Position numbers and translations under genes: made by a program
The notes under the pieces: generated by a model
What the model was told of the DNA's origin: nothing
Databases searched by the model: none
Seen by the model: only the letters and a program-made list of their open reading frames with translations
Shown here: piece by piece, positions 1 through 64,000 of the stretch
How the letters are laid out: the number at the start of each line of letters is the position of its first letter
Position numbering within the stretch: the first letter of the stretch is position 1
NCBI GenBank assembly: GCA_027491195.1
Contig: JAIXWQ010000012.1
Location: 186,001-250,000, forward strand
Direction: 5' to 3'
Origin: Cytophagaceae bacterium
Lineage (GTDB): Bacteria > Bacteroidota > Bacteroidia > Cytophagales > Spirosomataceae
DNA: 64,000 nt

Positions 1-941
1 ACCAGGGCTAAATTGGCTTGGGAATTTTCCGCCGATTTAGATCCTAAAAAGAAAGGTTCCGCGGCATATTTGAAGGCCTGTATAGCTAGGCTCATAAACA
101 CTGAAAGCTTGTAGCAATTTCCATAAATCCCAAGCGCATCTTCTGATGTTCTGTCCGCATAAAATCCAGCAGGTAAAAACTCCTCTAGCAATAAGCGGTC
201 AAACATCAAGTTAAACATCGCCGCTAAACTCATGAACATGATGGGGTAAGAATAGACCCATAATTTCTTCATTTCAGTGCCATCAAAAGTCCACTTGAAA
301 TCAGCGAAAGATGATCGTAGCCAATAAAATAGGCTGGCATTCGCGAGTAGGTTTGCAAGGAAAATATAACCTGCACCGATACTCGGGAAATACAGGTTTT
401 GTAAAAATTCAGGCCCCCAATGTTCTTCGTGCATCGGCTTCAATAGGGCTAGGAAAAATAGATTCAGTCCAACGTTGATGAGGATGGAGACGATTTTGGC
501 CTTCACAAATAATTGAATTTTACGCTCTAAACGAAGGCGGGCAAAAGGGATAGCGGTGACCGCATCGATGGCTAAAATCAAGGCTAACCAGCGCATAAAT
601 TGACCTTTTCCTTCGTAGCCTAAGGTAGCCATTAAGGGGTCTGCAAATACAAATAATCCGACGGTGAAGAGTCCCGAAGTTAAGATGATCGCCGTTAAAA
701 TGATGTTATAGTAGCGCTCTGGGGCCTCTTTTGCATAGCGAAAGAAAGCCGTTTCCATTCCGTAGGTGTAGATGATGTTCGCGATGGCGACATAACCGTA
801 AAGTTTCACGTTCACGCCTAATTCTGCCGGAAGAAAAGCAGAGGTGTGAATGAAAACCAATAAAAAATTCAACGAGCGACCCAGGATGGTACTGAATCCA
901 TAGGAGAGGGTTTCGCCGGCTAATTTTTTAAGAATGGACAT
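1..941 (-). CDS. Polysaccharide/lipid-linked oligosaccharide flippase (Wzx/MATE-like), 3' end outside window
   Basis: Translating the minus strand from the ATG at 941 gives an open frame of about 313 residues that runs off the left edge, so the C-terminus is missing. The N-terminus (MSILKKLAGETLSYGFSTI) and the long alternating hydrophobic segments, such as LTAIILTSGLFTVGLF-like stretches and a YSFPIMFMSLAAMFNLMFDR segment, match the polysaccharide-transport (PST/MATE fold) membrane proteins of Bacteroidota. Such proteins flip undecaprenyl-linked glycans across the inner membrane for capsule, O-antigen or exopolysaccharide assembly. The start lies 35 nt beyond the 3' end of the LytTR regulator on the same strand, so read-through from the two-component operon is possible. 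The specific glycan cannot be told from the sequence. Confidence 0.8.
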   Translation of the reverse strand, partial: MSILKKLAGETLSYGFSTILGRSLNFLLVFIHTSAFLPAELGVNVKLYGYVAIANIIYTYGMETAFFRYAKEAPERYYNIILTAIILTSGLFTVGLFVFADPLMATLGYEGKGQFMRWLALILAIDAVTAIPFARLRLERKIQLFVKAKIVSILINVGLNLFFLALLKPMHEEHWGPEFLQNLYFPSIGAGYIFLANLLANASLFYWLRSSFADFKWTFDGTEMKKLWVYSYPIMFMSLAAMFNLMFDRLLLEEFLPAGFYADRTSEDALGIYGNCYKLSVFMSLAIQAFKYAAEPFFLGSKSAENSQANLAL

Positions 942-975
942 GCGTTAGAATGAGGTCAATTCTCAAAGTTACAAT

Positions 976-1728
976 TTATTGCTTTTGATAGCCGATGATT
1001 TGGTAAAAATGCTCAGAATAACTTTCGCTTATCGGAATGTGGTTCTCGCCAATCTTAATTTTTTGGCTTCGAATCGATTCCATTTTACTCAAAGAGACGA
1101 TAAACGATTTGTGCACGCGGATGAAATCGGTCGAAGGTAATTTTTCCTCGATAGATTTCATGGTCATTCTACAAACCACCGGAAATTTCTGAGTTCTGAG
1201 GTGAATTTTGATGTAGTCTTTTAAACCCTCAATGTAGAGAATGTCCTCTAGCATGATTTTCATCAAGGAATAATCGGCATGGATGAAAATGAACTCTAAT
1301 TTAGGAGCTTCCGCTGGTTTGTTTAGAACTAGTTTGCTCTTGTAATAATCTAAGGCTTTGTGACTTGCCTTTAAAAAACGTTCAAAGTTAATCGGCTTTA
1401 AAACGTAATCGATGACATCTAAATTAAAACCGTCTAAGGCATATTGTTGATAGGCTGTTACGAAAATGACCATCGGTTTTGTGGTCAAACTTTCTAAAAA
1501 TTGCAAGCCCGTCATTCCCGGCATTTGAATGTCTAAGAAGACAAGATCCACCGGATTATTTTCCAAATATTCTACCGCCTCCATCGCATTTCTGCAACGC
1601 TTAACGAGTTGAAGAAAAGGGACTTTGGAAATATTATCCTCCACTAAATCTAGAGCAAGACTCTCATCGTCCACCGCTAAACATTTTAAAACGGTACCAG
1701 GTAGTTCAATTAGGCTTTCCTCTGACAT
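976..1728 (-). CDS. LytTR-family response regulator
   Basis: This 250-residue protein has a receiver domain (about 14-130) followed by a LytTR DNA-binding domain (about 145-245). The acidic pocket is Asp20-Asp21, the phospho-acceptor is Asp66 (VFLDIQMPGM), and Thr91 and Lys111 (VLKP) complete the active site. The C-terminal half holds the typical LytTR segments ILYIEGLKDYIKIHL and FIRVHKSFIVS. It is therefore a transcription regulator of the LytR/AgrA type, which binds paired direct repeats. Its ATG lies 1 nt from the stop codon of the sensor kinase upstream, so the two are translated from one message as a cognate pair. The target genes are not evident; the downstream flippase is a candidate by position only. 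Confidence 0.93.
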   Translation of the reverse strand: MSEESLIELPGTVLKCLAVDDESLALDLVEDNISKVPFLQLVKRCRNAMEAVEYLENNPVDLVFLDIQMPGMTGLQFLESLTTKPMVIFVTAYQQYALDGFNLDVIDYVLKPINFERFLKASHKALDYYKSKLVLNKPAEAPKLEFIFIHADYSLMKIMLEDILYIEGLKDYIKIHLRTQKFPVVCRMTMKSIEEKLPSTDFIRVHKSFIVSLSKMESIRSQKIKIGENHIPISESYSEHFYQIIGYQKQ

Positions 1729-1729
1729 A

Positions 1730-2785
1730 TTAGATGTGTTGAATGGTGAGGGTAATTTCGAAATCCGAATCTGATTCTTTTACCGTAAGTTCATGGTTCG
1801 TAGGGTATAATAATTCCAAACGTCTTTTTACGTTCGCTAACCCAATCCCAGAACTTTCGTCTTTTTTCTCGTTTAAAACAGCCCCTTTTTTGTTCGCCAC
1901 ATGGAAGGTAAGTTCTTTTGACGTATCATTTAATTCGATTTCTATCGTCGGGTTTTCAATGAAACCTACGCCATGTTTGAAGGCATTTTCTACGAAGGGA
2001 ATCAGTAGCATAGGTTCGATGCTGCTTGATTGAGGTCCTATTTGGTGTTTGAATTGAATGTCGATATCATTGCCAAAACGGATTTTTTGCAAGTCTATAT
2101 AACTCTCTAAATAGGTCAATTCTTTGCTAATCGGAACGATCGAATCATTCGTCTCGTAAATCATGTAACGCATCAGTTCGGATAATTTTACCACCACCGG
2201 CTCCACCATTTCGGGCTTTCTGCGGGACAGAGAAACCACACTATTTAATACGTTAAACATAAAATGGGGGCTGATTTGAGATCTCAAGAAAGAAAGCTCA
2301 GACTTTAAGCGTTCGTTTTCCTGTTCTTTGACCTGCTCATCCTCTTTCATTCGGTCTGAAATCAGGCGATAGGAGGTACCGATTGCCGCATAGAACAACA
2401 ACTGGAAAATCATCCGCATTAATGCCCCCCTTCTCGCACCGCCACCTGAATGGTTTCCCGGGAAGAAATGAGCGTATACCCAATGAAATAATTCTTCGTG
2501 CACATAAAGCATGAACACAATGGCCCCTATCAGTGTCAATAAGTAGATAATGACCCCTTTTGCACGCAATAATTTAGGCAATAAGACCTCTGTATTTAAG
2601 TAAAAGAAGGGGATGTTAATGACCGTGAAACTGGTCATGTAGAAGATCCAAAAATACGATCGGCGAATTTCTTCCGGATTATTCGAATTAGTATTCGGTC
2701 CTAATAGAATCGGGAGCGCAATCAGGAAAGCCCAAAAAAACAGGTGCAATAGCAGGTTCCTGAGTTTAAACGTCTTTTGTATCAT
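1730..2785 (-). CDS. Sensor histidine kinase, LytS/YehU (His_kinase PF06580) type
   Basis: The protein has 351 residues. The first 145 hold four hydrophobic membrane segments (about 10-30, 44-64, 78-97 and 122-140) without an obvious extracytoplasmic sensor domain. A short coiled linker rich in Glu and Lys follows (146-165). The PF06580 core has the phospho-acceptor His174 in ISPHFMFNVLNS, the N-box in PFVENAFKHGVG (Asn267) and a G-box SSGIGLANVKRRL near the C-terminus. This is the usual partner of LytTR regulators, and the regulator gene follows directly. The stimulus is unknown; in this family it is often membrane or cell-wall state. The ATG at 2785 was chosen because the first membrane helix starts right after it. 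Confidence 0.93.
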   Translation of the reverse strand: MIQKTFKLRNLLLHLFFWAFLIALPILLGPNTNSNNPEEIRRSYFWIFYMTSFTVINIPFFYLNTEVLLPKLLRAKGVIIYLLTLIGAIVFMLYVHEELFHWVYAHFFPGNHSGGGARRGALMRMIFQLLFYAAIGTSYRLISDRMKEDEQVKEQENERLKSELSFLRSQISPHFMFNVLNSVVSLSRRKPEMVEPVVVKLSELMRYMIYETNDSIVPISKELTYLESYIDLQKIRFGNDIDIQFKHQIGPQSSSIEPMLLIPFVENAFKHGVGFIENPTIEIELNDTSKELTFHVANKKGAVLNEKKDESSGIGLANVKRRLELLYPTNHELTVKESDSDFEITLTIQHI

Positions 2786-2905
2786 CGGGTTTTATTTTGC
2801 TTTTTGTAATCAGCGAATCCAAATTAAGATAATCTTCCTTATATTTCCAGTATATTTTCTACCACTATCCTGAATGTGCCGATGAAACGGCAGAATGATT
2901 TTAGG

Positions 2906-2913
2906 TAGATTTG
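2906..2913 (+). promoter_or_regulatory. Bacteroidota -7 promoter element TAGATTTG
   Basis: TAGATTTG matches the TAnnTTTG consensus of the Bacteroidota primary sigma factor. It lies 19 nt upstream of the DUF1080 gene ATG, leaving a short 5' leader. No clear TTG element is seen at the expected distance upstream, so the call rests on the -7 element and position. Confidence 0.45.
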
Positions 2914-2932
2914 CTTAAACCTTGTTTTAACC

Positions 2933-4723
2933 ATGAAAAAAATCCTCTTTTCGTTGCTGCTCGTTGCACCTATTTGTGCCTGGGCTCAGCAATCGATTCC
3001 CCTCACTGATTTATCTGCTTTTGACCAGCCCAGCAAGAACTGGACCATTGAACAAGCCGTCTTTTCGAACTATTCGGACACCGCTTTTCAAGTTAGTCCT
3101 GGTCAGGGAGTATTAGTAAATACCTTACGCGGAGGTAAATACCACCGTAGCGATGATTTGAAGTCCAAAATGCAACACGGAGACATTCGTCTTTTAGTTG
3201 ATTTTATGTTGCCCAAAGGAATGAATTCAGGCATCTATTTGCAAGGTCGCTATGAGGTACAATTATTCGATTCTTGGGGAAAGAAAACGGTGAAATACAA
3301 TGATTGTGGAGGTATTTATGAGCGTTGGGATGAGTCACGAGGAAAAGGGAATGAGGGGTATGAAGGTTATGCTCCTCGCCAAAACGCGAGTAAAGCACCC
3401 GGTCTTTGGCAAACTTTAGAAATCGATTTTCAGGCGCCTCGCTTCGATGCGAATGGCCGCAAAACGGCGAATGCCATCTTCAAAAAAGTCATTTTAAATG
3501 GAGTTTTAGTTCAGGAAAATATCGAAGTTTCTGGTATGACTCGCGGTGCTATTTTTGATAAGGAAGCGCCTTTTGGTCCCATCTTAATTCAAGGAGATCA
3601 TGGCCCGATTGCGTTCCGAAACTTGCGCTACGAAACGTACGAAAAGCCAACGGCTTCTCTTGGCGAAGTTTCCTACGATTATTACACGGGTAAATTTACG
3701 GATCCTATTATACCTACCACTAGCCCAGCTAAATCAGGTAAAATCCCAGCTTTAACCTACCGTGTTATTCCGGTGAACAATGATTATTTAATCCACTACA
3801 AAGCTGAATTAAGCATTCCGGAGGATGATAATTACGAATTTCAAACCTATTGGACAGGCTCAGGCGAATTGAAAATTGATGGCAAAGTTTTGAACAATGG
3901 TGCCCATTGGTTTAACGAAATGGTACCTGCGTCTACTTTCCTGAAGGCAGGTAAACACCAATTGGAAATTATTCATATTAAGGATTTCCCTTGGGGTCCT
4001 AAGGCTTTGGGTTTAAACGTGAAACGCATCGGATCTCGCTTGGTTTCCTTGCATGAAAGAACTTCGCTATTAGATCCAGATGCGGTCGGATTAATCGAAG
4101 TGAAGGCAAATGCGGAACCGGTATTACAGCGTTCATTCGCCTTTCATTTAGGAAAGAAAAAGACCCACGTGATTCAGGTGGGAGATCCGGCGGGGATACA
4201 CTATTCGTATGATTTGAAACAAGGAGCGATTTTGCAGGTTTGGCGTGGTAAATTCTTAGATGCCACCCAAATGTGGGATAACCGCGGCGAGCCACAAACG
4301 TCTGAGCCGCTGGGCTTAAACGTCGTTCAAGACGGTAAATTCCCTTTAGTTTTAGCGCACCAAGTTCAACCTGATTCAACCGAATTAGTCTACAAGGGCT
4401 ATCGCTTGGAGGCCGGAAGACCGGTATTCATGTACGATTGGACGGCGGCAAAATTGTGGGTAGAGGATCGCATTCAGCCAGCGGGTAATGGGCTTCGTAG
4501 AACCCTGAGTTTAGTGGGGGCAAGTCCGCAAAAAAGTGATGTGGAGGCAGTTTTAGCCACAGGGCATCACTTATCTTTACTGCAAAATGGCCTAGCTTCG
4601 CAGCCTGGAAACTTTATCGAGTGGAAAGGAGCAGCAGCTGAACTGCTGAAAATGCCGGCTGGAGCACAACAAATTCGGGTGCCATTTTCAGGGGCACAAT
4701 TCACCTTTGATTTGATTTGGTAA
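2933..4723 (+). CDS. Secreted DUF1080 (3-keto-disaccharide hydrolase-like) and PA14-like protein
   Basis: This 596-residue protein starts with a signal peptide ending at WAQQ. Residues about 30-235 form a DUF1080 (PF06439) concanavalin-like jelly roll, with the signatures GMNSGIYLQGRYEVQLFDSW and GPILIQGDHGPIAFRN. Members of this family include 3-keto-glycoside hydrolases and laminarinase-fold lyases. Residues about 270-370 resemble a PA14 carbohydrate-binding sandwich (YEFQTYWTGSGELKIDGK). The last 200 residues are a further beta-rich domain that I recognise only as common beside haem-containing partners. It is translated together with the propeller-cytochrome gene 2 nt downstream. I infer that it cleaves or binds an oxidised sugar in the periplasm or at the surface. 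The exact substrate is unknown. Confidence 0.82.
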   Translation: MKKILFSLLLVAPICAWAQQSIPLTDLSAFDQPSKNWTIEQAVFSNYSDTAFQVSPGQGVLVNTLRGGKYHRSDDLKSKMQHGDIRLLVDFMLPKGMNSGIYLQGRYEVQLFDSWGKKTVKYNDCGGIYERWDESRGKGNEGYEGYAPRQNASKAPGLWQTLEIDFQAPRFDANGRKTANAIFKKVILNGVLVQENIEVSGMTRGAIFDKEAPFGPILIQGDHGPIAFRNLRYETYEKPTASLGEVSYDYYTGKFTDPIIPTTSPAKSGKIPALTYRVIPVNNDYLIHYKAELSIPEDDNYEFQTYWTGSGELKIDGKVLNNGAHWFNEMVPASTFLKAGKHQLEIIHIKDFPWGPKALGLNVKRIGSRLVSLHERTSLLDPDAVGLIEVKANAEPVLQRSFAFHLGKKKTHVIQVGDPAGIHYSYDLKQGAILQVWRGKFLDATQMWDNRGEPQTSEPLGLNVVQDGKFPLVLAHQVQPDSTELVYKGYRLEAGRPVFMYDWTAAKLWVEDRIQPAGNGLRRTLSLVGASPQKSDVEAVLATGHHLSLLQNGLASQPGNFIEWKGAAAELLKMPAGAQQIRVPFSGAQFTFDLIW

Positions 4724-4725
4724 CG

Positions 4726-6567
4726 ATGAAAAAATATACCGCTTTTTTACTCTTGTTTTCTATGGCGCTAGGCGCTTTTGCACAAACAAAACCAACTCCT
4801 AAAAAGGAGCAGGATTATTACGAAATTAAGACACTTCCGATACCAAAAGAGATTTACCTCGAGGTGGGTGGACTCGCTACGATGCCAGATGGGCGATTAG
4901 CGGTGAGTACGCGTCGGGGGGAGATTTGGATTGTAGAGAATCCATACCAAAAAACAAGTCACCAAACCTATTACCGCCGCTTCGCGAGTGGATTGCACGA
5001 AGTATTAGGTTTAGCTTACAAGGATGGCGCGTTTTACTGCTCTCAGCGGGGTGAATTGACGAAGATTTCAGACACAGATCGCGATGGCGTAGCGGATCTT
5101 TATGAGCCTATCTACACCTTCGATTTATCGGGTAATTACCATGAATATACCTACGGTCCAGTGATTGATAAGAACGGGGATATGTGGGTGAGTTTGAACT
5201 TGGCCTGGGTGGGTTTTGGTGAAGGTAAGTTTGCCAAATGGCGCGGCTGGTTCGTTAAAATCACTCCAGATGGAAAATTAGAGCCTTTTGCAGGTGGTTT
5301 ACGTTCGCCGGCAGGTTATAGCTTTAACGACGAAGGCGATTTGTTTTATGGTGAAAACCAAGGTGACTGGGTGGGTTCAGGTCGTGTAACACATTTAGCG
5401 AAAGCTGATTTCGCTGGTAATCCTGGTGGATTAAAATGGGCGAAAGAGCCTAATAGTCCATTGAAACTAAGCCTGGAAGAAATCCAAGATAATGGTTCGC
5501 CGATGTTTGAGGCAGCGAAGAAAAATCCTAAGATTAAATTACCTGCTGTTTGGTTCCCACATGCGATCATGGGTATTTCTACCTCCGATATCCTACAAGA
5601 CACAACGAAAGGAAAGTTTAGTCCATTCCCAGGTCAGTATTTCGTAGCCGATCAAGGACAATCGAAAGTGATGCGCATGGGTCTGGAGAAAGTAAATGGT
5701 GTATACCAAGGATTTGCCATTAACTACCGCGAAGGTTTCCAATCCGGTATTTTGCGTGAGCGTTTTGGGCTGGATGGTAGCATGTTCGTGGGTATGACCT
5801 CCCGTGGTTGGGGAAGTACAGGGAAAGATGAGTATGGTTTACAGCGCCTTTTCTGGAACGGAAACATGCCTTTCGAGATCGACATGATCAAGGCGAAATC
5901 AGACGGATTCGAGTTCAGCTTTACACAGCCAGTGGATGTAAATTCCGTTAAAAAGGCAGCTTCCTACGCTATTCGCTCGTATATCTACAAATACCAGCAC
6001 CAATATGGTAGCCCGATTATCGAGTTAAAAGACTTGAAAATTAAGGGAGTAGAAGTCTCCGCTGATCGCAAGAAAGTGCGCATCTCCATCGACGGAATTC
6101 GCCAATTCTTTATTCACGAATTTACCTTGAAAGGGGTGTTGAATGAGAAAGGGGAGCCTTTACTGCATGAGACAGCATATTATACCTTGAATGAAATTCC
6201 CAAGGGGCCAGCCTTAGTGGCGGCTGCGCCTCAGGATGAAATCCATGTGAAGGTGACAGAGGTGAAAGTAGTAAGTAAAGGCTTAGGCTACGAATTAGCG
6301 ATCTCTAATTTACTGAAGAAACATACCTGCTCTGCTTGCCACGCAAAAGATAGCAAACTGGTAGGTCCAGCCTTCACGGAAATTGCGAAACGCAATTATT
6401 CAAATCAGCAGATTTTAGATTTAGTCTATAAGCCTAGGCCGGAAAACTGGCCCGACTTCGCTACCGAAATGGCACCGATGAGCCATGTGCCTAAAGCGGA
6501 TGTGCTGAAGATCGCCGGCTGGATCAATGGCCTACGAGAAAAAGAGGGTCTTAAGAACCGTGATTAA
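4726..6567 (+). CDS. Periplasmic beta-propeller dehydrogenase-like protein with C-terminal cytochrome c
   Basis: From the ATG at 4726 the product has 613 residues with a signal peptide ending GAFAQ. An in-frame TTG at 4717 lies inside the previous gene and is less likely. The N-terminal 400 residues form a propeller of the sorbosone/glucose dehydrogenase-like type (GLATMPDGRLAVSTRRGEIW, GPVIDKNGDMWVS). The C-terminus is a class I cytochrome c with the haem site CSACH in KKHTCSACHAKDSKLVGPAF and a likely axial Met in MAPMSHVP. In this family such proteins oxidise sugars or polyols and pass electrons to the haem. Coupling to the DUF1080 gene 2 nt upstream suggests a joint oxidise-then-cleave sugar module. 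Whether the propeller binds PQQ or another cofactor cannot be told. Confidence 0.82.
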   Translation: MKKYTAFLLLFSMALGAFAQTKPTPKKEQDYYEIKTLPIPKEIYLEVGGLATMPDGRLAVSTRRGEIWIVENPYQKTSHQTYYRRFASGLHEVLGLAYKDGAFYCSQRGELTKISDTDRDGVADLYEPIYTFDLSGNYHEYTYGPVIDKNGDMWVSLNLAWVGFGEGKFAKWRGWFVKITPDGKLEPFAGGLRSPAGYSFNDEGDLFYGENQGDWVGSGRVTHLAKADFAGNPGGLKWAKEPNSPLKLSLEEIQDNGSPMFEAAKKNPKIKLPAVWFPHAIMGISTSDILQDTTKGKFSPFPGQYFVADQGQSKVMRMGLEKVNGVYQGFAINYREGFQSGILRERFGLDGSMFVGMTSRGWGSTGKDEYGLQRLFWNGNMPFEIDMIKAKSDGFEFSFTQPVDVNSVKKAASYAIRSYIYKYQHQYGSPIIELKDLKIKGVEVSADRKKVRISIDGIRQFFIHEFTLKGVLNEKGEPLLHETAYYTLNEIPKGPALVAAAPQDEIHVKVTEVKVVSKGLGYELAISNLLKKHTCSACHAKDSKLVGPAFTEIAKRNYSNQQILDLVYKPRPENWPDFATEMAPMSHVPKADVLKIAGWINGLREKEGLKNRD

Positions 6568-6568
6568 C

Positions 6569-6605
6569 AAAAAAAGCTCTCTGCGATGAACAGAGAGCTT
6601 TTTTT
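6569..6605. terminator. Bidirectional intrinsic terminator
   Basis: A perfect hairpin with stem AAGCTCTCTG / CAGAGAGCTT and loop CGATGAA is flanked by an A-run on the left and a T-run on the right. It therefore works in both directions. It sits between the convergent cytochrome gene (plus) and the DUF1573 gene (minus). Confidence 0.9.
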
Positions 6606-6620
6606 ATAAGTCTGTGCGAA

Positions 6621-6998
6621 TTATCTTTTCGCTGCGACGCTACCTTGAATCGCTAAAACGATTTGAGAAACTTCCCCGTTATTCATCACAGTGACGGTTT
6701 TATTGAAATTACCAGGACGGCCTGCTGAATTAAAAGAAGCAGTTACTTTTCCAGTTTTACCTGGCATCACCGGCTCTCTTGTCCATTCTGGAGTCGTACA
6801 ACCACAAGAAGGCTGAACGTTAGAGATAACTACAGGAGTTTTTCCTGTATTCGTGAATTCAAAGCTGTATGTAGCGATCGTTCCTTCGGTAATCGTACCA
6901 AAATCATGCTTCTCTTGCTTGAATTTCAACGCACCTTGGGCATTCGAAGTAAAGGCAAAGCCCAATACAAGCGCAAATAGGGCGATTAATTTTTTCAT
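6621..6998 (-). CDS. Secreted DUF1573 protein
   Basis: The chosen start is the ATG at 6998, which opens a clean signal peptide (MKKLIALFALVLGFAFTSNAQG). The mature part of about 100 residues is one DUF1573 immunoglobulin-like domain with the family signatures HDFGTITEG, FTNTGKTPVVISNV and PSCGCTTPEW. The Cys-Gly-Cys pair is typical of the family. The alternative ATG at 7010 is possible. Starts further upstream are excluded because a strong promoter (7028-7058) would then lie inside the gene. DUF1573 proteins are abundant small periplasmic or outer-membrane-associated proteins in Bacteroidota, and their function is not known. Confidence 0.85.
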   Translation of the reverse strand: MKKLIALFALVLGFAFTSNAQGALKFKQEKHDFGTITEGTIATYSFEFTNTGKTPVVISNVQPSCGCTTPEWTREPVMPGKTGKVTASFNSAGRPGNFNKTVTVMNNGEVSQIVLAIQGSVAAKR

Positions 6999-7027
6999 AT
7001 GTAAATTCATTGGTTTTATGTAGAGTT

Positions 7028-7058
7028 CAAATCTATAAACAATTAAAGATTTCGGCAA
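7028..7058 (-). promoter_or_regulatory. Bacteroidota promoter for the DUF1573 gene
   Basis: On the minus strand TTG (7058-7056), a 20-nt spacer and TAGATTTG (7035-7028) match the -33 TTG and -7 TAnnTTTG consensus. The expected transcript start near 7021 precedes both candidate ATGs by 10 to 25 nt and rules out the longer reading frame. Confidence 0.65.
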
Positions 7059-7077
7059 GTTTCTTGTCTGGATTCTG

Positions 7078-7108
7078 TTTGGACGCCGAGGATTTTGTTG
7101 TATTTTTA
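7078..7108 (+). promoter_or_regulatory. Bacteroidota promoter for the fused E1 gene
   Basis: TTTG (7078-7081), a 19-nt spacer and TATTTTTA (7101-7108) give a near-consensus promoter with one mismatch in the last base of TAnnTTTG. It diverges from the DUF1573 promoter. The predicted transcript start near 7115 supports the TTG at 7131 as the start codon of the next gene. Confidence 0.5.
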
Positions 7109-7130
7109 CGTGTTTAATAAGACGAAGCAT

Positions 7131-9542
7131 TTGAATTCATTTACCTTTTCTTCACCTGACCTTTCATTCGATCCTGCTGGGGTGCTGGAAGACTACCGCT
7201 TAGCTGCTATCAGCCGCGCTTGTAGTCTTTTAGTGCGTAAAGAGGTGTTTTCAGGTCGGGCGAAATTCGGTATTTATGGAGATGGTAAAGAAGTCTGCCA
7301 AATCGCTTTAGCGCGCTCCATGCGCCCCGGAGACTATATTTCGGGCTATTACCGAGACCAAACTATTGGTGCTGCTATCGGAGATTTAACTTGGCCTCAG
7401 TACTTTGCCCAGTTGTATGGTCATCCTGATATTCAATTTGACCCACATTCGGGTGGTCGCCAAATGAATAACCACCACGCTACCAGGTGGTTAGATGAGG
7501 AGGGAAAATGGCTAAATCAAACTACTCGCTACAACACCGTGGCCGGCATTTCCTCCACCGCAGGTCAAATTCCCCGCGCTCTCGGTATTGCGTATGCCTC
7601 TAAAATGTACCGCGAAAGAGCGGATTTAAAGGACCACGAAGCCCTTTTTTCAAATAAAGGTCAAGAGGTTTGTTTCACCACCATCGGTGATGCATCTACG
7701 TCTGAGGGGATGTTTTTAGAGTGTATTAATGCTGCCGGTGTATTACAAATTCCGATCGTATTCTCTGTATGGGACGACGGTTACGGCATTTCGGTTCCGA
7801 TTGAATTTCAAACAACAAAATCGTCCATTTCTAAGGCTCTAGCGGGTTATCAGCGCAATGAGCAGGAGAAAGGATTAGAAATTATACAAGTGAAAGCCTG
7901 GGATTATCCAGGTTTAATTGCGGCTTATCAGCGAGCGGCAAATCTAGCGCGTACGGAATTTGTTCCTTGCCTAGTTCACGTGATTGAATGCACGCAGCCC
8001 CAAGGACACTCCGCATCCGGTTCGCATGAACGCTATAAGTCAACAGAGCGTTTAGCATGGGAGCAGGAGGCAGATTGTAATGCTCTGTTCCGTGAATGGG
8101 TTTTGGCAAAAAATATCGCCACAGAAGAGGCGCTTAAAGCCATCGATGAAGAGGCTAGTGTTTTAGCTCGCAAATACCAGAAAGAGGCTTTTTCGTCCTA
8201 TATGGCTTCAGTTGATGTAGATAAGAAAGCTTTTTTACGCATTGCGAAGAGTCTGTTGGAATCGACGAATGAGCCGAGTTTGTTGCAGCCCATTATCGAT
8301 GAATTAAACGCATTACCCTATCCTATTTTTAGTGATTTAGTGCGGGCTGGTCGCAAGACCTTACGCGCTTTCCGCTTCTACCAAGGTCCCGCGGTTAAGT
8401 TACTTAGAAAGTGGCTCGACGACTTGGAAAAGCTGAATCGCAGACGATTCAGTTCGCACCAAATGAGTGAGTCTGACGAGTCCCCTCTCTTAATCATGGG
8501 AGTAAAACCTACCTACGAAAAGGAACCCGTTTTAGTCGATGGTCGGGAGATATTAAATAAGGCATTTTCGCAGTTTTTAGAGGATCCACGCGTATTTATC
8601 CTCGGAGAAGACGTCGGAAAAATTGGGGATGTGAATCAAACGCTGGCGGGTTTGCAAGATAAATTCGGCCCTTTAAAAGTAACCGATACCGGTATTCGTG
8701 AAGTGAGTATTGTAGGCCAAGGAATCGGAGCCTCGATGCGTGGTTTGCGACCTATTGTAGAGATTCAATATTTAGATTATATATTCTACCCATTCCCGGT
8801 TTTATCGGATGATTGGGCTTGTTTGCATTACCGAACAGCCGGAGGCCAAAAAGCCCCGATGATTCTGAGAACCAGAGGGCATCGTTTAGAGGGAATTTGG
8901 CATTCAGGAAGCCCTATGGCCGTTTTAATTAACGGATTACGTGGCGTACATTTCTGCGTACCACGTAATATGACGCAGGCGGCTGGGATGTATAGAACCT
9001 TGTTGAAAGGTGATGATCCAGGAATTGTGATCGAATGCTTGAACGGATATCGCTTGAAAGAGCCAATGCCGTCGAATTTAACAGAAATCGAGGTGCCACT
9101 GGGTATTCCAGAAATCTTGCGAGAGGGGACTGATATAACCATTGTGACCTATGGTTCGATGTGCCGAATCGTGCTGGAAGCGGCTGAAACGTTGGCTGGA
9201 TTAGGCATTTCTGTGGAAGTGATTGATGCCCAAACTTTATTGCCTTTCGATCGCCACCACAGCATTTTAGCTTCGATTCAAAAGACACACCGGGTCATTT
9301 TTGCGGATGAAGATATGCCTGGCGGAGCTTCTGCCTACATGATGCAAGAAGTGCTAGACAAACAGGGGGCATTTACCTGGCTGGAAAGTCCAGCTGTTTG
9401 TATTGCAGCTACGGCACACCGTCCGGCCTACAGCTCGGATGGGGATTATTTCTCAAAGCCTAACGCAGAAAACGTCGTGGATGCCGTGTATGAGATCATG
9501 CGCGAATCAGATCCATCGACGTATCCAGCGATTTATTTTTAA
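7131..9542 (+). CDS. Fused 2-oxoacid dehydrogenase E1 alpha-beta (branched-chain type)
   Basis: About 803 residues join E1 alpha (about 20-390) and E1 beta (about 465-800) in one chain, as is common in Cytophagales. The alpha half has the thiamine diphosphate/Mg motif GDASTSEGMFLECINAAG and the loop DDGYGISVP. The beta half has VFILGEDVGKIGDVNQT and GASAYMMQEVL. It decarboxylates a 2-oxo acid, most likely a branched-chain one, and transfers the acyl group to a lipoyl E2 encoded elsewhere. No ATG occurs in frame before residue 60. TTG at 7131 is preferred because the upstream TTG (7095) and GTG (7110) lie in or before the promoter. It is followed 1 nt later by nuoI. Substrate specificity is inferred from the fold only. 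Confidence 0.88.
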   Translation: MNSFTFSSPDLSFDPAGVLEDYRLAAISRACSLLVRKEVFSGRAKFGIYGDGKEVCQIALARSMRPGDYISGYYRDQTIGAAIGDLTWPQYFAQLYGHPDIQFDPHSGGRQMNNHHATRWLDEEGKWLNQTTRYNTVAGISSTAGQIPRALGIAYASKMYRERADLKDHEALFSNKGQEVCFTTIGDASTSEGMFLECINAAGVLQIPIVFSVWDDGYGISVPIEFQTTKSSISKALAGYQRNEQEKGLEIIQVKAWDYPGLIAAYQRAANLARTEFVPCLVHVIECTQPQGHSASGSHERYKSTERLAWEQEADCNALFREWVLAKNIATEEALKAIDEEASVLARKYQKEAFSSYMASVDVDKKAFLRIAKSLLESTNEPSLLQPIIDELNALPYPIFSDLVRAGRKTLRAFRFYQGPAVKLLRKWLDDLEKLNRRRFSSHQMSESDESPLLIMGVKPTYEKEPVLVDGREILNKAFSQFLEDPRVFILGEDVGKIGDVNQTLAGLQDKFGPLKVTDTGIREVSIVGQGIGASMRGLRPIVEIQYLDYIFYPFPVLSDDWACLHYRTAGGQKAPMILRTRGHRLEGIWHSGSPMAVLINGLRGVHFCVPRNMTQAAGMYRTLLKGDDPGIVIECLNGYRLKEPMPSNLTEIEVPLGIPEILREGTDITIVTYGSMCRIVLEAAETLAGLGISVEVIDAQTLLPFDRHHSILASIQKTHRVIFADEDMPGGASAYMMQEVLDKQGAFTWLESPAVCIAATAHRPAYSSDGDYFSKPNAENVVDAVYEIMRESDPSTYPAIYF

Positions 9543-9543
9543 G

Positions 9544-10278
9544 ATGAAAGCGTATTTTCAATCCATCTGGGCAGGAATTCAAAGCACTCGAAAGGGGTTG
9601 GCTTTGACGTGGAAACACGCCTGGGCGGCTCGAAATCAACGCAGCGTTCAAGATATCCAAGATCCTGATTATTTTAATCAGAAAGCTGGTATTGTCACCT
9701 TGCAATACCCGCAGCAACAAATCCCCACTCCCGTTAACGGTCGATATCAATTGCACAACGAGATGGACGATTGCATCGTCTGCGATAAATGTGTGAAAGT
9801 GTGTCCGGTAGACTGTATTGAGATTGATCCCATTAAAGCCACAGGCCTCGTAGGCACGGCATCGGATGGTTCGCCCATTCGTTTATATGCCGCGAAGTTT
9901 GACATCGATATGTCCAAATGCTGCTTCTGTGGCCTTTGTACGACGGTTTGTCCGACGGAATGTTTGACGATGACTTCGGAATATGACTTCTCGGTCTTCG
10001 ACGTGAAGGATCACAATTTCGCTTTCGCAAATTTAACTCCGGAACAAGCGGACGAAAAACGCGCGTTGTACGAACAATTTGTGGCGGAGAAAGAAGCAGC
10101 AAAAGAGGCGGCTAAAGATGTAGCGAAAGCATCCGAACCGGCGAAAACGGCAGAACCGGCGAAAGCGGCAGAATCTGCTTCAGAGTCGACAGAGGAAAAA
10201 CCGGCAGCTCCCAAGCCCGCCTTCAAACCCGCTTTCAAGCCTAGCTTTAAGCCAAAACCTAAACCAGACGCCGAATAA
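9544..10278 (+). CDS. nuoI: NADH-quinone oxidoreductase subunit I with long C-terminal tail
   Basis: The protein has 244 residues from the ATG at 9544. Two four-cysteine clusters carry 4Fe-4S centres N6a and N6b: Cys77, 80, 83 and 87 (CIVCDKCVKVCP) and Cys126, 129, 132 and 136 (CCFCGLCTTVCP). It sits in the hydrophilic arm of complex I and passes electrons towards the quinone site. After the conserved domain, which ends near residue 175, a tail of about 65 residues is rich in Ala, Lys, Glu and Pro. It holds repeats such as AEPAKAAE and KPAFKPAFKPSFKP, which are not needed for the iron-sulphur fold. nuoJ overlaps its stop codon by 1 nt. Confidence 0.95.
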   Translation: MKAYFQSIWAGIQSTRKGLALTWKHAWAARNQRSVQDIQDPDYFNQKAGIVTLQYPQQQIPTPVNGRYQLHNEMDDCIVCDKCVKVCPVDCIEIDPIKATGLVGTASDGSPIRLYAAKFDIDMSKCCFCGLCTTVCPTECLTMTSEYDFSVFDVKDHNFAFANLTPEQADEKRALYEQFVAEKEAAKEAAKDVAKASEPAKTAEPAKAAESASESTEEKPAAPKPAFKPAFKPSFKPKPKPDAE

Positions 10279-10784
10279 TGAGCCCGCTTGTGATCGCCTT
10301 CTTGGTTTTAGCCTTATTAACGTGTGGAAGCGCTTTAGCGATGCTTTGGACGAAAAATTTGTTGCACGCTGCCTTAGCTATGTTTCTAACCATGCTCGGT
10401 CTAGCGGGACTTTATGTCTTAGCCTTTGCTGACATGTTAGCCGTGGCGCATTTATTAGTCTACGTGGGTGGCGTATTGATTTTGATTCTATTCGGGATCA
10501 TGTTAACGAATCAAACGGACCCCGCGACCGGCAAAAATCATTTAATGACCCGCGAATCGAATCGCTTATTGCCTATCTCCGTAGGTCTTTCCTTTTTCTT
10601 AGGCTTATTTTGGGTTTTTACGAAAGGACCCTGGGTTAACAATTTGCCCGTGACAGGTGGATCTAAATTACGGGAGGTCGGATTAGGTCTTTTGACTGAA
10701 TATGCTTTTCCCTTCGAATTAGCTGGGGTATTTTTATTAATTGCTTTGATAGGCGCCACCTTTGTTGCGAAAAAACATGACTGA
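10278..10784 (+). CDS. nuoJ: NADH-quinone oxidoreductase subunit J
   Basis: This 168-residue protein is almost entirely membrane helices, with five predicted segments. The NuoJ signatures NLLHAALAMFLTMLGLAGLYVL and DMLAVAHLLVYVGGVLILILFG-type helices are clear in the first 85 residues. NuoJ is part of the membrane arm of complex I beside the quinone channel. The start ATG overlaps the nuoI stop codon (TAATG), and nuoK starts 8 nt before its end, so the three genes are translationally coupled. Confidence 0.92.
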   Translation: MSPLVIAFLVLALLTCGSALAMLWTKNLLHAALAMFLTMLGLAGLYVLAFADMLAVAHLLVYVGGVLILILFGIMLTNQTDPATGKNHLMTRESNRLLPISVGLSFFLGLFWVFTKGPWVNNLPVTGGSKLREVGLGLLTEYAFPFELAGVFLLIALIGATFVAKKHD

Positions 10785-11082
10785 TATTCCGGTGATTTAC
10801 TTCTTGTGGGTGTCTGCGTTTCTGTTTGCGATGGGGTTGACGATTTTACTTTTGAAGAAAAATACGATTTTCGTCTTGATGGGAATCGAGTTGATTTTGA
10901 ATGCGGCTAATTTGAATTTGGTCGCGTTTTCGAAAAACGATCCTTCGATGCAGGGTCTTTACCTGAGCATTTTTGTCTTAGTGGTCGGGGTTTGCGAGAT
11001 GGCGATTGCACTAGCGATCATTCTGCAGGTGTACCGAAATTACCGGGCCATCGAAGTGGATCAGTTCAAATCCGAATACTAG
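10777..11082 (+). CDS. nuoK: NADH-quinone oxidoreductase subunit K
   Basis: The start is the ATG at 10777 (MTDIPVIYFLW), giving 101 residues, the usual NuoK length, with three membrane helices. The conserved glutamates lie in VLMGIELILNAANLNLVAF and VGVCEMAIALAI; both belong to the proton path of the membrane arm. No nuoL, M or N follows: uvrC ends on the opposite strand with a 4-bp overlap. The remaining complex I genes must therefore be elsewhere in the genome. Confidence 0.95.
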   Translation: MTDIPVIYFLWVSAFLFAMGLTILLLKKNTIFVLMGIELILNAANLNLVAFSKNDPSMQGLYLSIFVLVVGVCEMAIALAIILQVYRNYRAIEVDQFKSEY

Positions 11083-12881
11083 AGGTTTTCGAGTTGCTTT
11101 TTGAATTTGAGGGCTTTCATTTTGCCTAAGACTTTGGCCAAATCATCCTCCGACGCCTCCTTCAATGCGCTTACCGTCCCAAAAGCCTTCAATAATTTCG
11201 CTGCCGTCAATTTTCCAATCCCATCCATGGTCTCCAGCTGGGAAACAATAAAGTTTTTACTACGCTTATTCCGGTGCGCCGTAATACCAAAGCGGTGAGC
11301 CTCATCCCGCAACTGCTGAATCAACTTCAGGGACTCCGATTTCTTATCTATATATAAAGGAAGGCTGTCCTCCGGAAAATAGATCTCCTCTAATCGCTTC
11401 GCGATACCAATGATAGGAATCTGTCCATACAAGCCGATAGCCTTCAGCGCATCACAAGCAGAACTGAGTTGGCCTTTCCCCCCATCGACAATAATTAAAT
11501 CTGGTAATTCCGCTTCCTCTTCTAATAGACGGGTGTATCGACGGGTAATCACCTCGTACATGGTGGCAAAATCGTCAGGCCCCTCCACCGTTTTGGGTGT
11601 GAAGATGCGGTAATCCTTTTTAGAGGGTAGTGAATTCTTAAAGCAGACCATCGCAGAAACCGGGTTGGTTCCTTGCAGGTTCGAGTTATCGAAACATTCA
11701 ATGTGCTTAGGTAGGTCTGTTAGACGAAGATCATTTTTCAATTTGATCATCACGCGCATCTTCCGATCGCCGCCACTCTCCTCGGCCGCCTTGCGATCTG
11801 CCTTCTCTTTTCTAAAGTACAAAACGTTCTTTAAGGACATGTCAAGAAGCTTCCGCTTATCACCCTGACTCGGCAACGTATTGCGCGCTCCCTCGAACTC
11901 GATCGACATGGGTATATTGGTGATAATCTCTTTGGCCTTACTCTGAAACTGATCTCGCTTCTCCCAAATCAACATCGTCAGCAATTCTGCCTCATCTTCC
12001 TCCAGCTTCTTTTTCACTTCCCAGGTCTGCGACTGCAAAATCGTTCCGTTAATGACCTTCATGAAGTTAATATAGGCCAAAGACTCATCCGACACCATCG
12101 AAAACACATCCACATCATGGATCGATGGATTCACGACCGTTGACTTCGCCTGGAAATTCTCTAATAGCTGCCACTTTTCTTTCCACTCCTGCGCTTTTTC
12201 AAAGGCCAATAGGGTGGAGGCCTCCTGCATTTGCGTAATGAAGAAGCTTTTCGCCTTTTGGTAATTACCCTTCAAAATCTGAGATACTTGATCAATATAT
12301 TCCATATACCGCGCCTCCTGCTCTAAACCCTCGCAGGGCCCTTTGCAATTGCCGATATGGTATTCTAAGCAAACCTTGTATTTTCCTGCCTCGATGTTAG
12401 ACTCCTTTAAATTTAAGGCGCAAGTCCTTAAGGGATATAGCTGATGCAACATTTCTAGCAAAGCGTTCATCAATTTCGGATTCGCATATGGCCCAAAAAA
12501 CGTCCCAATCGAATGATTAATCCTTCTTTCCGTGATTAGTCTAGGAAAACGCTCTCTTGTTAAACAGATAAACGGATAGGTCTTGTCATCCCGTAACAAG
12601 ATGTTGTATTTGGGCTGAAACTGCTTTATGAGCGTATTTTCGAGTAATAAGGCATCGAATTCCGAATGCACGATGGTAAACTCCAGATTACGTATCTGCG
12701 AGACGAGTCGCCTCGTTTTATTGTCCTTCCCTTTCGTATTCGTGAAATAGGAACTGACGCGATTTTTTAAATTCTTCGCCTTTCCTATATAAATGATGGT
12801 CCCACTTTCATCGAAATAGCGATACACCCCCGGTTCTTCGGGTAGCGTAGGCAAGATGGCTTTAGGGTCGAAAGTGGACAT
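11079..12881 (-). CDS. uvrC: Excinuclease ABC subunit C
   Basis: This is a full-length UvrC of 600 residues. The GIY-YIG nuclease at about 14-95 (PGVYRYFDESGTIIYIGKAK) makes the 3' incision in nucleotide excision repair. A UVR helix pair near 200-235 contacts UvrB. The RNase H-like endonuclease (HIECFDNSNLQGTNPV and LIIVDGGKGQLS) makes the 5' incision. Tandem helix-hairpin-helix motifs end the protein (METMDGIGKLTAAKLLKAFG). It is transcribed alone, convergent to nuoK. Confidence 0.96.
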   Translation of the reverse strand: MSTFDPKAILPTLPEEPGVYRYFDESGTIIYIGKAKNLKNRVSSYFTNTKGKDNKTRRLVSQIRNLEFTIVHSEFDALLLENTLIKQFQPKYNILLRDDKTYPFICLTRERFPRLITERRINHSIGTFFGPYANPKLMNALLEMLHQLYPLRTCALNLKESNIEAGKYKVCLEYHIGNCKGPCEGLEQEARYMEYIDQVSQILKGNYQKAKSFFITQMQEASTLLAFEKAQEWKEKWQLLENFQAKSTVVNPSIHDVDVFSMVSDESLAYINFMKVINGTILQSQTWEVKKKLEEDEAELLTMLIWEKRDQFQSKAKEIITNIPMSIEFEGARNTLPSQGDKRKLLDMSLKNVLYFRKEKADRKAAEESGGDRKMRVMIKLKNDLRLTDLPKHIECFDNSNLQGTNPVSAMVCFKNSLPSKKDYRIFTPKTVEGPDDFATMYEVITRRYTRLLEEEAELPDLIIVDGGKGQLSSACDALKAIGLYGQIPIIGIAKRLEEIYFPEDSLPLYIDKKSESLKLIQQLRDEAHRFGITAHRNKRSKNFIVSQLETMDGIGKLTAAKLLKAFGTVSALKEASEDDLAKVLGKMKALKFKKQLENL

Positions 12882-12885
12882 AGGC

Positions 12886-12903
12886 CAAAATTAAGCAAAA
12901 ATA
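12886..12903 (-). promoter_or_regulatory. Candidate -7 promoter elements for uvrC
   Basis: Two overlapping-range matches to TAnnTTTG lie on the minus strand just before the uvrC ATG: TATTTTTG (12903-12896) and TAATTTTG (12893-12886). No convincing -33 TTG was found. Either would give a very short leader. Confidence 0.35.
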
Positions 12904-13371
12904 TCTTCTTTGTGATTTTTGTAATTATCTAAGGTGGCTCTTTTCATTTTGGTACTAGATTATGTCCATGTTAAGACTATGTTAGGAAGTAGTCAATTAA
13001 CGACAAAATACCCTTTTCTGCCGACCAAAGCCCAAGCTTCTATTGTATTAAACGGATCAAATAGGCCTCTAAATTGCCTATTAAGGGAATACTTCTATTT
13101 ATAATAAAAAAAATGAAAAAATATCGACTAAATGCTTGCGTGAATTGTAAGTATTGGACATATTTGGTCCTATGTAATAGTGTAGCATAGTTGTGATAGG
13201 TCATCTATTTCCGATTCGATTGAACTGCACTATTGTACTATTTAAAGATTTGTTTGACGCTAAACCTATTTAAAATTTTAACTTATTATTTCACCTAATC
13301 AGAAAGGAGGCCCATAGAACATCAAAACTCGAACCCAAAAATTAAATTTAAAAACTAACTTAATCTTTATT
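12904..13371 (+). other. Long AT-rich leader/promoter region of SusC locus A
   Basis: About 470 nt without a credible gene lie between uvrC and susC. The region is AT-rich. A block GGCCCATAGAA at 13309-13319 also occurs in the leader of the second SusC gene. A perfect Shine-Dalgarno-like AAAGGAGG at 13303-13310 lies over 60 nt before the ATG, too far to act as a normal ribosome site. No full TAnnTTTG promoter or LacI-type operator was found by eye. Confidence 0.5.
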
Positions 13372-16300
13372 ATGAAAAACAATTTTTACCAAAGTCTACG
13401 AGGCTTTCTTTTGCTAGCGATAGTAATGCTAGGAAGCTTTTCGTCATTTGCCCAAGACCGCAAGGTTACAGGTAAAGTCTCTGGGACAGATTCTCAGGGA
13501 ATTCCAGGTGTAAGTATCTTAGTTAAAGGAACAAACACAGGAGCAACTACAGATGTTAACGGTGCATTCTCTGTAACTGTTAAGTCTGCAACTGCAGTTT
13601 TGAATATCACAGCTGTAGGTTACAAATCACAATCAATTACAGTAGGTTCACAATCTTCTATTAACGTAACGTTAGCGGAGGACAATTCTCAATTAGACGA
13701 AGTAATCGTAACAGGTTACTCTGTAACTAACAAGAAGGAGTCTACAGCGGCAGCTTCAATCGTAAAAGCGAAGGATTTGCAAATTGCACCTTCAGGAAAC
13801 GTTGAGCAGCAATTACAAGGTCGTGTAGCCGGTGTTACTTTGATCACGAACGGACAACCAGGTACGAACAGTATCATCCGTGTACGTGGTTTCGGTGCAT
13901 TTGGTGGTAACGAGCCATTGTATGTTGTGGATGGAGTTCCAGTAGGAACGACGGATTTCCTTTCTCCAGATGATATCGAGTCTACTACGGTCCTTAAGGA
14001 TGCGGCAGCAGCTTCTATCTATGGTGCTCGTGCAGCGAACGGTGTAATCGTTTATACGACTAAGCGTGGTGCGCGTAACAAAGGTATCACAGTTACTTAT
14101 GATGGATTGTACGGTGGTACTGACCCTAACGTAGGTGGTGTAGCTAAAATGTTAACTCCTCAAGAGCAAGCTGATTGGACTCACGTAGCTTACCGTAACA
14201 ACGCGGCAGCTAACGGAACTGCAGTTGCTTATACTCACCCTCAGTATGGAACTTCTGCGCAAGCAACTTTACCTACTTACTTGCACTTCAACGGTGCTAA
14301 CGGTGTAAACTCTGGTGACTTAGCAGCAGCTCAAGCAGCTTATGCAGCTAATCCATTGACTACTTTCGTTATTAAGACAAACAAAGCAGGAACTAACTGG
14401 TACGATGAAATCACCCGTTTCGGATCGACAATGCGTCACTCTTTAGGTATCCAAGGTGGTACAGATAAAGGTCGTTTCTACTTAGGTTTATCTGGACAAG
14501 AGCAACAAGGTATCTTGATTCAAAATGATTTCAAGCGTTATTCAGCTCGTTTTAACTCAGAGTTTGACTTAGGAAAGAAAGTTCGCGTGGGCGAAAACAT
14601 CCAAATGACGTATCGTTCAGTGCGTGGTCAAGCAGGTGGTAACAACGGTTTAGGTGTGGCTGCTGATGAGTCAGTAATCTTATCTGCTTACCGTATGCCT
14701 ACAGCGATTCCAGTTTACGATGAGTTCGGAAGCTTTGCATCTACTAAGGCTGCTGGTTTTAACAACCCTCGTAACCCAGTTCGTCAAATCTTACGTAATA
14801 ACGTAAATGACAATAACTACAACGCATCTGCATTTGGTAATGTGTATGTAGAGTATGAGCCAATCAAAGATTTAATTATCAAATCTTCAGTAGGTGGTCA
14901 ATACTCAGGATATGCTTACAAAGATTATAACTACAAATATTTAGGTGATTCAGAGCCAGAGGCTTCTAACTCATTCTATGAAGGTTCAGGTTATAACTTT
15001 GCTTACACGTTCACTAACACAGCGGCTTACAAGACGAAGTGGAGAAAGCACGGAGTAACTGCTTTAGTAGGTATGGAGGCATTGAACACAGGTGCAGGTC
15101 GTCAGATCTCTGGTTCAGGTATTAATCCATTCTCAATGGATACAGACTTCGTAACTTTATCTTCTGTACAATCTCCAGTAGTAAACTCTGGTTTATATTC
15201 AGGTGTTAATTTCTACTCTTTATTCTCTAAAGTAGATTATAACTTCAACGAGAAGTATTACTTAACGGGAGTTGTTCGTCGTGACGGATCATCTCGTTTC
15301 GGTCCTGAGAATCGTTATGGTATTTTCCCTGCAGTATCTGCTGCTTGGAGAGTAACATCTGAGGAGTTCATGAAAGATCTTCCTGCTATCTCTGATTTAA
15401 AAATCCGTGGTGGTTGGGGTTTAATGGGTAACTCAAACAACGTAGACCCAGCTAACCAATTCTCTTTATATGCTGCGAATCGTGGTAACTCATTCTATGC
15501 AATCGATGGTCAATCATCTGGAGCAAATGAAGGTTATTTCCGTTCTCGTATTGGTAACCCAGCTGCGAAGTGGGAGACTTCAGAAACAATGAACGTTGGT
15601 TTTGATGCAACTCTTTACAATGGTAAGTGGGAAATCGTATTAGACGTTTGGAGAAAAGATACACGTGATTTATTATTCAACGTGCCTCTTCCAGCGGTAG
15701 TAGGTAACTCAGCATCTGCTCCTTCAGTAAACGTGGCGAAAATGCGTAACCAAGGTATTGATTTCCAAATCATCAACCGTGGTAACTTAACTTCAGATTT
15801 GAAATATGAATTAACTTTCAATAATTCATTCTTGAAGAACGAAATCGTAGCATTTGCTCCAGGTATCACTAACTTAACCGGTGGTGCATTCCGTGGAATT
15901 ACGCCAGTACGTATGGAAGTAGGTCGTTCTTTATCTTCTTTCTACGGATACCAAGTAATCGGTTACTTTAACTCAGCTGCTGAAGTTGCTTCATCTCCAG
16001 CGCAAGATGGTAAAGGCTTAGGTCGTTTCCGTTATGCTGACATCAACGGTGATGGTAAAATCACAACAGATGACCGTACCTTCTTAGGTTCTCCAGTTCC
16101 TACTTACACAGGTGGTATCAACGTAGGTTTAACTTACAAAGATTTTGAATTCGCTACATATTTATACGCTTCTGCTGGAAACAAAATCTGGAACCAATCT
16201 AAGTGGTTTACAGACTTCTTCGGAACGTTTGAAGGATCAGGAAAAGGTGAGCGCGCTAAGCAATCATGGACTCCAGAATTAGGAAACAGCGCTGCTGCTC

Positions 16301-16605
16301 CGATTTGGGAATCAAACTCTAACATGTCAACTTCAGGTGCTGCTAACTCATGGTATGTAGAAGATGGTGATTACATCCGTATTCAAAACATCTCTTTAGG
16401 ATACAACATTCCTAAGAACTACACTTCTAAGTTAGGTATCAAGCGTGCGAAGTTTACGTTATCAGCTAACAACATCTTCACTATCACTAAATACAAAGGT
16501 TTAGATCCAGGTGTAGGTGGTGCAGCTGATACAGGATTTGGTATTGATGTGGGTAACTACCCAGTGACTCGTTCATTCAACGCATCAATTAACTTAACTT
16601 TTTAA
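13372..16605 (+). CDS. SusC/RagA-family TonB-dependent outer-membrane receptor (locus A)
   Basis: The protein has 1077 residues. A signal peptide ends near SSFAQ. A carboxypeptidase-regulatory-like domain follows (about 30-105; VTGKVSGTDSQGIPGVSILV). The plug begins at LDEVIVTGYSV and contains the SusC hallmarks VRGFGAFGGNEPLYVVDGVP and LKDAAAASIYGARAANGVIV. The rest is a 22-strand barrel ending in the aromatic strand SFNASINLTF. It imports an oligomer, usually a glycan or peptide fragment, across the outer membrane with energy from TonB. The SusD lid gene follows 19 nt downstream. The substrate is unknown; no glycoside hydrolase is encoded next to it. Confidence 0.95.
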   Translation: MKNNFYQSLRGFLLLAIVMLGSFSSFAQDRKVTGKVSGTDSQGIPGVSILVKGTNTGATTDVNGAFSVTVKSATAVLNITAVGYKSQSITVGSQSSINVTLAEDNSQLDEVIVTGYSVTNKKESTAAASIVKAKDLQIAPSGNVEQQLQGRVAGVTLITNGQPGTNSIIRVRGFGAFGGNEPLYVVDGVPVGTTDFLSPDDIESTTVLKDAAAASIYGARAANGVIVYTTKRGARNKGITVTYDGLYGGTDPNVGGVAKMLTPQEQADWTHVAYRNNAAANGTAVAYTHPQYGTSAQATLPTYLHFNGANGVNSGDLAAAQAAYAANPLTTFVIKTNKAGTNWYDEITRFGSTMRHSLGIQGGTDKGRFYLGLSGQEQQGILIQNDFKRYSARFNSEFDLGKKVRVGENIQMTYRSVRGQAGGNNGLGVAADESVILSAYRMPTAIPVYDEFGSFASTKAAGFNNPRNPVRQILRNNVNDNNYNASAFGNVYVEYEPIKDLIIKSSVGGQYSGYAYKDYNYKYLGDSEPEASNSFYEGSGYNFAYTFTNTAAYKTKWRKHGVTALVGMEALNTGAGRQISGSGINPFSMDTDFVTLSSVQSPVVNSGLYSGVNFYSLFSKVDYNFNEKYYLTGVVRRDGSSRFGPENRYGIFPAVSAAWRVTSEEFMKDLPAISDLKIRGGWGLMGNSNNVDPANQFSLYAANRGNSFYAIDGQSSGANEGYFRSRIGNPAAKWETSETMNVGFDATLYNGKWEIVLDVWRKDTRDLLFNVPLPAVVGNSASAPSVNVAKMRNQGIDFQIINRGNLTSDLKYELTFNNSFLKNEIVAFAPGITNLTGGAFRGITPVRMEVGRSLSSFYGYQVIGYFNSAAEVASSPAQDGKGLGRFRYADINGDGKITTDDRTFLGSPVPTYTGGINVGLTYKDFEFATYLYASAGNKIWNQSKWFTDFFGTFEGSGKGERAKQSWTPELGNSAAAPIWESNSNMSTSGAANSWYVEDGDYIRIQNISLGYNIPKNYTSKLGIKRAKFTLSANNIFTITKYKGLDPGVGGAADTGFGIDVGNYPVTRSFNASINLTF

Positions 16606-16624
16606 TTAGCAACAGCCATAATTA

Positions 16625-18385
16625 ATGAATAAGAAAATGAAAAATAATCAAATTTTAAAGCGAATTGCTTTAGTGAGTGTGTCAGCGCTGACGTTGACCT
16701 TCGCTTGTAAGGATCAGTTTTTAGAAGTTCCGCCTACCGCATCATTAGCGCAAGCGCAATTATCTTCTAAAGAAGGTGTAGAAGGGACCTTAATTGGTGC
16801 TTATGCTCAGTTAGCTGCAAAGGGATATTCTCGTTTAGCAGCTGGTAATAACTGGGTTTGGGGTTCTATCCGTGGTGGAGAGAACAATAAGGGTACGGAT
16901 GCGGGTGACTTCACTGCCATCAACCCGATGCAACGTTATGAGGTTCAGCCTACAGACGGTGATTTGAATAGCACATGGCAAGCAAAATACGAAGGTATTG
17001 CGCGTTGTAATGCGACGATCAACTTAGCCAATGGTTCTAAGGAGATCTCTGCAGCGGATAAGACACGTATTATTGCGGAAGCACGTTTCTTACGTGGTCA
17101 CTACTACTTCGAATTAAAGAAGTTGTTTAACTCTGTTCCTTATGTGGATGAGACAAAAGACTACGGTAAAGGAATTGAGAAAGTGGCTAACACGGAAGCT
17201 TTCTGGGATAAGATTGAGGCTGATTTTGCGTTTGCTTACACAAACCTACCAGCAACGTCTTCATCTGCAGGTCGTGCAAACAAATGGGCTGCGCAAGCTT
17301 ATTTAGGTAAAGCGTTATTATACCAAGGAAAATTCGCTGATGCAAAAGCGAAGTTTACTGACGTAATCGCTAACGGTGTTACAACGAATGGTAAGAAGTA
17401 TGGTTTAGTTCCTAAGTTTGCTGAAATCTTCAATGCGGAGAATGACAACAACGAGGAGGCTATATTTGCTATCCAATCTTCAATGAACACGGGTAACGTG
17501 AACAACGCAAACGGTTTTGATGACTTGAACTACCCATACAACACGGGTTCTGATGGTCCAGGTAACTGCTGCGGTTTCTTCCAACCTTCATTCTCATTAG
17601 CTAACGCTTACCGTACAGTGAACGGTTTGCCTATCTTAACAGAAACGGCTGGTGCTCCAGATTATAACTTACCTGCTAACGCAGTGAAGAATGACTACAA
17701 AGTTGCTTCTTCTGCTGCGTTTACTGAAGATTCAGATCCATTAGATCCACGTATTGACCACACAATCGGTCGTCGTGGTATTCAATACTTAGACTGGATC
17801 GAGCACCCAGGTAAGAACTGGATTCGTGACCAAACGTATGCAGGTCCTTATTCACCTAAGAAATACGTATACTACAAGCGTCAAGAGAATACATTAACAG
17901 ATGGTTCATCTTGGACACGTGGTTATGCAACAATGAACTACAATATCATTCGTTTTGCAGACGTATTGTTAATGGCTGCTGAGGCTGAAATCGAAGCTGG
18001 TTCATTAGCAACTGCTTTAGATTACATCAACCGTGTTCGTAACCGTGCGGCTAATCCTGCTGGTTTCGTTATGAAAGGTGGCGTAGCAGAAGCTAACTAT
18101 GTAATTGCTCCTTACACAGCATTTGCTGATAAGGCTACTGCACAAAAAGCAGTTCGCATGGAGCGTATGCTAGAATTAGCGACTGAAGGACACCGTTTCT
18201 TCGACTTAGTTCGTTGGGGTACTGACGTATCTACGTTAAATGCTTATTTAAACTACGAGAAGCAATTCCTAGTAACGAAGTTTGGTGGTGCATCTTACCA
18301 AGCTACGGATAAGTATTTACCTATCCCTCAAGCTCAAATCGATATCCAAGGTTCTTCTATCTTGAAGCAAAATGCAGGATATTAA
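16625..18385 (+). CDS. SusD/RagB-family substrate-binding lipoprotein (locus A)
   Basis: The protein has 586 residues. The signal peptide ends in a lipobox at LTFAC, so it is a lipoprotein, expected on the outer surface as the lid of the SusC barrel. SusD features include the TPR-like helices around IIAEARFLRGHYYFELKKLF and the C-terminal part with YNIIRFADVLLMAAEAEIE and RMERMLELATEGHRFFDLVRWG. A second in-frame ATG at 16637 is also possible, and both keep the signal peptide. A strong terminator follows, so the SusCD pair forms its own transcription unit. Confidence 0.95.
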   Translation: MNKKMKNNQILKRIALVSVSALTLTFACKDQFLEVPPTASLAQAQLSSKEGVEGTLIGAYAQLAAKGYSRLAAGNNWVWGSIRGGENNKGTDAGDFTAINPMQRYEVQPTDGDLNSTWQAKYEGIARCNATINLANGSKEISAADKTRIIAEARFLRGHYYFELKKLFNSVPYVDETKDYGKGIEKVANTEAFWDKIEADFAFAYTNLPATSSSAGRANKWAAQAYLGKALLYQGKFADAKAKFTDVIANGVTTNGKKYGLVPKFAEIFNAENDNNEEAIFAIQSSMNTGNVNNANGFDDLNYPYNTGSDGPGNCCGFFQPSFSLANAYRTVNGLPILTETAGAPDYNLPANAVKNDYKVASSAAFTEDSDPLDPRIDHTIGRRGIQYLDWIEHPGKNWIRDQTYAGPYSPKKYVYYKRQENTLTDGSSWTRGYATMNYNIIRFADVLLMAAEAEIEAGSLATALDYINRVRNRAANPAGFVMKGGVAEANYVIAPYTAFADKATAQKAVRMERMLELATEGHRFFDLVRWGTDVSTLNAYLNYEKQFLVTKFGGASYQATDKYLPIPQAQIDIQGSSILKQNAGY

Positions 18386-18403
18386 TTTGTTCTAATTTTC
18401 TGT

Positions 18404-18435
18404 AAAAAAGGTGGGATATTAATCCCACCTTTTTT
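18404..18435 (+). terminator. Intrinsic terminator after SusD (locus A)
   Basis: The stem AGGTGGGAT / ATCCCACCT with loop ATTA is extended by an A-run before and a T-run after. It lies between the susD stop codon and the next gene on the same strand, so it separates or attenuates the UnbV-protein gene. Confidence 0.9.
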
Positions 18436-18462
18436 ATTTTCGCTTAAGTTTAAAATTGCCTT

Positions 18463-21400
18463 ATGAAGCCTATTTACGCCAATTTATTCCTTGCTTTCTC
18501 CTTTCTCGTTTTCTCTTGTAAAAACGCCACTACTTTCGAGCTTTTATCCGGTGATGATACCGGTATTCATTTTTCAAACAAGATTGTCGAGAACGATACC
18601 TTGAGTATTTTGAAGTATGAATACCTCTACAACGGAAGTGGAGTGGGTATGGGAGATTTTAATAATGATGGGCTGTTAGACTTGTTTTTCTCGGGTTCTC
18701 AGGCGAATGCTGCTTTGTATTTGAACAAGGGAGAAATGAAGTTTGAGGAAGTAGGAAAGGCATCTGGTTTAGATACAAAAGATCGCTGGTGTTCTGGAGT
18801 AAGTATTGTGGATATTAATGGGGATGGATTGCTAGATGTATATGTATCAGCAACGATGAAGAATGTGGAGCGTGATCGCCAAAATATGCTGTTTGTGAAC
18901 CAAGGAATTAAAGAGGGGATACCCAGCTTTAAGGAAATGGCAACCGAGTATGGGATTAATGATTCAGGGCATAGTGAGCATGCTGCTTTCTTTGACTATG
19001 ACCGGGATGGAGATTTGGATTTATATGTATTAACGGATGTTATTGATCAATTCCCATCCTTATACCGCCCTAAGGTTACCGATGGTTCCTATCCTAATAC
19101 GGATCGTTTATACCGCAATGATTGGTCTAAGGATAAAAGTCATCCGGTATTTACAAATGTGTCGAAAGAGGCGGGGATAATGATAGAAGGGTATGGTTTA
19201 GGCATTAATATCTGTGATATTAACCAAGATAATTGGCCAGATATTTATGTGACGAACGATTATGTATCGGATGATATTCTATACATTAATAACCACGATG
19301 GCACGTTTACGGATCAGGCGAAGGCTTATTTTAAGCACACGAGTTTATCAGCAATGGGAAATGATGTGGCGGATATCAATAATGATGGACGTCCAGATAT
19401 TGTGGCTTTAGATATGTTGCCTAAGGACAATGAGCGCAAGAAGCAATTAGCACCTCCTAATAGCTATCAGTCGTATCAGAACAGTGATTTACACGGTTAT
19501 ACCTATCAGTACATGCGCAATTCCGTGCAGTTAAATGCAGGTAAGAAGGCAGATGGTTCTCCAGCGCCCTTCCAAGAGATTAGTTTACTAGCGGGCGTGG
19601 CGGAGACGGAGTGGAGCTGGTGCCCTTCTTTGGCGGATTTCGATAATGATGGATTCCGTGATTTGATGATTACCAATGGTTTTCCGCGGGACGTAACGGA
19701 TAGAGACTTTATGTTGTACCGAGCTAATTCAGCACGCCTGGCGTCTGACGCCATTCTTTTAGAGCAAATGCCAGTGATTAAGGTGAATAATTACGCCTTT
19801 AGAAATAAAGGGGGGATGCATTTTGACGATGTGAGTGCGGCTTGGGGAATCCAACGTCCCTCGTTTTCAAATGGGGCTTCCTATGGTGACTTGGATAATG
19901 ATGGCGATTTAGATTATGTCGTGAATAATATCAACGATGAGGCTTTTGTATACAAGAATAACACGGTTGAAACGAATGCGGATAAGGGACATTATTTACG
20001 CGTTAAGTTGCAAGGTAAGGGCCAAAATACGCAAGGAATTGGAACCCGTATTGAGGGACTTTATGCGGATGGCACCTACTTCTATTATGAGAATTCACCT
20101 TATAGAGGCTATTTGTCTAGCGTAGAGGCTGTTGCTCATATTGGTTTAGGGACGAAGCAGAAGATTAAAGAATTACGAGTGATTTGGCCAAATGATTCCA
20201 TGCAGGTGATTTCTAAGCCGGGTGTCGATCAATTACTTACACTAAAGATCTCCGATGCGAAGCAACCTTATGTCTCCTTATATCAAACTGAAGCTCCTTT
20301 ACTTCGGGAGGTGACGAATGAGATGCAGTTAACGGAAGTACACAAGGAATACGACTTTATCGATTTTAATTTCCAAAGTTTAACCCCGTTCAAAATGTCT
20401 CAATTAGGACCTGGAGCATCGGTGGGTGATGTGAATGGCGATGGTTTAGAAGATTTCTTTGTAGGCGGTTCTAAATTTTATTCGGGTATTTTCTATCTGC
20501 AACAAGCTTCTGGCAAGTTTACAGCTAAGTATTTAGAGGGGGTAGCGGAGAACAAGAATAAATTAGGGGAGGATTTAGGTTCACTTTTAATCGATATGGA
20601 TCGGGATGGAGATTTGGACTTGTACATTGCTCGGGGAGGAACAGAGGGCCAAATAGGTGCAACGAGCTTCCAAGATGTGGTGTATGCGAATGATGGGAAA
20701 GGAAACTTCAGCCTAGTTTCGAGAGCATTGCCAGCCTTTACGGAAAGTAATGCGGCAGTTAGGGCAGTGGATTTTGACAAGGATGGAGATTTAGATTTGT
20801 ATGTCAGCGGTAGAAACGTGCCGTTTTCTTATCCAAAAGGAACGGTGTCTCGCCTGTTGCGCAATGATTCGAAGGCCGGTATGATTAAGTATACAGACAT
20901 GACAGCGAAGTGGGCACCTGATTTATTGAAGCCGGCATTAGCTTGTGATGGGGTTTGGACAGATGTGAATAACGATGGCTGGTCAGATTTAGTCGTGGCT
21001 GGGGAATTTATGCCGATTCAGATCTACCAGAACGAAAAGGGCCATTTAGTAAAACTTGAGAAGACGGGAGTAGAGGAAATGACGGGGCTTTGGGGCTCGG
21101 TGGTAGCGGCTGATTTTGATCAAGACGGAGATATGGACCTAGTTGCAGGTAATATGGGGAAAAACACCCTGTTACGTGCCAATGCGAAGCAGCCGGTGGA
21201 TGTACTTCATGGGGATGTGGATGGCAATGGAGTTTATGATATTTTCCCTTTTGTTTATTTCCAAAGTGCTGCAGGAGCACCTGTTTCAGCTCCTTTATTT
21301 GGCAAAGACGATGTGCACAAGCAGTTGAATTCAACACGTCAGCGCTGGGTGTATTATAAAGATTATGGTAAAATCACGCAGGACGATTTCTTGACGGAGA

Positions 21401-21948
21401 AAGAGCGGGCGAAAGCGACGAAGCTTTCCTTTACAGAGAATGCCTCATTGTATATTGAGAATCTAGGTGAAGGTAAATTTAAGGCGCATGATTTGCCCGA
21501 CATGGCCCAGTTATCGGCGTTGAACGGGATGCAGATCCTAGACATCAATGCGGATGGTTATCTAGATATCTTGTTTGTGGGGAATAACTTCGCCAATGAG
21601 GTCGCTATGGGACGTTATGATGCGTCGAATGGCGGTGTTTTACTCGGTACTGGCAAAGGTTTCACTTATGCGCAAAATTCAGGAATGATGGTGCCGGCTG
21701 ACGCGAAGGCCTTAGTAGGTATTCAGGTCGGTTCAGAGCTAGCTTTTGTGGCACTGCAGAACAGAGGTCCGATGAAGGTATTTAAGCCTCAGAGGACCTT
21801 TGTGAAAGCCGCTGTAAAGCCGGGTGTTTCATTTAGCTATACCTTAAAAGGACACAAACAAAAGATAGATTGGACCTATGGCTCATCTTATTTAAGCCAA
21901 AGCGCCAGCGCTCAAGCTTTCATTCCGAAGGGAGCTAAATTGAATTAA
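18463..21948 (+). CDS. Giant FG-GAP/VCBS repeat lipoprotein with central ASPIC/UnbV domain (locus A)
   Basis: The protein has 1161 residues. A lipobox at VFSC marks a lipoprotein. By eye I count 14 calcium-loop repeats of the form DxNxDGxxD: seven before and seven after a central ASPIC/UnbV domain at about 520-585 (GIGTRIEGLYADG to IWPNDSMQVI). Examples are DYDRDGDLDLY and DFDKDGDLDLY. This is consistent with two seven-bladed, integrin-like propellers. The family is common in Bacteroidota and Planctomycetes, and its molecular role is not established. Position after a SusCD pair suggests a surface accessory in substrate capture. It meets the cytochrome/FG-GAP gene tail to tail with a 4-bp overlap. 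A weak -7 element TATTTTCG (18435-18442) may drive it. Confidence 0.88.
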   Translation: MKPIYANLFLAFSFLVFSCKNATTFELLSGDDTGIHFSNKIVENDTLSILKYEYLYNGSGVGMGDFNNDGLLDLFFSGSQANAALYLNKGEMKFEEVGKASGLDTKDRWCSGVSIVDINGDGLLDVYVSATMKNVERDRQNMLFVNQGIKEGIPSFKEMATEYGINDSGHSEHAAFFDYDRDGDLDLYVLTDVIDQFPSLYRPKVTDGSYPNTDRLYRNDWSKDKSHPVFTNVSKEAGIMIEGYGLGINICDINQDNWPDIYVTNDYVSDDILYINNHDGTFTDQAKAYFKHTSLSAMGNDVADINNDGRPDIVALDMLPKDNERKKQLAPPNSYQSYQNSDLHGYTYQYMRNSVQLNAGKKADGSPAPFQEISLLAGVAETEWSWCPSLADFDNDGFRDLMITNGFPRDVTDRDFMLYRANSARLASDAILLEQMPVIKVNNYAFRNKGGMHFDDVSAAWGIQRPSFSNGASYGDLDNDGDLDYVVNNINDEAFVYKNNTVETNADKGHYLRVKLQGKGQNTQGIGTRIEGLYADGTYFYYENSPYRGYLSSVEAVAHIGLGTKQKIKELRVIWPNDSMQVISKPGVDQLLTLKISDAKQPYVSLYQTEAPLLREVTNEMQLTEVHKEYDFIDFNFQSLTPFKMSQLGPGASVGDVNGDGLEDFFVGGSKFYSGIFYLQQASGKFTAKYLEGVAENKNKLGEDLGSLLIDMDRDGDLDLYIARGGTEGQIGATSFQDVVYANDGKGNFSLVSRALPAFTESNAAVRAVDFDKDGDLDLYVSGRNVPFSYPKGTVSRLLRNDSKAGMIKYTDMTAKWAPDLLKPALACDGVWTDVNNDGWSDLVVAGEFMPIQIYQNEKGHLVKLEKTGVEEMTGLWGSVVAADFDQDGDMDLVAGNMGKNTLLRANAKQPVDVLHGDVDGNGVYDIFPFVYFQSAAGAPVSAPLFGKDDVHKQLNSTRQRWVYYKDYGKITQDDFLTEKERAKATKLSFTENASLYIENLGEGKFKAHDLPDMAQLSALNGMQILDINADGYLDILFVGNNFANEVAMGRYDASNGGVLLGTGKGFTYAQNSGMMVPADAKALVGIQVGSELAFVALQNRGPMKVFKPQRTFVKAAVKPGVSFSYTLKGHKQKIDWTYGSSYLSQSASAQAFIPKGAKLN

Positions 21949-23414
21949 CGAATTGAATTACGTAAGAGTCGAAGCTGAAGGCCAGGTGTTAGTTTAACGC
22001 CTGGCTTTGGTTTTCCAAATTGAAAATTACCAAGCAAAAGATCGACATCGCCATCTTTATCGAAATCACCGGCATCCATCGCCATGTAACGGGCATCATC
22101 CGGTAGGTTGATATTGCTAACCTGGAAGCGAAGTTTGCCCTGGTTTTGGAAATACAAGAATGATTCATTTACCCCTTTGTCATTCTCCGGAAAGAAAGCG
22201 ATCATGGCTAGATCTAGGTCGCCATCCCCATCAAAATCGCGGGCTAGTGTTTTCGTAGCTCCATAAGCTGGGTAAAAATACCCTTCCTTGAAATTATTTT
22301 TGCCATCATTCGTGAAGACATGCACCCCATGGTATGCTTTCTTTGAATAGGAATTATCCGCATTATCTCCTGCTGAAATGATGATATCATCGAATCCATC
22401 TTGATTCAGATCCGCCACCTCCATATAAGTACTTCCCCATACCGACTCAAATTGCAGTAAGGGTTTCTCCATAAATAAGCCCTGGCCTTTGTTGATAAAG
22501 AGGGAAACACCCTCTTTGGCTTCGGCCATTAAAACTAAAATGTCAGGTTTGCCATCTTTTGAATAATCTTTAATGACGATGTTTCTAGCCCCAGGCTGAG
22601 ATTTCAAGGTATGCCGTTGTTTGGTTTTTCCATCTACCCAAACGACCTGTCCCGCTTCATAGCCATATTCACAAATCAGAAAATCTAGCGTGCCATCTTC
22701 ATTGAAATCCGCCATCTGCATGTCTAGTGGGCGTTTTAATCCGTCGACAAGCTTGGTTAGTTTACCATTGGCATTCACCTCGAATAGATTTCCGATTTTT
22801 TCGTCATTGGGGAGGATTTTGCCAATGCTCAATAAGTAATTTTTTCCTTGAATGAAGGAGGTATTTACGTTTGGACTTGGGGTTTTGAAGGTCGATTTTA
22901 CCCGTAGTTTACTGTCTACAATAGCGGTTTCATTCGAGTTCATTCCGATCCAGGCTTCCGCCTTCACTGGGTGAATTTGAATGGAAGTTACTCGGCCAAC
23001 CGAATGGATAGGGGAGATAAAATCCTCCGACTTGAAGTGTAGCGGGTTGGTGGAAATGGAGCTTTTGGCTTTTTGTGGCAACGGATTTTCCGGTGCATTC
23101 GTTACATAATAATCCACGATCGCTTGCCAATTCTCGACACTCATCGCTGGGCTATCTGGAAAGGCATTTGCAGAAACTAAGGCATGGTATTGCTCTTCAG
23201 GTAAACTGGCGGCTAATTCAAATTTATTACGCAAGCCTAACCGGTAGGACATGTCCATTAGGACTTTATCGTTCCAGGTCTTTTTGTCTAACAGACTTGG
23301 GTCTGGGAACTTGTGGCAAGAGCTACAGTTTTCTTTCGCCAGTTCTTCCCCTGTTTTCTTAGAGTTGCAGGCAAATGTTAGTAAAGCGATAAAGGCAAAG
23401 GCAATTAGTCTCAT
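21945..23414 (-). CDS. Lipoprotein with N-terminal monohaem cytochrome c fused to FG-GAP propeller (locus A)
   Basis: The protein has 489 residues. A lipobox ends at LLTFAC. Residues about 25-110 form a small cytochrome-like domain with one haem site, ENCSSCHKFPDPSLL. The rest is a propeller with five clear calcium loops, including DFNEDGTLDFL, DLNQDGFDDII and DFDGDGDLDLA. It is a paralogue of the product at 55797-57272 and shares the CHxxPDPxxL haem surround. Its ATG overlaps the end of the PBP1A gene by 4 bp, so it is translationally coupled to cell-wall synthesis genes. The tail overlaps the end of the convergent UnbV gene. I infer an electron-transfer or redox-sensing role at the envelope; no enzymatic activity can be assigned. 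Confidence 0.85.
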   Translation of the reverse strand: MRLIAFAFIALLTFACNSKKTGEELAKENCSSCHKFPDPSLLDKKTWNDKVLMDMSYRLGLRNKFELAASLPEEQYHALVSANAFPDSPAMSVENWQAIVDYYVTNAPENPLPQKAKSSISTNPLHFKSEDFISPIHSVGRVTSIQIHPVKAEAWIGMNSNETAIVDSKLRVKSTFKTPSPNVNTSFIQGKNYLLSIGKILPNDEKIGNLFEVNANGKLTKLVDGLKRPLDMQMADFNEDGTLDFLICEYGYEAGQVVWVDGKTKQRHTLKSQPGARNIVIKDYSKDGKPDILVLMAEAKEGVSLFINKGQGLFMEKPLLQFESVWGSTYMEVADLNQDGFDDIIISAGDNADNSYSKKAYHGVHVFTNDGKNNFKEGYFYPAYGATKTLARDFDGDGDLDLAMIAFFPENDKGVNESFLYFQNQGKLRFQVSNINLPDDARYMAMDAGDFDKDGDVDLLLGNFQFGKPKPGVKLTPGLQLRLLRNSIR

Positions 23415-25732
23415 TCAGGCAAGGCGGTGGCAGTGGAAGAAGTTAAGGTAGAATCCCCTCCAATTCCTCCGACGCAACTAAAGTCGAAGGCTAAATTTTC
23501 GGGTTTAATGAATGGCATTTTTTGGTATCCATCGAGGGCTAATGATCGATCAGAGTAGACTTTCTCCATGAATTTTGTGAAGGCAGGCATGGCCATTTTT
23601 GCTCCTTGACCTAATTGAATGTTTCTGAAGTGAATACTGCGGTCATCGCCACCTACCCAAATACCGGTAACCAGTTTTTGGGTAACTCCCATAAACCAAC
23701 CGTCAGAGAAGTTAGAAGTGGTACCCGTTTTTGCTCCAATTTCGTTTCCTGCAGCAATCGAGCTGCGATTTAAACCTTCGGCTGTTCCACCGGGTTCACG
23801 TACGGCACCTTGTAACATAAAGGTCATTAAGTAGGCTGTTTCGGGCTTCATTACTGCCTTAGCTGTGGGCGAGAATTCGCGCAAAACGACGCCGTTTTTA
23901 TCGGTGATTTTTAGAATGATGATCGGGTCGATTTTTTCACCACCATTCGCGAAGGTACTGTAGGCCGAAACTTGTTCGTAGACAGAGACTTCGGACGTGC
24001 CTAGGCAAAGGGAAGGTCCTTCGTACAGAGAGCTTGTAATACCCGCTTTGTGAGCAAAATCGGCAATTTTGCTAGCTCCTAGAGATTTCATCAGTTTCGC
24101 TGAAATCGTATTGATGGATCGTCCCATTGCGCGTCTGAGCGTTAAATTCTCGTAACTGTATTTGCCATCGGAGTTTTGAGGCGTCCAGGTGTCATTCGTT
24201 AGTCCATCCTCTGTCCCAAAAGTCACCGGCTCATCCACATATTTATCACAAGGAGTGGCAATTTCATTTTCGATGGCCGCCCCATAAACAAATGGTTTGA
24301 AGGTAGAGCCAGGTTGGCGCTTACTTTGGGCAATATGATCATACTTGAAATACTTGTAATTAATGCCACCGATCCAAGCCTTCACGTGGCCATTCGTCGG
24401 ATCCATCGACATCATTCCCACATTCAAAATACGCTTGTAATACCGCATGGAATCCAATGGGCTTAAGGTGGTATCGATATCGCCATGGTAAGAGAAAATC
24501 GTCATTTTTACAGGACGATTTAATTCCTCCCAAACCCGCATCTCATCATTATTATACGCCTCCATTAAATCACGGTAGCGCTGCGTGCGTTTCATAGCAG
24601 ACGAAATAAAGCCCTTCAGCTCCTGCATTTTCTCATTTACCCAAGGATTGCGTCCCGCCCAATGCTGATTGAAAGTAATTTGTTGGGCTTTCATATGCTC
24701 TTGCACGGCATCTTGCGCATATTTTTGCATACGCGAGTCGATCGTCGTATGGATACGTAAACCACTGGTATACAAGTTCAATTGTTGGTCTTCTGGGCGG
24801 TCTTTATTGATCTCAGCAAGGATACCTAGAATTTCTTTACGGATGGATTCGCGTAAATACGGAGCTGCGCCGGTGTTTTGGTTTTCTACTTTATAGCGAA
24901 GGTTCAAGGGGTCTGCCTTCATCTTTTCCGCATCCTCCTCTGTCAGATATTCGTATTTCGCCAGTTGGCCTAAAACGGTATTCCGACGCGCGAGAGTCCT
25001 TTCCGGTCTGATGCGTGGATCATACAGGGAGGGATTTTGTAATAAGCCGATCAAGGTGGCTGCCTCAGGGTAGGTGACCGTCTGCACGTTTTTTTGGAAA
25101 TAAGTCCGGCAGGCTACTTGAATACCATAGGCATTATTCCCAAAACTCACCTCATTCAAATACATGGCCAAGATTTCTTGCTTCGTGTATCGGCGTTCTA
25201 ATTTGATGGCCAAAATCCACTCTTTAATTTTCGCGATGGCCGTTTTTAGCCCACCCACTTTCATTAATAAACCCATGTAAATAGGATCGTCTTCGCCATA
25301 TTCAAGTGAACGGGTGTGAAATAAATTCTTGGCTAATTGCTGGGATATCGTACTTCCGCCGCCTGAGGTACCAAAAGAGAATAATACGCGGGCCATAGAG
25401 CGCACATCAATACCAGAGTGACTAATGAAACGGGCATCTTCTGTCGCCATCAGCGTGTTAATCAAGATGGGTGACAGCTCCTCGAACTCCACCGGATTAC
25501 GATTCTCCCGGAAGTATTTTCCAATCTCTTCTCCGTCTTCTGAAATCAATAAAGAAGCCTCTTGGCTTTTCGGATTCTCTAGCTCTTGCAGGCTAGGCAT
25601 TCCACCAAACAGCCAAAGGAAATTATAGTTTACCGATGCAATGAAAAGAATGGCAAATAAGATTGTGCCTCCAAATATTTTGTAGGCTAAGGTAATTTTA
25701 TTCAATTTAGATTCCTTTATGGGTTCTATCAT
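23411..25732 (-). CDS. Bifunctional penicillin-binding protein 1A (glycosyltransferase 51 and transpeptidase)
   Basis: The protein has 773 residues. One N-terminal membrane anchor (about 12-35) leads to the GT51 domain with the catalytic Glu in MATEDARFISHSGID and the motif GGSTISQQLAKNLF. The transpeptidase domain has the SxxK motif in PGSTFKPFVYG, SxN in SINTIS and KTG in GAKTGTTSNFSDGWF. It polymerises and cross-links peptidoglycan at the outer face of the inner membrane. The gene is coupled on both sides by 4-bp ATGA overlaps: upstream to the PorW/SprE-like gene, downstream to the cytochrome/FG-GAP gene. Confidence 0.95.
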   Translation of the reverse strand: MIEPIKESKLNKITLAYKIFGGTILFAILFIASVNYNFLWLFGGMPSLQELENPKSQEASLLISEDGEEIGKYFRENRNPVEFEELSPILINTLMATEDARFISHSGIDVRSMARVLFSFGTSGGGSTISQQLAKNLFHTRSLEYGEDDPIYMGLLMKVGGLKTAIAKIKEWILAIKLERRYTKQEILAMYLNEVSFGNNAYGIQVACRTYFQKNVQTVTYPEAATLIGLLQNPSLYDPRIRPERTLARRNTVLGQLAKYEYLTEEDAEKMKADPLNLRYKVENQNTGAAPYLRESIRKEILGILAEINKDRPEDQQLNLYTSGLRIHTTIDSRMQKYAQDAVQEHMKAQQITFNQHWAGRNPWVNEKMQELKGFISSAMKRTQRYRDLMEAYNNDEMRVWEELNRPVKMTIFSYHGDIDTTLSPLDSMRYYKRILNVGMMSMDPTNGHVKAWIGGINYKYFKYDHIAQSKRQPGSTFKPFVYGAAIENEIATPCDKYVDEPVTFGTEDGLTNDTWTPQNSDGKYSYENLTLRRAMGRSINTISAKLMKSLGASKIADFAHKAGITSSLYEGPSLCLGTSEVSVYEQVSAYSTFANGGEKIDPIIILKITDKNGVVLREFSPTAKAVMKPETAYLMTFMLQGAVREPGGTAEGLNRSSIAAGNEIGAKTGTTSNFSDGWFMGVTQKLVTGIWVGGDDRSIHFRNIQLGQGAKMAMPAFTKFMEKVYSDRSLALDGYQKMPFIKPENLAFDFSCVGGIGGDSTLTSSTATALPE

Positions 25733-27777
25733 TTGTTAATCAGCTTTAGCATTTCATTAGCCTCTGCAACGAGTGGGCTGGTGGGGAAAGATTGGACAAA
25801 TTCACCTAACAGGCGTTTGCATTCTGCACTTTCCTGTAAACCCGCTTTACAAAGCGCCATTAAAAATACGATTTTATCTTCCAATTTACTACCAGGCGTA
25901 TTTTGTTGAATCGCTAGGCAAGCCTCGAACGCCATTGCAAACTCTTTCGCTTTAAAACGTTCATAAGCCTCTTCGTATTTCTTTTGTGCCTGAATTTCTT
26001 TGTTCTCGGTTAGCGCCCCATTCTCTAATTTGAGGATCATCGTCTTGAAATAGGAGCTAGGATAGCGTTCGAAAAGTGTTTTTCGTGAATTTGTTTTTGC
26101 GGTTCCTTCTTGGCTTAAATAAAGAATGTAAAGCGCCTCTGCTTCAAAAGCCGTGCTCGGGAATTCTGTCAATAATTTTTGCAATGTGCTGATGGCTAGG
26201 GTATTTTCACCTAATTCTAAACGCGCTAACTTGCCTAGTTTGAATAAAGATTCTTCCTTTAATTTGGTCGCCTTATTCGCGGCGATCGCACTAAATGGAA
26301 TCGCTTTCAACCAAGTTTCTTCTGCCGCTCCTGTTATAGCCGCTTGAGCAAGATTCGTTTTTTCTGTCACCGAAGTAACCGTGGTGGAAATGCTCAGGCT
26401 CGTATTTTTATTCTTTCTATTCCAAAAATCCTCTAAGGTCCGATTCCCCCATCGATTGCTAAATTCAATACTACCCTGAATCCGAGCTTGTTCGTTATTG
26501 AAGTAGAAATTTTGTTGGTCTGCGCTGAAAGGTCGTCTCGTAAAAATAGGAGCAGTAGTTGCAGCACTTACCGATTTCTTCACCGTATCTTTTTGCTGCT
26601 TTAAAAAGAGCTCGTGTAATGCCTGTGGAGACAAGGTGGCTAAATGTAATAAGGAGTCTTGTAAGGCTATTTGTTTCGAAAACGAAGTATAGCTAGCCCA
26701 GGATTTTTTCAGTTTTTGAGCTTTCGCGTAATCGGGATGATTGTTTGCGAGGTAGGTAGCAGCGCTGTCGTAGTAGTTTGCCGCTAGATCATAGGCCTTT
26801 AATTGTTTCGCGAAAAGACCGCCTAATTGAAAATAGAGTTCTCCTTTATTTGGGTTGTTTTCGCCGCCTTTCTCCCAATTTTCTTTGGCTTTTTTGTAGT
26901 CCTTTTTAGTGTAATAATATTGACCTATTTTGACATAGATAGCCGATTTGTTGTCCTCGTTTTTAGGATCTTTCAGCATTTTCTGCAAGGCATCCACATT
27001 ACCTTCGATTTGATGAATAGCCAGGCTTGATTGCAAGTTTAAATCATAGCTAGGCTTTGTTTTTAGCGTCGTTTTAAAGCTTTCTACCGCTAAATTCGGC
27101 TGGTTATTGTCCGCAAATAGTTGGCCCATGATGAATGAGATGCGCGCTTTTTCTTCGCCCTTCTTCAGGTATTTGGAGGCTTCCTGGAGTAATGAGAGGG
27201 CTTTTACAGGTTCATCTGCCAGCTGGTAGGAATAGGCTTTTAGTAACAAGAATTGCTTTTTCTCGTTTGAATTCAAGGGGTTTTCTCTTAAGAATTCTTC
27301 GATCTTTTCTGCGGCAGTAAACTCCTGTTGTTGTAAATAAATTTCATAGAGAGCGAGTAATGCCTCTGGTCTAATTTCAAGTGAGTTTACGTATTTATAC
27401 GTGTCAATGGCATTCTTTAGGTCGTATTGGTAAATGCGACCCTTACCGATTAGTAAATAGGCATCGATAATGTACTGGGAATTTTGGTGGCGATCGATCA
27501 CTAAAGACGCCTTGCGGATTAATTCTTTAATGTCCTTTTCGTTGCCTTGTTTAAAGCTGGAATCCAGTGGAATTCGGATGGGTAAGGTGGCATTATAGCT
27601 TTCCTTGCGTTCTGCGAATAGTTTGCGCTCTAATTCTTTTTCTAATCTAGAGGCCTGCCAAATCGCATTGTACTTCGCATTCAAATTATGAAACGCAACG
27701 GCCATGGGCTTGTTGCTGAATTGAGAACAAGACCACGTACTGAGGGCTAGAAATAAGAAGACAAGACGCCTGTACAT
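25729..27777 (-). CDS. TPR lipoprotein resembling PorW/SprE of the type IX secretion and gliding system
   Basis: The start is the ATG at 27777, giving 682 residues. The longer frame would begin with TTG and run through the promoter at 27799-27806. The signal peptide MYRRLVFLFLALSTWSC has a lipobox Cys. The mature N-terminus (AVAFHNLNAKYNAIWQASRL) resembles the start of SprE/PorW proteins. Multiple tetratricopeptide repeats fill about 90-370 and 500-680, for example YYTKKDYKKAKENWEKG. In Flavobacterium and Porphyromonas this lipoprotein is needed for type IX secretion. Assignment rests on the N-terminal pattern and overall architecture, not on a search. Coupling to PBP1A suggests a periplasmic role near peptidoglycan. 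Confidence 0.7.
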   Translation of the reverse strand: MYRRLVFLFLALSTWSCSQFSNKPMAVAFHNLNAKYNAIWQASRLEKELERKLFAERKESYNATLPIRIPLDSSFKQGNEKDIKELIRKASLVIDRHQNSQYIIDAYLLIGKGRIYQYDLKNAIDTYKYVNSLEIRPEALLALYEIYLQQQEFTAAEKIEEFLRENPLNSNEKKQFLLLKAYSYQLADEPVKALSLLQEASKYLKKGEEKARISFIMGQLFADNNQPNLAVESFKTTLKTKPSYDLNLQSSLAIHQIEGNVDALQKMLKDPKNEDNKSAIYVKIGQYYYTKKDYKKAKENWEKGGENNPNKGELYFQLGGLFAKQLKAYDLAANYYDSAATYLANNHPDYAKAQKLKKSWASYTSFSKQIALQDSLLHLATLSPQALHELFLKQQKDTVKKSVSAATTAPIFTRRPFSADQQNFYFNNEQARIQGSIEFSNRWGNRTLEDFWNRKNKNTSLSISTTVTSVTEKTNLAQAAITGAAEETWLKAIPFSAIAANKATKLKEESLFKLGKLARLELGENTLAISTLQKLLTEFPSTAFEAEALYILYLSQEGTAKTNSRKTLFERYPSSYFKTMILKLENGALTENKEIQAQKKYEEAYERFKAKEFAMAFEACLAIQQNTPGSKLEDKIVFLMALCKAGLQESAECKRLLGEFVQSFPTSPLVAEANEMLKLINK

Positions 27778-27798
27778 AGGATTCGACGGAACAATTTT

Positions 27799-27806
27799 CA
27801 AATTTA
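27799..27806 (-). promoter_or_regulatory. -7 promoter element TAAATTTG for the PorW/SprE-PBP1A operon
   Basis: The minus strand reads TAAATTTG, a full match to TAnnTTTG, about 21 nt before the ATG at 27777. No TTG was found at the usual distance upstream. The position fixes the start of the TPR lipoprotein. Confidence 0.5.
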
Positions 27807-27845
27807 CAATTTATCTTCCCGAAAATTGGATAAATTTAGGCGAAT

Positions 27846-28031
27846 ATGAATTCCTACCAAAAATTCTTAGGGGCCGCTTTTCAGATGCTCGTCACCATCG
27901 TCGCAGGCGTTTTTGCTGGCCGCTATTTAGATGCCTATTTTTTTACGGATAAGCCCTGGTTTACGCTCATTTTCTCCCTTGGATCGATCGCATTTGCCCT
28001 GATAGCCTTAATCAAAAGTCTTCCCAAATAG
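27846..28031 (+). CDS. AtpZ/AtpI-like small membrane protein
   Basis: This 61-residue protein has two hydrophobic helices (about 10-26 and 37-55) separated by the short loop DAYFFTDKPW. The pattern GAAFQMLVTIVAGVFAGRYLD with a tight hairpin and a second glycine/alanine helix fits the AtpZ (PF09527) family. These proteins accompany F-type ATP synthases and may help assemble the c-ring or bring in magnesium. It is not beside the atp cluster here, which lies 6 kb away on the other strand. It is the first gene of the PBP2/RodA group. Confidence 0.7.
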   Translation: MNSYQKFLGAAFQMLVTIVAGVFAGRYLDAYFFTDKPWFTLIFSLGSIAFALIALIKSLPK

Positions 28032-28057
28032 GGCTCGCAGAAGCGCAGAATATTCTG

Positions 28058-28065
28058 TATTTTTG
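28058..28065 (+). promoter_or_regulatory. -7 promoter element TATTTTTG for PBP2
   Basis: TATTTTTG is a full TAnnTTTG match, 19 nt before the TTG start codon of the PBP2 gene. It lies in the 53-nt gap after the AtpZ-like gene. No -33 element is obvious. Confidence 0.45.
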
Positions 28066-28084
28066 TCATTAAAATCCAATTCTA

Positions 28085-29941
28085 TTGTTTACTCAAAGGC
28101 GAAACCTGATCTTCTTGTTTTTCGGACTCATCGGTCTCTTGTTCATCGGGAAACTATTTTTCCTTCAGGTGATCGATGATACCTATGAGAAAGCAGCGGA
28201 TAATAATGCAATTCGCAAGATAATTCAGATCCCATTTAGGGGGGAAGTGTATGATCGGTTTGGCAAATTAATCGTCTACAATACGCCTGTATACGACCTC
28301 TACATCATCCCTCGAAAAGCGGTGGTGAAAGATACGAATCAATTTTGTCGAGTATTCCGCATCACACGGGAATATTTTATCAAAACCACTCAGCGCGCTA
28401 GAGCTTATTCACGGGTGAAACCGAGTCTGTTTCTGAAGCATTTATCAAAGGAAGATTTTGCGAGTGTGCAAGATGCGATGGTGGATTTTCCGGGCTTCTT
28501 TTTTGAGACCAATGCCTTTAGAACCTATCAATCTCGTTCCTTTTCGAATGCCTTGGGTTATGTAGCTGAGATCAGCCCGACTGCGCTAACAGACCAGAAA
28601 GACGATTATTACCGCCAAGGAGACTATGTGGGTATTTCCGGAATAGAATCCTTTTATGAAGAGACTTTACGTGGTCAGCGCGGGGTGAAATACCGAATGG
28701 TGAACAGCAATGGGGTGGAAAAGGGCGATTATAAAAATGGCTCTTTAAACATCAACCCAGTCTCTGGAAATAACTTATACACCTCCATCGACCTGGCGAT
28801 TCAGGAATATGCGGATAGCTTGATGCAGCATAAAGTGGGTAGTTTAGTGGCGATTGAACCTTCTACGGGGGAGATTTTAGCCATGGTTTCCGCCCCGTCC
28901 TATGATGCGAGCTTACTTACGGGGAATAATTTCTCCAAGTATTACCAGCAATTAGCCTTAGATCCGATGAAGCCTTTGTTAAATCGGCCTCCATCTGCTT
29001 ATTATCGGCCGGGATCGACCTTTAAATTAGTGCAGGCTTTAGTAGGACAACAGCTCGGATTTATCGGGCCAGGCACGGTTTTCTCTCATGCGGGAGCTCC
29101 GGTGAAATGCCATGGACATGGCCCTGTGGATTTAAGAGGAGCCATTCGGGTGTCATGTAACCCCTATTTTTACCATGCCTTTAGGAAAATGGTCTACGAT
29201 AAAACGACGGGCGATACCTATGAGCGATCGGCGCAAGGTTTGCAACGCTGGGCGGATTTAGTGGCTAATTTTGGTTTTGGGCGCAAATTAGGGGTGGATT
29301 TAGGTAATGAGAAGAAGGGAATTTTGCCGAATGTAGAGTACTATAATTCGGTCTACAAGGGGGAGAAAATGTGGAAGTTTTCGAATATTTATTCGATTAG
29401 TATTGGGGAGGGGGAAATTGTCGTTAGTCCCCTAAAAATGGCAAATCTCGCTGCGATCATCGCTAACAGAGGATGGTATATTCCGCCGCATGTAGTGAAA
29501 GGAATTGGTTTAAAGAAAAGTATTGACCCTTTCTATAAAACGCCAGTAAAAGTAGGTGTGGAGGCGAAGTATTTTAATGTCGTGATTGATGGCATGGAGG
29601 ATGCGGTAACACATGGAACGGTAGAGGCGGATGGACGAATTCCTGATATCAAGATGGTCGGAAAGACCGGCACTTCCCAAAACCAAAAAGGGAAAGATCA
29701 CTCCATTTTTATTGCCTTTGCGCCTCGCGATAATCCGAAAATCGCCATTGCCGTTTTCGTAGAGAATGCGGGTTTTGGTGGGTCTGCTGCGGCTCCAATT
29801 GCTTCTTTAGTCGTTGAAAAATACTTGAAACGGAAGGTAGATCGCAAGGCGGTGGAGACGAAATTTATGAATATGAATTACTTACCAAACGTGTACAGTG
29901 TGACACGTAAAAAGGTAGCCATTGATTCTACTAAAAAATGA
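28085..29941 (+). CDS. mrdA: Penicillin-binding protein 2 (elongasome transpeptidase)
   Basis: The protein has 618 residues and appears to use a TTG start at 28085: an in-frame stop at 28070-28072 excludes anything further upstream, and the membrane anchor starts at once (NLIFLFFGLIGLLFIGKLFF). The dimerisation domain contains RGEVYDRFGKLIVYN. The transpeptidase has SxxK in RPGSTFKLVQ, SxN in RVSCNPYFY and KTG in VGKTGTSQNQKGK. PBP2 cross-links peptidoglycan during side-wall elongation. rodA overlaps its end by 4 bp, the classic mrdA-rodA pair. MreB, MreC and MreD are not next to it here. Confidence 0.95.
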   Translation: MFTQRRNLIFLFFGLIGLLFIGKLFFLQVIDDTYEKAADNNAIRKIIQIPFRGEVYDRFGKLIVYNTPVYDLYIIPRKAVVKDTNQFCRVFRITREYFIKTTQRARAYSRVKPSLFLKHLSKEDFASVQDAMVDFPGFFFETNAFRTYQSRSFSNALGYVAEISPTALTDQKDDYYRQGDYVGISGIESFYEETLRGQRGVKYRMVNSNGVEKGDYKNGSLNINPVSGNNLYTSIDLAIQEYADSLMQHKVGSLVAIEPSTGEILAMVSAPSYDASLLTGNNFSKYYQQLALDPMKPLLNRPPSAYYRPGSTFKLVQALVGQQLGFIGPGTVFSHAGAPVKCHGHGPVDLRGAIRVSCNPYFYHAFRKMVYDKTTGDTYERSAQGLQRWADLVANFGFGRKLGVDLGNEKKGILPNVEYYNSVYKGEKMWKFSNIYSISIGEGEIVVSPLKMANLAAIIANRGWYIPPHVVKGIGLKKSIDPFYKTPVKVGVEAKYFNVVIDGMEDAVTHGTVEADGRIPDIKMVGKTGTSQNQKGKDHSIFIAFAPRDNPKIAIAVFVENAGFGGSAAAPIASLVVEKYLKRKVDRKAVETKFMNMNYLPNVYSVTRKKVAIDSTKK

Positions 29942-31227
29942 CAGACTCGAATCACATTCAGGGGCGCATTGACTGGATCACGGTGGGGTTCTATGTCCTG
30001 TTCGTCTGTTTAGGCTGGATGAATATCTATTCGGCGGTTTACAGTCCGGATGCGCCATTGAGCTTTTCGGATCCGGCATTTTACGATTCCAATGCGGGGA
30101 AACAATTGGTTTGGATCGGGACGAGTTTCGTATTGATCGTGTGCATTTTAGTGATTGATTTCCGTTTTTTCGAGTCCTTTGCCCTCTTCATCTACCTCGG
30201 TTTATTGCTTTTGCTGCTCGCAGTTCCCTTTTTAGGGGTGACCATCAATGGTTCTCATTCCTGGTTTAAGTTCGGCGGTGTTACGATTCAGCCGGCGGAG
30301 TTTGCCAAAACAGCAACCGCACTCTTGCTCGCCAAATACCTTAATGACCCCTTAGTCAACTTGAATAAATTCGCCTTTCAATGGAAGGCAGCCCTTATTA
30401 TTGGGATTCCTATGCTGTTGATTATTGGGTCAAACGAGACAGGTTCAGCCCTAGTTTTCGCTTCCTTCTTAATTTTATTGTACCGAGAAGGCTTGCCGGG
30501 AACTTATCCAGCCTTATTTATTGGAGGAATTGTCTTGTTCGTGTCTGCTTTACTCGTTAAGGCTTGGATAATTTTGTTAGTCTTAGTTTTATTAGCCGGG
30601 CTTTTTGTTCTTTTTATGCCCATTTATTTACAGCGCGATCCGAAGACCTATTTGCGCCTTTCAGGTGCCATTGCGGTGATTATGACCTTAGCGCTTTTAG
30701 TGGATTGGGTGGTCAATAATGTGTTACAAGAGCACCAAAGAAACCGGATTCGCGTGTTAATTGATCCAGGTTTTGACCCGAGAGGTTTAGGCTACCAGGT
30801 GACTCAATCGAAGATTGCGATTGGTTCGGGAGGTTTTTGGGGGAAGGGATTTTTAGGTGGAACTCAAACGAAATTTGATTTTGTACCGGAACAAAGTACG
30901 GATATGGTTTTCTGTACTATCGGTGAGGAGCATGGCTTTGTTGGCGTGATGTTGATGATCATTTTCTTTTTAGGCTTTTTGTGGCGCCTGATGTATTTAG
31001 CGGACTTACAGCGCTCCCGGTTTGCGAGAGCTTACGGATTCGGATTAGTAGGAATTCTGTTTTTTCACTTTTTAGTTAATATAGGGATGACAATCGGCTT
31101 AATGCCCATCATGGGGATTCCATTGCCGTTTTTCTCCTATGGTGGATCGTCCTTGTGGTCGTTCACGATATTACTTTTTATCTTTTTAAAATTAGACTCT
31201 CACCGGTCTGATATGCTTTCTCGCTAG
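29938..31227 (+). CDS. rodA: Rod-shape protein RodA (SEDS peptidoglycan polymerase)
   Basis: The protein has 429 residues with about ten membrane helices. SEDS signatures are visible: NGSHSWFKFGGVTIQPAEFA, the loop with VLIDPGFDPRGLGYQVTQSK, DFVPEQSTDMVFCTIGEEHG and the final GIPLPFFSYGGSSLW. RodA polymerises lipid II into glycan strands and works with PBP2, whose gene overlaps it by 4 bp (ATGA). The central part carries an additional pair of hydrophobic helices (about 185-240), as in other Bacteroidota RodA proteins. Confidence 0.96.
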   Translation: MTDSNHIQGRIDWITVGFYVLFVCLGWMNIYSAVYSPDAPLSFSDPAFYDSNAGKQLVWIGTSFVLIVCILVIDFRFFESFALFIYLGLLLLLLAVPFLGVTINGSHSWFKFGGVTIQPAEFAKTATALLLAKYLNDPLVNLNKFAFQWKAALIIGIPMLLIIGSNETGSALVFASFLILLYREGLPGTYPALFIGGIVLFVSALLVKAWIILLVLVLLAGLFVLFMPIYLQRDPKTYLRLSGAIAVIMTLALLVDWVVNNVLQEHQRNRIRVLIDPGFDPRGLGYQVTQSKIAIGSGGFWGKGFLGGTQTKFDFVPEQSTDMVFCTIGEEHGFVGVMLMIIFFLGFLWRLMYLADLQRSRFARAYGFGLVGILFFHFLVNIGMTIGLMPIMGIPLPFFSYGGSSLWSFTILLFIFLKLDSHRSDMLSR

Positions 31228-31228
31228 T

Positions 31229-32461
31229 ATGGAAAACGAAACAATTTCTGCCAAAGCCAAAATGCTCATCGCCGTCGCCGCTCTTGGCTACTTCGTGGAT
31301 GTGTATGACCTCATCTTATTTTCTGTCGTGCGTAATCCAAGCTTGATGAGTTTGGGCTTGAAAGGTGATGAATTACTGAATCAAGGTCTGAACTTGATGA
31401 ACGTTCAGATGGGAGGGATGCTTTTGGGTGGAATTTTGTGGGGAATCTACGGGGATAAGAAAGGCCGTAAATCCGTCTTATTCGGATCTATTCTTTTATA
31501 TTCAGCTGCGAACGCACTGAATGGTTTAGTGACTGATTTGAATACCTATGCGATTTTACGTTTTATCGCGGGGATTGGTCTTGCTGGGGAGCTTGGAGCA
31601 GGTATTACGCTCGTAAACGAAACCTTGCCGCCGTCTAAACGTGGTATCGGAACCTTGATTATTGCCGGAGTAGGAGCCGCTGGAGCGGTGTTTGCGCCGA
31701 TTATTGCGGGTTTAAGCCCTGATCCAGAGTGGTGGAGATCTTGCTATTTTATTGGTGGAGGAATGGGCTTAGCCTTATTGCTTTTGCGTTTAGGAACGTT
31801 CGAATCATCGATGTATTCCGAGATGGATTCGTCTGTGAAGAAGGGGAATTTTCTGCAACTCTTTTCCAGCGCAGCCACTTTCAAAAAGTATTTATACTGC
31901 ATATTGATGGGTCTACCCATCTGGTACATTATCGGAATTTTGGTCTTTTCTGCACCTGAAATTTCGCAATTGGTAGGAATCGAAGGTAAAATTAGTGGGG
32001 GTAATGCGATCATGTTCTGTTACCTAGGCTTAGCCATTGGTGACTTTGCCTCTGGCGCCTTAAGTCAATGGCTGAAGAGTCGAGGAAAAGCTGTTTTGAC
32101 GTATTTATTTATCGCGGTGTGTATTTGCGTCTATTATTTATTCGGGATGTCTAACATCACAACGACGCATGCGTATGTGATGATTACTTTATTGGGTTTC
32201 TTCGGGGGCTATTGGGCAGTTTTCTTGACTTACTCCTCTGAGCAGTTTGGAACGAATGTACGAATGACAGTGACGACGACCGTTCCTAATTTCGTGAGGG
32301 GCGCATTAATTCCTATTTCCTTATTATTTAAGTTTTTAATTCCTTCCGTAGGCTTGATTCAGTCGGCGGCTTATGTGGGTGTGTTATGCTTTGCTTTGGC
32401 CATCTACTCCGTCTTACAACTGAAGGAAACCTTCGGTAAATCTCTAGACTACACCGAATAA
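31229..32461 (+). CDS. Major facilitator superfamily transporter
   Basis: The protein has 410 residues with about twelve membrane helices. The family signature between helices 2 and 3 is GIYGDKKGRKSVLFGS. In helices 4 and 5 there is RFIAGIGLAGELGAGITLVNE, resembling metabolite:proton symporters that carry organic acids, phosphate or sugars. Helix 1 has VDVYDLILFSVV, with an acidic pair often involved in proton coupling. The gene begins 1 nt after rodA and its stop overlaps the start of the following kinase-like gene (TAATG), so it is part of this operon. The substrate cannot be predicted. Confidence 0.85.
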   Translation: MENETISAKAKMLIAVAALGYFVDVYDLILFSVVRNPSLMSLGLKGDELLNQGLNLMNVQMGGMLLGGILWGIYGDKKGRKSVLFGSILLYSAANALNGLVTDLNTYAILRFIAGIGLAGELGAGITLVNETLPPSKRGIGTLIIAGVGAAGAVFAPIIAGLSPDPEWWRSCYFIGGGMGLALLLLRLGTFESSMYSEMDSSVKKGNFLQLFSSAATFKKYLYCILMGLPIWYIIGILVFSAPEISQLVGIEGKISGGNAIMFCYLGLAIGDFASGALSQWLKSRGKAVLTYLFIAVCICVYYLFGMSNITTTHAYVMITLLGFFGGYWAVFLTYSSEQFGTNVRMTVTTTVPNFVRGALIPISLLFKFLIPSVGLIQSAAYVGVLCFALAIYSVLQLKETFGKSLDYTE

Positions 32462-33483
32462 TGGCGCTAATCTCTAAGAAGAAGACCCTTTATCGGATTA
32501 ATCAGCAGCTGCGCCGCTATTTGCATAAATACAATCGCGAGCACGTGATGAATATTAGTTATGCAGATCTCTTGCGTTACGATAATGCCATTGTGCTGTA
32601 CGATAAAAATGAGGTGGATACGCTTTGGGAGACGGTATTTTATTCTCCAGGTGATCAGGAAGAGGTATATGAGGCTTTAAAGCAGATCTATGCGGATTTA
32701 AAGACGGATGGTAACGAGGAGGTAATCAAGCACTTAGTGATCGACCGGGTGGATTATTGCACCTATGGGAATACGCATCCTTTCCGGATTCGCATTGTGA
32801 ACCGGGTGAATGATAACTTTGATTATTTCTATATCAAAATTGCGGATGCCTCGCGTGTCTATGGGCTAGAGTTAGAGCATATTTTATCCCCAAATAGAAT
32901 CAATTACGTCACCCACGAAAATACATTGGTCGAAGAGCATATCGCTGGTGTACCTGGAGATGCCTTTTTAAAGCAGGATTTAGAGCAGGACTTGGAGTCG
33001 CCCATTCGTTTAGCGAAAGAGTTCGTGAAATTCAATGAACGCTGTCTCGTACAATTATTGGGGGATATGCATAGTGCAAACTTTGTGGTGATCACAACGC
33101 CGGATTTCGAGGAGATTTATTACCGTATTCGCCCAATTGACTTTGATCAGCAATGTTACGAAGGGAAGAAAACGGTGTATTTGCCGCAGTATTTCAAGCA
33201 AAATAATGCCCTCATTGAGCTGGGGATGAAATATATGACGCCAGAATCGGTTTGGCAGTACCAAATCGAAGAGCGTTCGATGATTGCCTCACGTCTGAAA
33301 TCAGAGAGTCAGCGCGTCTATGATTTGATGGCGGTGATGTCGAAGGACGAAATCGCTCCTCCCGAGAATGTAGAGCAATTAAAATCAGAACTGGCAAAGC
33401 ATTACGAGGACAATCGCTTCTTGAATTGCAAGACGATGGGGGAGATTGTTTGGCTGAGCTTAGAATTAGTGATGCGTCACTAA
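32461..33483 (+). CDS. Uncharacterised protein with a kinase/aminoglycoside-phosphotransferase-like fold
   Basis: This 340-residue protein is soluble with no signal peptide. I recognise no named family, but the residue pattern is that of a phosphotransferase. A candidate beta-3 lysine is Lys126 in YFYIKIADAS, with a helix-C glutamate at 137 or 139. There is a catalytic loop LGDMHSANF, with Asp202 and Asn207 aligning to the GDxHxxN of aminoglycoside phosphotransferases, and a metal-binding Asp227 in IRPIDFDQ. The hinge-like EEHIAGVPGD sits where expected. The region before about residue 100 has no clear match. It is translationally coupled to the MFS gene (1-nt overlap), which could mean phosphorylation of the imported compound. 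A regulatory or pseudokinase role is also possible. Confidence 0.6.
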   Translation: MALISKKKTLYRINQQLRRYLHKYNREHVMNISYADLLRYDNAIVLYDKNEVDTLWETVFYSPGDQEEVYEALKQIYADLKTDGNEEVIKHLVIDRVDYCTYGNTHPFRIRIVNRVNDNFDYFYIKIADASRVYGLELEHILSPNRINYVTHENTLVEEHIAGVPGDAFLKQDLEQDLESPIRLAKEFVKFNERCLVQLLGDMHSANFVVITTPDFEEIYYRIRPIDFDQQCYEGKKTVYLPQYFKQNNALIELGMKYMTPESVWQYQIEERSMIASRLKSESQRVYDLMAVMSKDEIAPPENVEQLKSELAKHYEDNRFLNCKTMGEIVWLSLELVMRH

Positions 33484-33855
33484 TTATTTCTTAAAGATGG
33501 ACCACATCATGAGTCCGTAACCCATCATATAGCAAAGGCCACCGATAGGTGCAATCGCTCCAAAGATGGACATATTCGTCAGGCAGATCAGATACAGAGA
33601 TCCAGGAAAGATAATGCTTCCCGCGAATTGAAAATAGGCGGCTGACTTTAAGTGCTTATTGCTAAAATTCATCTGCCAAACTCCCAAAATCAAAAGAGCC
33701 ATTCCTCCGTACATTTGGTAGCGTGCTGCCGTTTCGAAGGTTTCTAAGCGATTGATATCACGCAAATAATCCTTCCACGCATGTGCACCAAAAGCGCCTA
33801 AGGCAACGGAAAGGCCTGCCATAAGTGAACCGAAAAACAACGAGAATTTTTTCAT
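33484..33855 (-). CDS. DUF423 small membrane protein (YgdD-like)
   Basis: The protein has 123 residues and four membrane helices. The DUF423 hallmarks are FGSLMAGLSVALGAFGAHAW at the N-terminus, the segment TFETAARYQMYGGMALLILG and the glycine-rich IFGAIAPIGGLCYMMGYGLM. Function is unknown. Its stop codon abuts that of the convergent kinase-like gene. A terminator lies between it and the upstream atpH gene, so it is probably transcribed separately. Confidence 0.9.
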   Translation of the reverse strand: MKKFSLFFGSLMAGLSVALGAFGAHAWKDYLRDINRLETFETAARYQMYGGMALLILGVWQMNFSNKHLKSAAYFQFAGSIIFPGSLYLICLTNMSIFGAIAPIGGLCYMMGYGLMMWSIFKK

Positions 33856-33866
33856 GGTAGGGGGAT

Positions 33867-33894
33867 AAAAAAAGGCCCTGTTTCCAAGGCCTTT
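33867..33894 (-). terminator. Intrinsic terminator closing the atp cluster
   Basis: On the minus strand AAAGGCC, a 10-nt loop and GGCCTTT are followed by a run of seven T. It lies 5 nt after the atpH stop codon. This shows that the ATP synthase operon ends with atpH here and does not continue into atpA or atpG. Confidence 0.85.
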
Positions 33895-33898
33895 CTTA

Positions 33899-34435
33899 TT
33901 AAGATGCTAAAGAAACTTTTAAATCGTTCAGCTTCCGCTTGATCGAATCATCGATCTGTTGGTCACCTACTTTCAAAATGAATCCACCGATTAGGCTCTC
34001 ATCAATTTGTTCGATTAATTCTACTTCTTTACCTGTGTAGTCTTTTACGATTTTAGCTACGGTTGCTTTCTGATCAGCTGTTAAGCTAGAAGCCGTTGTA
34101 ACGGTCGCTTTTTGGATGCCTTTGTAATCCGTATACATCGAGATGAATTCTTTTGCCACAGCAGGAAGAATTTTCTCGCGGTTCTTGTTCGTGATGATCA
34201 CGAAGATACCGTAAGTCACGGGATTGAATTTATCCTTAAATAGCTTCGCAAGGATCGCTAATTTCGTATAATGCTTAATGATTGGGCTCTTCAGCGCTAA
34301 CACTAATTCATAACTTCCTTCGCAAGTCTCTGCGAAATCGATCATATCCTTAGCCACAGCCTCTACCGCGTTCTTCTCGATCGCGAAGTCTAGCAGGGAT
34401 TTAGCGTAACGGTGAGCTACAATTAATTCTGACAT
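33899..34435 (-). CDS. atpH: ATP synthase F1 subunit delta
   Basis: The protein has 178 residues, the usual length of the OSCP/delta subunit. The N-terminal helical domain starts with VAHRYAKSLLDFA, and the C-terminal signature is IGGFILKVGDQQIDDSIKRK. It links the top of F1 to the peripheral stalk formed by subunit b. The ATG lies 11 nt after the atpF stop codon. It is the last gene before a terminator. Confidence 0.95.
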   Translation of the reverse strand: MSELIVAHRYAKSLLDFAIEKNAVEAVAKDMIDFAETCEGSYELVLALKSPIIKHYTKLAILAKLFKDKFNPVTYGIFVIITNKNREKILPAVAKEFISMYTDYKGIQKATVTTASSLTADQKATVAKIVKDYTGKEVELIEQIDESLIGGFILKVGDQQIDDSIKRKLNDLKVSLAS

Positions 34436-34446
34436 GGTCTATTCGA

Positions 34447-34941
34447 TTAAGATAATTTAACGTCAGCCATCCACTCAGTTACTAATTTCTCCTGAGCTGC
34501 TTTGTCTTTTAATTGGCTTTTTAACACTTTCTCAGCTAAATCTAAAGAAAGAGTCGCTGCTTCCTTGCGGATTGCGGCTACTGCACTTGCTTTCTCTTGT
34601 TCGAATGCCACACGTGCTTTTTCGATTTCTTGGTTAGCGGCAGTTTGTGCATCTAACTTCGCTTGAGAGATCATCGCATCCGATGCTTCTTTCGCTTGTT
34701 TGATTAAAGCATCACGCTCAGCACGTGCTGAAGCGATTAATTGCTCGTTACCGGCTTTCAACTCGGCCATTTCAGCGCGTGTTGTTTCAGATAATTTGAT
34801 TGCCTCGTCGATGGATTGCTCGCGCTCAGCTAATGATTGAATGATCGGTTTCCAAGCAAATTTAGCCAAAAGGAAAAACAAGATTCCAAAGACAATTAGT
34901 TGCCAGAAGATAAGTCCAAAGTCTGGGGTGATTAACTCCAT
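34447..34941 (-). CDS. atpF: ATP synthase F0 subunit b
   Basis: The protein has 164 residues from the ATG at 34941. The longer frame upstream lacks homology-like sequence. A single N-terminal membrane helix (about 5-28; FGLIFWQLIVFGILFFLLAK) is followed by KPIIQSLAEREQSIDEA and a long charged coiled coil to the C-terminus. As a dimer it forms the peripheral stalk that holds F1 to subunit a. The gene lies 126 nt after atpE. Confidence 0.95.
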   Translation of the reverse strand: MELITPDFGLIFWQLIVFGILFFLLAKFAWKPIIQSLAEREQSIDEAIKLSETTRAEMAELKAGNEQLIASARAERDALIKQAKEASDAMISQAKLDAQTAANQEIEKARVAFEQEKASAVAAIRKEAATLSLDLAEKVLKSQLKDKAAQEKLVTEWMADVKLS

Positions 34942-35067
34942 AGTATTTTTATTTAATATAAATCGTGTCAAAAAACGCAATTTGGCACCTAATGTAAACC
35001 AAATTGCGTTTTAAATGGGGTAGAATCTAATGCAAAGGCTAATCCTTTGGCGATTCTGATTGGTATC

Positions 35068-35313
35068 TTATTTCAAAGTTACCAATAGACAAATTACAGC
35101 AGCGAATAACGCAACCGCCTCAACGAAGGCAGCAACGATTAACATCGCACCTTGAATTTTTCCAGACGCTTCTGGTTGGCGAGCGATAGCTTCCATGGCA
35201 GAACCACCGATACGACCGATACCGAAACCAGCTCCTAATGCAGCTAAACCAGCACCAATACCTGCAAGACCAAGACCTACAGAAACTTCTAATAAAATCG
35301 ATAAAATAGACAT
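35068..35313 (-). CDS. atpE: ATP synthase F0 subunit c
   Basis: This 81-residue hairpin proteolipid has a glycine-rich first helix (GIGAGLAALGAGFGIGRIGG), the polar loop ARQPEASGKIQ and the ion-binding carboxylate Glu65 in AAFVEAVALF. No Gln in helix 1 or Ser/Thr next to Glu65 is seen, so the ring is inferred to carry protons and not sodium. The downstream and upstream gaps are 126 and 36 nt. Confidence 0.96.
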   Translation of the reverse strand: MSILSILLEVSVGLGLAGIGAGLAALGAGFGIGRIGGSAMEAIARQPEASGKIQGAMLIVAAFVEAVALFAAVICLLVTLK

Positions 35314-35349
35314 ACGATTTGGGTTTATATAAAAAAAATAATTTACAAA

Positions 35350-36420
35350 TTAATGGTGATGCTCTTCTACCGCCGCTCCGATGTACGTCGAAACTAACAT
35401 CGTAAAGATGAAGGCTTGAATGAAGGCAACAATTAGCTCAATTACGTTCATGAAAAGCGAGAAAGGAACTACTGCTAGACCTAAAGCTGCATTTTCAAAA
35501 ATGAAAATCAAGGATACTAAACTTAATAAAATGATGTGACCCGCTGTAATGTTCGCAAACAAACGAACCATTAACGAGAAAGGCTTCATGAAAATACCTA
35601 CGATTTCTACCGGAGTTAAGATCACTAACATCCACTTCGGTACACCTGGCATTGCGAAGATGTGTGTCCAATACGTAGAACGACCATTAAAGTTCGTTAC
35701 GAAAAAGGCGATAATCGCTAAAACTAAAGTTACGGCGATGTTACCTGTTAGGTTCGCGCCTCCCGGAATCAAGCCTAACATGTTGTTAAACCAGATAAAG
35801 AAGAAGATCGTTAATAAATACGGCATGAAACGACGGTAGTGTTTCTCTCCGATATTATTCTTTGCGATTTCATCACGCACGAAAATAATGATGGGCTCAA
35901 ATAAAGATTGTAAGCCTTTCGGTGCTCTGTGAGGATTTTCTTTGTATTTTTTACCGATACCGATGAAGATAGACAATAATAAAACGGCTGATAATAATAA
36001 AGAGGCTACGTTCTTCGTGATCGAGAAATCGTATACTTTTTCGCCATTCTCCGCGTGAATCTTACCATGCTCTAAAACGAATCCGTTGTAAGCGATTTCT
36101 TCGTGGTGTTCGTTCTTAAAGTTAGAAGACGAGAATACTTGTAAGCCTGCTGATTCCGTGTAAACGATACAAGGTAATGGCAAAGTAGCATGGAAATGGC
36201 CAATCGTGAAGAAATGCCAATCATGCTCATCTGCAATGTGATGTAGAATTAATTTACCTGGATCGAATTTTTCTGTTTTTGCTTCTTGAGCAGCAGGAGC
36301 AGTCGCGTGAGCAGCTGTGTCGTGTGATGCAGAATCGTGCGCAGCCACCGGTTCGTTTGCGAACACATTTAGGCTAATAAAGCTCAAGAAAAGCCCTAGT
36401 AGTATATTCGAAAAGTACAT
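35350..36420 (-). CDS. atpB: ATP synthase F0 subunit a with N-terminal periplasmic extension
   Basis: The preferred start is the ATG at 36420, because it opens a signal-peptide-like segment (MYFSNILLGLFLSFISLNVF). ATGs at 36447 and 36456 are alternatives. The product of about 356 residues is longer than the 250-270 of many bacteria. After the first helix comes a His/Ala-rich, presumably periplasmic region (about 20-130), as seen in other Bacteroidota. The core has the proton-channel Arg in MVRLFANITAGHIIL. Subunit a forms the two half-channels against the c-ring. Confidence 0.92.
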   Translation of the reverse strand: MYFSNILLGLFLSFISLNVFANEPVAAHDSASHDTAAHATAPAAQEAKTEKFDPGKLILHHIADEHDWHFFTIGHFHATLPLPCIVYTESAGLQVFSSSNFKNEHHEEIAYNGFVLEHGKIHAENGEKVYDFSITKNVASLLLSAVLLLSIFIGIGKKYKENPHRAPKGLQSLFEPIIIFVRDEIAKNNIGEKHYRRFMPYLLTIFFFIWFNNMLGLIPGGANLTGNIAVTLVLAIIAFFVTNFNGRSTYWTHIFAMPGVPKWMLVILTPVEIVGIFMKPFSLMVRLFANITAGHIILLSLVSLIFIFENAALGLAVVPFSLFMNVIELIVAFIQAFIFTMLVSTYIGAAVEEHHH

Positions 36421-36471
36421 TTTTTGTGTTGAAGTCTTCACCTGCATCTGAAACATTAATCTTGCTATTTT

Positions 36472-36831
36472 CTAAAAACGTCGCAAGTTACGAAGCAAAC
36501 CAAAAATTTCAAAATTTGTACTACATAAATAGAGTACAAAAAAGTTGCTGGCGAACAAGACCATATTTGGCGTGTGGATATAAGCGAAATATCCGATGAA
36601 AACGACGCTTAAAATAAATCGAATCGTGAGCGAAATCATCTGAAATGGGATGAATTTCTCTCCTTCGTTTTTTAAACCTAATTGAGCGAGGTTGAAGGTC
36701 AAGTAGGTTTGGAACAAAAGAAAAACAAAGATGAATTTTAGGTCTGGGTGCATATACGTTAGCACGCTAGTTTGCGCTAAACCATACAAAAGCCCCCCTA
36801 AAATTCCATAAAACAGCGCCATTTTTAACAT
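36472..36831 (-). CDS. Small membrane protein at the head of the atp cluster (AtpI-like by position)
   Basis: The protein has 119 residues with four membrane helices (about 5-25, 31-50, 66-84 and 88-110). No strong motif is visible. Its place directly upstream of atpB, its size and its topology match the AtpI-type accessory protein that many atp operons encode first. The gap to atpB is about 50 nt. The start may be the ATG at 36831 or at 36822. Homology to AtpI is inferred from context, not from a recognisable signature. Confidence 0.65.
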   Translation of the reverse strand: MLKMALFYGILGGLLYGLAQTSVLTYMHPDLKFIFVFLLFQTYLTFNLAQLGLKNEGEKFIPFQMISLTIRFILSVVFIGYFAYIHTPNMVLFASNFFVLYLCSTNFEIFGLLRNLRRF

Positions 36832-36930
36832 AGGGCAAATATCGTCAGAAAGGAATTAATCGGCAAAGATTTTGGAAAAAAGGGATTTCGGCTGTTACTT
36901 GCATCCTCAAATCAAAAAGCCTCGCTTGTT

Positions 36931-37047
36931 GATTTATAAAGAAGAAGGGAGAGACTAGGCTCAATGAACTTCTGGCAACCCGTCCGCGAAAGCAGACCCC
37001 GGTGCTAATTCCTACCCCAGGCGGTGCCTGTTTAGGGAAATATAAAC
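36931..37047 (+). ncRNA. SAM-I (S-box type) riboswitch
   Basis: The core of the S-adenosylmethionine aptamer is readable: AGACTAGGCTCAATGAAC, TGGCAACC and GGTGCTAATTCC in the right order and spacing. TTTATA (36933-36938) pairs with TATAAA (37041-37046) as the closing P1 stem. P1 ends only about 11 nt before the metX ATG, with no T-run terminator between. Control is therefore probably at translation initiation or transcript stability. Confidence 0.93.
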
Positions 37048-37057
37048 CATTTTGTGC

Positions 37058-38155
37058 ATGCAAGCTGAGTTTCATCATTTTCATTCTGCGTCCCCATTTG
37101 CCCTTGAATTTGGGGGTGAATTACCTGCTTTAGATTTAGCTTACCAAACTTGGGGCAAACTAAATGCGAAAAAAGACAACGTCGTTTGGATTTGCCATGC
37201 TTTCACCGGAAGTCACGATGTGGCGGAATGGTGGCAGGGACTGGTAGGACCGGGAAAGTTGTTTAATCCGGAGAATAACCTCATCGTTTGTGTCAATATT
37301 TTGGGCTCACATTACGGTTCGTCTGGCCCCTTAACGGTGGATCCGACAACAGGAAAGCCGTATTTTCACTCCTTCCCGGATGTGACGATTCGCGATGTGG
37401 TCTCTAGTTTCGAGGTTTTACGTAAAGAATTGAGGATTACGAAGATCAAAACCTGCATCGGTGGTTCTTTAGGCGGCCAGCAAGCCGTTGAATGGGCGAT
37501 TATGAATCCAGGTTTGATAGAAAATTTGATTTTAGTGGCTACGAACGCGGTTCATTCGCCTTGGGGAATTGCTTTTAATGAGTCCCAAAGAATGGCCATC
37601 GAAGTCGACCCTACTTGGAAAGAATCGCAGCCTAAAGCCGGTTTAGAAGGAATGAAGGCCGCTCGTGCGACTGCCTTGATCTCCTACCGCAATTACGAAA
37701 CCTACCAAATTACCCAAGCTCGCAAGGAAAATTCCTATGGATCCTCGTTGCGCGCAGTTTCGTATCAACGCTACCAGGGCGAAAAATTAGCACAACGCTT
37801 CAATGCTTATTCCTATTTTCAATTATCGAAGATGATGGATTCGCAAGATGTGGGTCGTAATAGAGGAGGTGCTGTCGCTGCATTGAAACAAATTCAGTCG
37901 AAAACGCTGGTGATCGGTATTAAATCAGATGCGTTATTTCCGATTATTGAACAAGAGTTTTTGGCCAAATATATCCCAGGAGCCTCTTTCCACGTCATCG
38001 ATTCCCTGTATGGGCACGATGGATTCTTAATCGAGAGTGGATTAATGACCAAAGCCGTTCGTTTATGGCAGAAGTTACAACGCTTAGAAGTAAACCCGAT
38101 GGCCGATTTCTTCCAGGCCTTAGAAGCTAAAATGGCAGCCCATGAAATTTCATAA
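37058..38155 (+). CDS. metX: Homoserine O-acetyltransferase
   Basis: The protein has 365 residues from the ATG at 37058. It has an alpha/beta-hydrolase fold with FELGG-like start PFALEFGGELPALDLAYQTW, the nucleophile Ser in CIGGSLGGQQAVEW and the catalytic His in YGHDGFLIE. The enzyme acetylates L-homoserine with acetyl-CoA, the first committed step of methionine synthesis by direct sulfhydrylation. The SAM riboswitch in its leader fits this role. A succinyl-transferring variant cannot be excluded from sequence alone. The SDR gene overlaps its end by 14 nt. Confidence 0.93.
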   Translation: MQAEFHHFHSASPFALEFGGELPALDLAYQTWGKLNAKKDNVVWICHAFTGSHDVAEWWQGLVGPGKLFNPENNLIVCVNILGSHYGSSGPLTVDPTTGKPYFHSFPDVTIRDVVSSFEVLRKELRITKIKTCIGGSLGGQQAVEWAIMNPGLIENLILVATNAVHSPWGIAFNESQRMAIEVDPTWKESQPKAGLEGMKAARATALISYRNYETYQITQARKENSYGSSLRAVSYQRYQGEKLAQRFNAYSYFQLSKMMDSQDVGRNRGGAVAALKQIQSKTLVIGIKSDALFPIIEQEFLAKYIPGASFHVIDSLYGHDGFLIESGLMTKAVRLWQKLQRLEVNPMADFFQALEAKMAAHEIS

Positions 38156-38927
38156 CAAAGTAGTTTGGATTACGGGCGCTTCGTCCGGAATCGGAGAGGC
38201 CTTAGCCTACGCTTTCGCAGCAGAAGGAGCTTTATTAGTTTTGTCTGCGCGTCGGGAGGAAGAATTGCAGCGGGTGGCAAAAGCCTGTGGGAATGCCTAT
38301 GTGCTCCCTTTTGATATGCTTTCTGTGGCAGAACATGCTGATCGCGTGCAGGATGTGATCAATACCTATGGCCGCATTGACTATTTAGTTTTAAATGCGG
38401 GCGTTTCCCAGCGCTCTTTTGTGAAAGACACGACATTCGATGTATATCGTCGTCTGTTTGAGGTGAATTTCTTTTCGATTGTTTCCTTGACTCAGGCTGT
38501 TTTGCCAATTTTTAGCGCCCAAAAATCGGGTGTTTTCGTACCCATCGCCTCTGTGGCGGGTCGGATTTCGACTCCTCGTCGTGCGGCTTATGGGGCAACC
38601 AAGCATGCTTTGATTGGTTTCTTCGACTCCGTGCGGGCAGAGGTCTTCAATGACGGTATCCGCGTAACGACTATTTTGCCAGGCTATATCAAAACGAACA
38701 TTTCCCTTCACGCGATGAACGAGAAAGGGGAGGCCTACGGTAAAATGGATCCGAATCAGGCCAAAGGCCTAGATCCCAGCATCACCGCTCAAAAGATTCT
38801 TCAAGCCGTTCTAGCGGAGAAAAATGAATTCTTTGTCGGTGGATTCCTCGAAGGTTTTGGCCTTTTTGTGAAGCGCTTCTTTCCTTCGATTATGCCCTTA
38901 ATGCTGCGTAAGATTAAGAATACGTAG
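38142..38927 (+). CDS. Short-chain dehydrogenase/reductase
   Basis: The protein has 261 residues with a classical SDR Rossmann fold. The cofactor motif is TGASSGIGEALAYAF, the structural motif is VLNAGVSQ, the catalytic Ser lies in IASVAGRIS, and YGATK holds the catalytic Tyr and Lys. It resembles broad-range DltE/YqjQ-like oxidoreductases, whose substrates are unknown. Its ATG overlaps the end of metX by 14 nt, so it is coupled to the riboswitch-controlled message. A role in methionine metabolism is not implied by the family. Its 3' end overlaps the convergent permease gene by 14 nt. Confidence 0.88.
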   Translation: MKFHNKVVWITGASSGIGEALAYAFAAEGALLVLSARREEELQRVAKACGNAYVLPFDMLSVAEHADRVQDVINTYGRIDYLVLNAGVSQRSFVKDTTFDVYRRLFEVNFFSIVSLTQAVLPIFSAQKSGVFVPIASVAGRISTPRRAAYGATKHALIGFFDSVRAEVFNDGIRVTTILPGYIKTNISLHAMNEKGEAYGKMDPNQAKGLDPSITAQKILQAVLAEKNEFFVGGFLEGFGLFVKRFFPSIMPLMLRKIKNT

Positions 38928-40104
38928 TCTTTTTCTCGCTAAAGAAGAATACGAAGAGTAGTAAAACTACCCCGGCAATCGCAGCAGGAACCATCCAAAC
39001 CGCCTGCCAGTCCTTTATATCGTTGACTGTATAATAGTCTAGAACGATCCCCGACAGTTTAGAGCCGATGCCCATCCCGATGCCATACGTCGCAAAGGTG
39101 ATTAAACCCTGAGCAGAGTTCTTGATTTTTTCGCCCGCTTTTTGGTCTGTATAAATCTGCCCCGTCACAAAGAAGAAATCGTAGCAAACCCCGTGCAGGA
39201 TAATCCCGATGTACAAAATCCATTCGCTCGAGATTCCATCCCCATATCCGAAGCAAAGGAAGCGTACAATCCAGGCCACTAGACCTACCACGAGCATCTT
39301 CTTCACTCCTAATCGTGTGAAAGCGATGGGAATTAATAGCATAAATATCACTTCGGAAGCTTGTCCTAAAGACATTTTATTCTCCACATTGCTCATGTGC
39401 GAATCCGTTAACGAAGGATTTGCCATCGCATAATAGAAGGACAAGGGGATGCAGATCAAAATAGAAGAGATAAAGAAGATCAAGAAGGAACGATCTTTAA
39501 ACAATTTCAAGGCATCTAGTCCTAAAATCTGCGCCACTGACGCATTTTTGTCGGCTTTAGGAGGCGTATTCGGTAGGGTGAATGAGTAGATTCCTAACAA
39601 GAAGGAAGTGTACATCGCAATCTCAAATATGGCTACTTTGTCTCCCAAAGCATAAAATCCGATGATATTCGTCACCACGATCCAGGCGATAGTACCGGTA
39701 ACCCGAATGGAAGGGAATTCCTTCTCTGGATTCGACATTTGGTTCATCGCAATCGAATTCGATAAGGCCAAATTAGGCGCAAAACAAAGCGTATAAGCTA
39801 AAATATACCAGAAAAAGGCCTCCGGATCTCTTTCTAAACTCAAGAAGTACAGGATAATACCACCCAAAATATTCAAAAAGCCCATTACTTTTTGGGCAGC
39901 AAAAAAGCGATCTGAAATCAAGCCCACGAAGAAAGGGGCAAAGATGGAGGCAATCGCAAAAGTCGTATAGGCATTGCCCACTTGATCGCCCGTAGCGTGT
40001 AAATTATCTAATAGGTACTTACTCATCTGTCCGTACCAGGCGCCCCATCCGAAGAACATCAGGAATATCATCGACATGAGTTGGAATTTTACGCTACTTT
40101 TCAT
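38914..40104 (-). CDS. Nucleoside-permease-type MFS transporter (NupG/XapB-like)
   Basis: The protein has 396 residues and about twelve membrane helices. The N-terminus (LMSMIFLMFFGWGAWYGQMS) and helix 2 region (FVGLISDRFFAAQKVMGFLN) resemble the nucleoside:proton symporter family PF03825. The late segment HGVCYDFFFVTGQIYTDQKA is also typical. It is expected to import nucleosides in symport with protons across the inner membrane. Related MFS members can carry other compounds, so the substrate is inferred. It is transcribed alone. Confidence 0.82.
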   Translation of the reverse strand: MKSSVKFQLMSMIFLMFFGWGAWYGQMSKYLLDNLHATGDQVGNAYTTFAIASIFAPFFVGLISDRFFAAQKVMGFLNILGGIILYFLSLERDPEAFFWYILAYTLCFAPNLALSNSIAMNQMSNPEKEFPSIRVTGTIAWIVVTNIIGFYALGDKVAIFEIAMYTSFLLGIYSFTLPNTPPKADKNASVAQILGLDALKLFKDRSFLIFFISSILICIPLSFYYAMANPSLTDSHMSNVENKMSLGQASEVIFMLLIPIAFTRLGVKKMLVVGLVAWIVRFLCFGYGDGISSEWILYIGIILHGVCYDFFFVTGQIYTDQKAGEKIKNSAQGLITFATYGIGMGIGSKLSGIVLDYYTVNDIKDWQAVWMVPAAIAGVVLLLFVFFFSEKKTTYS

Positions 40105-40397
40105 CTTTTTTGAGGTTTAGAGTTACCAAAAATACAAATTTGTCAGATATTTAAAATTTTCTGAAAATATATTTTTTGGGCATTTTTCCTGTTTTGATAT
40201 ACCGATTTTCGGTTATTCTGCATTTTTTTTCAGACTTAGGTGTGTTTTTGAATCGGGTTTTTTTAAATAGTGCAAAAATCTCATTTTATCCCCTTAAAAC
40301 ACAACTTGTCTGCATTCTTGAGCGAGGAGCTAATAATTTGATAATCAGTATTATTTATCGTTTTTTTGAGTGTTGAATAACATTCAGCGGAAAAAAT
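40105..40397 (+). other. AT-rich divergent intergenic region
   Basis: About 290 nt separate the permease gene (minus) from the DUF3592 gene (plus). The sequence is AT-rich with several T-runs. I see no credible gene, hairpin terminator or full TAnnTTTG element, although promoters for both genes must lie here. Confidence 0.4.
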
Positions 40398-40862
40398 ATG
40401 TTCGGAATCTTATTAATATCAGCTCGGCCTACTGGCGAATTTCACGGATCGATGCCCTTGTTCTTGGGCGCGTTCACGTTGATTTCTGTGGTATTAATTG
40501 GTTTTGGATTGATCCTTTTCAAAAAGCGCAAACAGTGGATTCACAATTCGAAGATGACCTACGGCAAAATCGTGGAAATCTCGAAGCGTTATTCACGCGA
40601 TGACCACAGTGGTCGCTTTCCTATTTACTTCCCGATTGTCTCTTACTATGTGAATGGTCTTGAATTTAGACGTGAGGCAGACAAAGGCTTAGCCAAAACC
40701 TGTGAAATCGGTCAAGAAATTCCTGTTCGCTATTTGTCTGAGAATCCTTACGAGGCATCTTTGGCAGAAAACACCGTACCCGGTTTAAATCCATCTATCT
40801 TCTTTGCGATGGGCATTTTGATGCTGGCCAGCGCCATCATCTTATTGGTGTTGAAGTCTTAA
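40398..40862 (+). CDS. DUF3592 membrane protein
   Basis: The protein has 154 residues. Two membrane helices (about 19-41 and 131-151) flank a soluble domain with the DUF3592 pattern: GKIVEISKRYSRDD, FPIYFPIVSYYVNGLEF and IGQEIPVRYLSENPYEA. These proteins are widespread and of unknown function. The gene precedes that for inositol oxygenase by 47 nt on the same strand; no functional link is evident. Confidence 0.8.
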   Translation: MFGILLISARPTGEFHGSMPLFLGAFTLISVVLIGFGLILFKKRKQWIHNSKMTYGKIVEISKRYSRDDHSGRFPIYFPIVSYYVNGLEFRREADKGLAKTCEIGQEIPVRYLSENPYEASLAENTVPGLNPSIFFAMGILMLASAIILLVLKS

Positions 40863-40909
40863 TTTCATTTTTCGAAGCCTTTTTGTAATTTGGTCCAAAA
40901 TCTAGGACT

Positions 40910-41737
40910 ATGGAAACTCCCGTTAAAGAAAAAGAGGACTTTAGAAATTACGATCAAGGTGAAATCACCGCTGCCGTAAAAGAACACTACCGCAAAATGC
41001 GCTCTCGCCAAACATACGACTATGTTCAGCGCATGAAAGCAAAATACCTCACTTTCGAGCGTCCTATGGACCTTTGGGATATGATGGAGCGCCTAAACGT
41101 CCTGGTTGATGTTTCCGATCCTGACCTAAATCTCCCTAACATCATTCACTTGTTGCAATCTGCCGAAGGCATGCGCGCAGACAATCGCCCAGACTGGATG
41201 CAACTAGTGGGCCTAATTCACGACCTGGGGAAAGCCATGTACCTATTCGGATCTGACGAAGACGGAACTTCGCAAGCAGAACAATGGGGTTTAGTGGGCG
41301 ACGTTTTCGTCGTAGGTTGCAAATTACCTGACTCTTGCGTTTACCCAGAGTTCAATGCCTTAAACCCTGACATGCAGGACCCACGCTACAATACCGAATT
41401 AGGTATTTACGAAGCGGGTTGCGGTTTAGACAATATCCACCTAGCCTGGGGACACGACGAATATTTATATCAAGTACTAAAGAATCACAAGGATAATCAA
41501 ATCCCAGAAGCAGGAATGGCCATGATCCGTTACCATTCTTTCTACCCATGGCATTCCGGCGGAAGCTACAAAGCTTTATTATGCGATAAAGACGCACAAT
41601 ACTTAGAATGGATTCGCGATTTCAATCAGTATGATTTATATACCAAATCTCCGGTTGTTCCTAATTACGAGGAGTTGAAGGAGTATTATAAGCCGATAGC
41701 GGAGAAATATCTTGGTAAAGGCCCTATTTATTGGTAG
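40910..41737 (+). CDS. Myo-inositol oxygenase (MIOX)
   Basis: The protein has 275 residues, close to the length of the eukaryotic enzyme. It belongs to the HD-fold di-iron oxygenases (PF05153). Probable iron ligands are His80, His104-Asp105 (GLIHDLGKAM), His182 (AWGHDEYLYQ), His209 (MIRYHSFYPWH) and Asp242 (FNQYDLYTK). The substrate-binding signatures GGSYKAL and NPDMQDPRYNT are present. The enzyme converts myo-inositol and O2 to D-glucuronate. No inositol transporter or glucuronate pathway gene is adjacent. The TAG stop codon is the first three bases of a long hairpin. Confidence 0.95.
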   Translation: METPVKEKEDFRNYDQGEITAAVKEHYRKMRSRQTYDYVQRMKAKYLTFERPMDLWDMMERLNVLVDVSDPDLNLPNIIHLLQSAEGMRADNRPDWMQLVGLIHDLGKAMYLFGSDEDGTSQAEQWGLVGDVFVVGCKLPDSCVYPEFNALNPDMQDPRYNTELGIYEAGCGLDNIHLAWGHDEYLYQVLKNHKDNQIPEAGMAMIRYHSFYPWHSGGSYKALLCDKDAQYLEWIRDFNQYDLYTKSPVVPNYEELKEYYKPIAEKYLGKGPIYW

Positions 41738-41800
41738 TTTGAAATAGTCTACTAAAAAACGGCGCGAGCACATGTTTTCTGCGTAGACTATTTCAAACTA
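41735..41800 (+). repeat. Long hairpin 1 with conserved 13-nt loop
   Basis: A perfect 18-bp inverted repeat (left arm TAGTTTGAAATAGTCTAC, right arm 41783-41800) encloses an inner AAAAC/GTTTT stem and the loop GGCGCGAGCACAT (41761-41773). The left arm begins with the TAG stop codon of the inositol oxygenase gene. There is no T-run after it, so it is not a standard terminator. The loop sequence recurs in two further hairpins with unrelated stems. Confidence 0.9.
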
Positions 41801-41848
41801 TCCAATACAATCAGGTCTCTTTGCCTCGATTCTGTTTACTGTATTAAT

Positions 41849-41930
41849 TAAAATGCCCCTAGAAAATGGGGTAAAAAACAAAATGCCCCTTGAAAATGGC
41901 GCGAGCACATATTTTCTACGGGGCATTTTA
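41849..41930 (+). repeat. Long hairpin 2 with conserved 13-nt loop and duplicated left arm
   Basis: The loop GGCGCGAGCACAT (41898-41910) is closed by ATTTTCTACGGGGCATTTTA (41911-41930). That arm can pair with two left arms: an adjacent one (41880-41897, AAAATGCCCC plus TTGAAAAT) and a more distant, slightly better one (41849-41867, TAAAATGCCCCTAGAAAAT), with one bulged base. AAAATGCCCC is thus present twice on the left. It lies in non-coding DNA on the plus strand. Confidence 0.88.
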
Positions 41931-41949
41931 GTTTTATCCTTTTTTCAGA

Positions 41950-42018
41950 GATAATTTTTCTTCTCCCCGCTACAAAACATGTGCTCGCGCCGTTTTAAGC
42001 GGGGAGAAGAAAATTATC
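41950..42018 (-). repeat. Long hairpin 3 with conserved 13-nt loop
   Basis: Read on the minus strand, a 21-bp stem with one bulge (42018-41998 with 41971-41950) encloses AAAAC/GTTTT and the loop GGCGCGAGCACAT (41991-41979). Its first arm starts inside the TGA stop codon of the NTF2-like gene. Orientation therefore follows the gene it trails, as for hairpin 1 on the other strand. Confidence 0.9.
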
Positions 42019-42544
42019 ACCATCCATCATCCGCCTTCGGCTTCACCACCGCCTTCTTCACAGGAGCCGCAGCTTTAGCTGGAGTAGAAGTCTTTCCGCT
42101 TACCGCTTTAGCCCCCACACCACTCGCCACATTCACGTCCAAAGCAACGCGGCTGTAGACGCGGCAAACGATTTTCCAATCGTCATTGATTTTAACTAGG
42201 CTTAATAGGTCGATGTATTTGAAATCGTCGAATTTGAATTCTACGGTTGCTACGGCAGAAGTTCCTGCGTAGGAATAATTCACTAGGTTTCCAGTCGCTT
42301 TTGCGCCACCTGCAGGCATCCCAGTGATGAATTTACGTAATGGGGTGTCTACTAATTTTCCTGTAGAGGCATTCAGATTTCGTAGAAGGGCGTTACTCGC
42401 AAAGGCACGGCCTAAACTAGCGGTGTCACCTTTCGTGAAACCCTCCGTGTAAGCAGAAATGCTGGATTTAATTCCTTCGTCCTCTGATTGGGCGAATGCG
42501 GAGTAGCCCATTAGGCAGCATAAGGCAAAAAGTACATTTTTCAT
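42017..42544 (-). CDS. Secreted NTF2-like protein (putative lumazine-binding type)
   Basis: The protein has 175 residues. A signal peptide ends at SAFAQ. The mature domain (about 22-135) has the SnoaL/lumazine-binding-2 pattern: IKSSISAYTEGFTKGDTASL, a middle strand region and LVKINDDWKIVCRVYSR. Such cone-shaped folds bind small molecules or are enzymes, and the role here is unknown. The last 35 residues are a low-complexity Ala/Pro/Lys tail (TPAKAAAPVKKAVVKPKA). It follows the serine hydrolase gene by 11 nt and may be co-transcribed. Hairpin 3 begins at its stop codon. Confidence 0.78.
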   Translation of the reverse strand: MKNVLFALCCLMGYSAFAQSEDEGIKSSISAYTEGFTKGDTASLGRAFASNALLRNLNASTGKLVDTPLRKFITGMPAGGAKATGNLVNYSYAGTSAVATVEFKFDDFKYIDLLSLVKINDDWKIVCRVYSRVALDVNVASGVGAKAVSGKTSTPAKAAAPVKKAVVKPKADDGW

Positions 42545-42555
42545 GATCTGTTAGT

Positions 42556-43782
42556 TTAGTTTCCTCCTGAAGATTCTTGCTCAGCTGGGAGATTTTCCCC
42601 CTTTAAGAAATACTTCGCTTTTTCAGGATATAAAATGGATTGAACGATATTGACTTTGGATAAAGAATGATTCGCCATGTTTCCTAGGATGATGATGGCA
42701 GAATTGTCTTTGGAATTATGTAGGTAATAGTTTTTAAACCCATGCCACCAACCTGTGTGGTAGGTTAACCACTCGCCATTCTCTAATTGCTTCAAGCGCC
42801 AGCCTAAACCATAGTTCGTGGTTAACACTTTTGGTTTTGTGTGTTGAGGCGTGAATGCTTCGGCTAATGAACTGAGTTTGACTACGGTTTCAGAATTTAA
42901 AGCTTGGTCCCAAAGAAACATATCCTCTACCGTCGAATAGATTCCTTTATCTCCTGTCACCCCATCCAGATGATCGAATCCAACGACAGCAAGTCCTGAA
43001 CGTTTGGGTTGATAACCTGTGGCTGATTTTTTCAGTTGTTCCGGATGCTGAGGATCATAAACGAAGGATTCGTTCATCCCAGCAGGAGTGAAGATGTTCT
43101 CTTTTACATATTCTCTGAAACCTTTTCCGCTGATTCGCTCGACGATGTAGGCTAATAAGATGTAGTTCGTGTTATTATAATGAAACTGGCGATTCGGGTG
43201 GTAATCGATGCCAGGTTTGATGCGGTTGAAAAGCTCCACGACTTTGGCATTCGTCAACGGCGCTTTTTTATCATAATACTTATCTAAACAATAGGCATAA
43301 TTAGGAAGGCCAGATTTATGCGTTAATAAACTGCGAATCGTGATGCTTGAATCGTAAGGGAATCCGGGAATGTGTTGCTCTACGCGATCATCCAGCTTTA
43401 ATTTCCCTTGTTCCATCAATTGTAAAATCGAAACAGCAGTGAATTGCTTGGAGACTGACGCTAATTGAAAGGGTGTTCGCGTGCTTAAAGGGTCTTTTGT
43501 GAAATTATTAGCAATGCCAAAAGCTCTCTTGTAAATCACCTTCCCGTATTGTGCGACAAGAACGGTGCCATTGAATCCGGTTTTCTTTTGAAGCGTCTTA
43601 AAGAAAGTATCTAATTTAACCGCTTTTTGCTGCGCAATGCTGGGATTAAATAGGCTCGCAATACTGTCATTTCTCTTTTCTACCGCACTATTCTTAGTAA
43701 AAAGGTGGCCGGGAATGTTGTTGCAGGAGGCCATACAAAATAAGGATGCCAAAATTCCAAGAGCTAAAGACCTGCGATTCAT
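42556..43782 (-). CDS. Beta-lactamase-fold serine hydrolase lipoprotein (class C/DD-peptidase-like)
   Basis: The protein has 408 residues with a lipobox at FCMASC. The catalytic tetrad Ser109-Val-Ser-Lys112 lies in LASVSKQFTAVS, the Tyr-x-Asn motif is Tyr202-Asn-Asn204 in FHYNNTNYIL, and the third motif is HTG in TYHTGWWHGF. The segment LLTHKSGLPNY is typical of the PF00144 family, which includes DD-carboxypeptidases, esterases and AmpC-like enzymes. As a lipoprotein it probably acts in the periplasm or on the outer membrane. The substrate is not predictable. Antibiotic hydrolysis is not implied by these motifs. Confidence 0.9.
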   Translation of the reverse strand: MNRRSLALGILASLFCMASCNNIPGHLFTKNSAVEKRNDSIASLFNPSIAQQKAVKLDTFFKTLQKKTGFNGTVLVAQYGKVIYKRAFGIANNFTKDPLSTRTPFQLASVSKQFTAVSILQLMEQGKLKLDDRVEQHIPGFPYDSSITIRSLLTHKSGLPNYAYCLDKYYDKKAPLTNAKVVELFNRIKPGIDYHPNRQFHYNNTNYILLAYIVERISGKGFREYVKENIFTPAGMNESFVYDPQHPEQLKKSATGYQPKRSGLAVVGFDHLDGVTGDKGIYSTVEDMFLWDQALNSETVVKLSSLAEAFTPQHTKPKVLTTNYGLGWRLKQLENGEWLTYHTGWWHGFKNYYLHNSKDNSAIIILGNMANHSLSKVNIVQSILYPEKAKYFLKGENLPAEQESSGGN

Positions 43783-43850
43783 GTAATATTGCGAATTGAA
43801 TTGATTAATTTTAAAGCAATTTAATCAGAAAAGGCTTTATTTCAAACCCC

Positions 43851-44075
43851 ATGATTCAGCGGATTTTTGTTTTCTTTTTTCTGGTCTTGATACGTATCTA
43901 TCAAGGGATGATTTCTCCTTTTCTGCCTAATTCCTGCCGGTATACTCCCACCTGTTCTTCGTATGCTAAAGAAGCTCTTCAGAAGCATGGTTTATTCGAA
44001 GGTTTGCGCTTGACAATCAAGCGAATTGCAAGCTGCCATCCCTGGGGTGGAAGTGGTCACGATCCCGTACCTTGA
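43851..44075 (+). CDS. yidD: Membrane protein insertion efficiency factor YidD
   Basis: The protein has 74 residues with an N-terminal amphipathic/hydrophobic helix. It shows the family block [20 protein letters not shown], then [15 protein letters not shown] and the ending [15 protein letters not shown]. YidD helps YidC insert proteins into the inner membrane. Here it stands alone, without rnpA, rpmH or yidC beside it, which is common in Bacteroidota. Confidence 0.96.
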
Positions 44076-44568
44076 TTCGAAAACAACAGTATAGCACTGT
44101 TTGAATTGTATTATTCTAATTTTAACCTAAATTATTTTTGGCATTAGATTACCGAAAAAAAACTGATTTTTTTTTCGAAAAATTTTCTATTGAAAAAATA
44201 CAATCGATTCCGTGCTGTTTTCGATGATTTAATGTGAATGGACCTTTGAAATAGGGGCTCTATTAATAATTAACTAACAATTAGATTATTTACAGATTCT
44301 GTACTACACTGTGCTAGTTTTCAAGAAAATCTAGATTAAGTACAATTTGGGAGCCCTAGGTCATCGATTCATTATCTAAATTCATTTTTTTATTCAATTT
44401 ATTCTTACTTTTTTTGTGTCGGTTTTGAAATTACTCATAGTATGTAAACGATTACATGAGGATTTTAAAAGGCTTTGGCCCATAGAATCTATGTCTTCAT
44501 TATATAACTAGGAATAAGAGCAAGACCGCAAGAATCATTAATCATTTTTAACCCTTAATTTTTCACTT
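44076..44568 (+). other. Long leader/promoter region of SusC locus B
   Basis: About 490 AT-rich nt without a gene. A full -7 match TATTTTTG lies at 44133-44140, which would give a leader of over 400 nt. A palindromic LacI-type operator is at 44442-44457, and the block GGCCCATAGAA shared with locus A is at 44477-44487. A weak A/T hairpin lies at 44153-44177. The working promoter could also lie nearer the operator. Confidence 0.5.
44442..44457 (+). promoter_or_regulatory. LacI/GalR-family operator candidate
   Basis: ATGTAAACGATTACAT is an interrupted palindrome with the central CG typical of LacI-family sites. It fits the catabolite-responsive pattern TGWAANCGNTNWCA at every position. It lies 112 nt before the locus B susC ATG. 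No LacI-type regulator gene is in the window. Confidence 0.6.
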
Positions 44569-47565
44569 ATGATTCATTCTTACAAAAGAGTGGGTCGCCT
44601 TGTGCGATCAAGTGTAAGTAACCTAGGCTTCAAGCAAGCTTTTAGTGTTGCTGTGGCACTAGTAATTTCCTTGGGTGCTTTTGCTCAAGATGTGGTTTCA
44701 GGGAAAGTAACTGATGCTGCTGATGGCTCAGCTATTCCTGGAGTTTCTGTAACAGTTAAAGGTACTACGAAAGGTGCTCAAACTGACGTTAACGGTACTT
44801 ACAAAGTAAACGCAGGAAGTGGAAGCACTTTAGTGTTTACATTCGTAGGTTATACTTCTAAAGAAGTGAAGGCTACAGGTTCTGTAGTTAATGTTGCTTT
44901 ATCTGCAGATAACAAATCTCTAGAAGAGGTTGTCGTAGTAGGTTACGGTACGCAAAAGCGTAAAGAGATTTCTGGAACTGTAACAAGTTTAGGAGCTCGT
45001 GAATTCAACGCTGGTGTTGTTACTAACCCATTAGCTGCGGCTCAAGGTAAAGTAGCGGGTTTAGTTATCACTCAGTCTTCTGGTGATCCTAACGCTCGTC
45101 CAACGGTACGTTTACGTGGTACAGGTTCATTGAACGCAGGTTCTGAGCCATTATACGTAATCGACGGTGTAATTGGTGCTCCTATCGAAAACGTTGCTCC
45201 AGAAGATATCTTATCTATGGACGTGTTACGTGATGCATCTTCTGCAGCTATCTACGGTTCTCGTGGTGCTAACGGTGTTATCTTGATCAACACAAAACGT
45301 GGTAAGTCAGGTGCTCCTACAGTTGATTATTCAGCTTACGTAGGTGCTGAGACTATCTCTCAACGTCCAGAATTATTAAATGCTGCTGAATTCCGCGCTG
45401 CTGCTGCGAAATACAAGCAAACATTTGATGATAATGGTGCTAACACTGATTGGTTAGATGTAATTACACGTACTGCGGTTTCTCAAAACCACAACGTAGG
45501 TGTTTCTGGTGGTTCTGAGAACTTATCATACCGTGCTTCAGTAGGTTATTTAGACCAAAAAGGTACATTAATTGGTTCTGGTAAAGATCGTTTAACAGGT
45601 CGTTTAAACTTAGATGCGAAAGCATTAGACGGTAAATTGATGATGAAATTCAATATGTCTGCTATGCAAACAAACGGAACTTTCTCTGATAACCGTGCGG
45701 TAGGTTTTGCAATGAACATGCGTCCAACTGATCCAGTTTACGCTGCAAACGGAAACTACTTCCAATTGCCAGGTACATTCGCTAACTTCAACCCATTAGC
45801 TGCTTTAGAGAAGAAATCTAACACTCAACGTTTACAAGATTTCTTATTCAATGCATCTGCTGCGTATACAATCTTAGATGGTTTAGTATTTAACGTATCA
45901 GGTACATTACGTACTCAAAACGCGAACAACGCATATTTTGCTGCAACTACTCCAGGTAACTTATTATCTACTGTAGGTGGTAACTCAGCTTCTCGTTCAT
46001 TGAACGCTGTAACTGATAAGCAATTAGAGGCTACTTTAAACTGGACTAAGAAGTTAAATGATGTTTCTACATTGACTTTATTAGGAGGTTATACTTACCA
46101 AGACGTTGTTAACGACGGTTTCGGTGCTTCAAACAACAACTTCTTAACAGATGCGTTTGGTGCTGATAACATCGGTTCAGGTTTAGGTATTCGTACAAAC
46201 CCATCTTTATTATATTCTTACAAGAATGAATACAAGTTGGTTTCTTTCTTAGCACGTGCTCAATACTCGTTAATGAACAAGTATTTCGCAACTGTTAACA
46301 TGCGTCGTGACGGTTCTACTAAATTCGGAGATAACAACAAGTGGGGTTTATTCCCATCAGTTTCTGTGGGTTGGTCATTATCTGAAGAAGCTTTCTTAAA
46401 AGGAAATTCAACAATCGACAACTTGAAGCTTCGTGTTTCTTGGGGTAGAACTGGTAACTCAGAAGGTATCCGTCCATTATTATCTAAATCATTCTATGGC
46501 CCATCTGGATCATACTATGATGGATCTGCTGATGACTTCTTACCAGCTTACGCTATCCAATCTAACCCTAACCCTAACTTGAAGTGGGAGGTTAACGAAA
46601 ACTACGGTTTTGGTATTGACTACTCAATCTTAAAAGGTAAGTTAACAGGTTCGATTGACTGGTATACTCGTCAAACAAAAGATTTGTTATACACTGTTAA
46701 TGCTCCACAAGAGAAAGGATATGTATATCCAACTATCTTAGCGAACATTGGTTCGATGCAAAACCGTGGTATTGAGTTAACTGCTACATACCAATGGTTA
46801 GATACGCAAGATTGGTCTATTAGCTCTACATTCGCTGGTTCATTCAACCAAAACGAATTGATCTCATTGAAAAATGATGAGTTCGCTGCAGCTGACCAAG
46901 TATTCTTATCTACTTCTTTAGGTAGCTACATCCGTGGTACTTCAGCAGTAAACTTCTCAGTTTTACAAGCTGGTCAACCAGTAGGTGTATTCTACGGAGC
47001 TAAGATTGCTAAAATCGAGAACGGTAAATATGTATTCCAAGACCTTAACGGTGATGGTACTGTAGATCCTAACGCAAAAGATCGTACTTACTTAGGAAAT
47101 CCTAACCCTACTTTCGTAGGTGGTTTAACTACTAACGTACGTTACAAAGCATTTGACTTACAATTCCAATTCACTGGAAACGCTGGAGCGAAAATCGTAA
47201 ACACGAACAACTTATTGTTAGGTCGTCAAGATGGTCGTTTAGCTGAGTCTAACGCATTGAAATCTGCTTTAACGTCTATCATCAATGATGAGCGTACAAT
47301 CCCTATGGATTACTACGTAGAGTCAGGAGATCATATCCGTTTAAACAACGCTTCTTTAGGATATACATTACCAGTTAAAGGTGTATTCAAGAGAGCTCGT
47401 ATTTATGTAGCTGGTAACAACTTATTGTTGTTCACTAACTATACAGGTGTAGATCCAGAAGTTAGCCAAAACCTAGCTATCGGTTCTGCAGCGCCAGGTA
47501 TTGACGTTCGTGAGACATACTACAAGACTCGTGCATTTACTGCGGGTATTAACTTGTCTTTCTAA
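44569..47565 (+). CDS. SusC/RagA-family TonB-dependent outer-membrane receptor (locus B)
   Basis: The protein has 998 residues. A rather long N-region precedes the signal-peptide core, which ends at LGAFAQ. A carboxypeptidase-regulatory-like domain (about 40-115; VSGKVTDAADGSAIPGVSVT) and the plug (LEEVVVVGYGTQKRKEISG, LRGTGSLNAGSEPLYVIDGV, LRDASSAAIYGSRGANGVIL) follow. The barrel ends in FTAGINLSF. It imports an oligomeric nutrient driven by TonB. A LacI-type operator in the leader suggests a sugar-responsive system. SusD follows after 54 nt. The substrate is unknown. Confidence 0.95.
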   Translation: MIHSYKRVGRLVRSSVSNLGFKQAFSVAVALVISLGAFAQDVVSGKVTDAADGSAIPGVSVTVKGTTKGAQTDVNGTYKVNAGSGSTLVFTFVGYTSKEVKATGSVVNVALSADNKSLEEVVVVGYGTQKRKEISGTVTSLGAREFNAGVVTNPLAAAQGKVAGLVITQSSGDPNARPTVRLRGTGSLNAGSEPLYVIDGVIGAPIENVAPEDILSMDVLRDASSAAIYGSRGANGVILINTKRGKSGAPTVDYSAYVGAETISQRPELLNAAEFRAAAAKYKQTFDDNGANTDWLDVITRTAVSQNHNVGVSGGSENLSYRASVGYLDQKGTLIGSGKDRLTGRLNLDAKALDGKLMMKFNMSAMQTNGTFSDNRAVGFAMNMRPTDPVYAANGNYFQLPGTFANFNPLAALEKKSNTQRLQDFLFNASAAYTILDGLVFNVSGTLRTQNANNAYFAATTPGNLLSTVGGNSASRSLNAVTDKQLEATLNWTKKLNDVSTLTLLGGYTYQDVVNDGFGASNNNFLTDAFGADNIGSGLGIRTNPSLLYSYKNEYKLVSFLARAQYSLMNKYFATVNMRRDGSTKFGDNNKWGLFPSVSVGWSLSEEAFLKGNSTIDNLKLRVSWGRTGNSEGIRPLLSKSFYGPSGSYYDGSADDFLPAYAIQSNPNPNLKWEVNENYGFGIDYSILKGKLTGSIDWYTRQTKDLLYTVNAPQEKGYVYPTILANIGSMQNRGIELTATYQWLDTQDWSISSTFAGSFNQNELISLKNDEFAAADQVFLSTSLGSYIRGTSAVNFSVLQAGQPVGVFYGAKIAKIENGKYVFQDLNGDGTVDPNAKDRTYLGNPNPTFVGGLTTNVRYKAFDLQFQFTGNAGAKIVNTNNLLLGRQDGRLAESNALKSALTSIINDERTIPMDYYVESGDHIRLNNASLGYTLPVKGVFKRARIYVAGNNLLLFTNYTGVDPEVSQNLAIGSAAPGIDVRETYYKTRAFTAGINLSF

Positions 47566-47619
47566 ACAAAATACCCACACTATTAGTTATATAACTTAAT
47601 TAATAAAATCATTAAAAAA

Positions 47620-49089
47620 ATGAAAAAATATATCTATAAAGTACTTTCAGTAGGTGTTTTCGCTTCGTTAGCCCTATCGTCTTGTACAGATTTAACTGAG
47701 CCAGTTTACGATTCGATCCCAGCTGATCAATTCTTGAAAACTGATGCTCAAATTGCTGCGGCACTAGGACCAGCTTATGGTGGTCTTCGTGGTATCACTT
47801 GGGATTGGTTTAATCCAAGTGAAGCATCTTCGGATGAGTTAATCGTTCCTACACGTGGTGGTGACTGGTATGATGGTGGTGACTGGTTAGCTTACTCACG
47901 TCACACATGGACTCCACAACACGGACCTATCAACGGTATGTGGGGATTCATCTTTGGTAACATCTCTCAGGTGAACCAATTGATACCAGTGGTTGCTTCT
48001 AACCAAAAAGCAGTAGATGAGTTACGTGCAGTACGTGCTATCTATTACTTCATGGCAGTAGATGCATTCGGTAATGTGCCTATCGTTACAGATAACAAAT
48101 CATCTGCAGCGACTAAGACTCGTGCTGAAGTGTATAACTTTATCGTTTCTGAGTTAACTTCTGCTATCCCTAACTTGCCAGCAGGTAAGGCTTACTCTCG
48201 TATGACTCAAGATGCTGCTAAAGCATTGTTAGCGAAAGTATACTTAAACGCAGGTGTGTACAAAGGAGCTACTGAGTGGCAAAAAGCATATGATACAGCT
48301 GATCAAGTAATCAAATCTTCGAACAACTGGTCATTGTCTTCTTCTACTTTGTCTAACTTTATCGTTCAAAACCAAGGTTCAAACGAGAACATCTTCGCTA
48401 TCCCTTTCGATTCTTTCAAAGCGGGTGGTATGAACTTCCAAATGAGAACGTTACACTATGCTAACCAACAAACGTATGGTTTAGGTAACTCTCCTTGGAA
48501 CGGTTTCTGTACTTTAGCTGATTTCTACAACTCATTTGAGTCTGGTGACTTACGTGGTGCTATGTGGATCAAAGGACAGCAATATGCTGCTTCTGGAGCT
48601 AAGTTAAAAGATGCGAAAGGTGCTGATTTAGCATTCGTTGCGGATTGGGAAAAAGATCAAATGACTGATGCTGATGCAGTTTACCAAGTAGCTGGTATCC
48701 GTTCTCAGAAATATGAGATCCAAAAGAACAACCCGAACGGTGATCAATCAAATGACTACGTATTCTTACGTTTAGCTGACGTTATCTTAATGCGTGCTGA
48801 AGCTGCTTTCCGTTTAGGAAACACAGCTCAAGCGTTAACAGATATCAACGCGATCCGTACTCGTTCTGGTGTTGCTCCTTTAACTGCGGTTACTGCTGAC
48901 GATATCCTAGCTGAGCGTGGACGTGAGTTAGCTTGGGAAGGATGGAGACGTAATGACTTAATCCGTTTCAACAAATTCTCTGTGGAGCGTAAGTTCATGA
49001 AGGTTACAGACAAGACGCGTGAATTGTTCCCAATTCCACAACCACGTCGTGATGCTAACCCATTATTGACTCAAAACCCAGGATATTAA
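47620..49089 (+). CDS. SusD/RagB-family substrate-binding lipoprotein (locus B)
   Basis: The protein has 489 residues with a lipobox at LSSC. SusD features are the tryptophan-rich N-terminal region (GLRGITWDWFNPSEASSDEL), the TPR part with AVRAIYYFMAVDAFGNVPIV and the C-terminal blocks FLRLADVILMRAEAAFRLGN and RGRELAWEGWRRNDLIRFNK. It is the surface lid for the preceding SusC barrel. A terminator follows, as in locus A. Confidence 0.95.
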   Translation: MKKYIYKVLSVGVFASLALSSCTDLTEPVYDSIPADQFLKTDAQIAAALGPAYGGLRGITWDWFNPSEASSDELIVPTRGGDWYDGGDWLAYSRHTWTPQHGPINGMWGFIFGNISQVNQLIPVVASNQKAVDELRAVRAIYYFMAVDAFGNVPIVTDNKSSAATKTRAEVYNFIVSELTSAIPNLPAGKAYSRMTQDAAKALLAKVYLNAGVYKGATEWQKAYDTADQVIKSSNNWSLSSSTLSNFIVQNQGSNENIFAIPFDSFKAGGMNFQMRTLHYANQQTYGLGNSPWNGFCTLADFYNSFESGDLRGAMWIKGQQYAASGAKLKDAKGADLAFVADWEKDQMTDADAVYQVAGIRSQKYEIQKNNPNGDQSNDYVFLRLADVILMRAEAAFRLGNTAQALTDINAIRTRSGVAPLTAVTADDILAERGRELAWEGWRRNDLIRFNKFSVERKFMKVTDKTRELFPIPQPRRDANPLLTQNPGY

Positions 49090-49107
49090 TCTGTAGGTTT
49101 TTGATAG

Positions 49108-49137
49108 AAAGGCAGAACCATTTGGTTCTGCCTTTTT
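49108..49137 (+). terminator. Intrinsic terminator after SusD (locus B)
   Basis: The stem GGCAGAACC / GGTTCTGCC with loop ATTT, an A-run before it and a T-run after, lies between susD and the next gene on the same strand. It matches the arrangement in locus A. Confidence 0.9.
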
Positions 49138-49169
49138 GTTTTATATGCCCCTAGTATTTTGTAATTTTG
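49135..49169 (+). promoter_or_regulatory. Bacteroidota promoter for the UnbV/cytochrome operon
   Basis: TTTG (49135-49138), a 23-nt spacer and TAATTTTG (49162-49169) match the Bacteroidota consensus. It directly follows the terminator and precedes the ATG by 25 nt. The five-gene operon can thus be transcribed independently of SusCD. Confidence 0.6.
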
Positions 49170-49194
49170 TGACGCAAAAATTCACGCTTTTAGG

Positions 49195-52100
49195 ATGAAA
49201 AATTTCAGTTTAATCACCCTTCTTTCCATCGCTTTATTTTCTTGTTCTCAGAAAGAGGATACCCTTTTCGAAGAGTTGCCTGCTGATCAAACCGGTATCG
49301 ATTTTGTGAACCGTAGTTTGGAGAAAAAAGAGTTCAATATCTTCAATTACCGCAACTTCTATAACGGTGGTGGTGTGGCTATTGGTGATGTGAATAATGA
49401 TGGTCTCTCGGATCTATTTGTAACTTCTAATTTCGAAGACAATAAGTTGTATTTGAATAAGGGGGAGATGAAGTTTGAGGACATTACAGTGAAGTCAGGG
49501 ATTGTAGGGAAGAAGTTTTGGTCGACTGGGGTGACTTTTGCTGATGTGAACGGGGATGGTTTGATGGACATCTATGTGTGTAATTCGGGATCACGTGATC
49601 AACGTGGAAACCAGTTATACATTAATCAAGGAATTAAGGGTGGCGTGCCTACGTTTAAGGATCAAGCTAAAGAAGCCGGTCTAGAAGACGGTGGATTTTC
49701 TACGCACGCGGCCTTTTTTGACTATGATCGCGATGGCGATTTAGATATGTATTTGTTGAATAATAGTTTCACCCCGATTGATAAGTTAGGGTACACGAAT
49801 TTGAGGGAGGAGCGGGATAAGTTAGGCGGTGATAAGCTGTTTAGAAACGATAGCAAGGATGGAAAGGAACTTCATTTTACCGATGTGTCGGAATCGGCGG
49901 GTATTTATGGAAGTTTGATTGGTTTTGGTTTAGGAATTACGATAGGCGATGTTAACAATGACAACTGGCCTGATATTTATATTTCGAATGACTTCTATGA
50001 GCGTGACTACCTATATATCAACCAGCATGATGGTACATTTAAGGAGGATTTAGAGAATGAAATGCCGCATATTTCGTTGAGCTCCATGGGAGCTGACATG
50101 GCGGATTTGAATGATGACGGTTACATGGACATTTTTGTGACGGACATGTTACCTGGTGATGATCGTCGCTTGAAGACTACCTCTGTTTTCGAAGGATATA
50201 ACTTAGTGGAGTTGAAGAAGAAGCGCGGTTTTTGGCATCAATACATGCGCAATAACCTGCAATTGAATAATGGCGATGGAACTTTCTCTGAGGTAGGTCA
50301 ATTAGCCGGTGTGCATGCGACAGATTGGAGCTGGGGAGCCTTGATTTTCGACATGGATAATGACGGGAAGAAGGATATTTTCGTGGCGAATGGTATTGCC
50401 AAAGACCTAACAGATCAAGATTTTGTCGATTTCTTAGGCGATCGCAACACGATGCAGCAGATGTTAGATGGAAAGAAATTTGACTACAAAGAATTCACGG
50501 ATAAGATTTCTTCTGTGCCTATTCCGAATTATGCCTACAAAAATGAAGGTGATTTGAAGTTCTCGAATCAGGTGAAATCTTGGGGATTAGAAGGCCCAGG
50601 TTTCTCGAACGGGTCAGCCTATGGTGATTTAGACAATGATGGGGATTTAGATTTAGTGGTGAATAATGTGAACTCACCTTTGTCTGTCTACAAGAACAAA
50701 ACGAATGAGAAGTTAAAGAATCATTATTTGACGGTTCACTTAAAAGGAACAGATCGCAACTTAAATGGTATCGGAGCACGCGTAACCGTTTATCAGAAAG
50801 GCGGATTCAAAGTCTTGCAACAGATGCCTAACCGGGGTTTTCAGTCGTCGAGTGATCACCAGATGGTGTTTGGTTTAGGAGCGAACGGAGCGATTGACTC
50901 GGTACAGGTTTTATGGCCAAACGATAAAATCGAAACGATTAAATCAGTGAAGTCAGATCAGACGATTACCTTGAAGCAAGAGAATGCGAAGGAGATCTTC
51001 CACTTCTTTGAGGCAAAGCAGACGCCAATTTTTGCGGATGTAACATCAGGTCTATTGGATTATTTGCACGTCGAAAGTATGTTTAATGACTACGATCGCG
51101 ATGTGTTATTAAAGCAAAAGTATTCAACTCAAGGTCCAGCGCTGGCGGTGGGTGATGTGAATGGAGATGGTCTAGAGGATATTTATTTAGGTGGGGCTGC
51201 AGGTCAGATCAAGAAATTATTTATCCAAAAAGCCGGAGGTAAATTCGTGGATTCTCCTCAAGCTGATTTTAGTTTAGATCAAACGACAGAAAATACGGAT
51301 GCAATTTTCTTCGATGCGGACAAGGATGGCGACCAGGATTTATTCGTGGTGACGGGTAGTAATGAGTTTGCGGAGAATGCACCGGAATTGCATGATTTAT
51401 TGTATTTGAACGACGGAAAAGGAAATCTGAAACGCGATGTGAGATTCCCAATGATTTATGAGAATGGATCAAGTGTTTCGGCGGCAGATTACGATAAAGA
51501 TGGCGATATCGATTTATTCGTGGGAACGCGTATGGTGAATGCGAAGTATGGCCAAAGTGCGCAAAGTAATTTATTCATTAACGACGGAACCGGAGGATTT
51601 AAGAATCAATCGAAACGCTACATGCCGCAGGTGACTGACTTAGGGATGGTAACGGATTCAGAATGGTCTGATGTCAACGGGGATGGATATGTGGATTTAG
51701 TGGTGACGCAAGATTGGGGTCCGGTAGTCGTGTTTAAAAATGAGAGAGGAAGAAAATTGACGAAGCAGGAGCCGGTGGTTGGGTCTGAAGGTCTTTGGGC
51801 TTGTGCTAAACCAGCAGATATTGATGGCGATGGAGATGTGGATTTTGTGTTGGGGAATTTTGGCCTAAATTCTAAAATTAAAGCATCTGTGGAGGCTCCA
51901 GCCTATTTGCACGTGGGTGATTTCGATAAGAATGGGGTGGTAGAACAAATTATCTCTTGCGTGACGGAGGATGGAAATACCTATCCGATGGTATTAAAAG
52001 GCGAGATGCAGCGTGCGCTTCCGATGATTAAGAAGAAATTTATCAAGTACAAAGATTACGCGAATAAGACGGTGGAGGAATTATTTACGGATGAGCAGCG

Positions 52101-52494
52101 AGAAGGTGCCACGGTGAGACAAATTCAAACGACCTCCTCTTCTTTCATGATCAATGATGGGAAAGGTAATTTCACTTTCCAAGCCTTGCCTTATCAGGCC
52201 CAGTTTTCGCCTATTCGCGCGATCCAAACAGGGGACTTCAATAAGGATGGCAAACTAGATATTTTATTAGCAGGTAATTTCTTCGATTCTCTTCCGGAGT
52301 GGGGGCGTTTCGATGCGAATTATGGTCTTCTATTAGAGGGTCAAGGAAAAGGTAAATTCGCCGTGAAATTATCGAATCAAACCGGATTCAAAACCCTCGG
52401 TCAAGTACGTAATATGGCACTCGTAAAAGGAGGAAAGTCGACTTACGTGGTTTTGGCCAAAAATGATGAAAAAGCCCAAGTATTTAAATTTTAA
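49195..52494 (+). CDS. Giant FG-GAP/VCBS repeat lipoprotein with central ASPIC/UnbV domain (locus B, first)
   Basis: The protein has 1099 residues. The signal peptide ends in the lipobox ALFSC, followed by SQKED, an acidic start that may favour surface export. By eye there are seven calcium loops (DVNNDGLSDLF to DLDNDGDLDLV), an ASPIC/UnbV domain at about 520-575 (GIGARVTVYQKGG to WPNDKIETI), and seven more loops (DVNGDGLEDIY to DFNKDGKLDIL). The architecture equals that of the locus A protein and of its downstream neighbour. Function is unknown; binding of a ligand at the cell surface is the likeliest role. The next gene starts 4 nt downstream. Confidence 0.88.
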   Translation: MKNFSLITLLSIALFSCSQKEDTLFEELPADQTGIDFVNRSLEKKEFNIFNYRNFYNGGGVAIGDVNNDGLSDLFVTSNFEDNKLYLNKGEMKFEDITVKSGIVGKKFWSTGVTFADVNGDGLMDIYVCNSGSRDQRGNQLYINQGIKGGVPTFKDQAKEAGLEDGGFSTHAAFFDYDRDGDLDMYLLNNSFTPIDKLGYTNLREERDKLGGDKLFRNDSKDGKELHFTDVSESAGIYGSLIGFGLGITIGDVNNDNWPDIYISNDFYERDYLYINQHDGTFKEDLENEMPHISLSSMGADMADLNDDGYMDIFVTDMLPGDDRRLKTTSVFEGYNLVELKKKRGFWHQYMRNNLQLNNGDGTFSEVGQLAGVHATDWSWGALIFDMDNDGKKDIFVANGIAKDLTDQDFVDFLGDRNTMQQMLDGKKFDYKEFTDKISSVPIPNYAYKNEGDLKFSNQVKSWGLEGPGFSNGSAYGDLDNDGDLDLVVNNVNSPLSVYKNKTNEKLKNHYLTVHLKGTDRNLNGIGARVTVYQKGGFKVLQQMPNRGFQSSSDHQMVFGLGANGAIDSVQVLWPNDKIETIKSVKSDQTITLKQENAKEIFHFFEAKQTPIFADVTSGLLDYLHVESMFNDYDRDVLLKQKYSTQGPALAVGDVNGDGLEDIYLGGAAGQIKKLFIQKAGGKFVDSPQADFSLDQTTENTDAIFFDADKDGDQDLFVVTGSNEFAENAPELHDLLYLNDGKGNLKRDVRFPMIYENGSSVSAADYDKDGDIDLFVGTRMVNAKYGQSAQSNLFINDGTGGFKNQSKRYMPQVTDLGMVTDSEWSDVNGDGYVDLVVTQDWGPVVVFKNERGRKLTKQEPVVGSEGLWACAKPADIDGDGDVDFVLGNFGLNSKIKASVEAPAYLHVGDFDKNGVVEQIISCVTEDGNTYPMVLKGEMQRALPMIKKKFIKYKDYANKTVEELFTDEQREGATVRQIQTTSSSFMINDGKGNFTFQALPYQAQFSPIRAIQTGDFNKDGKLDILLAGNFFDSLPEWGRFDANYGLLLEGQGKGKFAVKLSNQTGFKTLGQVRNMALVKGGKSTYVVLAKNDEKAQVFKF

Positions 52495-52498
52495 AACA

Positions 52499-55400
52499 AT
52501 GCGTACCCAAAATTATCTATTCACACTCTTATTTTCTATAGCTCTTTTTGCCTGCAACTCAGGCGATGACGTAGTGCTTTTCGAAAAATTAGATGCCGAA
52601 AAGACACACATTGATTTTGCAAATAATATCACCGAAACCAAGGATTTCAATATCTTAGATTACCTCTATTTCTATAACGGTGGAGGGGTTTCTGCGGGAG
52701 ACATCAACAATGATGGTTTAGTAGATTTATTTTTTGTTTCGAATCAAGGCAAGAACAAATTGTACTTGAACAAAGGGGAGATGCAATTTGAAGATATCTC
52801 TGAAAAGGCGGGAATCGAAGGCTTTTCTGACTGGAAAACGGGTGTGACGATGGCCGATGTGAATGCGGACGGTTTCTTAGATATCTATGTTTGTGCAGTA
52901 GGAAACTACAAAGGTTTAGAGGGGTCGAATGAATTATATATTAATAACGGAGACAATACGTTTACCGAGAAGTCAAACGAATATGGTTTAGACTTTACCG
53001 GTTTCTCCACGCAAGCGGCTTTCTTCGATTACGATAAAGATGGTGATTTAGATTGCTATTTATTGAATCACGCCGTGCACAACACGCGTTCGTATGACCG
53101 CGTTAATACACGTTCATTAAAAGATAATGAGGCGGGTGATTATTTATACCGCAATGACAACGGGAAGTTTGTCGATATATCCAAAGAGTCAGGCATCTAC
53201 CAAGCGGCTATGGGCTATGGTCTAGGCATTTCGGTGGCGGACATAAATAACGATGGCTGGTTAGATATTTACGTGAGCAATGACTTTCACGAGGATGATT
53301 ATTATTATATCAACCAAAAAGACGGCACTTACAAAGAGGGAATTAGAGATCACTTCAAGCACTTAAGTCGTTTCTCGATGGGCTCAGATGTGGCGGATAT
53401 CAATAACGATGGATTCCAAGATGTGATGACCTTGGATATGTATCCGGATGATGAGAAAGTGGAGAAATCGTCGGTAGGTGAGGATCCTTTGGACATCTAC
53501 ATGTACAAATTGCAATTCGGTTACTTTAATCAATACTCGAGAAACTGCCTTCAGTTAAATATGGGAGGCCAAAAATTCTCCGACATCGCTGCCTCTTCTG
53601 GGGTGGCTGCGACAGACTGGAGCTGGAGCACCTTGATGAACGATTACGATGGGGATGGAATTAAGGACATCTTCGTTTCGAATGGTATTTTACGTCGTCC
53701 GAACGACTTGGATTATTTGAAATTCGTGATTGGCGATTCACTTCATTATGGCTTGCCTACCTCAGAGAAATTAGATCAAGAGGCGATCGATTTAATGCCG
53801 GATGGCCGAGTGCATAATTACATTTTCAAAGGCGCGAAGGATTTACGTTTCGTAGACAAGTCTTTGAAATGGGGCTTTGAAGACAAAGGCGTTTCCAATG
53901 GGTCTACTTATGCCGATTTAGATAACGACGGAGACCTAGACTTAGTGACGAATAACTTGAACGAAAAGGCGGGTGTGTACCAAAATAACAGCCGTCAGTT
54001 ATTAAAGCACAACTTCGTTAAAATCAAATTCAAAGGCGAGGGCGGTAATACGTTTGGTGTAGGAGCGAAAGTTATCTTGAAAACCAAAGATGGTCAGCAA
54101 TTGCAGCAAATGATGCCTACGCGTGGCTTTATGAGCTCGGTGGAGCCTACTTTGCTTTTCGGAATTGGAGATTTACAACAGGTGGATGAGATGCTGGTGA
54201 TTTGGGAAAATGAAAAAATGCAGATCATTAAAAACCCAAAGATCAACACCACACTCACGATGGAGCAGAAAAATGCGAACGTGAATGTGAAAGATTATCA
54301 ATTCTCTGCACCAGTGAAACCTCTTTTCGAGGAGGTAACAGCGGGTGTTAGCTTCCCTTACCAGCACCAGGAAAATGTCTATTTCGACTTCAACCGGGAA
54401 TTATTAATCCCTTTCAAAGTATCGATCGAAGGTCCTAAAATGGCCATTGGAGATGTGAATGGCGATGGATTAGAAGATGTGTACGTAGGAGGCGCGAAGT
54501 ACCAGGCTGGACAATTATTGTTGCAGAAAGGGGCTGGATTTGTCGTATCAAATCAATCGGTGTTTAAAGCAGATTCCTTGTACGAGGATGTGGATGCTTT
54601 ATTCTTCGATGCGGATGGTGATAAAGACTTAGACTTGTATGTGGTGACTGGTGGAAATGAATTTTATGACCAAATGCCAGAGCAATTTGATCGTCTGTAT
54701 ACAAACGACGGTAAAGGTAATTTCTCCAGAGCATTGAATGCTTTACCTCCAATGTATGATAATAAATCGGTGGTTCGACCTTGTGATATCGATCGTGATG
54801 GAGATACCGATTTATTCGTAGGTGGCCGCGTGGTAGGATATTCATACGGAGCATCACCTCGTTCCTATCTGTTAGTGAACGATGGCAAAGGACACTTTGC
54901 AGACAAAACAGTGGCTTTAGCTCCGGAATTGCGTGAGGCAGGTATGTTGACAGAGGCGATTTGGGCAGATATTGATCAAGATGGAGATCCGGATTTAACC
55001 GTGGTGGGCGATTGGATGCCGATCAAAACCTTTGAAAATAATAAAGGCAAATTCAAATTAATCGAGAACGGCCTGGAAGAGAAGACGGGTTTCTGGTCCG
55101 GAATTACGGCGGCGGATTTTGACAAAGATGGAGATATGGATTTCATCGTAGGAAATCTAGGGACGAATACGAAGCTACGTAAGGAACTTGAAGGTCAGTT
55201 ACGCATGCAGATTAAGGACATCGACAAAAACGATACGAAAGAACACATCGTTTCCTATAACCGCGGTGATGATTGGTTCCCTATCAATAGCAAGGATGAG
55301 ATGGGAAAACAGATCCCAAGTATCATCAATAAGAAGTATACGGCCTATCATATGTTTGCGGGTAAGACGGTGGAAGAGATTTTTGGCGATAAGGAATTAG

Positions 55401-55795
55401 AGGGTGCGGAAGAAAAACGCGTGAATACGTTTGAATCTGTTTATTTGGAAAACCAAGGGAACAAGACGTTTAAGCTGGTGTCACTTCCTCCATTAGCCCA
55501 GGTGTCCAAGATTATGGTCTTGCGCACAGAGGATGTCGATAAAGATGGTAACCTGGATGTGATTGTAGGTGGAAACTTTAATGGTGCTTCGATGTACCAG
55601 GCTCGATATGACGCCTTCTTTGGCCTAATTCTGAAAGGAAATGGGAAAGGTGGGTTCAAGCCGCTTATCCCTACGGATACAGGCTTGATGCTCGAAGGCG
55701 ACATTCGCGACATAAAGCAGGTGAAAACTACCTCAGGAATTTTGTACCTAGTGGCACGTAACAACGATAAACTGCAGGTATTTAAGAAATTATAG
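52499..55795 (+). CDS. Giant FG-GAP/VCBS repeat lipoprotein with central ASPIC/UnbV domain (locus B, second)
   Basis: The ATG at 52499 opens a proper signal peptide (MRTQNYLFTLLFSIALFAC) with a lipobox, giving 1098 residues. The longer frame from 52463 overlaps the previous gene and is less likely. The acidic NSGDD after the lipid Cys resembles surface-export signals. Again I count seven calcium loops, an ASPIC/UnbV domain at about 516-570 (GVGAKVILKTKDG to IWENEKMQI) and seven loops. It is a tandem paralogue of the preceding gene, probably from duplication. The cytochrome gene starts 1 nt after its stop codon. Confidence 0.88.
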   Translation: MRTQNYLFTLLFSIALFACNSGDDVVLFEKLDAEKTHIDFANNITETKDFNILDYLYFYNGGGVSAGDINNDGLVDLFFVSNQGKNKLYLNKGEMQFEDISEKAGIEGFSDWKTGVTMADVNADGFLDIYVCAVGNYKGLEGSNELYINNGDNTFTEKSNEYGLDFTGFSTQAAFFDYDKDGDLDCYLLNHAVHNTRSYDRVNTRSLKDNEAGDYLYRNDNGKFVDISKESGIYQAAMGYGLGISVADINNDGWLDIYVSNDFHEDDYYYINQKDGTYKEGIRDHFKHLSRFSMGSDVADINNDGFQDVMTLDMYPDDEKVEKSSVGEDPLDIYMYKLQFGYFNQYSRNCLQLNMGGQKFSDIAASSGVAATDWSWSTLMNDYDGDGIKDIFVSNGILRRPNDLDYLKFVIGDSLHYGLPTSEKLDQEAIDLMPDGRVHNYIFKGAKDLRFVDKSLKWGFEDKGVSNGSTYADLDNDGDLDLVTNNLNEKAGVYQNNSRQLLKHNFVKIKFKGEGGNTFGVGAKVILKTKDGQQLQQMMPTRGFMSSVEPTLLFGIGDLQQVDEMLVIWENEKMQIIKNPKINTTLTMEQKNANVNVKDYQFSAPVKPLFEEVTAGVSFPYQHQENVYFDFNRELLIPFKVSIEGPKMAIGDVNGDGLEDVYVGGAKYQAGQLLLQKGAGFVVSNQSVFKADSLYEDVDALFFDADGDKDLDLYVVTGGNEFYDQMPEQFDRLYTNDGKGNFSRALNALPPMYDNKSVVRPCDIDRDGDTDLFVGGRVVGYSYGASPRSYLLVNDGKGHFADKTVALAPELREAGMLTEAIWADIDQDGDPDLTVVGDWMPIKTFENNKGKFKLIENGLEEKTGFWSGITAADFDKDGDMDFIVGNLGTNTKLRKELEGQLRMQIKDIDKNDTKEHIVSYNRGDDWFPINSKDEMGKQIPSIINKKYTAYHMFAGKTVEEIFGDKELEGAEEKRVNTFESVYLENQGNKTFKLVSLPPLAQVSKIMVLRTEDVDKDGNLDVIVGGNFNGASMYQARYDAFFGLILKGNGKGGFKPLIPTDTGLMLEGDIRDIKQVKTTSGILYLVARNNDKLQVFKKL

Positions 55796-55796
55796 G

Positions 55797-57272
55797 ATGC
55801 GGACACTGCTGGCTCTTGCCCTCTTCACGGTATTCTCTTATGAGTTTCCTAGTTGCTCGAACAAAGCAGCGGAAGGGAAAGAGCTAGCAAAAACCTATTG
55901 CGCGTCTTGTCATATGCTTCCAGACCCGGCTATGTTGCCCAAAAATGTGTGGCAATACAGCACCCTTCCTTACATGGGCATCATGATGGGAGTGGACAAG
56001 GAGATCGGGATGCTGGAAAAACCGCTTTCAGATTATACCATTCTAGGGCCAGGATCACAGATGATTCCGGACGAGGACTGGGAGAAAATCAAGGCCTATT
56101 ATCTAGAGGAGGCACCTAAGACCTTGGAGATGCCAGCTTATCAGCCATTAGCAAAACAAACTATTTTCGAGGCAGAACCTATCGTAGCCACTTTACCGGG
56201 GACCACTTTACCGAACATGACGGCTGTTAAAATTGATACTCGTCGTAAGCAAATTATCGCGGGAGATCAGTCGAATCGGGTGATTTGGAAATGGGATCTA
56301 GCCGGTAAATTACTCGAAACAAAGACGAATCAGGATGCCCTGACAGATATTACCGCCTCTGGGTTGGAGACCTTTTACACTTTTATCGGGACGACGACTC
56401 AGGCCAATCCGGATGTGAATGGATTTGTGAGCAATGCTGCTACCGGGAAAAAGGTGATTCAAGGTTTGAATCGACCTATCAGCCTTGTCTCTGCGAATTT
56501 AGATGGCGAGCCAGGGGATGAATTAATTAGTTCTGAGTTTGGATTTAAGGTAGGCGGGATGTCGGTGTGGAAACTCAAGAATGGGGCCTATCAAAAGCAA
56601 GAGTTAAATCCCCAAACCGGTGCGACGAAGTCTATCGTGCGTGATTTTACGGGGGATGGGAAACCGGATATTTTGGCACTTTTTGCGCAAGGGGACGAAC
56701 GCATTTTACTCTATGAGAATCAGGGTGGGATGAAGTTTAAAGAAAAGCAGTTGTTGCGATTCCCTTCTATTTATGGATCCTCGTCCTTTGATATCGCGGA
56801 TATCGATGGAGATAAAGACTTCGATATTGTGTACTCCGCTGGAGATAATGCCGATTTTACAACCGTCTTGAAACCTTACCACGGGGTTTATGTATTTGAA
56901 AATACGGGTGGGCTGAAATTCAAGCAAAAAGCCTTTTTCTCTCAAAATGGTGCGACTAAAGTCATGCCCGCTGACTTTGATGGCGATGGCGATCCGGATT
57001 TGATATCCATCGCTTTATTCCCTGACGTGGCAGCTAGACCTGGCGAGGGAGCTATTTATTTTGAAAACAAAAAAGGGACTTTTGTCCCGATGACTTTACC
57101 GATTGAACATTTAGGACGCTGGTCTGTGATGGACATTGCGGATCTAGATGGAGATGGAGATTTAGATGTGGCGCTGGGTTCGCACGCGGTGGCTAAATTC
57201 CCACAAGGAGGATTCGATCCTAAATGGAAGCAGGCAAAAGGTCTGCTCATTTTACGAAATAAAACCAAATGA
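55797..57272 (+). CDS. Monohaem cytochrome c fused to FG-GAP propeller (locus B)
   Basis: The protein has 491 residues. An N-terminal hydrophobic export segment ends at a Cys in FPSC, a weak lipobox, so a plain signal peptide is possible. The cytochrome part has one haem site, TYCASCHMLPDPAML. The propeller follows with five calcium-type loops, such as DFTGDGKPDIL, DFDGDGDPDLI and DLDGDGDLDVA. It is a paralogue of the product at 21945-23414 with the same layout. It lies inside a translationally coupled operon between UnbV lipoproteins and a TonB receptor. The role is unknown; transfer of electrons from a surface reaction is an inference. Confidence 0.85.
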   Translation: MRTLLALALFTVFSYEFPSCSNKAAEGKELAKTYCASCHMLPDPAMLPKNVWQYSTLPYMGIMMGVDKEIGMLEKPLSDYTILGPGSQMIPDEDWEKIKAYYLEEAPKTLEMPAYQPLAKQTIFEAEPIVATLPGTTLPNMTAVKIDTRRKQIIAGDQSNRVIWKWDLAGKLLETKTNQDALTDITASGLETFYTFIGTTTQANPDVNGFVSNAATGKKVIQGLNRPISLVSANLDGEPGDELISSEFGFKVGGMSVWKLKNGAYQKQELNPQTGATKSIVRDFTGDGKPDILALFAQGDERILLYENQGGMKFKEKQLLRFPSIYGSSSFDIADIDGDKDFDIVYSAGDNADFTTVLKPYHGVYVFENTGGLKFKQKAFFSQNGATKVMPADFDGDGDPDLISIALFPDVAARPGEGAIYFENKKGTFVPMTLPIEHLGRWSVMDIADLDGDGDLDVALGSHAVAKFPQGGFDPKWKQAKGLLILRNKTK

Positions 57273-59782
57273 AATTAGGCCTGAGAGTATTGATTTTACT
57301 GCTACTATGTGGCTCCATCGCGCATGCGCAACGCAGAGGCTATGTCATTTTCTCAGGGAAGATTATTGATGTAGAAAATAAGGCACCTATTGTGGGGGCT
57401 TCTGTGTTTTTCTCCGGCTCTTCTGCAGGAGGAACAACCGATTCTTTGGGTCAATTTACGGTGACTATCGCGGCACGTTCTTACCAAGTAATCGCTCGAA
57501 GTCTAGGCTATAAATTCAAGACATTTAAACTTGATCTCTCTAAAAATACCCAAACAACGATTGAATTAGAGCGCGCTGAGCAATTATTAGGCGAGGTGGT
57601 TATTACGGCTGAAAAGGCAGATGCGAACGTGAATCGGGCGATGATGGGGGTGGAGAAGATGTCTTCGAAGACTTTGAAAAAACTTCCTACCTTGATGGGA
57701 GAGGCGGATGTGATTCGCAGTATTTTGTTGCTTCCTGGTGTTTCGACGGTAGGTGAAGGTGCCTCAGGTTTCAATGTGCGTGGCGGCAATGTGGACCAAA
57801 ATCTGGTTTTATTAGACGGCGTCCCTTTGTTTAATACGTCCCATTTGTTCGGTTTTTTCACCGGCTTTAATGCAGATATGGTGCAAGATTTGAGCCTGTA
57901 CAAAGGTGGGATTCCATCGATGTATGGCGGTCGCGCCTCTTCGGTTTTAGACGTGCGAGTGAAGGAAGGCGATTTTGAGAAATGGTCCTTGCAAGGCGGC
58001 GTGGGTCCTATTTCGTCCCGGATATTAGTGGATGGGCCATTAGTGAAAGGAAAGACTTCGTTGATCGTGGGTGCCCGCGGATCGATTTCGGATTTCTATA
58101 TGCAGTATTTTCCTAATCCAAGTTTAGCGAAGAGCAAGGCGGATTTTTATGATGTGAACTTTAAGTTGACGCATCGTTTTGGGAAGAACCAACGCATCTC
58201 TTTGTCAGGTTATGCGAGTAATGATGGATTCAAATTTGCGCAGGATACCCTGTATTCTTGGAACACGAAGGCGCTAAGTTTCAAGCATAATGCCTTAATT
58301 AAAGGCGATATATCCCATAATTTTACCGCTTTCTATAGCGATTATACCTACGGTATTGAGGGCCAAAAAAGTGGCTTAGAATTCCTTTGGAAACCATCCA
58401 TCATTCAAACTTCCATTAAAGAAGAGTTAAGTAAAGACTTAGGATCTTATGGGCGATTAGATCTAGGGGCGGAAGTTTCAGCTTTCACGAATGATGCGGG
58501 TAGCTTTTTGCCTAATTCGAGCAGCTCAAAAATCGACAAATTTGCGATGTCTACAGAACATACGCGGGAAATGGCAGCCTATGTAGGTCATAGCTTGCCT
58601 TTAGGTAAAAAACTGAGTTTGGATTATGGCTTACGTTATGCCTCGTATCAATTACTGGGGCCAGGGGATTTCTACCAGTATAAGTTAGGCACACCTCGGG
58701 AGATTAATACCATCACGGATACCTTGAGCGCAGCTTTGAATGAAGTGGTAGCGACCTATGGTGGCTTCGAACCTAGATTATCGTTAGCAATCAAATTAGA
58801 TACAAGTTTCTCTATCAAAATCGGCTTTAACCGGATGCAGCAATTCCGTCATTTATTGTCGAATACCATGGCCGTTTCACCGTCGGATATTTGGAAGAAT
58901 TCGAATCAACAGATTCCCCCTCAAATCGCTGATCAATATTCCATCGGCTTTTTCAAGAACTTCACAAACGCCTCGAATGCCGTTTTCGAAACCTCAGCAG
59001 AGTTCTATTACAAGAACCTGAACAATGTGGTCGATTACGTGGATGGAGCGCAATTATATTTGAATCCAACGGTAGAGACCCAATTATTAGTGGGCAAAGG
59101 CTTAGCTTATGGCGCGGAATTCTTCTTAAAAAAGTCGCGTGGTAAGCGTTTAACGGGTTGGATTTCCTATACCTATGCCAGGACGTTCAGAACGATACAG
59201 GCGAATGAAAATCAGAAGGAAGCGAACTTTGGGATTCAATTCCCGGCGAATTTTGATACGCCGCATACCTTTAAGTTTGTGTTGAATAATCGCTGGACGA
59301 ATCGCATTTCTTTCAATGCGAATTTTACCTATACCACTGGTCGCCCAATTACTTATCCGAATGGTCGCTATAAGATTTATTCGTTTAACGATCTATATGA
59401 TTATGCCGTGAAGACGGGGATTTTCCCTCGACCAGGTTTGGACCAAACCTCCTATACTTACAACGGCACGAAGTACACGTATTTGACTTCTAAAGAAATT
59501 AAGGAATTACTGGATGGCTATTCCACCGCTTCTTTCACCTTACGAAATGCCGAACGAATTCCAGATTACATCCGATTAGACGTGGGCATCACCATCGATC
59601 CTAAGCCCGGCAAACGCTGGCAAGGAAGCTGGAACTTCTCGATCTATAATTTATTAGGTCGCCAAAACGCCTATTCTGTCTATTTCCGTTCTTCTAGCGG
59701 AGAAATCAACCAAGCTAAAACCTATCAGTTATCGGTTTTAGGAGCAGCTATTCCATCTATCACCTATAACTTCAAATTCTAA
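57269..59782 (+). CDS. TonB-dependent receptor with carboxypeptidase-like N-domain (DUF4249 partner)
   Basis: The protein has 837 residues, shorter than SusC. A signal peptide ends at AHAQ. A carboxypeptidase-regulatory-like domain lies at about 25-105 (VGASVFFSGSSAGGTTDSLG) and the plug at about 115-230 (EADVIRSILLLPGVSTVGEG, FNVRGGNVDQNLVLLDGVPL, GGIPSMYGGRASSVLDVRVK). The rest is a 22-strand barrel ending in AIPSITYNFKF. It starts within a 4-bp overlap of the cytochrome gene and its stop overlaps the DUF4249 start (TAATG). TonB receptors of this type regularly pair with DUF4249 lipoproteins, and the pair acts like a second SusCD. The substrate is unknown. Confidence 0.92.
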   Translation: MKLGLRVLILLLLCGSIAHAQRRGYVIFSGKIIDVENKAPIVGASVFFSGSSAGGTTDSLGQFTVTIAARSYQVIARSLGYKFKTFKLDLSKNTQTTIELERAEQLLGEVVITAEKADANVNRAMMGVEKMSSKTLKKLPTLMGEADVIRSILLLPGVSTVGEGASGFNVRGGNVDQNLVLLDGVPLFNTSHLFGFFTGFNADMVQDLSLYKGGIPSMYGGRASSVLDVRVKEGDFEKWSLQGGVGPISSRILVDGPLVKGKTSLIVGARGSISDFYMQYFPNPSLAKSKADFYDVNFKLTHRFGKNQRISLSGYASNDGFKFAQDTLYSWNTKALSFKHNALIKGDISHNFTAFYSDYTYGIEGQKSGLEFLWKPSIIQTSIKEELSKDLGSYGRLDLGAEVSAFTNDAGSFLPNSSSSKIDKFAMSTEHTREMAAYVGHSLPLGKKLSLDYGLRYASYQLLGPGDFYQYKLGTPREINTITDTLSAALNEVVATYGGFEPRLSLAIKLDTSFSIKIGFNRMQQFRHLLSNTMAVSPSDIWKNSNQQIPPQIADQYSIGFFKNFTNASNAVFETSAEFYYKNLNNVVDYVDGAQLYLNPTVETQLLVGKGLAYGAEFFLKKSRGKRLTGWISYTYARTFRTIQANENQKEANFGIQFPANFDTPHTFKFVLNNRWTNRISFNANFTYTTGRPITYPNGRYKIYSFNDLYDYAVKTGIFPRPGLDQTSYTYNGTKYTYLTSKEIKELLDGYSTASFTLRNAERIPDYIRLDVGITIDPKPGKRWQGSWNFSIYNLLGRQNAYSVYFRSSSGEINQAKTYQLSVLGAAIPSITYNFKF

Positions 59783-60843
59783 TGAGACACTTACTACTAA
59801 TTTTTGGTGCCTTATTTCTTTTGAGTTCTTGCGAGACGGAGATCGAGGATTTTCAAACCCAAAACCTGAGTTCAGCCATCGTTGTCTACGGCGAAATATC
59901 GAATGTGGATGGCCCTTATAACGTTCGTTTAAATTATGTAAGCGCCTACTCTCCTTACGATGCGACACAATTTACCGGGCAGCCTATCACCGATGCGAAT
60001 GTGCGCATAGTGGACGGAAATGGAAAGGAGACGGCTTATTACGAGAAGAGTAAAGGCTATTACTTAAGCCCTGCCGGATTTAAAGGGGAAGTAGGCCAAA
60101 AATACAAACTGCGTATCAAACTTCTCGATGGCAAAACGATCGAATCGGCCTTTCAGACAATCACCGCATCTCCCACGCTCGCAGAATTTACTTATTCATT
60201 CAAAGATGCTGCAAAGGTGGAAGATATGCGTTTCCCTTTAACAGCTAGCATCAAAGATCCGAAAGCGACCGAGGATTATTATTTCGTGAAGCGCCAGGAC
60301 TTTAGACAGTTTTTATTAACCTGTCCACCGCCGCCTGCACCTCCAGCACCCGTTCCGCCTTGTAACTGTGTGTGTTGGCAGGCTCCACAAAATACTCAGC
60401 CATACCTTTTAGATGATTTTCTATTAAGCGGCAAGAACTTGTCGTTGGATTTAGGTCAGCTTCCCTATGAAGATTTCACCGATTGGGTAGTCCAGCTCGA
60501 CGTCTATTCTATCTCGAAAGAGGCACACACCTATTGGAAAAGGTTAGAGGATCAACGGAAGTTGAGCGGAGGAATTTTTGATAAAGTTCCTGCTCAAATT
60601 CGGGGAAATTTAACCTGTTCTACGGATCCATCCCAAGAGGTTTTAGGCTTTTTTATGGTGGGTGGATTAACGCAAAAACGACTACAAGTGGATCGCTTTA
60701 ATGGAATTCCAACGGAGGCATATCAGAAACTTGTTTTCTATGTGGACTTCAATAATATCCGTCGAAAAGACATCCCACTTTGGAATTGCAAAGACGCAGC
60801 ATTCATCAAATATAACCTCGGTTATTCCTTGCCTCCATTATAA
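59782..60843 (+). CDS. DUF4249 lipoprotein
   Basis: The protein has 353 residues with a lipobox at LSSC. The DUF4249 signatures are IVVYGEISNVDGPYNVRLNY, ITDANVRIVDGNG and the late region with FFMVGGLTQKRLQVDR. A proline-rich stretch (PPPPAPPAPVPPCNCVC, near 178-194) with several Cys interrupts the middle, probably as a surface loop. Such lipoproteins are the presumed lid or partner of the TonB receptor encoded directly upstream with a 1-nt overlap. It ends the operon; no clear terminator follows. Confidence 0.88.
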   Translation: MRHLLLIFGALFLLSSCETEIEDFQTQNLSSAIVVYGEISNVDGPYNVRLNYVSAYSPYDATQFTGQPITDANVRIVDGNGKETAYYEKSKGYYLSPAGFKGEVGQKYKLRIKLLDGKTIESAFQTITASPTLAEFTYSFKDAAKVEDMRFPLTASIKDPKATEDYYFVKRQDFRQFLLTCPPPPAPPAPVPPCNCVCWQAPQNTQPYLLDDFLLSGKNLSLDLGQLPYEDFTDWVVQLDVYSISKEAHTYWKRLEDQRKLSGGIFDKVPAQIRGNLTCSTDPSQEVLGFFMVGGLTQKRLQVDRFNGIPTEAYQKLVFYVDFNNIRRKDIPLWNCKDAAFIKYNLGYSLPPL

Positions 60844-60907
60844 ATATAGTATGCTTGCATAATAGTTTTTTTCTCTGCAAATTTGTTACAACCTAAACGT
60901 TATAACC

Positions 60908-62695
60908 ATGGCAAGAGAATACGACCGTCGCAACCTAGACTTTATTTTAAAAGAGGTTTTTGATACTGCTTCCCTGTGTAACTATCCTCGTTACGCGGAT
61001 TATACCCCCGATATGTTTGATATGGTATTGGATTCTGCTGATGCCATTGCCGAAAAATATTTACGCCCCATCTATGTAGATTCAGATCGCAAAGCGGCTG
61101 AATTAGTGGATGGAGTCGTGCATGTTCACCCGGGTATTGAGCCCTACATCAAAGAGATGGGCGAGTCGGGAATGATCGGTTGCACATTTGATATTGAACA
61201 TGGAGGTCAGCAAGTACCTTCAATGATTGGTGGCGCACACGAATTTATTCGCGGTGCGGCGCACAATTCAGCCGTGATGTTTACGGGTTTATCTCACGGA
61301 GCTGCGCATTTGATCGCTTCTTTTGGTTCCAAAGAATTAGCGGATACCTATGTTCCCCATATGCTTTCTGGCAAGTGGACAGGCACCATGTGTTTAACAG
61401 AGCCGCAGGCGGGAAGTTCCTTGAATGATGCGTCTACTTCGGCGAAGGATTTAGGAGACGGAACCTATGCCATCAAAGGTCAGAAAATATTCATTTCAGG
61501 AGGGGATAATCACTTCTCAGAAAATATCATTCACTTGGTTTTAGCTCGTTTAGAAGGTGCTCCGGCAGGTACGAAAGGGATTTCTCTTTTCGTTGTGCCT
61601 AAAAAGCGTATCGAAAATGGCGGTTTAGTTAATAACGAAGTGGTTTCTCTAGGAGTCTATCATAAGATGGGCCAAAAAGCCACACCAGCCCTTCACCTCT
61701 CTTTTGGAGATAAAGGAAACTCGATTGGTTACTTAGTAGGCGAACCGAACAAAGGCTTGTCATACATGTTCCAAATGATGAATGAAGCGCGTCTAGGCGT
61801 AGGAATGGGTGGTGCTTACATCGCATCGGCTGCTTACCATGCCTCGAAACAATATGCAAACGAGCGTGCACAAGGTCGTTTATTAACGAACAAAGACCCA
61901 AACACGCCTCCTACCTTAATCAAGAATCACCCAGACGTACAACGTATGTTGTACTTCCAAAAAGCCATCGTGGAAGGATCCATGGGTCTTCTATTTCAAT
62001 GCTTTATGTGGGATGACTTAGCGAAAAGCTTAGAGGGTGAAGAGAAAAAAGAGGCTCAAATGATGCTTGACCTGATGACTACCGTAGCGAAAACCTATCC
62101 AGCAGAGATGGGAACGCAGGCGGTGAATCAAGGCTTACAAGTATTAGGTGGTTATGGATACACCGAAGATTTCCCATTAGAGCAAATGGCACGTGACGTG
62201 CGGATTATGTCGATCTATGAAGGAACGACCGGTATTCACGGCTTGACTTTATTAGGTCGCGGTATTCCAGCGAATAATGGAGCGGCTTTGCAGACTTTAG
62301 GGAAATTAGTCTACGCAGACATTGCGGTGGCAAAAGGCCACGAAAGCATCGCGAAATACGCGGGAATGCTGGAGAAAGAATTAGAGAATTTGACTAAGGT
62401 GACGATGCATAAATTAGGTTTCGCGATGAAAGGCGAAATCGAAGTTTTCTTGGCGGATTCTACGTTATATATGGAATTGTTCGGATTAATTACTGTCGCT
62501 TGGCAGTGGTTAAAGCAAGGTCACGTGGCGGCGGCTGCCTTAGCAAAAGGTGGTTTGAGCTCAGAGGACGAAGCCTTCTACAAGGACAAGATTCATACGA
62601 TGAAATTCTTCTACCACTATGAAGTGCCTAAGGCATTGGGCTTATCGACGCGTTTGATGGATGAAGAAGTTTTGACTATTTTTGATCACAAATAA
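60908..62695 (+). CDS. Acyl-CoA dehydrogenase with C-terminal extension
   Basis: The protein has 595 residues, about 200 more than short-chain acyl-CoA dehydrogenases. The FAD-binding signatures are [20 protein letters not shown] and [11 protein letters not shown]. The catalytic glutamate is expected in [19 protein letters not shown]. The C-terminal 130 residues form the extra helical domain of the long form. These enzymes insert a trans-2 double bond in acyl-CoA and pass electrons to electron-transfer flavoprotein. No other beta-oxidation gene is adjacent. It starts 64 nt after the DUF4249 gene and may have its own promoter, although no clear -7 element was found. Confidence 0.93.
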
Positions 62696-62702
62696 GATTT
62701 TT

Positions 62703-64000
62703 ATGTTTAAAAAACTGGTATTTATAGGGCTTACGGCCTTGATTTCGACAGCAGCGAATGCCCAAAGCAAGTATTCTGCTTACGAATTATTTCATCCCTT
62801 ATGGAACTATGGACCTGTTTCCCCTGCGCGTTCAGCGGCGGGAGTTCCAGGACCTGGTTATTGGCAGAATTCGGCAGATTATAAGATTGCCGTTTCCTTA
62901 GATGATGTAGCGAACAAAATCACAGGTGATGTGGAGATTACCTACAAGAATAATTCTCCAGACAAATTGCCTTTCTTATGGTTGCAATTAGACCAAAACA
63001 GCTTCAATACGCAATCTCGCGGAGGCAAGACGACGCCCATCAGTGGGGGACGTTTTGGGAATTTAGCTTTCGAGGGTGGCTATAAAATCGAGAGTGTAAC
63101 GATCGATGGCAAGCCGGCTAACTTCATTGTGGAGGATACGCGGATGCAGATTCGTTTAGCGTCTCCTTTAGCAGAAAAAGTAGGAACAGCTAAGATTAAA
63201 ATTGCCTATTCTTTCACTTCTCCAGAGAATGCTTCGGACAGAATGGGAATACAGCAAACGAAAAATGGTGCCATCTATACAGTGGCGCAGTGGTTTCCAC
63301 GCGTTTGCGTGTACGATGACATTGAAGGATGGAACGTATTGCCTTATTTAGGAGCAGGGGAGTTCTATTTAGAATATGGCAATTTCGAATATTCCATCAA
63401 TGCACCAGCGTCTCATATTGTCGTAGGTTCAGGGGAATTATTGAATCCAACAGAAGTATATACTGCTGATCAGGTGAAGAAATGGGCTGCTGCGGCGAAC
63501 TCAGAAACAACGGTCGTGATTCGTTCAGCGGCTGAGGTGACTGACCCGGCTTCTCGTCCGGCGAAAGATCGTTTAACTTGGAAATTTAAGTGCAACAATG
63601 CGCGTGACGTGGCTTTTGCTTCGTCTAAAGCTTTCATCTTAGATGCTTGCCGCATTAATTTGCCTAGTGGTAAAAAGTCATTGGCTGTTTCGGTTTATCC
63701 AGTTGAATCGGATGGCAAAGACGCTTGGGCTCGTTCTTCAGAATATGTAAAAGCATCGATTGAGCATTATTCGAATTGGTTGTACGAGTATTCGTATCCA
63801 GTAGCGACTAACGTAGCAGGTATCGTTTCTGGAATGGAATATCCAGGTATTATTTTCTGCGGTTACAAAGACAAGACGGCTTCTTTATGGGGTGTGACGG
63901 ATCATGAGTTTGGCCATAATTGGTTCCCAATGATTGTTGGTTCGAATGAGCGTAAGTTTGCTTGGATGGACGAAGGATTTAATACTTTCATCAACTTTTA
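62703..64000 (+). CDS. M1-family metallopeptidase, 3' end outside window
   Basis: The frame opens at ATG 62703 with a signal peptide ending AANAQ and stays open to the right edge (432 codons), so the C-terminus is missing. The zinc site is complete: [10 protein letters not shown] followed after 18 residues by the Glu of WMDEGFN (HExxH-x18-E). The exopeptidase motif appears as GMEYP in place of the classical GAMEN. The N-terminal domain has the usual beta saddle ([20 protein letters not shown]). It is a secreted aminopeptidase-type enzyme, probably for peptide nutrition. It follows the acyl-CoA dehydrogenase gene by 7 nt. Confidence 0.92.

Follow-up and report, generated by a model that had tools for sequence, protein, structure and literature searches.

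Three long hairpins that occupy the space between two convergent genes in the window, i.e. the 64-kb stretch of bacterial DNA analysed here, are one site of a wider family whose members carry a constant apical module on an outer stem of site-specific sequence and lie at unlinked loci, and which is a lineage-specific, gene-3'-end family of the Aquirufa antheringensis branch, a group of freshwater bacteria. Our reading, to which we give an even chance of being correct, is that fold-back template switching creates or renews the arms of these 3'-end hairpins under an apex that is conserved. Compensatory changes are usually taken as proof of selection on RNA structure; if our reading is true, covariation alone can mark a mutational product, and the family offers a compact natural system for telling a mutational explanation, hairpin-primed template switching, apart from selection, since at some sites protein-coding sequence occupies one arm and thereby fixes the direction of copying.

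The three hairpins, with H2 in the middle, and the genes that flank them are arranged as follows.

40910..41737, plus strand: myo-inositol oxygenase gene (MIOX, PF05153), upstream of H1
41735..41800, plus strand: hairpin H1, with an 18-bp perfect outer stem, an internal loop, the inner helix AAAAC/GTTTT and the apex GGCGCGAGCACAT
41850..41872, plus strand: relic of an H2-type left arm, AAAATGCCCCTAGAAAATGGGG, recognised by eye and read as debris of array turnover
41874..41935, plus strand: hairpin H2, with CCCC/GGGG in the outer stem and the core TTGAAAAT-GGCGCGAGCACAT-ATTTTCTAC
41950..42018, minus strand: hairpin H3, with CTCCCCGC/GCGGGGAG in the stem and the core TTAAAAC-GGCGCGAGCACAT-GTTTTGTA
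42017..42544, minus strand: putative lumazine-binding-like protein gene (PF12893), upstream of H3 in its own sense

The 13-mer GGCGCGAGCACAT, on which the initial annotation centred, is present exactly at all three places given there (41761-41773 and 41898-41910 on the plus strand, 41979-41991 on the minus strand), with no fourth exact copy in the window, where the four matches at up to 2 mismatches compare with a mean of 0.77 and a maximum of 3 in 100 shuffles. The same three copies, all at the MIOX locus, are the only exact ones in the whole 2.49-Mb genome (reversed control 0); the 27 extra places found genome-wide at 2 mismatches amount to background (28 for the reversed control), and the longest gap-free stem enclosing them measures 2-5 bp in 26 of the 27, the single place with an 8-bp stem (L028) lying inside an ORF. 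Gap-free stems at the three exact copies are 18, 10 and 16 bp long, and RNA folding of the H1, H2 and H3 stretches gave -27.4, -23.5 and -39.5 kcal/mol (z of -6.6, -5.5 and -8.5), with none of 200 shuffles equally stable. H1 begins its stem on the TAG stop codon of the MIOX gene (41735-41737), and H2 is alone in the window in having a T-rich end to its right arm. H3 is oriented in the sense of the minus-strand gene, whose stop codon (42017-42019) is in the stem only via a one-base bulge: the gap-free part (41956-42013) ends 3 nt short, and the stem extends to 41950-42018 with that bulge. The 13-mer does sit at the tip of each hairpin, as had been claimed, but it is not a bare loop, since in the predicted fold it pairs internally as a mini-hairpin of 2 bp, GC-GCGA-GC, carrying a bulge of 3 nt (ACA); below it, AAAAY/RTTTT forms an inner helix that an asymmetric internal loop separates from the outer stem. 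The further claim that only the loop and the ability to pair are conserved holds insofar as the apex and its surroundings are constant and the outer stems differ yet pair, and fails insofar as the constancy extends past the loop to about 30 nt. Elsewhere in the window, a scan with Rfam 15 returned, at gathering score, no family match for the hairpins and a SAM riboswitch as its sole match (36931-37048, plus strand), directly 5' of an ORF. This ORF resembles a homoserine acetyltransferase gene.

Comparison with relatives shifts attention from the 13-mer to its setting. The exact 13-mer is present in 18 of 150 genomes of the bacterial family, and all 19 places outside the window's genome were folded; the expectation that its occurrences would prove to be hairpin apices is borne out by the three here and by two at the same locus elsewhere (L031 in G099 and L033 in G122), but 17 of the 19 outside places have no long hairpin by eye, and dispersal of the 13-mer itself was rejected. 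Nor is the loop invariant, as had been proposed, because it reads GGCGCAAGCACAT in sister genomes and has other sequences at other loci; in G099, H1 has the loop GGCGCAAGCACAT, and 7 of its 18 base pairs carry two-sided changes while no pair carries a one-sided change. The core AAAAYGGCGCRAGCACATRTTTT, at up to 3 mismatches, has 25 places in 8 of the 38 genomes of the genus, 23 of them on the MIOX contig and the other two (G170:C17) being a second allele of the same locus, as some assemblies are mixtures; in named genomes the core pattern was found in six stretches, one from Aquirufa antheringensis 30S-ANTBAC and five from MAG contigs (Cytophagaceae and, once, Spirosoma fluviale). Counting additional loop variants, nine of the ten alleles read yield 27 copies. 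The apex is perfect in 16 of 21 intact hairpins versus 1 of 5 broken ones (p = 0.034), a sorting made by eye that excludes one broken copy with another loop (otherwise 1 of 6).

The window aligns with G099 as one piece; its alignment with an 80-kb stretch of G122 is colinear but interrupted at the hairpin region. In G122 and G137 a glyoxalase-like gene (a Pfam call made on the G122 copy), absent from the window's genome, lies between the MIOX-proximal hairpin and the counterpart of H2; because this gene precedes H2 in both genomes, H2 may have originated as its 3' hairpin. In other sister genomes H1 or H3 is replaced, by eye, by a differently tipped hairpin with orphan arms left behind, and orphan arms resembling the 41850..41872 relic also occur there. 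Among 21 loci from the rest of the genus, 13 have one ordinary short-loop hairpin (by eye), three (G147, G159 and G141) have ACGTCTAA-type arrays, four have different neighbour genes and one runs off its contig. As separate observations at this locus, the MIOX intergenic region of three other genus genomes (L063, L064, L073) is full of ACGTCTAACGTCC-type arrays that could self-pair over long distances, and 4 of the 38 genomes (L111-L114 in G152, G122, G155 and G170) have a second hairpin family with the apex AAAATGTTATTACATAAATATTTTT and at least two different stems.

Away from the MIOX locus, covariance model R1 (E<=0.01) found further copies in 9 of the 38 genus genomes and in none of the rest; model R2, built from 46 aligned matches of which some are two strands of one site, gave at the same threshold 123 rows in 10 of the 38 and none in the rest, some sites being counted on both strands, and as about 145 first-look candidates were scored per genome in either search, diverged copies may have escaped. 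GGCGCRAGCACAT forms a local subfamily, and AAAATTGTGCTGCGCAATAATTTT is the commoner core, with 37 occurrences at up to 3 mismatches in four clade genomes; among the other 146 genomes of the bacterial family, three have one match each, all at 3 mismatches (control 0). Variants of AAAATTGTGCTGCGCAATAATTTT carry paired changes within the core (AAAATC...GATTTT; GCGC...GCGA for GTGC...GCAA), and a GNRA-like tetraloop is not a general feature, other subfamilies carrying other apices. A scan for the design in three colinear stretches of 390-400 kb gave, at a stricter threshold, 5, 8 and 6 hits (reversed control 0, 0 and 0), and in five stretches at a looser threshold 7, 8, 7, 0 and 7 (controls 1, 1, 0, 0 and 0), these looser lists also containing ordinary A/T-flanked terminators. 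Ten genomes carry the family, with 11-13 sites per genome in the three closely examined.

Those three genomes (G000, which is that of the window, G099 and G122) supplied the 36 sites, i.e. 42 R2 rows minus 6 second-strand duplicates, whose relation to genes we analysed using longest open frames rather than curated genes. A same-strand gene ends at most 400 nt upstream at 33 of the 36, which is nearly automatic in convergent regions. The left arm lies within 10 nt of, or over, a same-sense stop codon at 23 of 36 sites versus 1 of 36 for the antisense counterpart (p = 3e-6, indicative only, as sites in three related genomes are non-independent; this holds for the p values below as well), and in that single case the right arm lies near an opposite 77-aa ORF. 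At 32 of 36 sites the ORF that follows lies on the other strand, compared, under different ORF length cut-offs, with 284 convergent pairs among 1648 adjacent pairs in sampled stretches (about 48% of the window's genome). Facing hairpin pairs, each in the sense of its own gene, occur at three loci (MIOX; G099 C1 at ~40 kb; G000 C6 at ~200 kb), and orientation therefore follows the gene and not the replication fork. The genes that precede hairpins include proB, guaA, infB and prfA by NCBIfam name, together with nuoJ and RNase R, whose NCBIfam families were reached below equivalog cut-offs; these six being unrelated housekeeping genes, a regulon was rejected. A further observation is that 8 of 36 stems are followed by TCTGA within 16 nt, versus 0 of 36 at nt 25-40; the motif may belong to the element.

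Many stems run into the gene. Among the 33 with a same-sense gene, 18 take in at least two stop bases and 11 reach into codons, the gene end within the stem measuring up to 17 nt, stop included; since the stem overlaps the gene end, the 3' arm at such sites mirrors that end. Stems over a stop are commoner here than among ordinary stop-proximal hairpins (18 of 33 versus 27 of 121, p = 9e-4), although 7 of the 18 include just 2-3 stop bases; stems holding at least 6 nt of gene end number 7 of 33 versus 10 of 121 (p = 0.055), and 7 of 33 hold at least 7 nt. Counted with the stop, the mirrored end is 15 nt without mismatch at proB, 17 nt with 2 mismatches at nuoJ and 7-13 nt at five others; at prfA it is 7 nt and at infB 9 nt. 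The far arm is more likely the copy, because the last codons are fixed by the protein. Genome-wide, 10 of 1651 genes have, at most 200 nt downstream, a reverse-complement copy of 12 nt or more from their last 30 coding nt, against 2 for same-strand, 1 for reversed, 0 for complemented and 0 for distant coding controls. This excess is limited to at least 12 nt (at least 10 nt: 18 reverse-complement versus 22 same-strand; at least 8 nt: no excess), some of the ten cases lie in A/T-rich repeat arrays, and the longest mirrors (18-21 nt) are snap-back palindromes that do not belong to the constant-core family.

The terminator of the histidine-kinase gene beside prfA, an ordinary terminator rather than a member of the constant-core family, allows an arm to be compared with gene ends of relatives. 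In G122, 19 nt mirror the gene's own end, compared with 12 nt for the gene end of G155 and at most 6 nt for those of five others; this mirror is in essence a 12-nt insertion copying the gene's own last codons between bases shared with G137 and G170, and is known solely from comparison with other species. In G000, 11 nt mirror its own gene end and 6 nt that of each other genome, and in the other five of the seven clade genomes in which the gene end was found the mirror is 5-7 nt. In G122 and G000 the arm thus corresponds to its own gene end and not to those of relatives, as expected of a template-switch (quasipalindrome) product, and we take this terminator as sequence evidence suggesting that such a mutational process operates in the lineage. 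The original idea that an arm is copied from the neighbouring DNA is favoured by both the mirrored gene ends and this tracking of own codons.

The covariation of the stems is strong. Across 16 distinct intact copies, in which 90.2% of cells pair, two-sided changes affect every one of the 14 outer pairs; the covariation score of 0.586 compares with a shuffle mean of 0.176 (0 of 500 shuffles as high; slid controls 0.14-0.23), the bare count of two-sided pairs, 16, is matched by 6 of 500 shuffles, and as the aligned copies share descent these shuffle results are not probabilities. In the inner helix 4 of 7 pairs are invariant across the same copies and the asymmetric internal loop is retained. 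Of 444 standard pairs counted over 13 outer columns of the 36 sites, 2 are G.U, versus 32 of 321 in 15 tRNAs, a comparison in which only ARAGORN-drawn pairs were counted for the tRNAs and in which the covariance model favours paired stems; the value is less extreme in alignment A1, drawn from one locus (8 of 195 outer standard pairs). In a gapped alignment two-sided stem-pair changes number 24 of 159, 14 of 96 and 25 of 133, where four-fold sites differ by 0.494, 0.495 and 0.375. Stem pairs are not faster than four-fold sites and their rates are compatible with slow compensatory selection; the notion that stems change as fast as neutral sites, suggested by ungapped arms, was withdrawn after this alignment.

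No description of this hairpin family was found in the literature searched (for Aquirufa, among the matches listed), but the design, for which the initial annotation knew of no described family, has precedents. Iron-responsive elements have, like the present hairpins, a loop and a bulge that are conserved while the stem is free in sequence; they are eukaryotic and protein-bound, whereas we know of no such protein for the present family. REP/BIME elements, which are associated with RAYT transposases, are short extragenic palindromes at gene 3' ends, sometimes in inverted pairs. They share that location with our hairpins but conserve their stems, whereas those of the family are site-specific; since PF01797 (RAYT, Y1 HUH) has no match in the 10 family-carrying genomes (it has one in 12 of the 38 in the genus) and stems are not conserved, we rejected a REP/RAYT identity. 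Intrinsic terminators are similar in forming a hairpin right after the stop codon, in convergent regions and with A-tract/T-tract arms; they differ in that the family has a constant apex, a stem that enters the ORF at some sites and rarely the U-tract expected directly after an intrinsic terminator, TTTT lying within 16 nt after the stem at 4 of 36 sites as compared with 3 of 36 at nt 25-40. At the infB, proB, nuoJ and prfA/kinase loci an ordinary terminator-like hairpin also lies further downstream (by eye), which makes a terminator role of the family unnecessary there. In E. coli, inverted repeats reaching into the ORF are reported to be scarce upstream of stop codons (PMC6060812). The other precedent is the DGR target hairpin, with a free stem sequence and a sequence-dependent loop of consensus GRNA (Guo et al. 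2011, PMC3240598). It too is a DNA hairpin near a stop codon whose stem is free and whose loop sequence matters, but it has a 7-10 bp GC-rich stem and a 4-nt loop, lies downstream of a variable repeat and requires the DGR reverse transcriptase (PMC3240598). In the window's genome PF00078 has one match, L289 (G000:C4:3957-4445), in a frame of more than 1000 aa. This frame looks to us like a retrotransposon Pol, and perhaps represents eukaryotic contamination of the bin; with no bacterial-looking reverse transcriptase in that genome, a DGR or retron was rejected.

Closest in mechanism is the proposal that template-switch mutations create and maintain hairpins (Monttinen and Loytynoja 2022, PMC8794818). 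That model likewise predicts perfect reverse-complement stems, simultaneous compensatory changes, a retained loop and loop-primed intrastrand switches, and its authors term their own strongest evidence for stem maintenance circumstantial; it concerns RNA genes, whereas here we deal with a dispersed family at bacterial gene ends that has a constant apical module and, at some sites, a protein-coding arm that is copied. We propose that each hairpin has two parts. One is an apical module, inherited and ~24-34 nt long, which comprises an A-tract/T-tract helix, a 3'-side bulge and a mini-hairpin apex; the other is an outer stem that would be whatever DNA separates the module from the gene plus its reverse complement on the far side, at some sites taking in the last codons together with the stop. 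The module may fold in the nascent strand during replication or repair, its 3' side priming on its 5' side, whereupon the polymerase would copy the 5' arm, i.e. the gene end, into the 3' arm and return to its normal template; such intrastrand template switching would make and repair the stem and leave the apex untouched. Intact stop-proximal hairpins would be kept through a role at the RNA level, where they may form a barrier at the 3' end or assist termination between convergent genes; purifying selection presumably acts on the apex. What we propose is hence a mixture of an inherited, selected apex, copied arms and shuffled alleles. Templated copying would be the reason why gene ends appear in the stem, why arms track their own codons and why G.U pairs are nearly absent. 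By itself it leaves unexplained the kept internal loop, which remains mismatched although simple fold-back from the inner helix should erase it, as well as the sense orientation and the conserved apex; these three point to RNA-level selection or to an apex that nucleates the fold. A bolder version, which we consider rather unlikely, would be a self-perpetuating DNA hairpin. Its apical module, once next to a gene, would cause the replication machinery to put the gene end into the opposite arm, so that a perfect stem specific to the site is built and repaired with no need for selection on base pairs; the module would also copy itself into local arrays and to other gene ends in one lineage.

Ordinary RNA selection, acting on hairpins of 3' UTRs or terminators whose conserved apex binds a protein or RNA and whose stems change by compensatory point mutations only, would account for the strong covariation, the prevalence of the sense orientation at stops (23 versus 1), an apex conserved across genomes whose four-fold sites differ by 0.375-0.495 and stem pairs slower than those sites; we nevertheless hold it to be unlikely, because G.U pairs are nearly missing (2 of 444), at some sites the paired stem extends as far as 17 nt into the gene without known need, own codons have been inserted in G122 and extended in G000, and the six checked genes, unrelated housekeeping genes, suggest no regulon. 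Homologous recombination might instead swap whole hairpin alleles between species with no special mutation mechanism: H1 is nearly identical in G000 and G161, yet their MIOX four-fold sites differ by 0.56, G161 and G152 are close in MIOX (0.15) but have unrelated MIOX-proximal hairpins, and prfA-side alleles are intact in one species and relics in another (by eye). As a sufficient explanation such exchange is improbable, given that it explains how perfect stems copying the gene end beside them were redistributed but not how they arose, and that stems differ between loci; it probably acts together with fold-back copying.

The core is repeated at unlinked sites, and arrays contain relics and duplications, both of which would suit a mobile palindromic element (REP/MITE-like) that inserts in or beside existing terminators, so that the stem would be the old terminator and the core the element. 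This we regard as very improbable, for no Y1/RAYT transposase (PF01797) matched in the 10 family-carrying genomes, some of them incomplete assemblies, the stem of the MIOX-side hairpin differs in genus genomes without the family (by eye), insertion leaves the mirrored gene ends unexplained, and the two exact core patterns matched 0 stretches among viral contigs, on which ground a viral origin was rejected as well. Finally, convergent regions in G000 (C10 and C6), G099 (C1) and G122 (C1) hold arrays of AAAGCATAAAGCACAAAGAATAAAG, GGTGAATGGTAAATG and GTAGAGATAATAGAG units, often as inverted arms flanking a terminator, which possibly arise from the same fold-back process combined with slippage.
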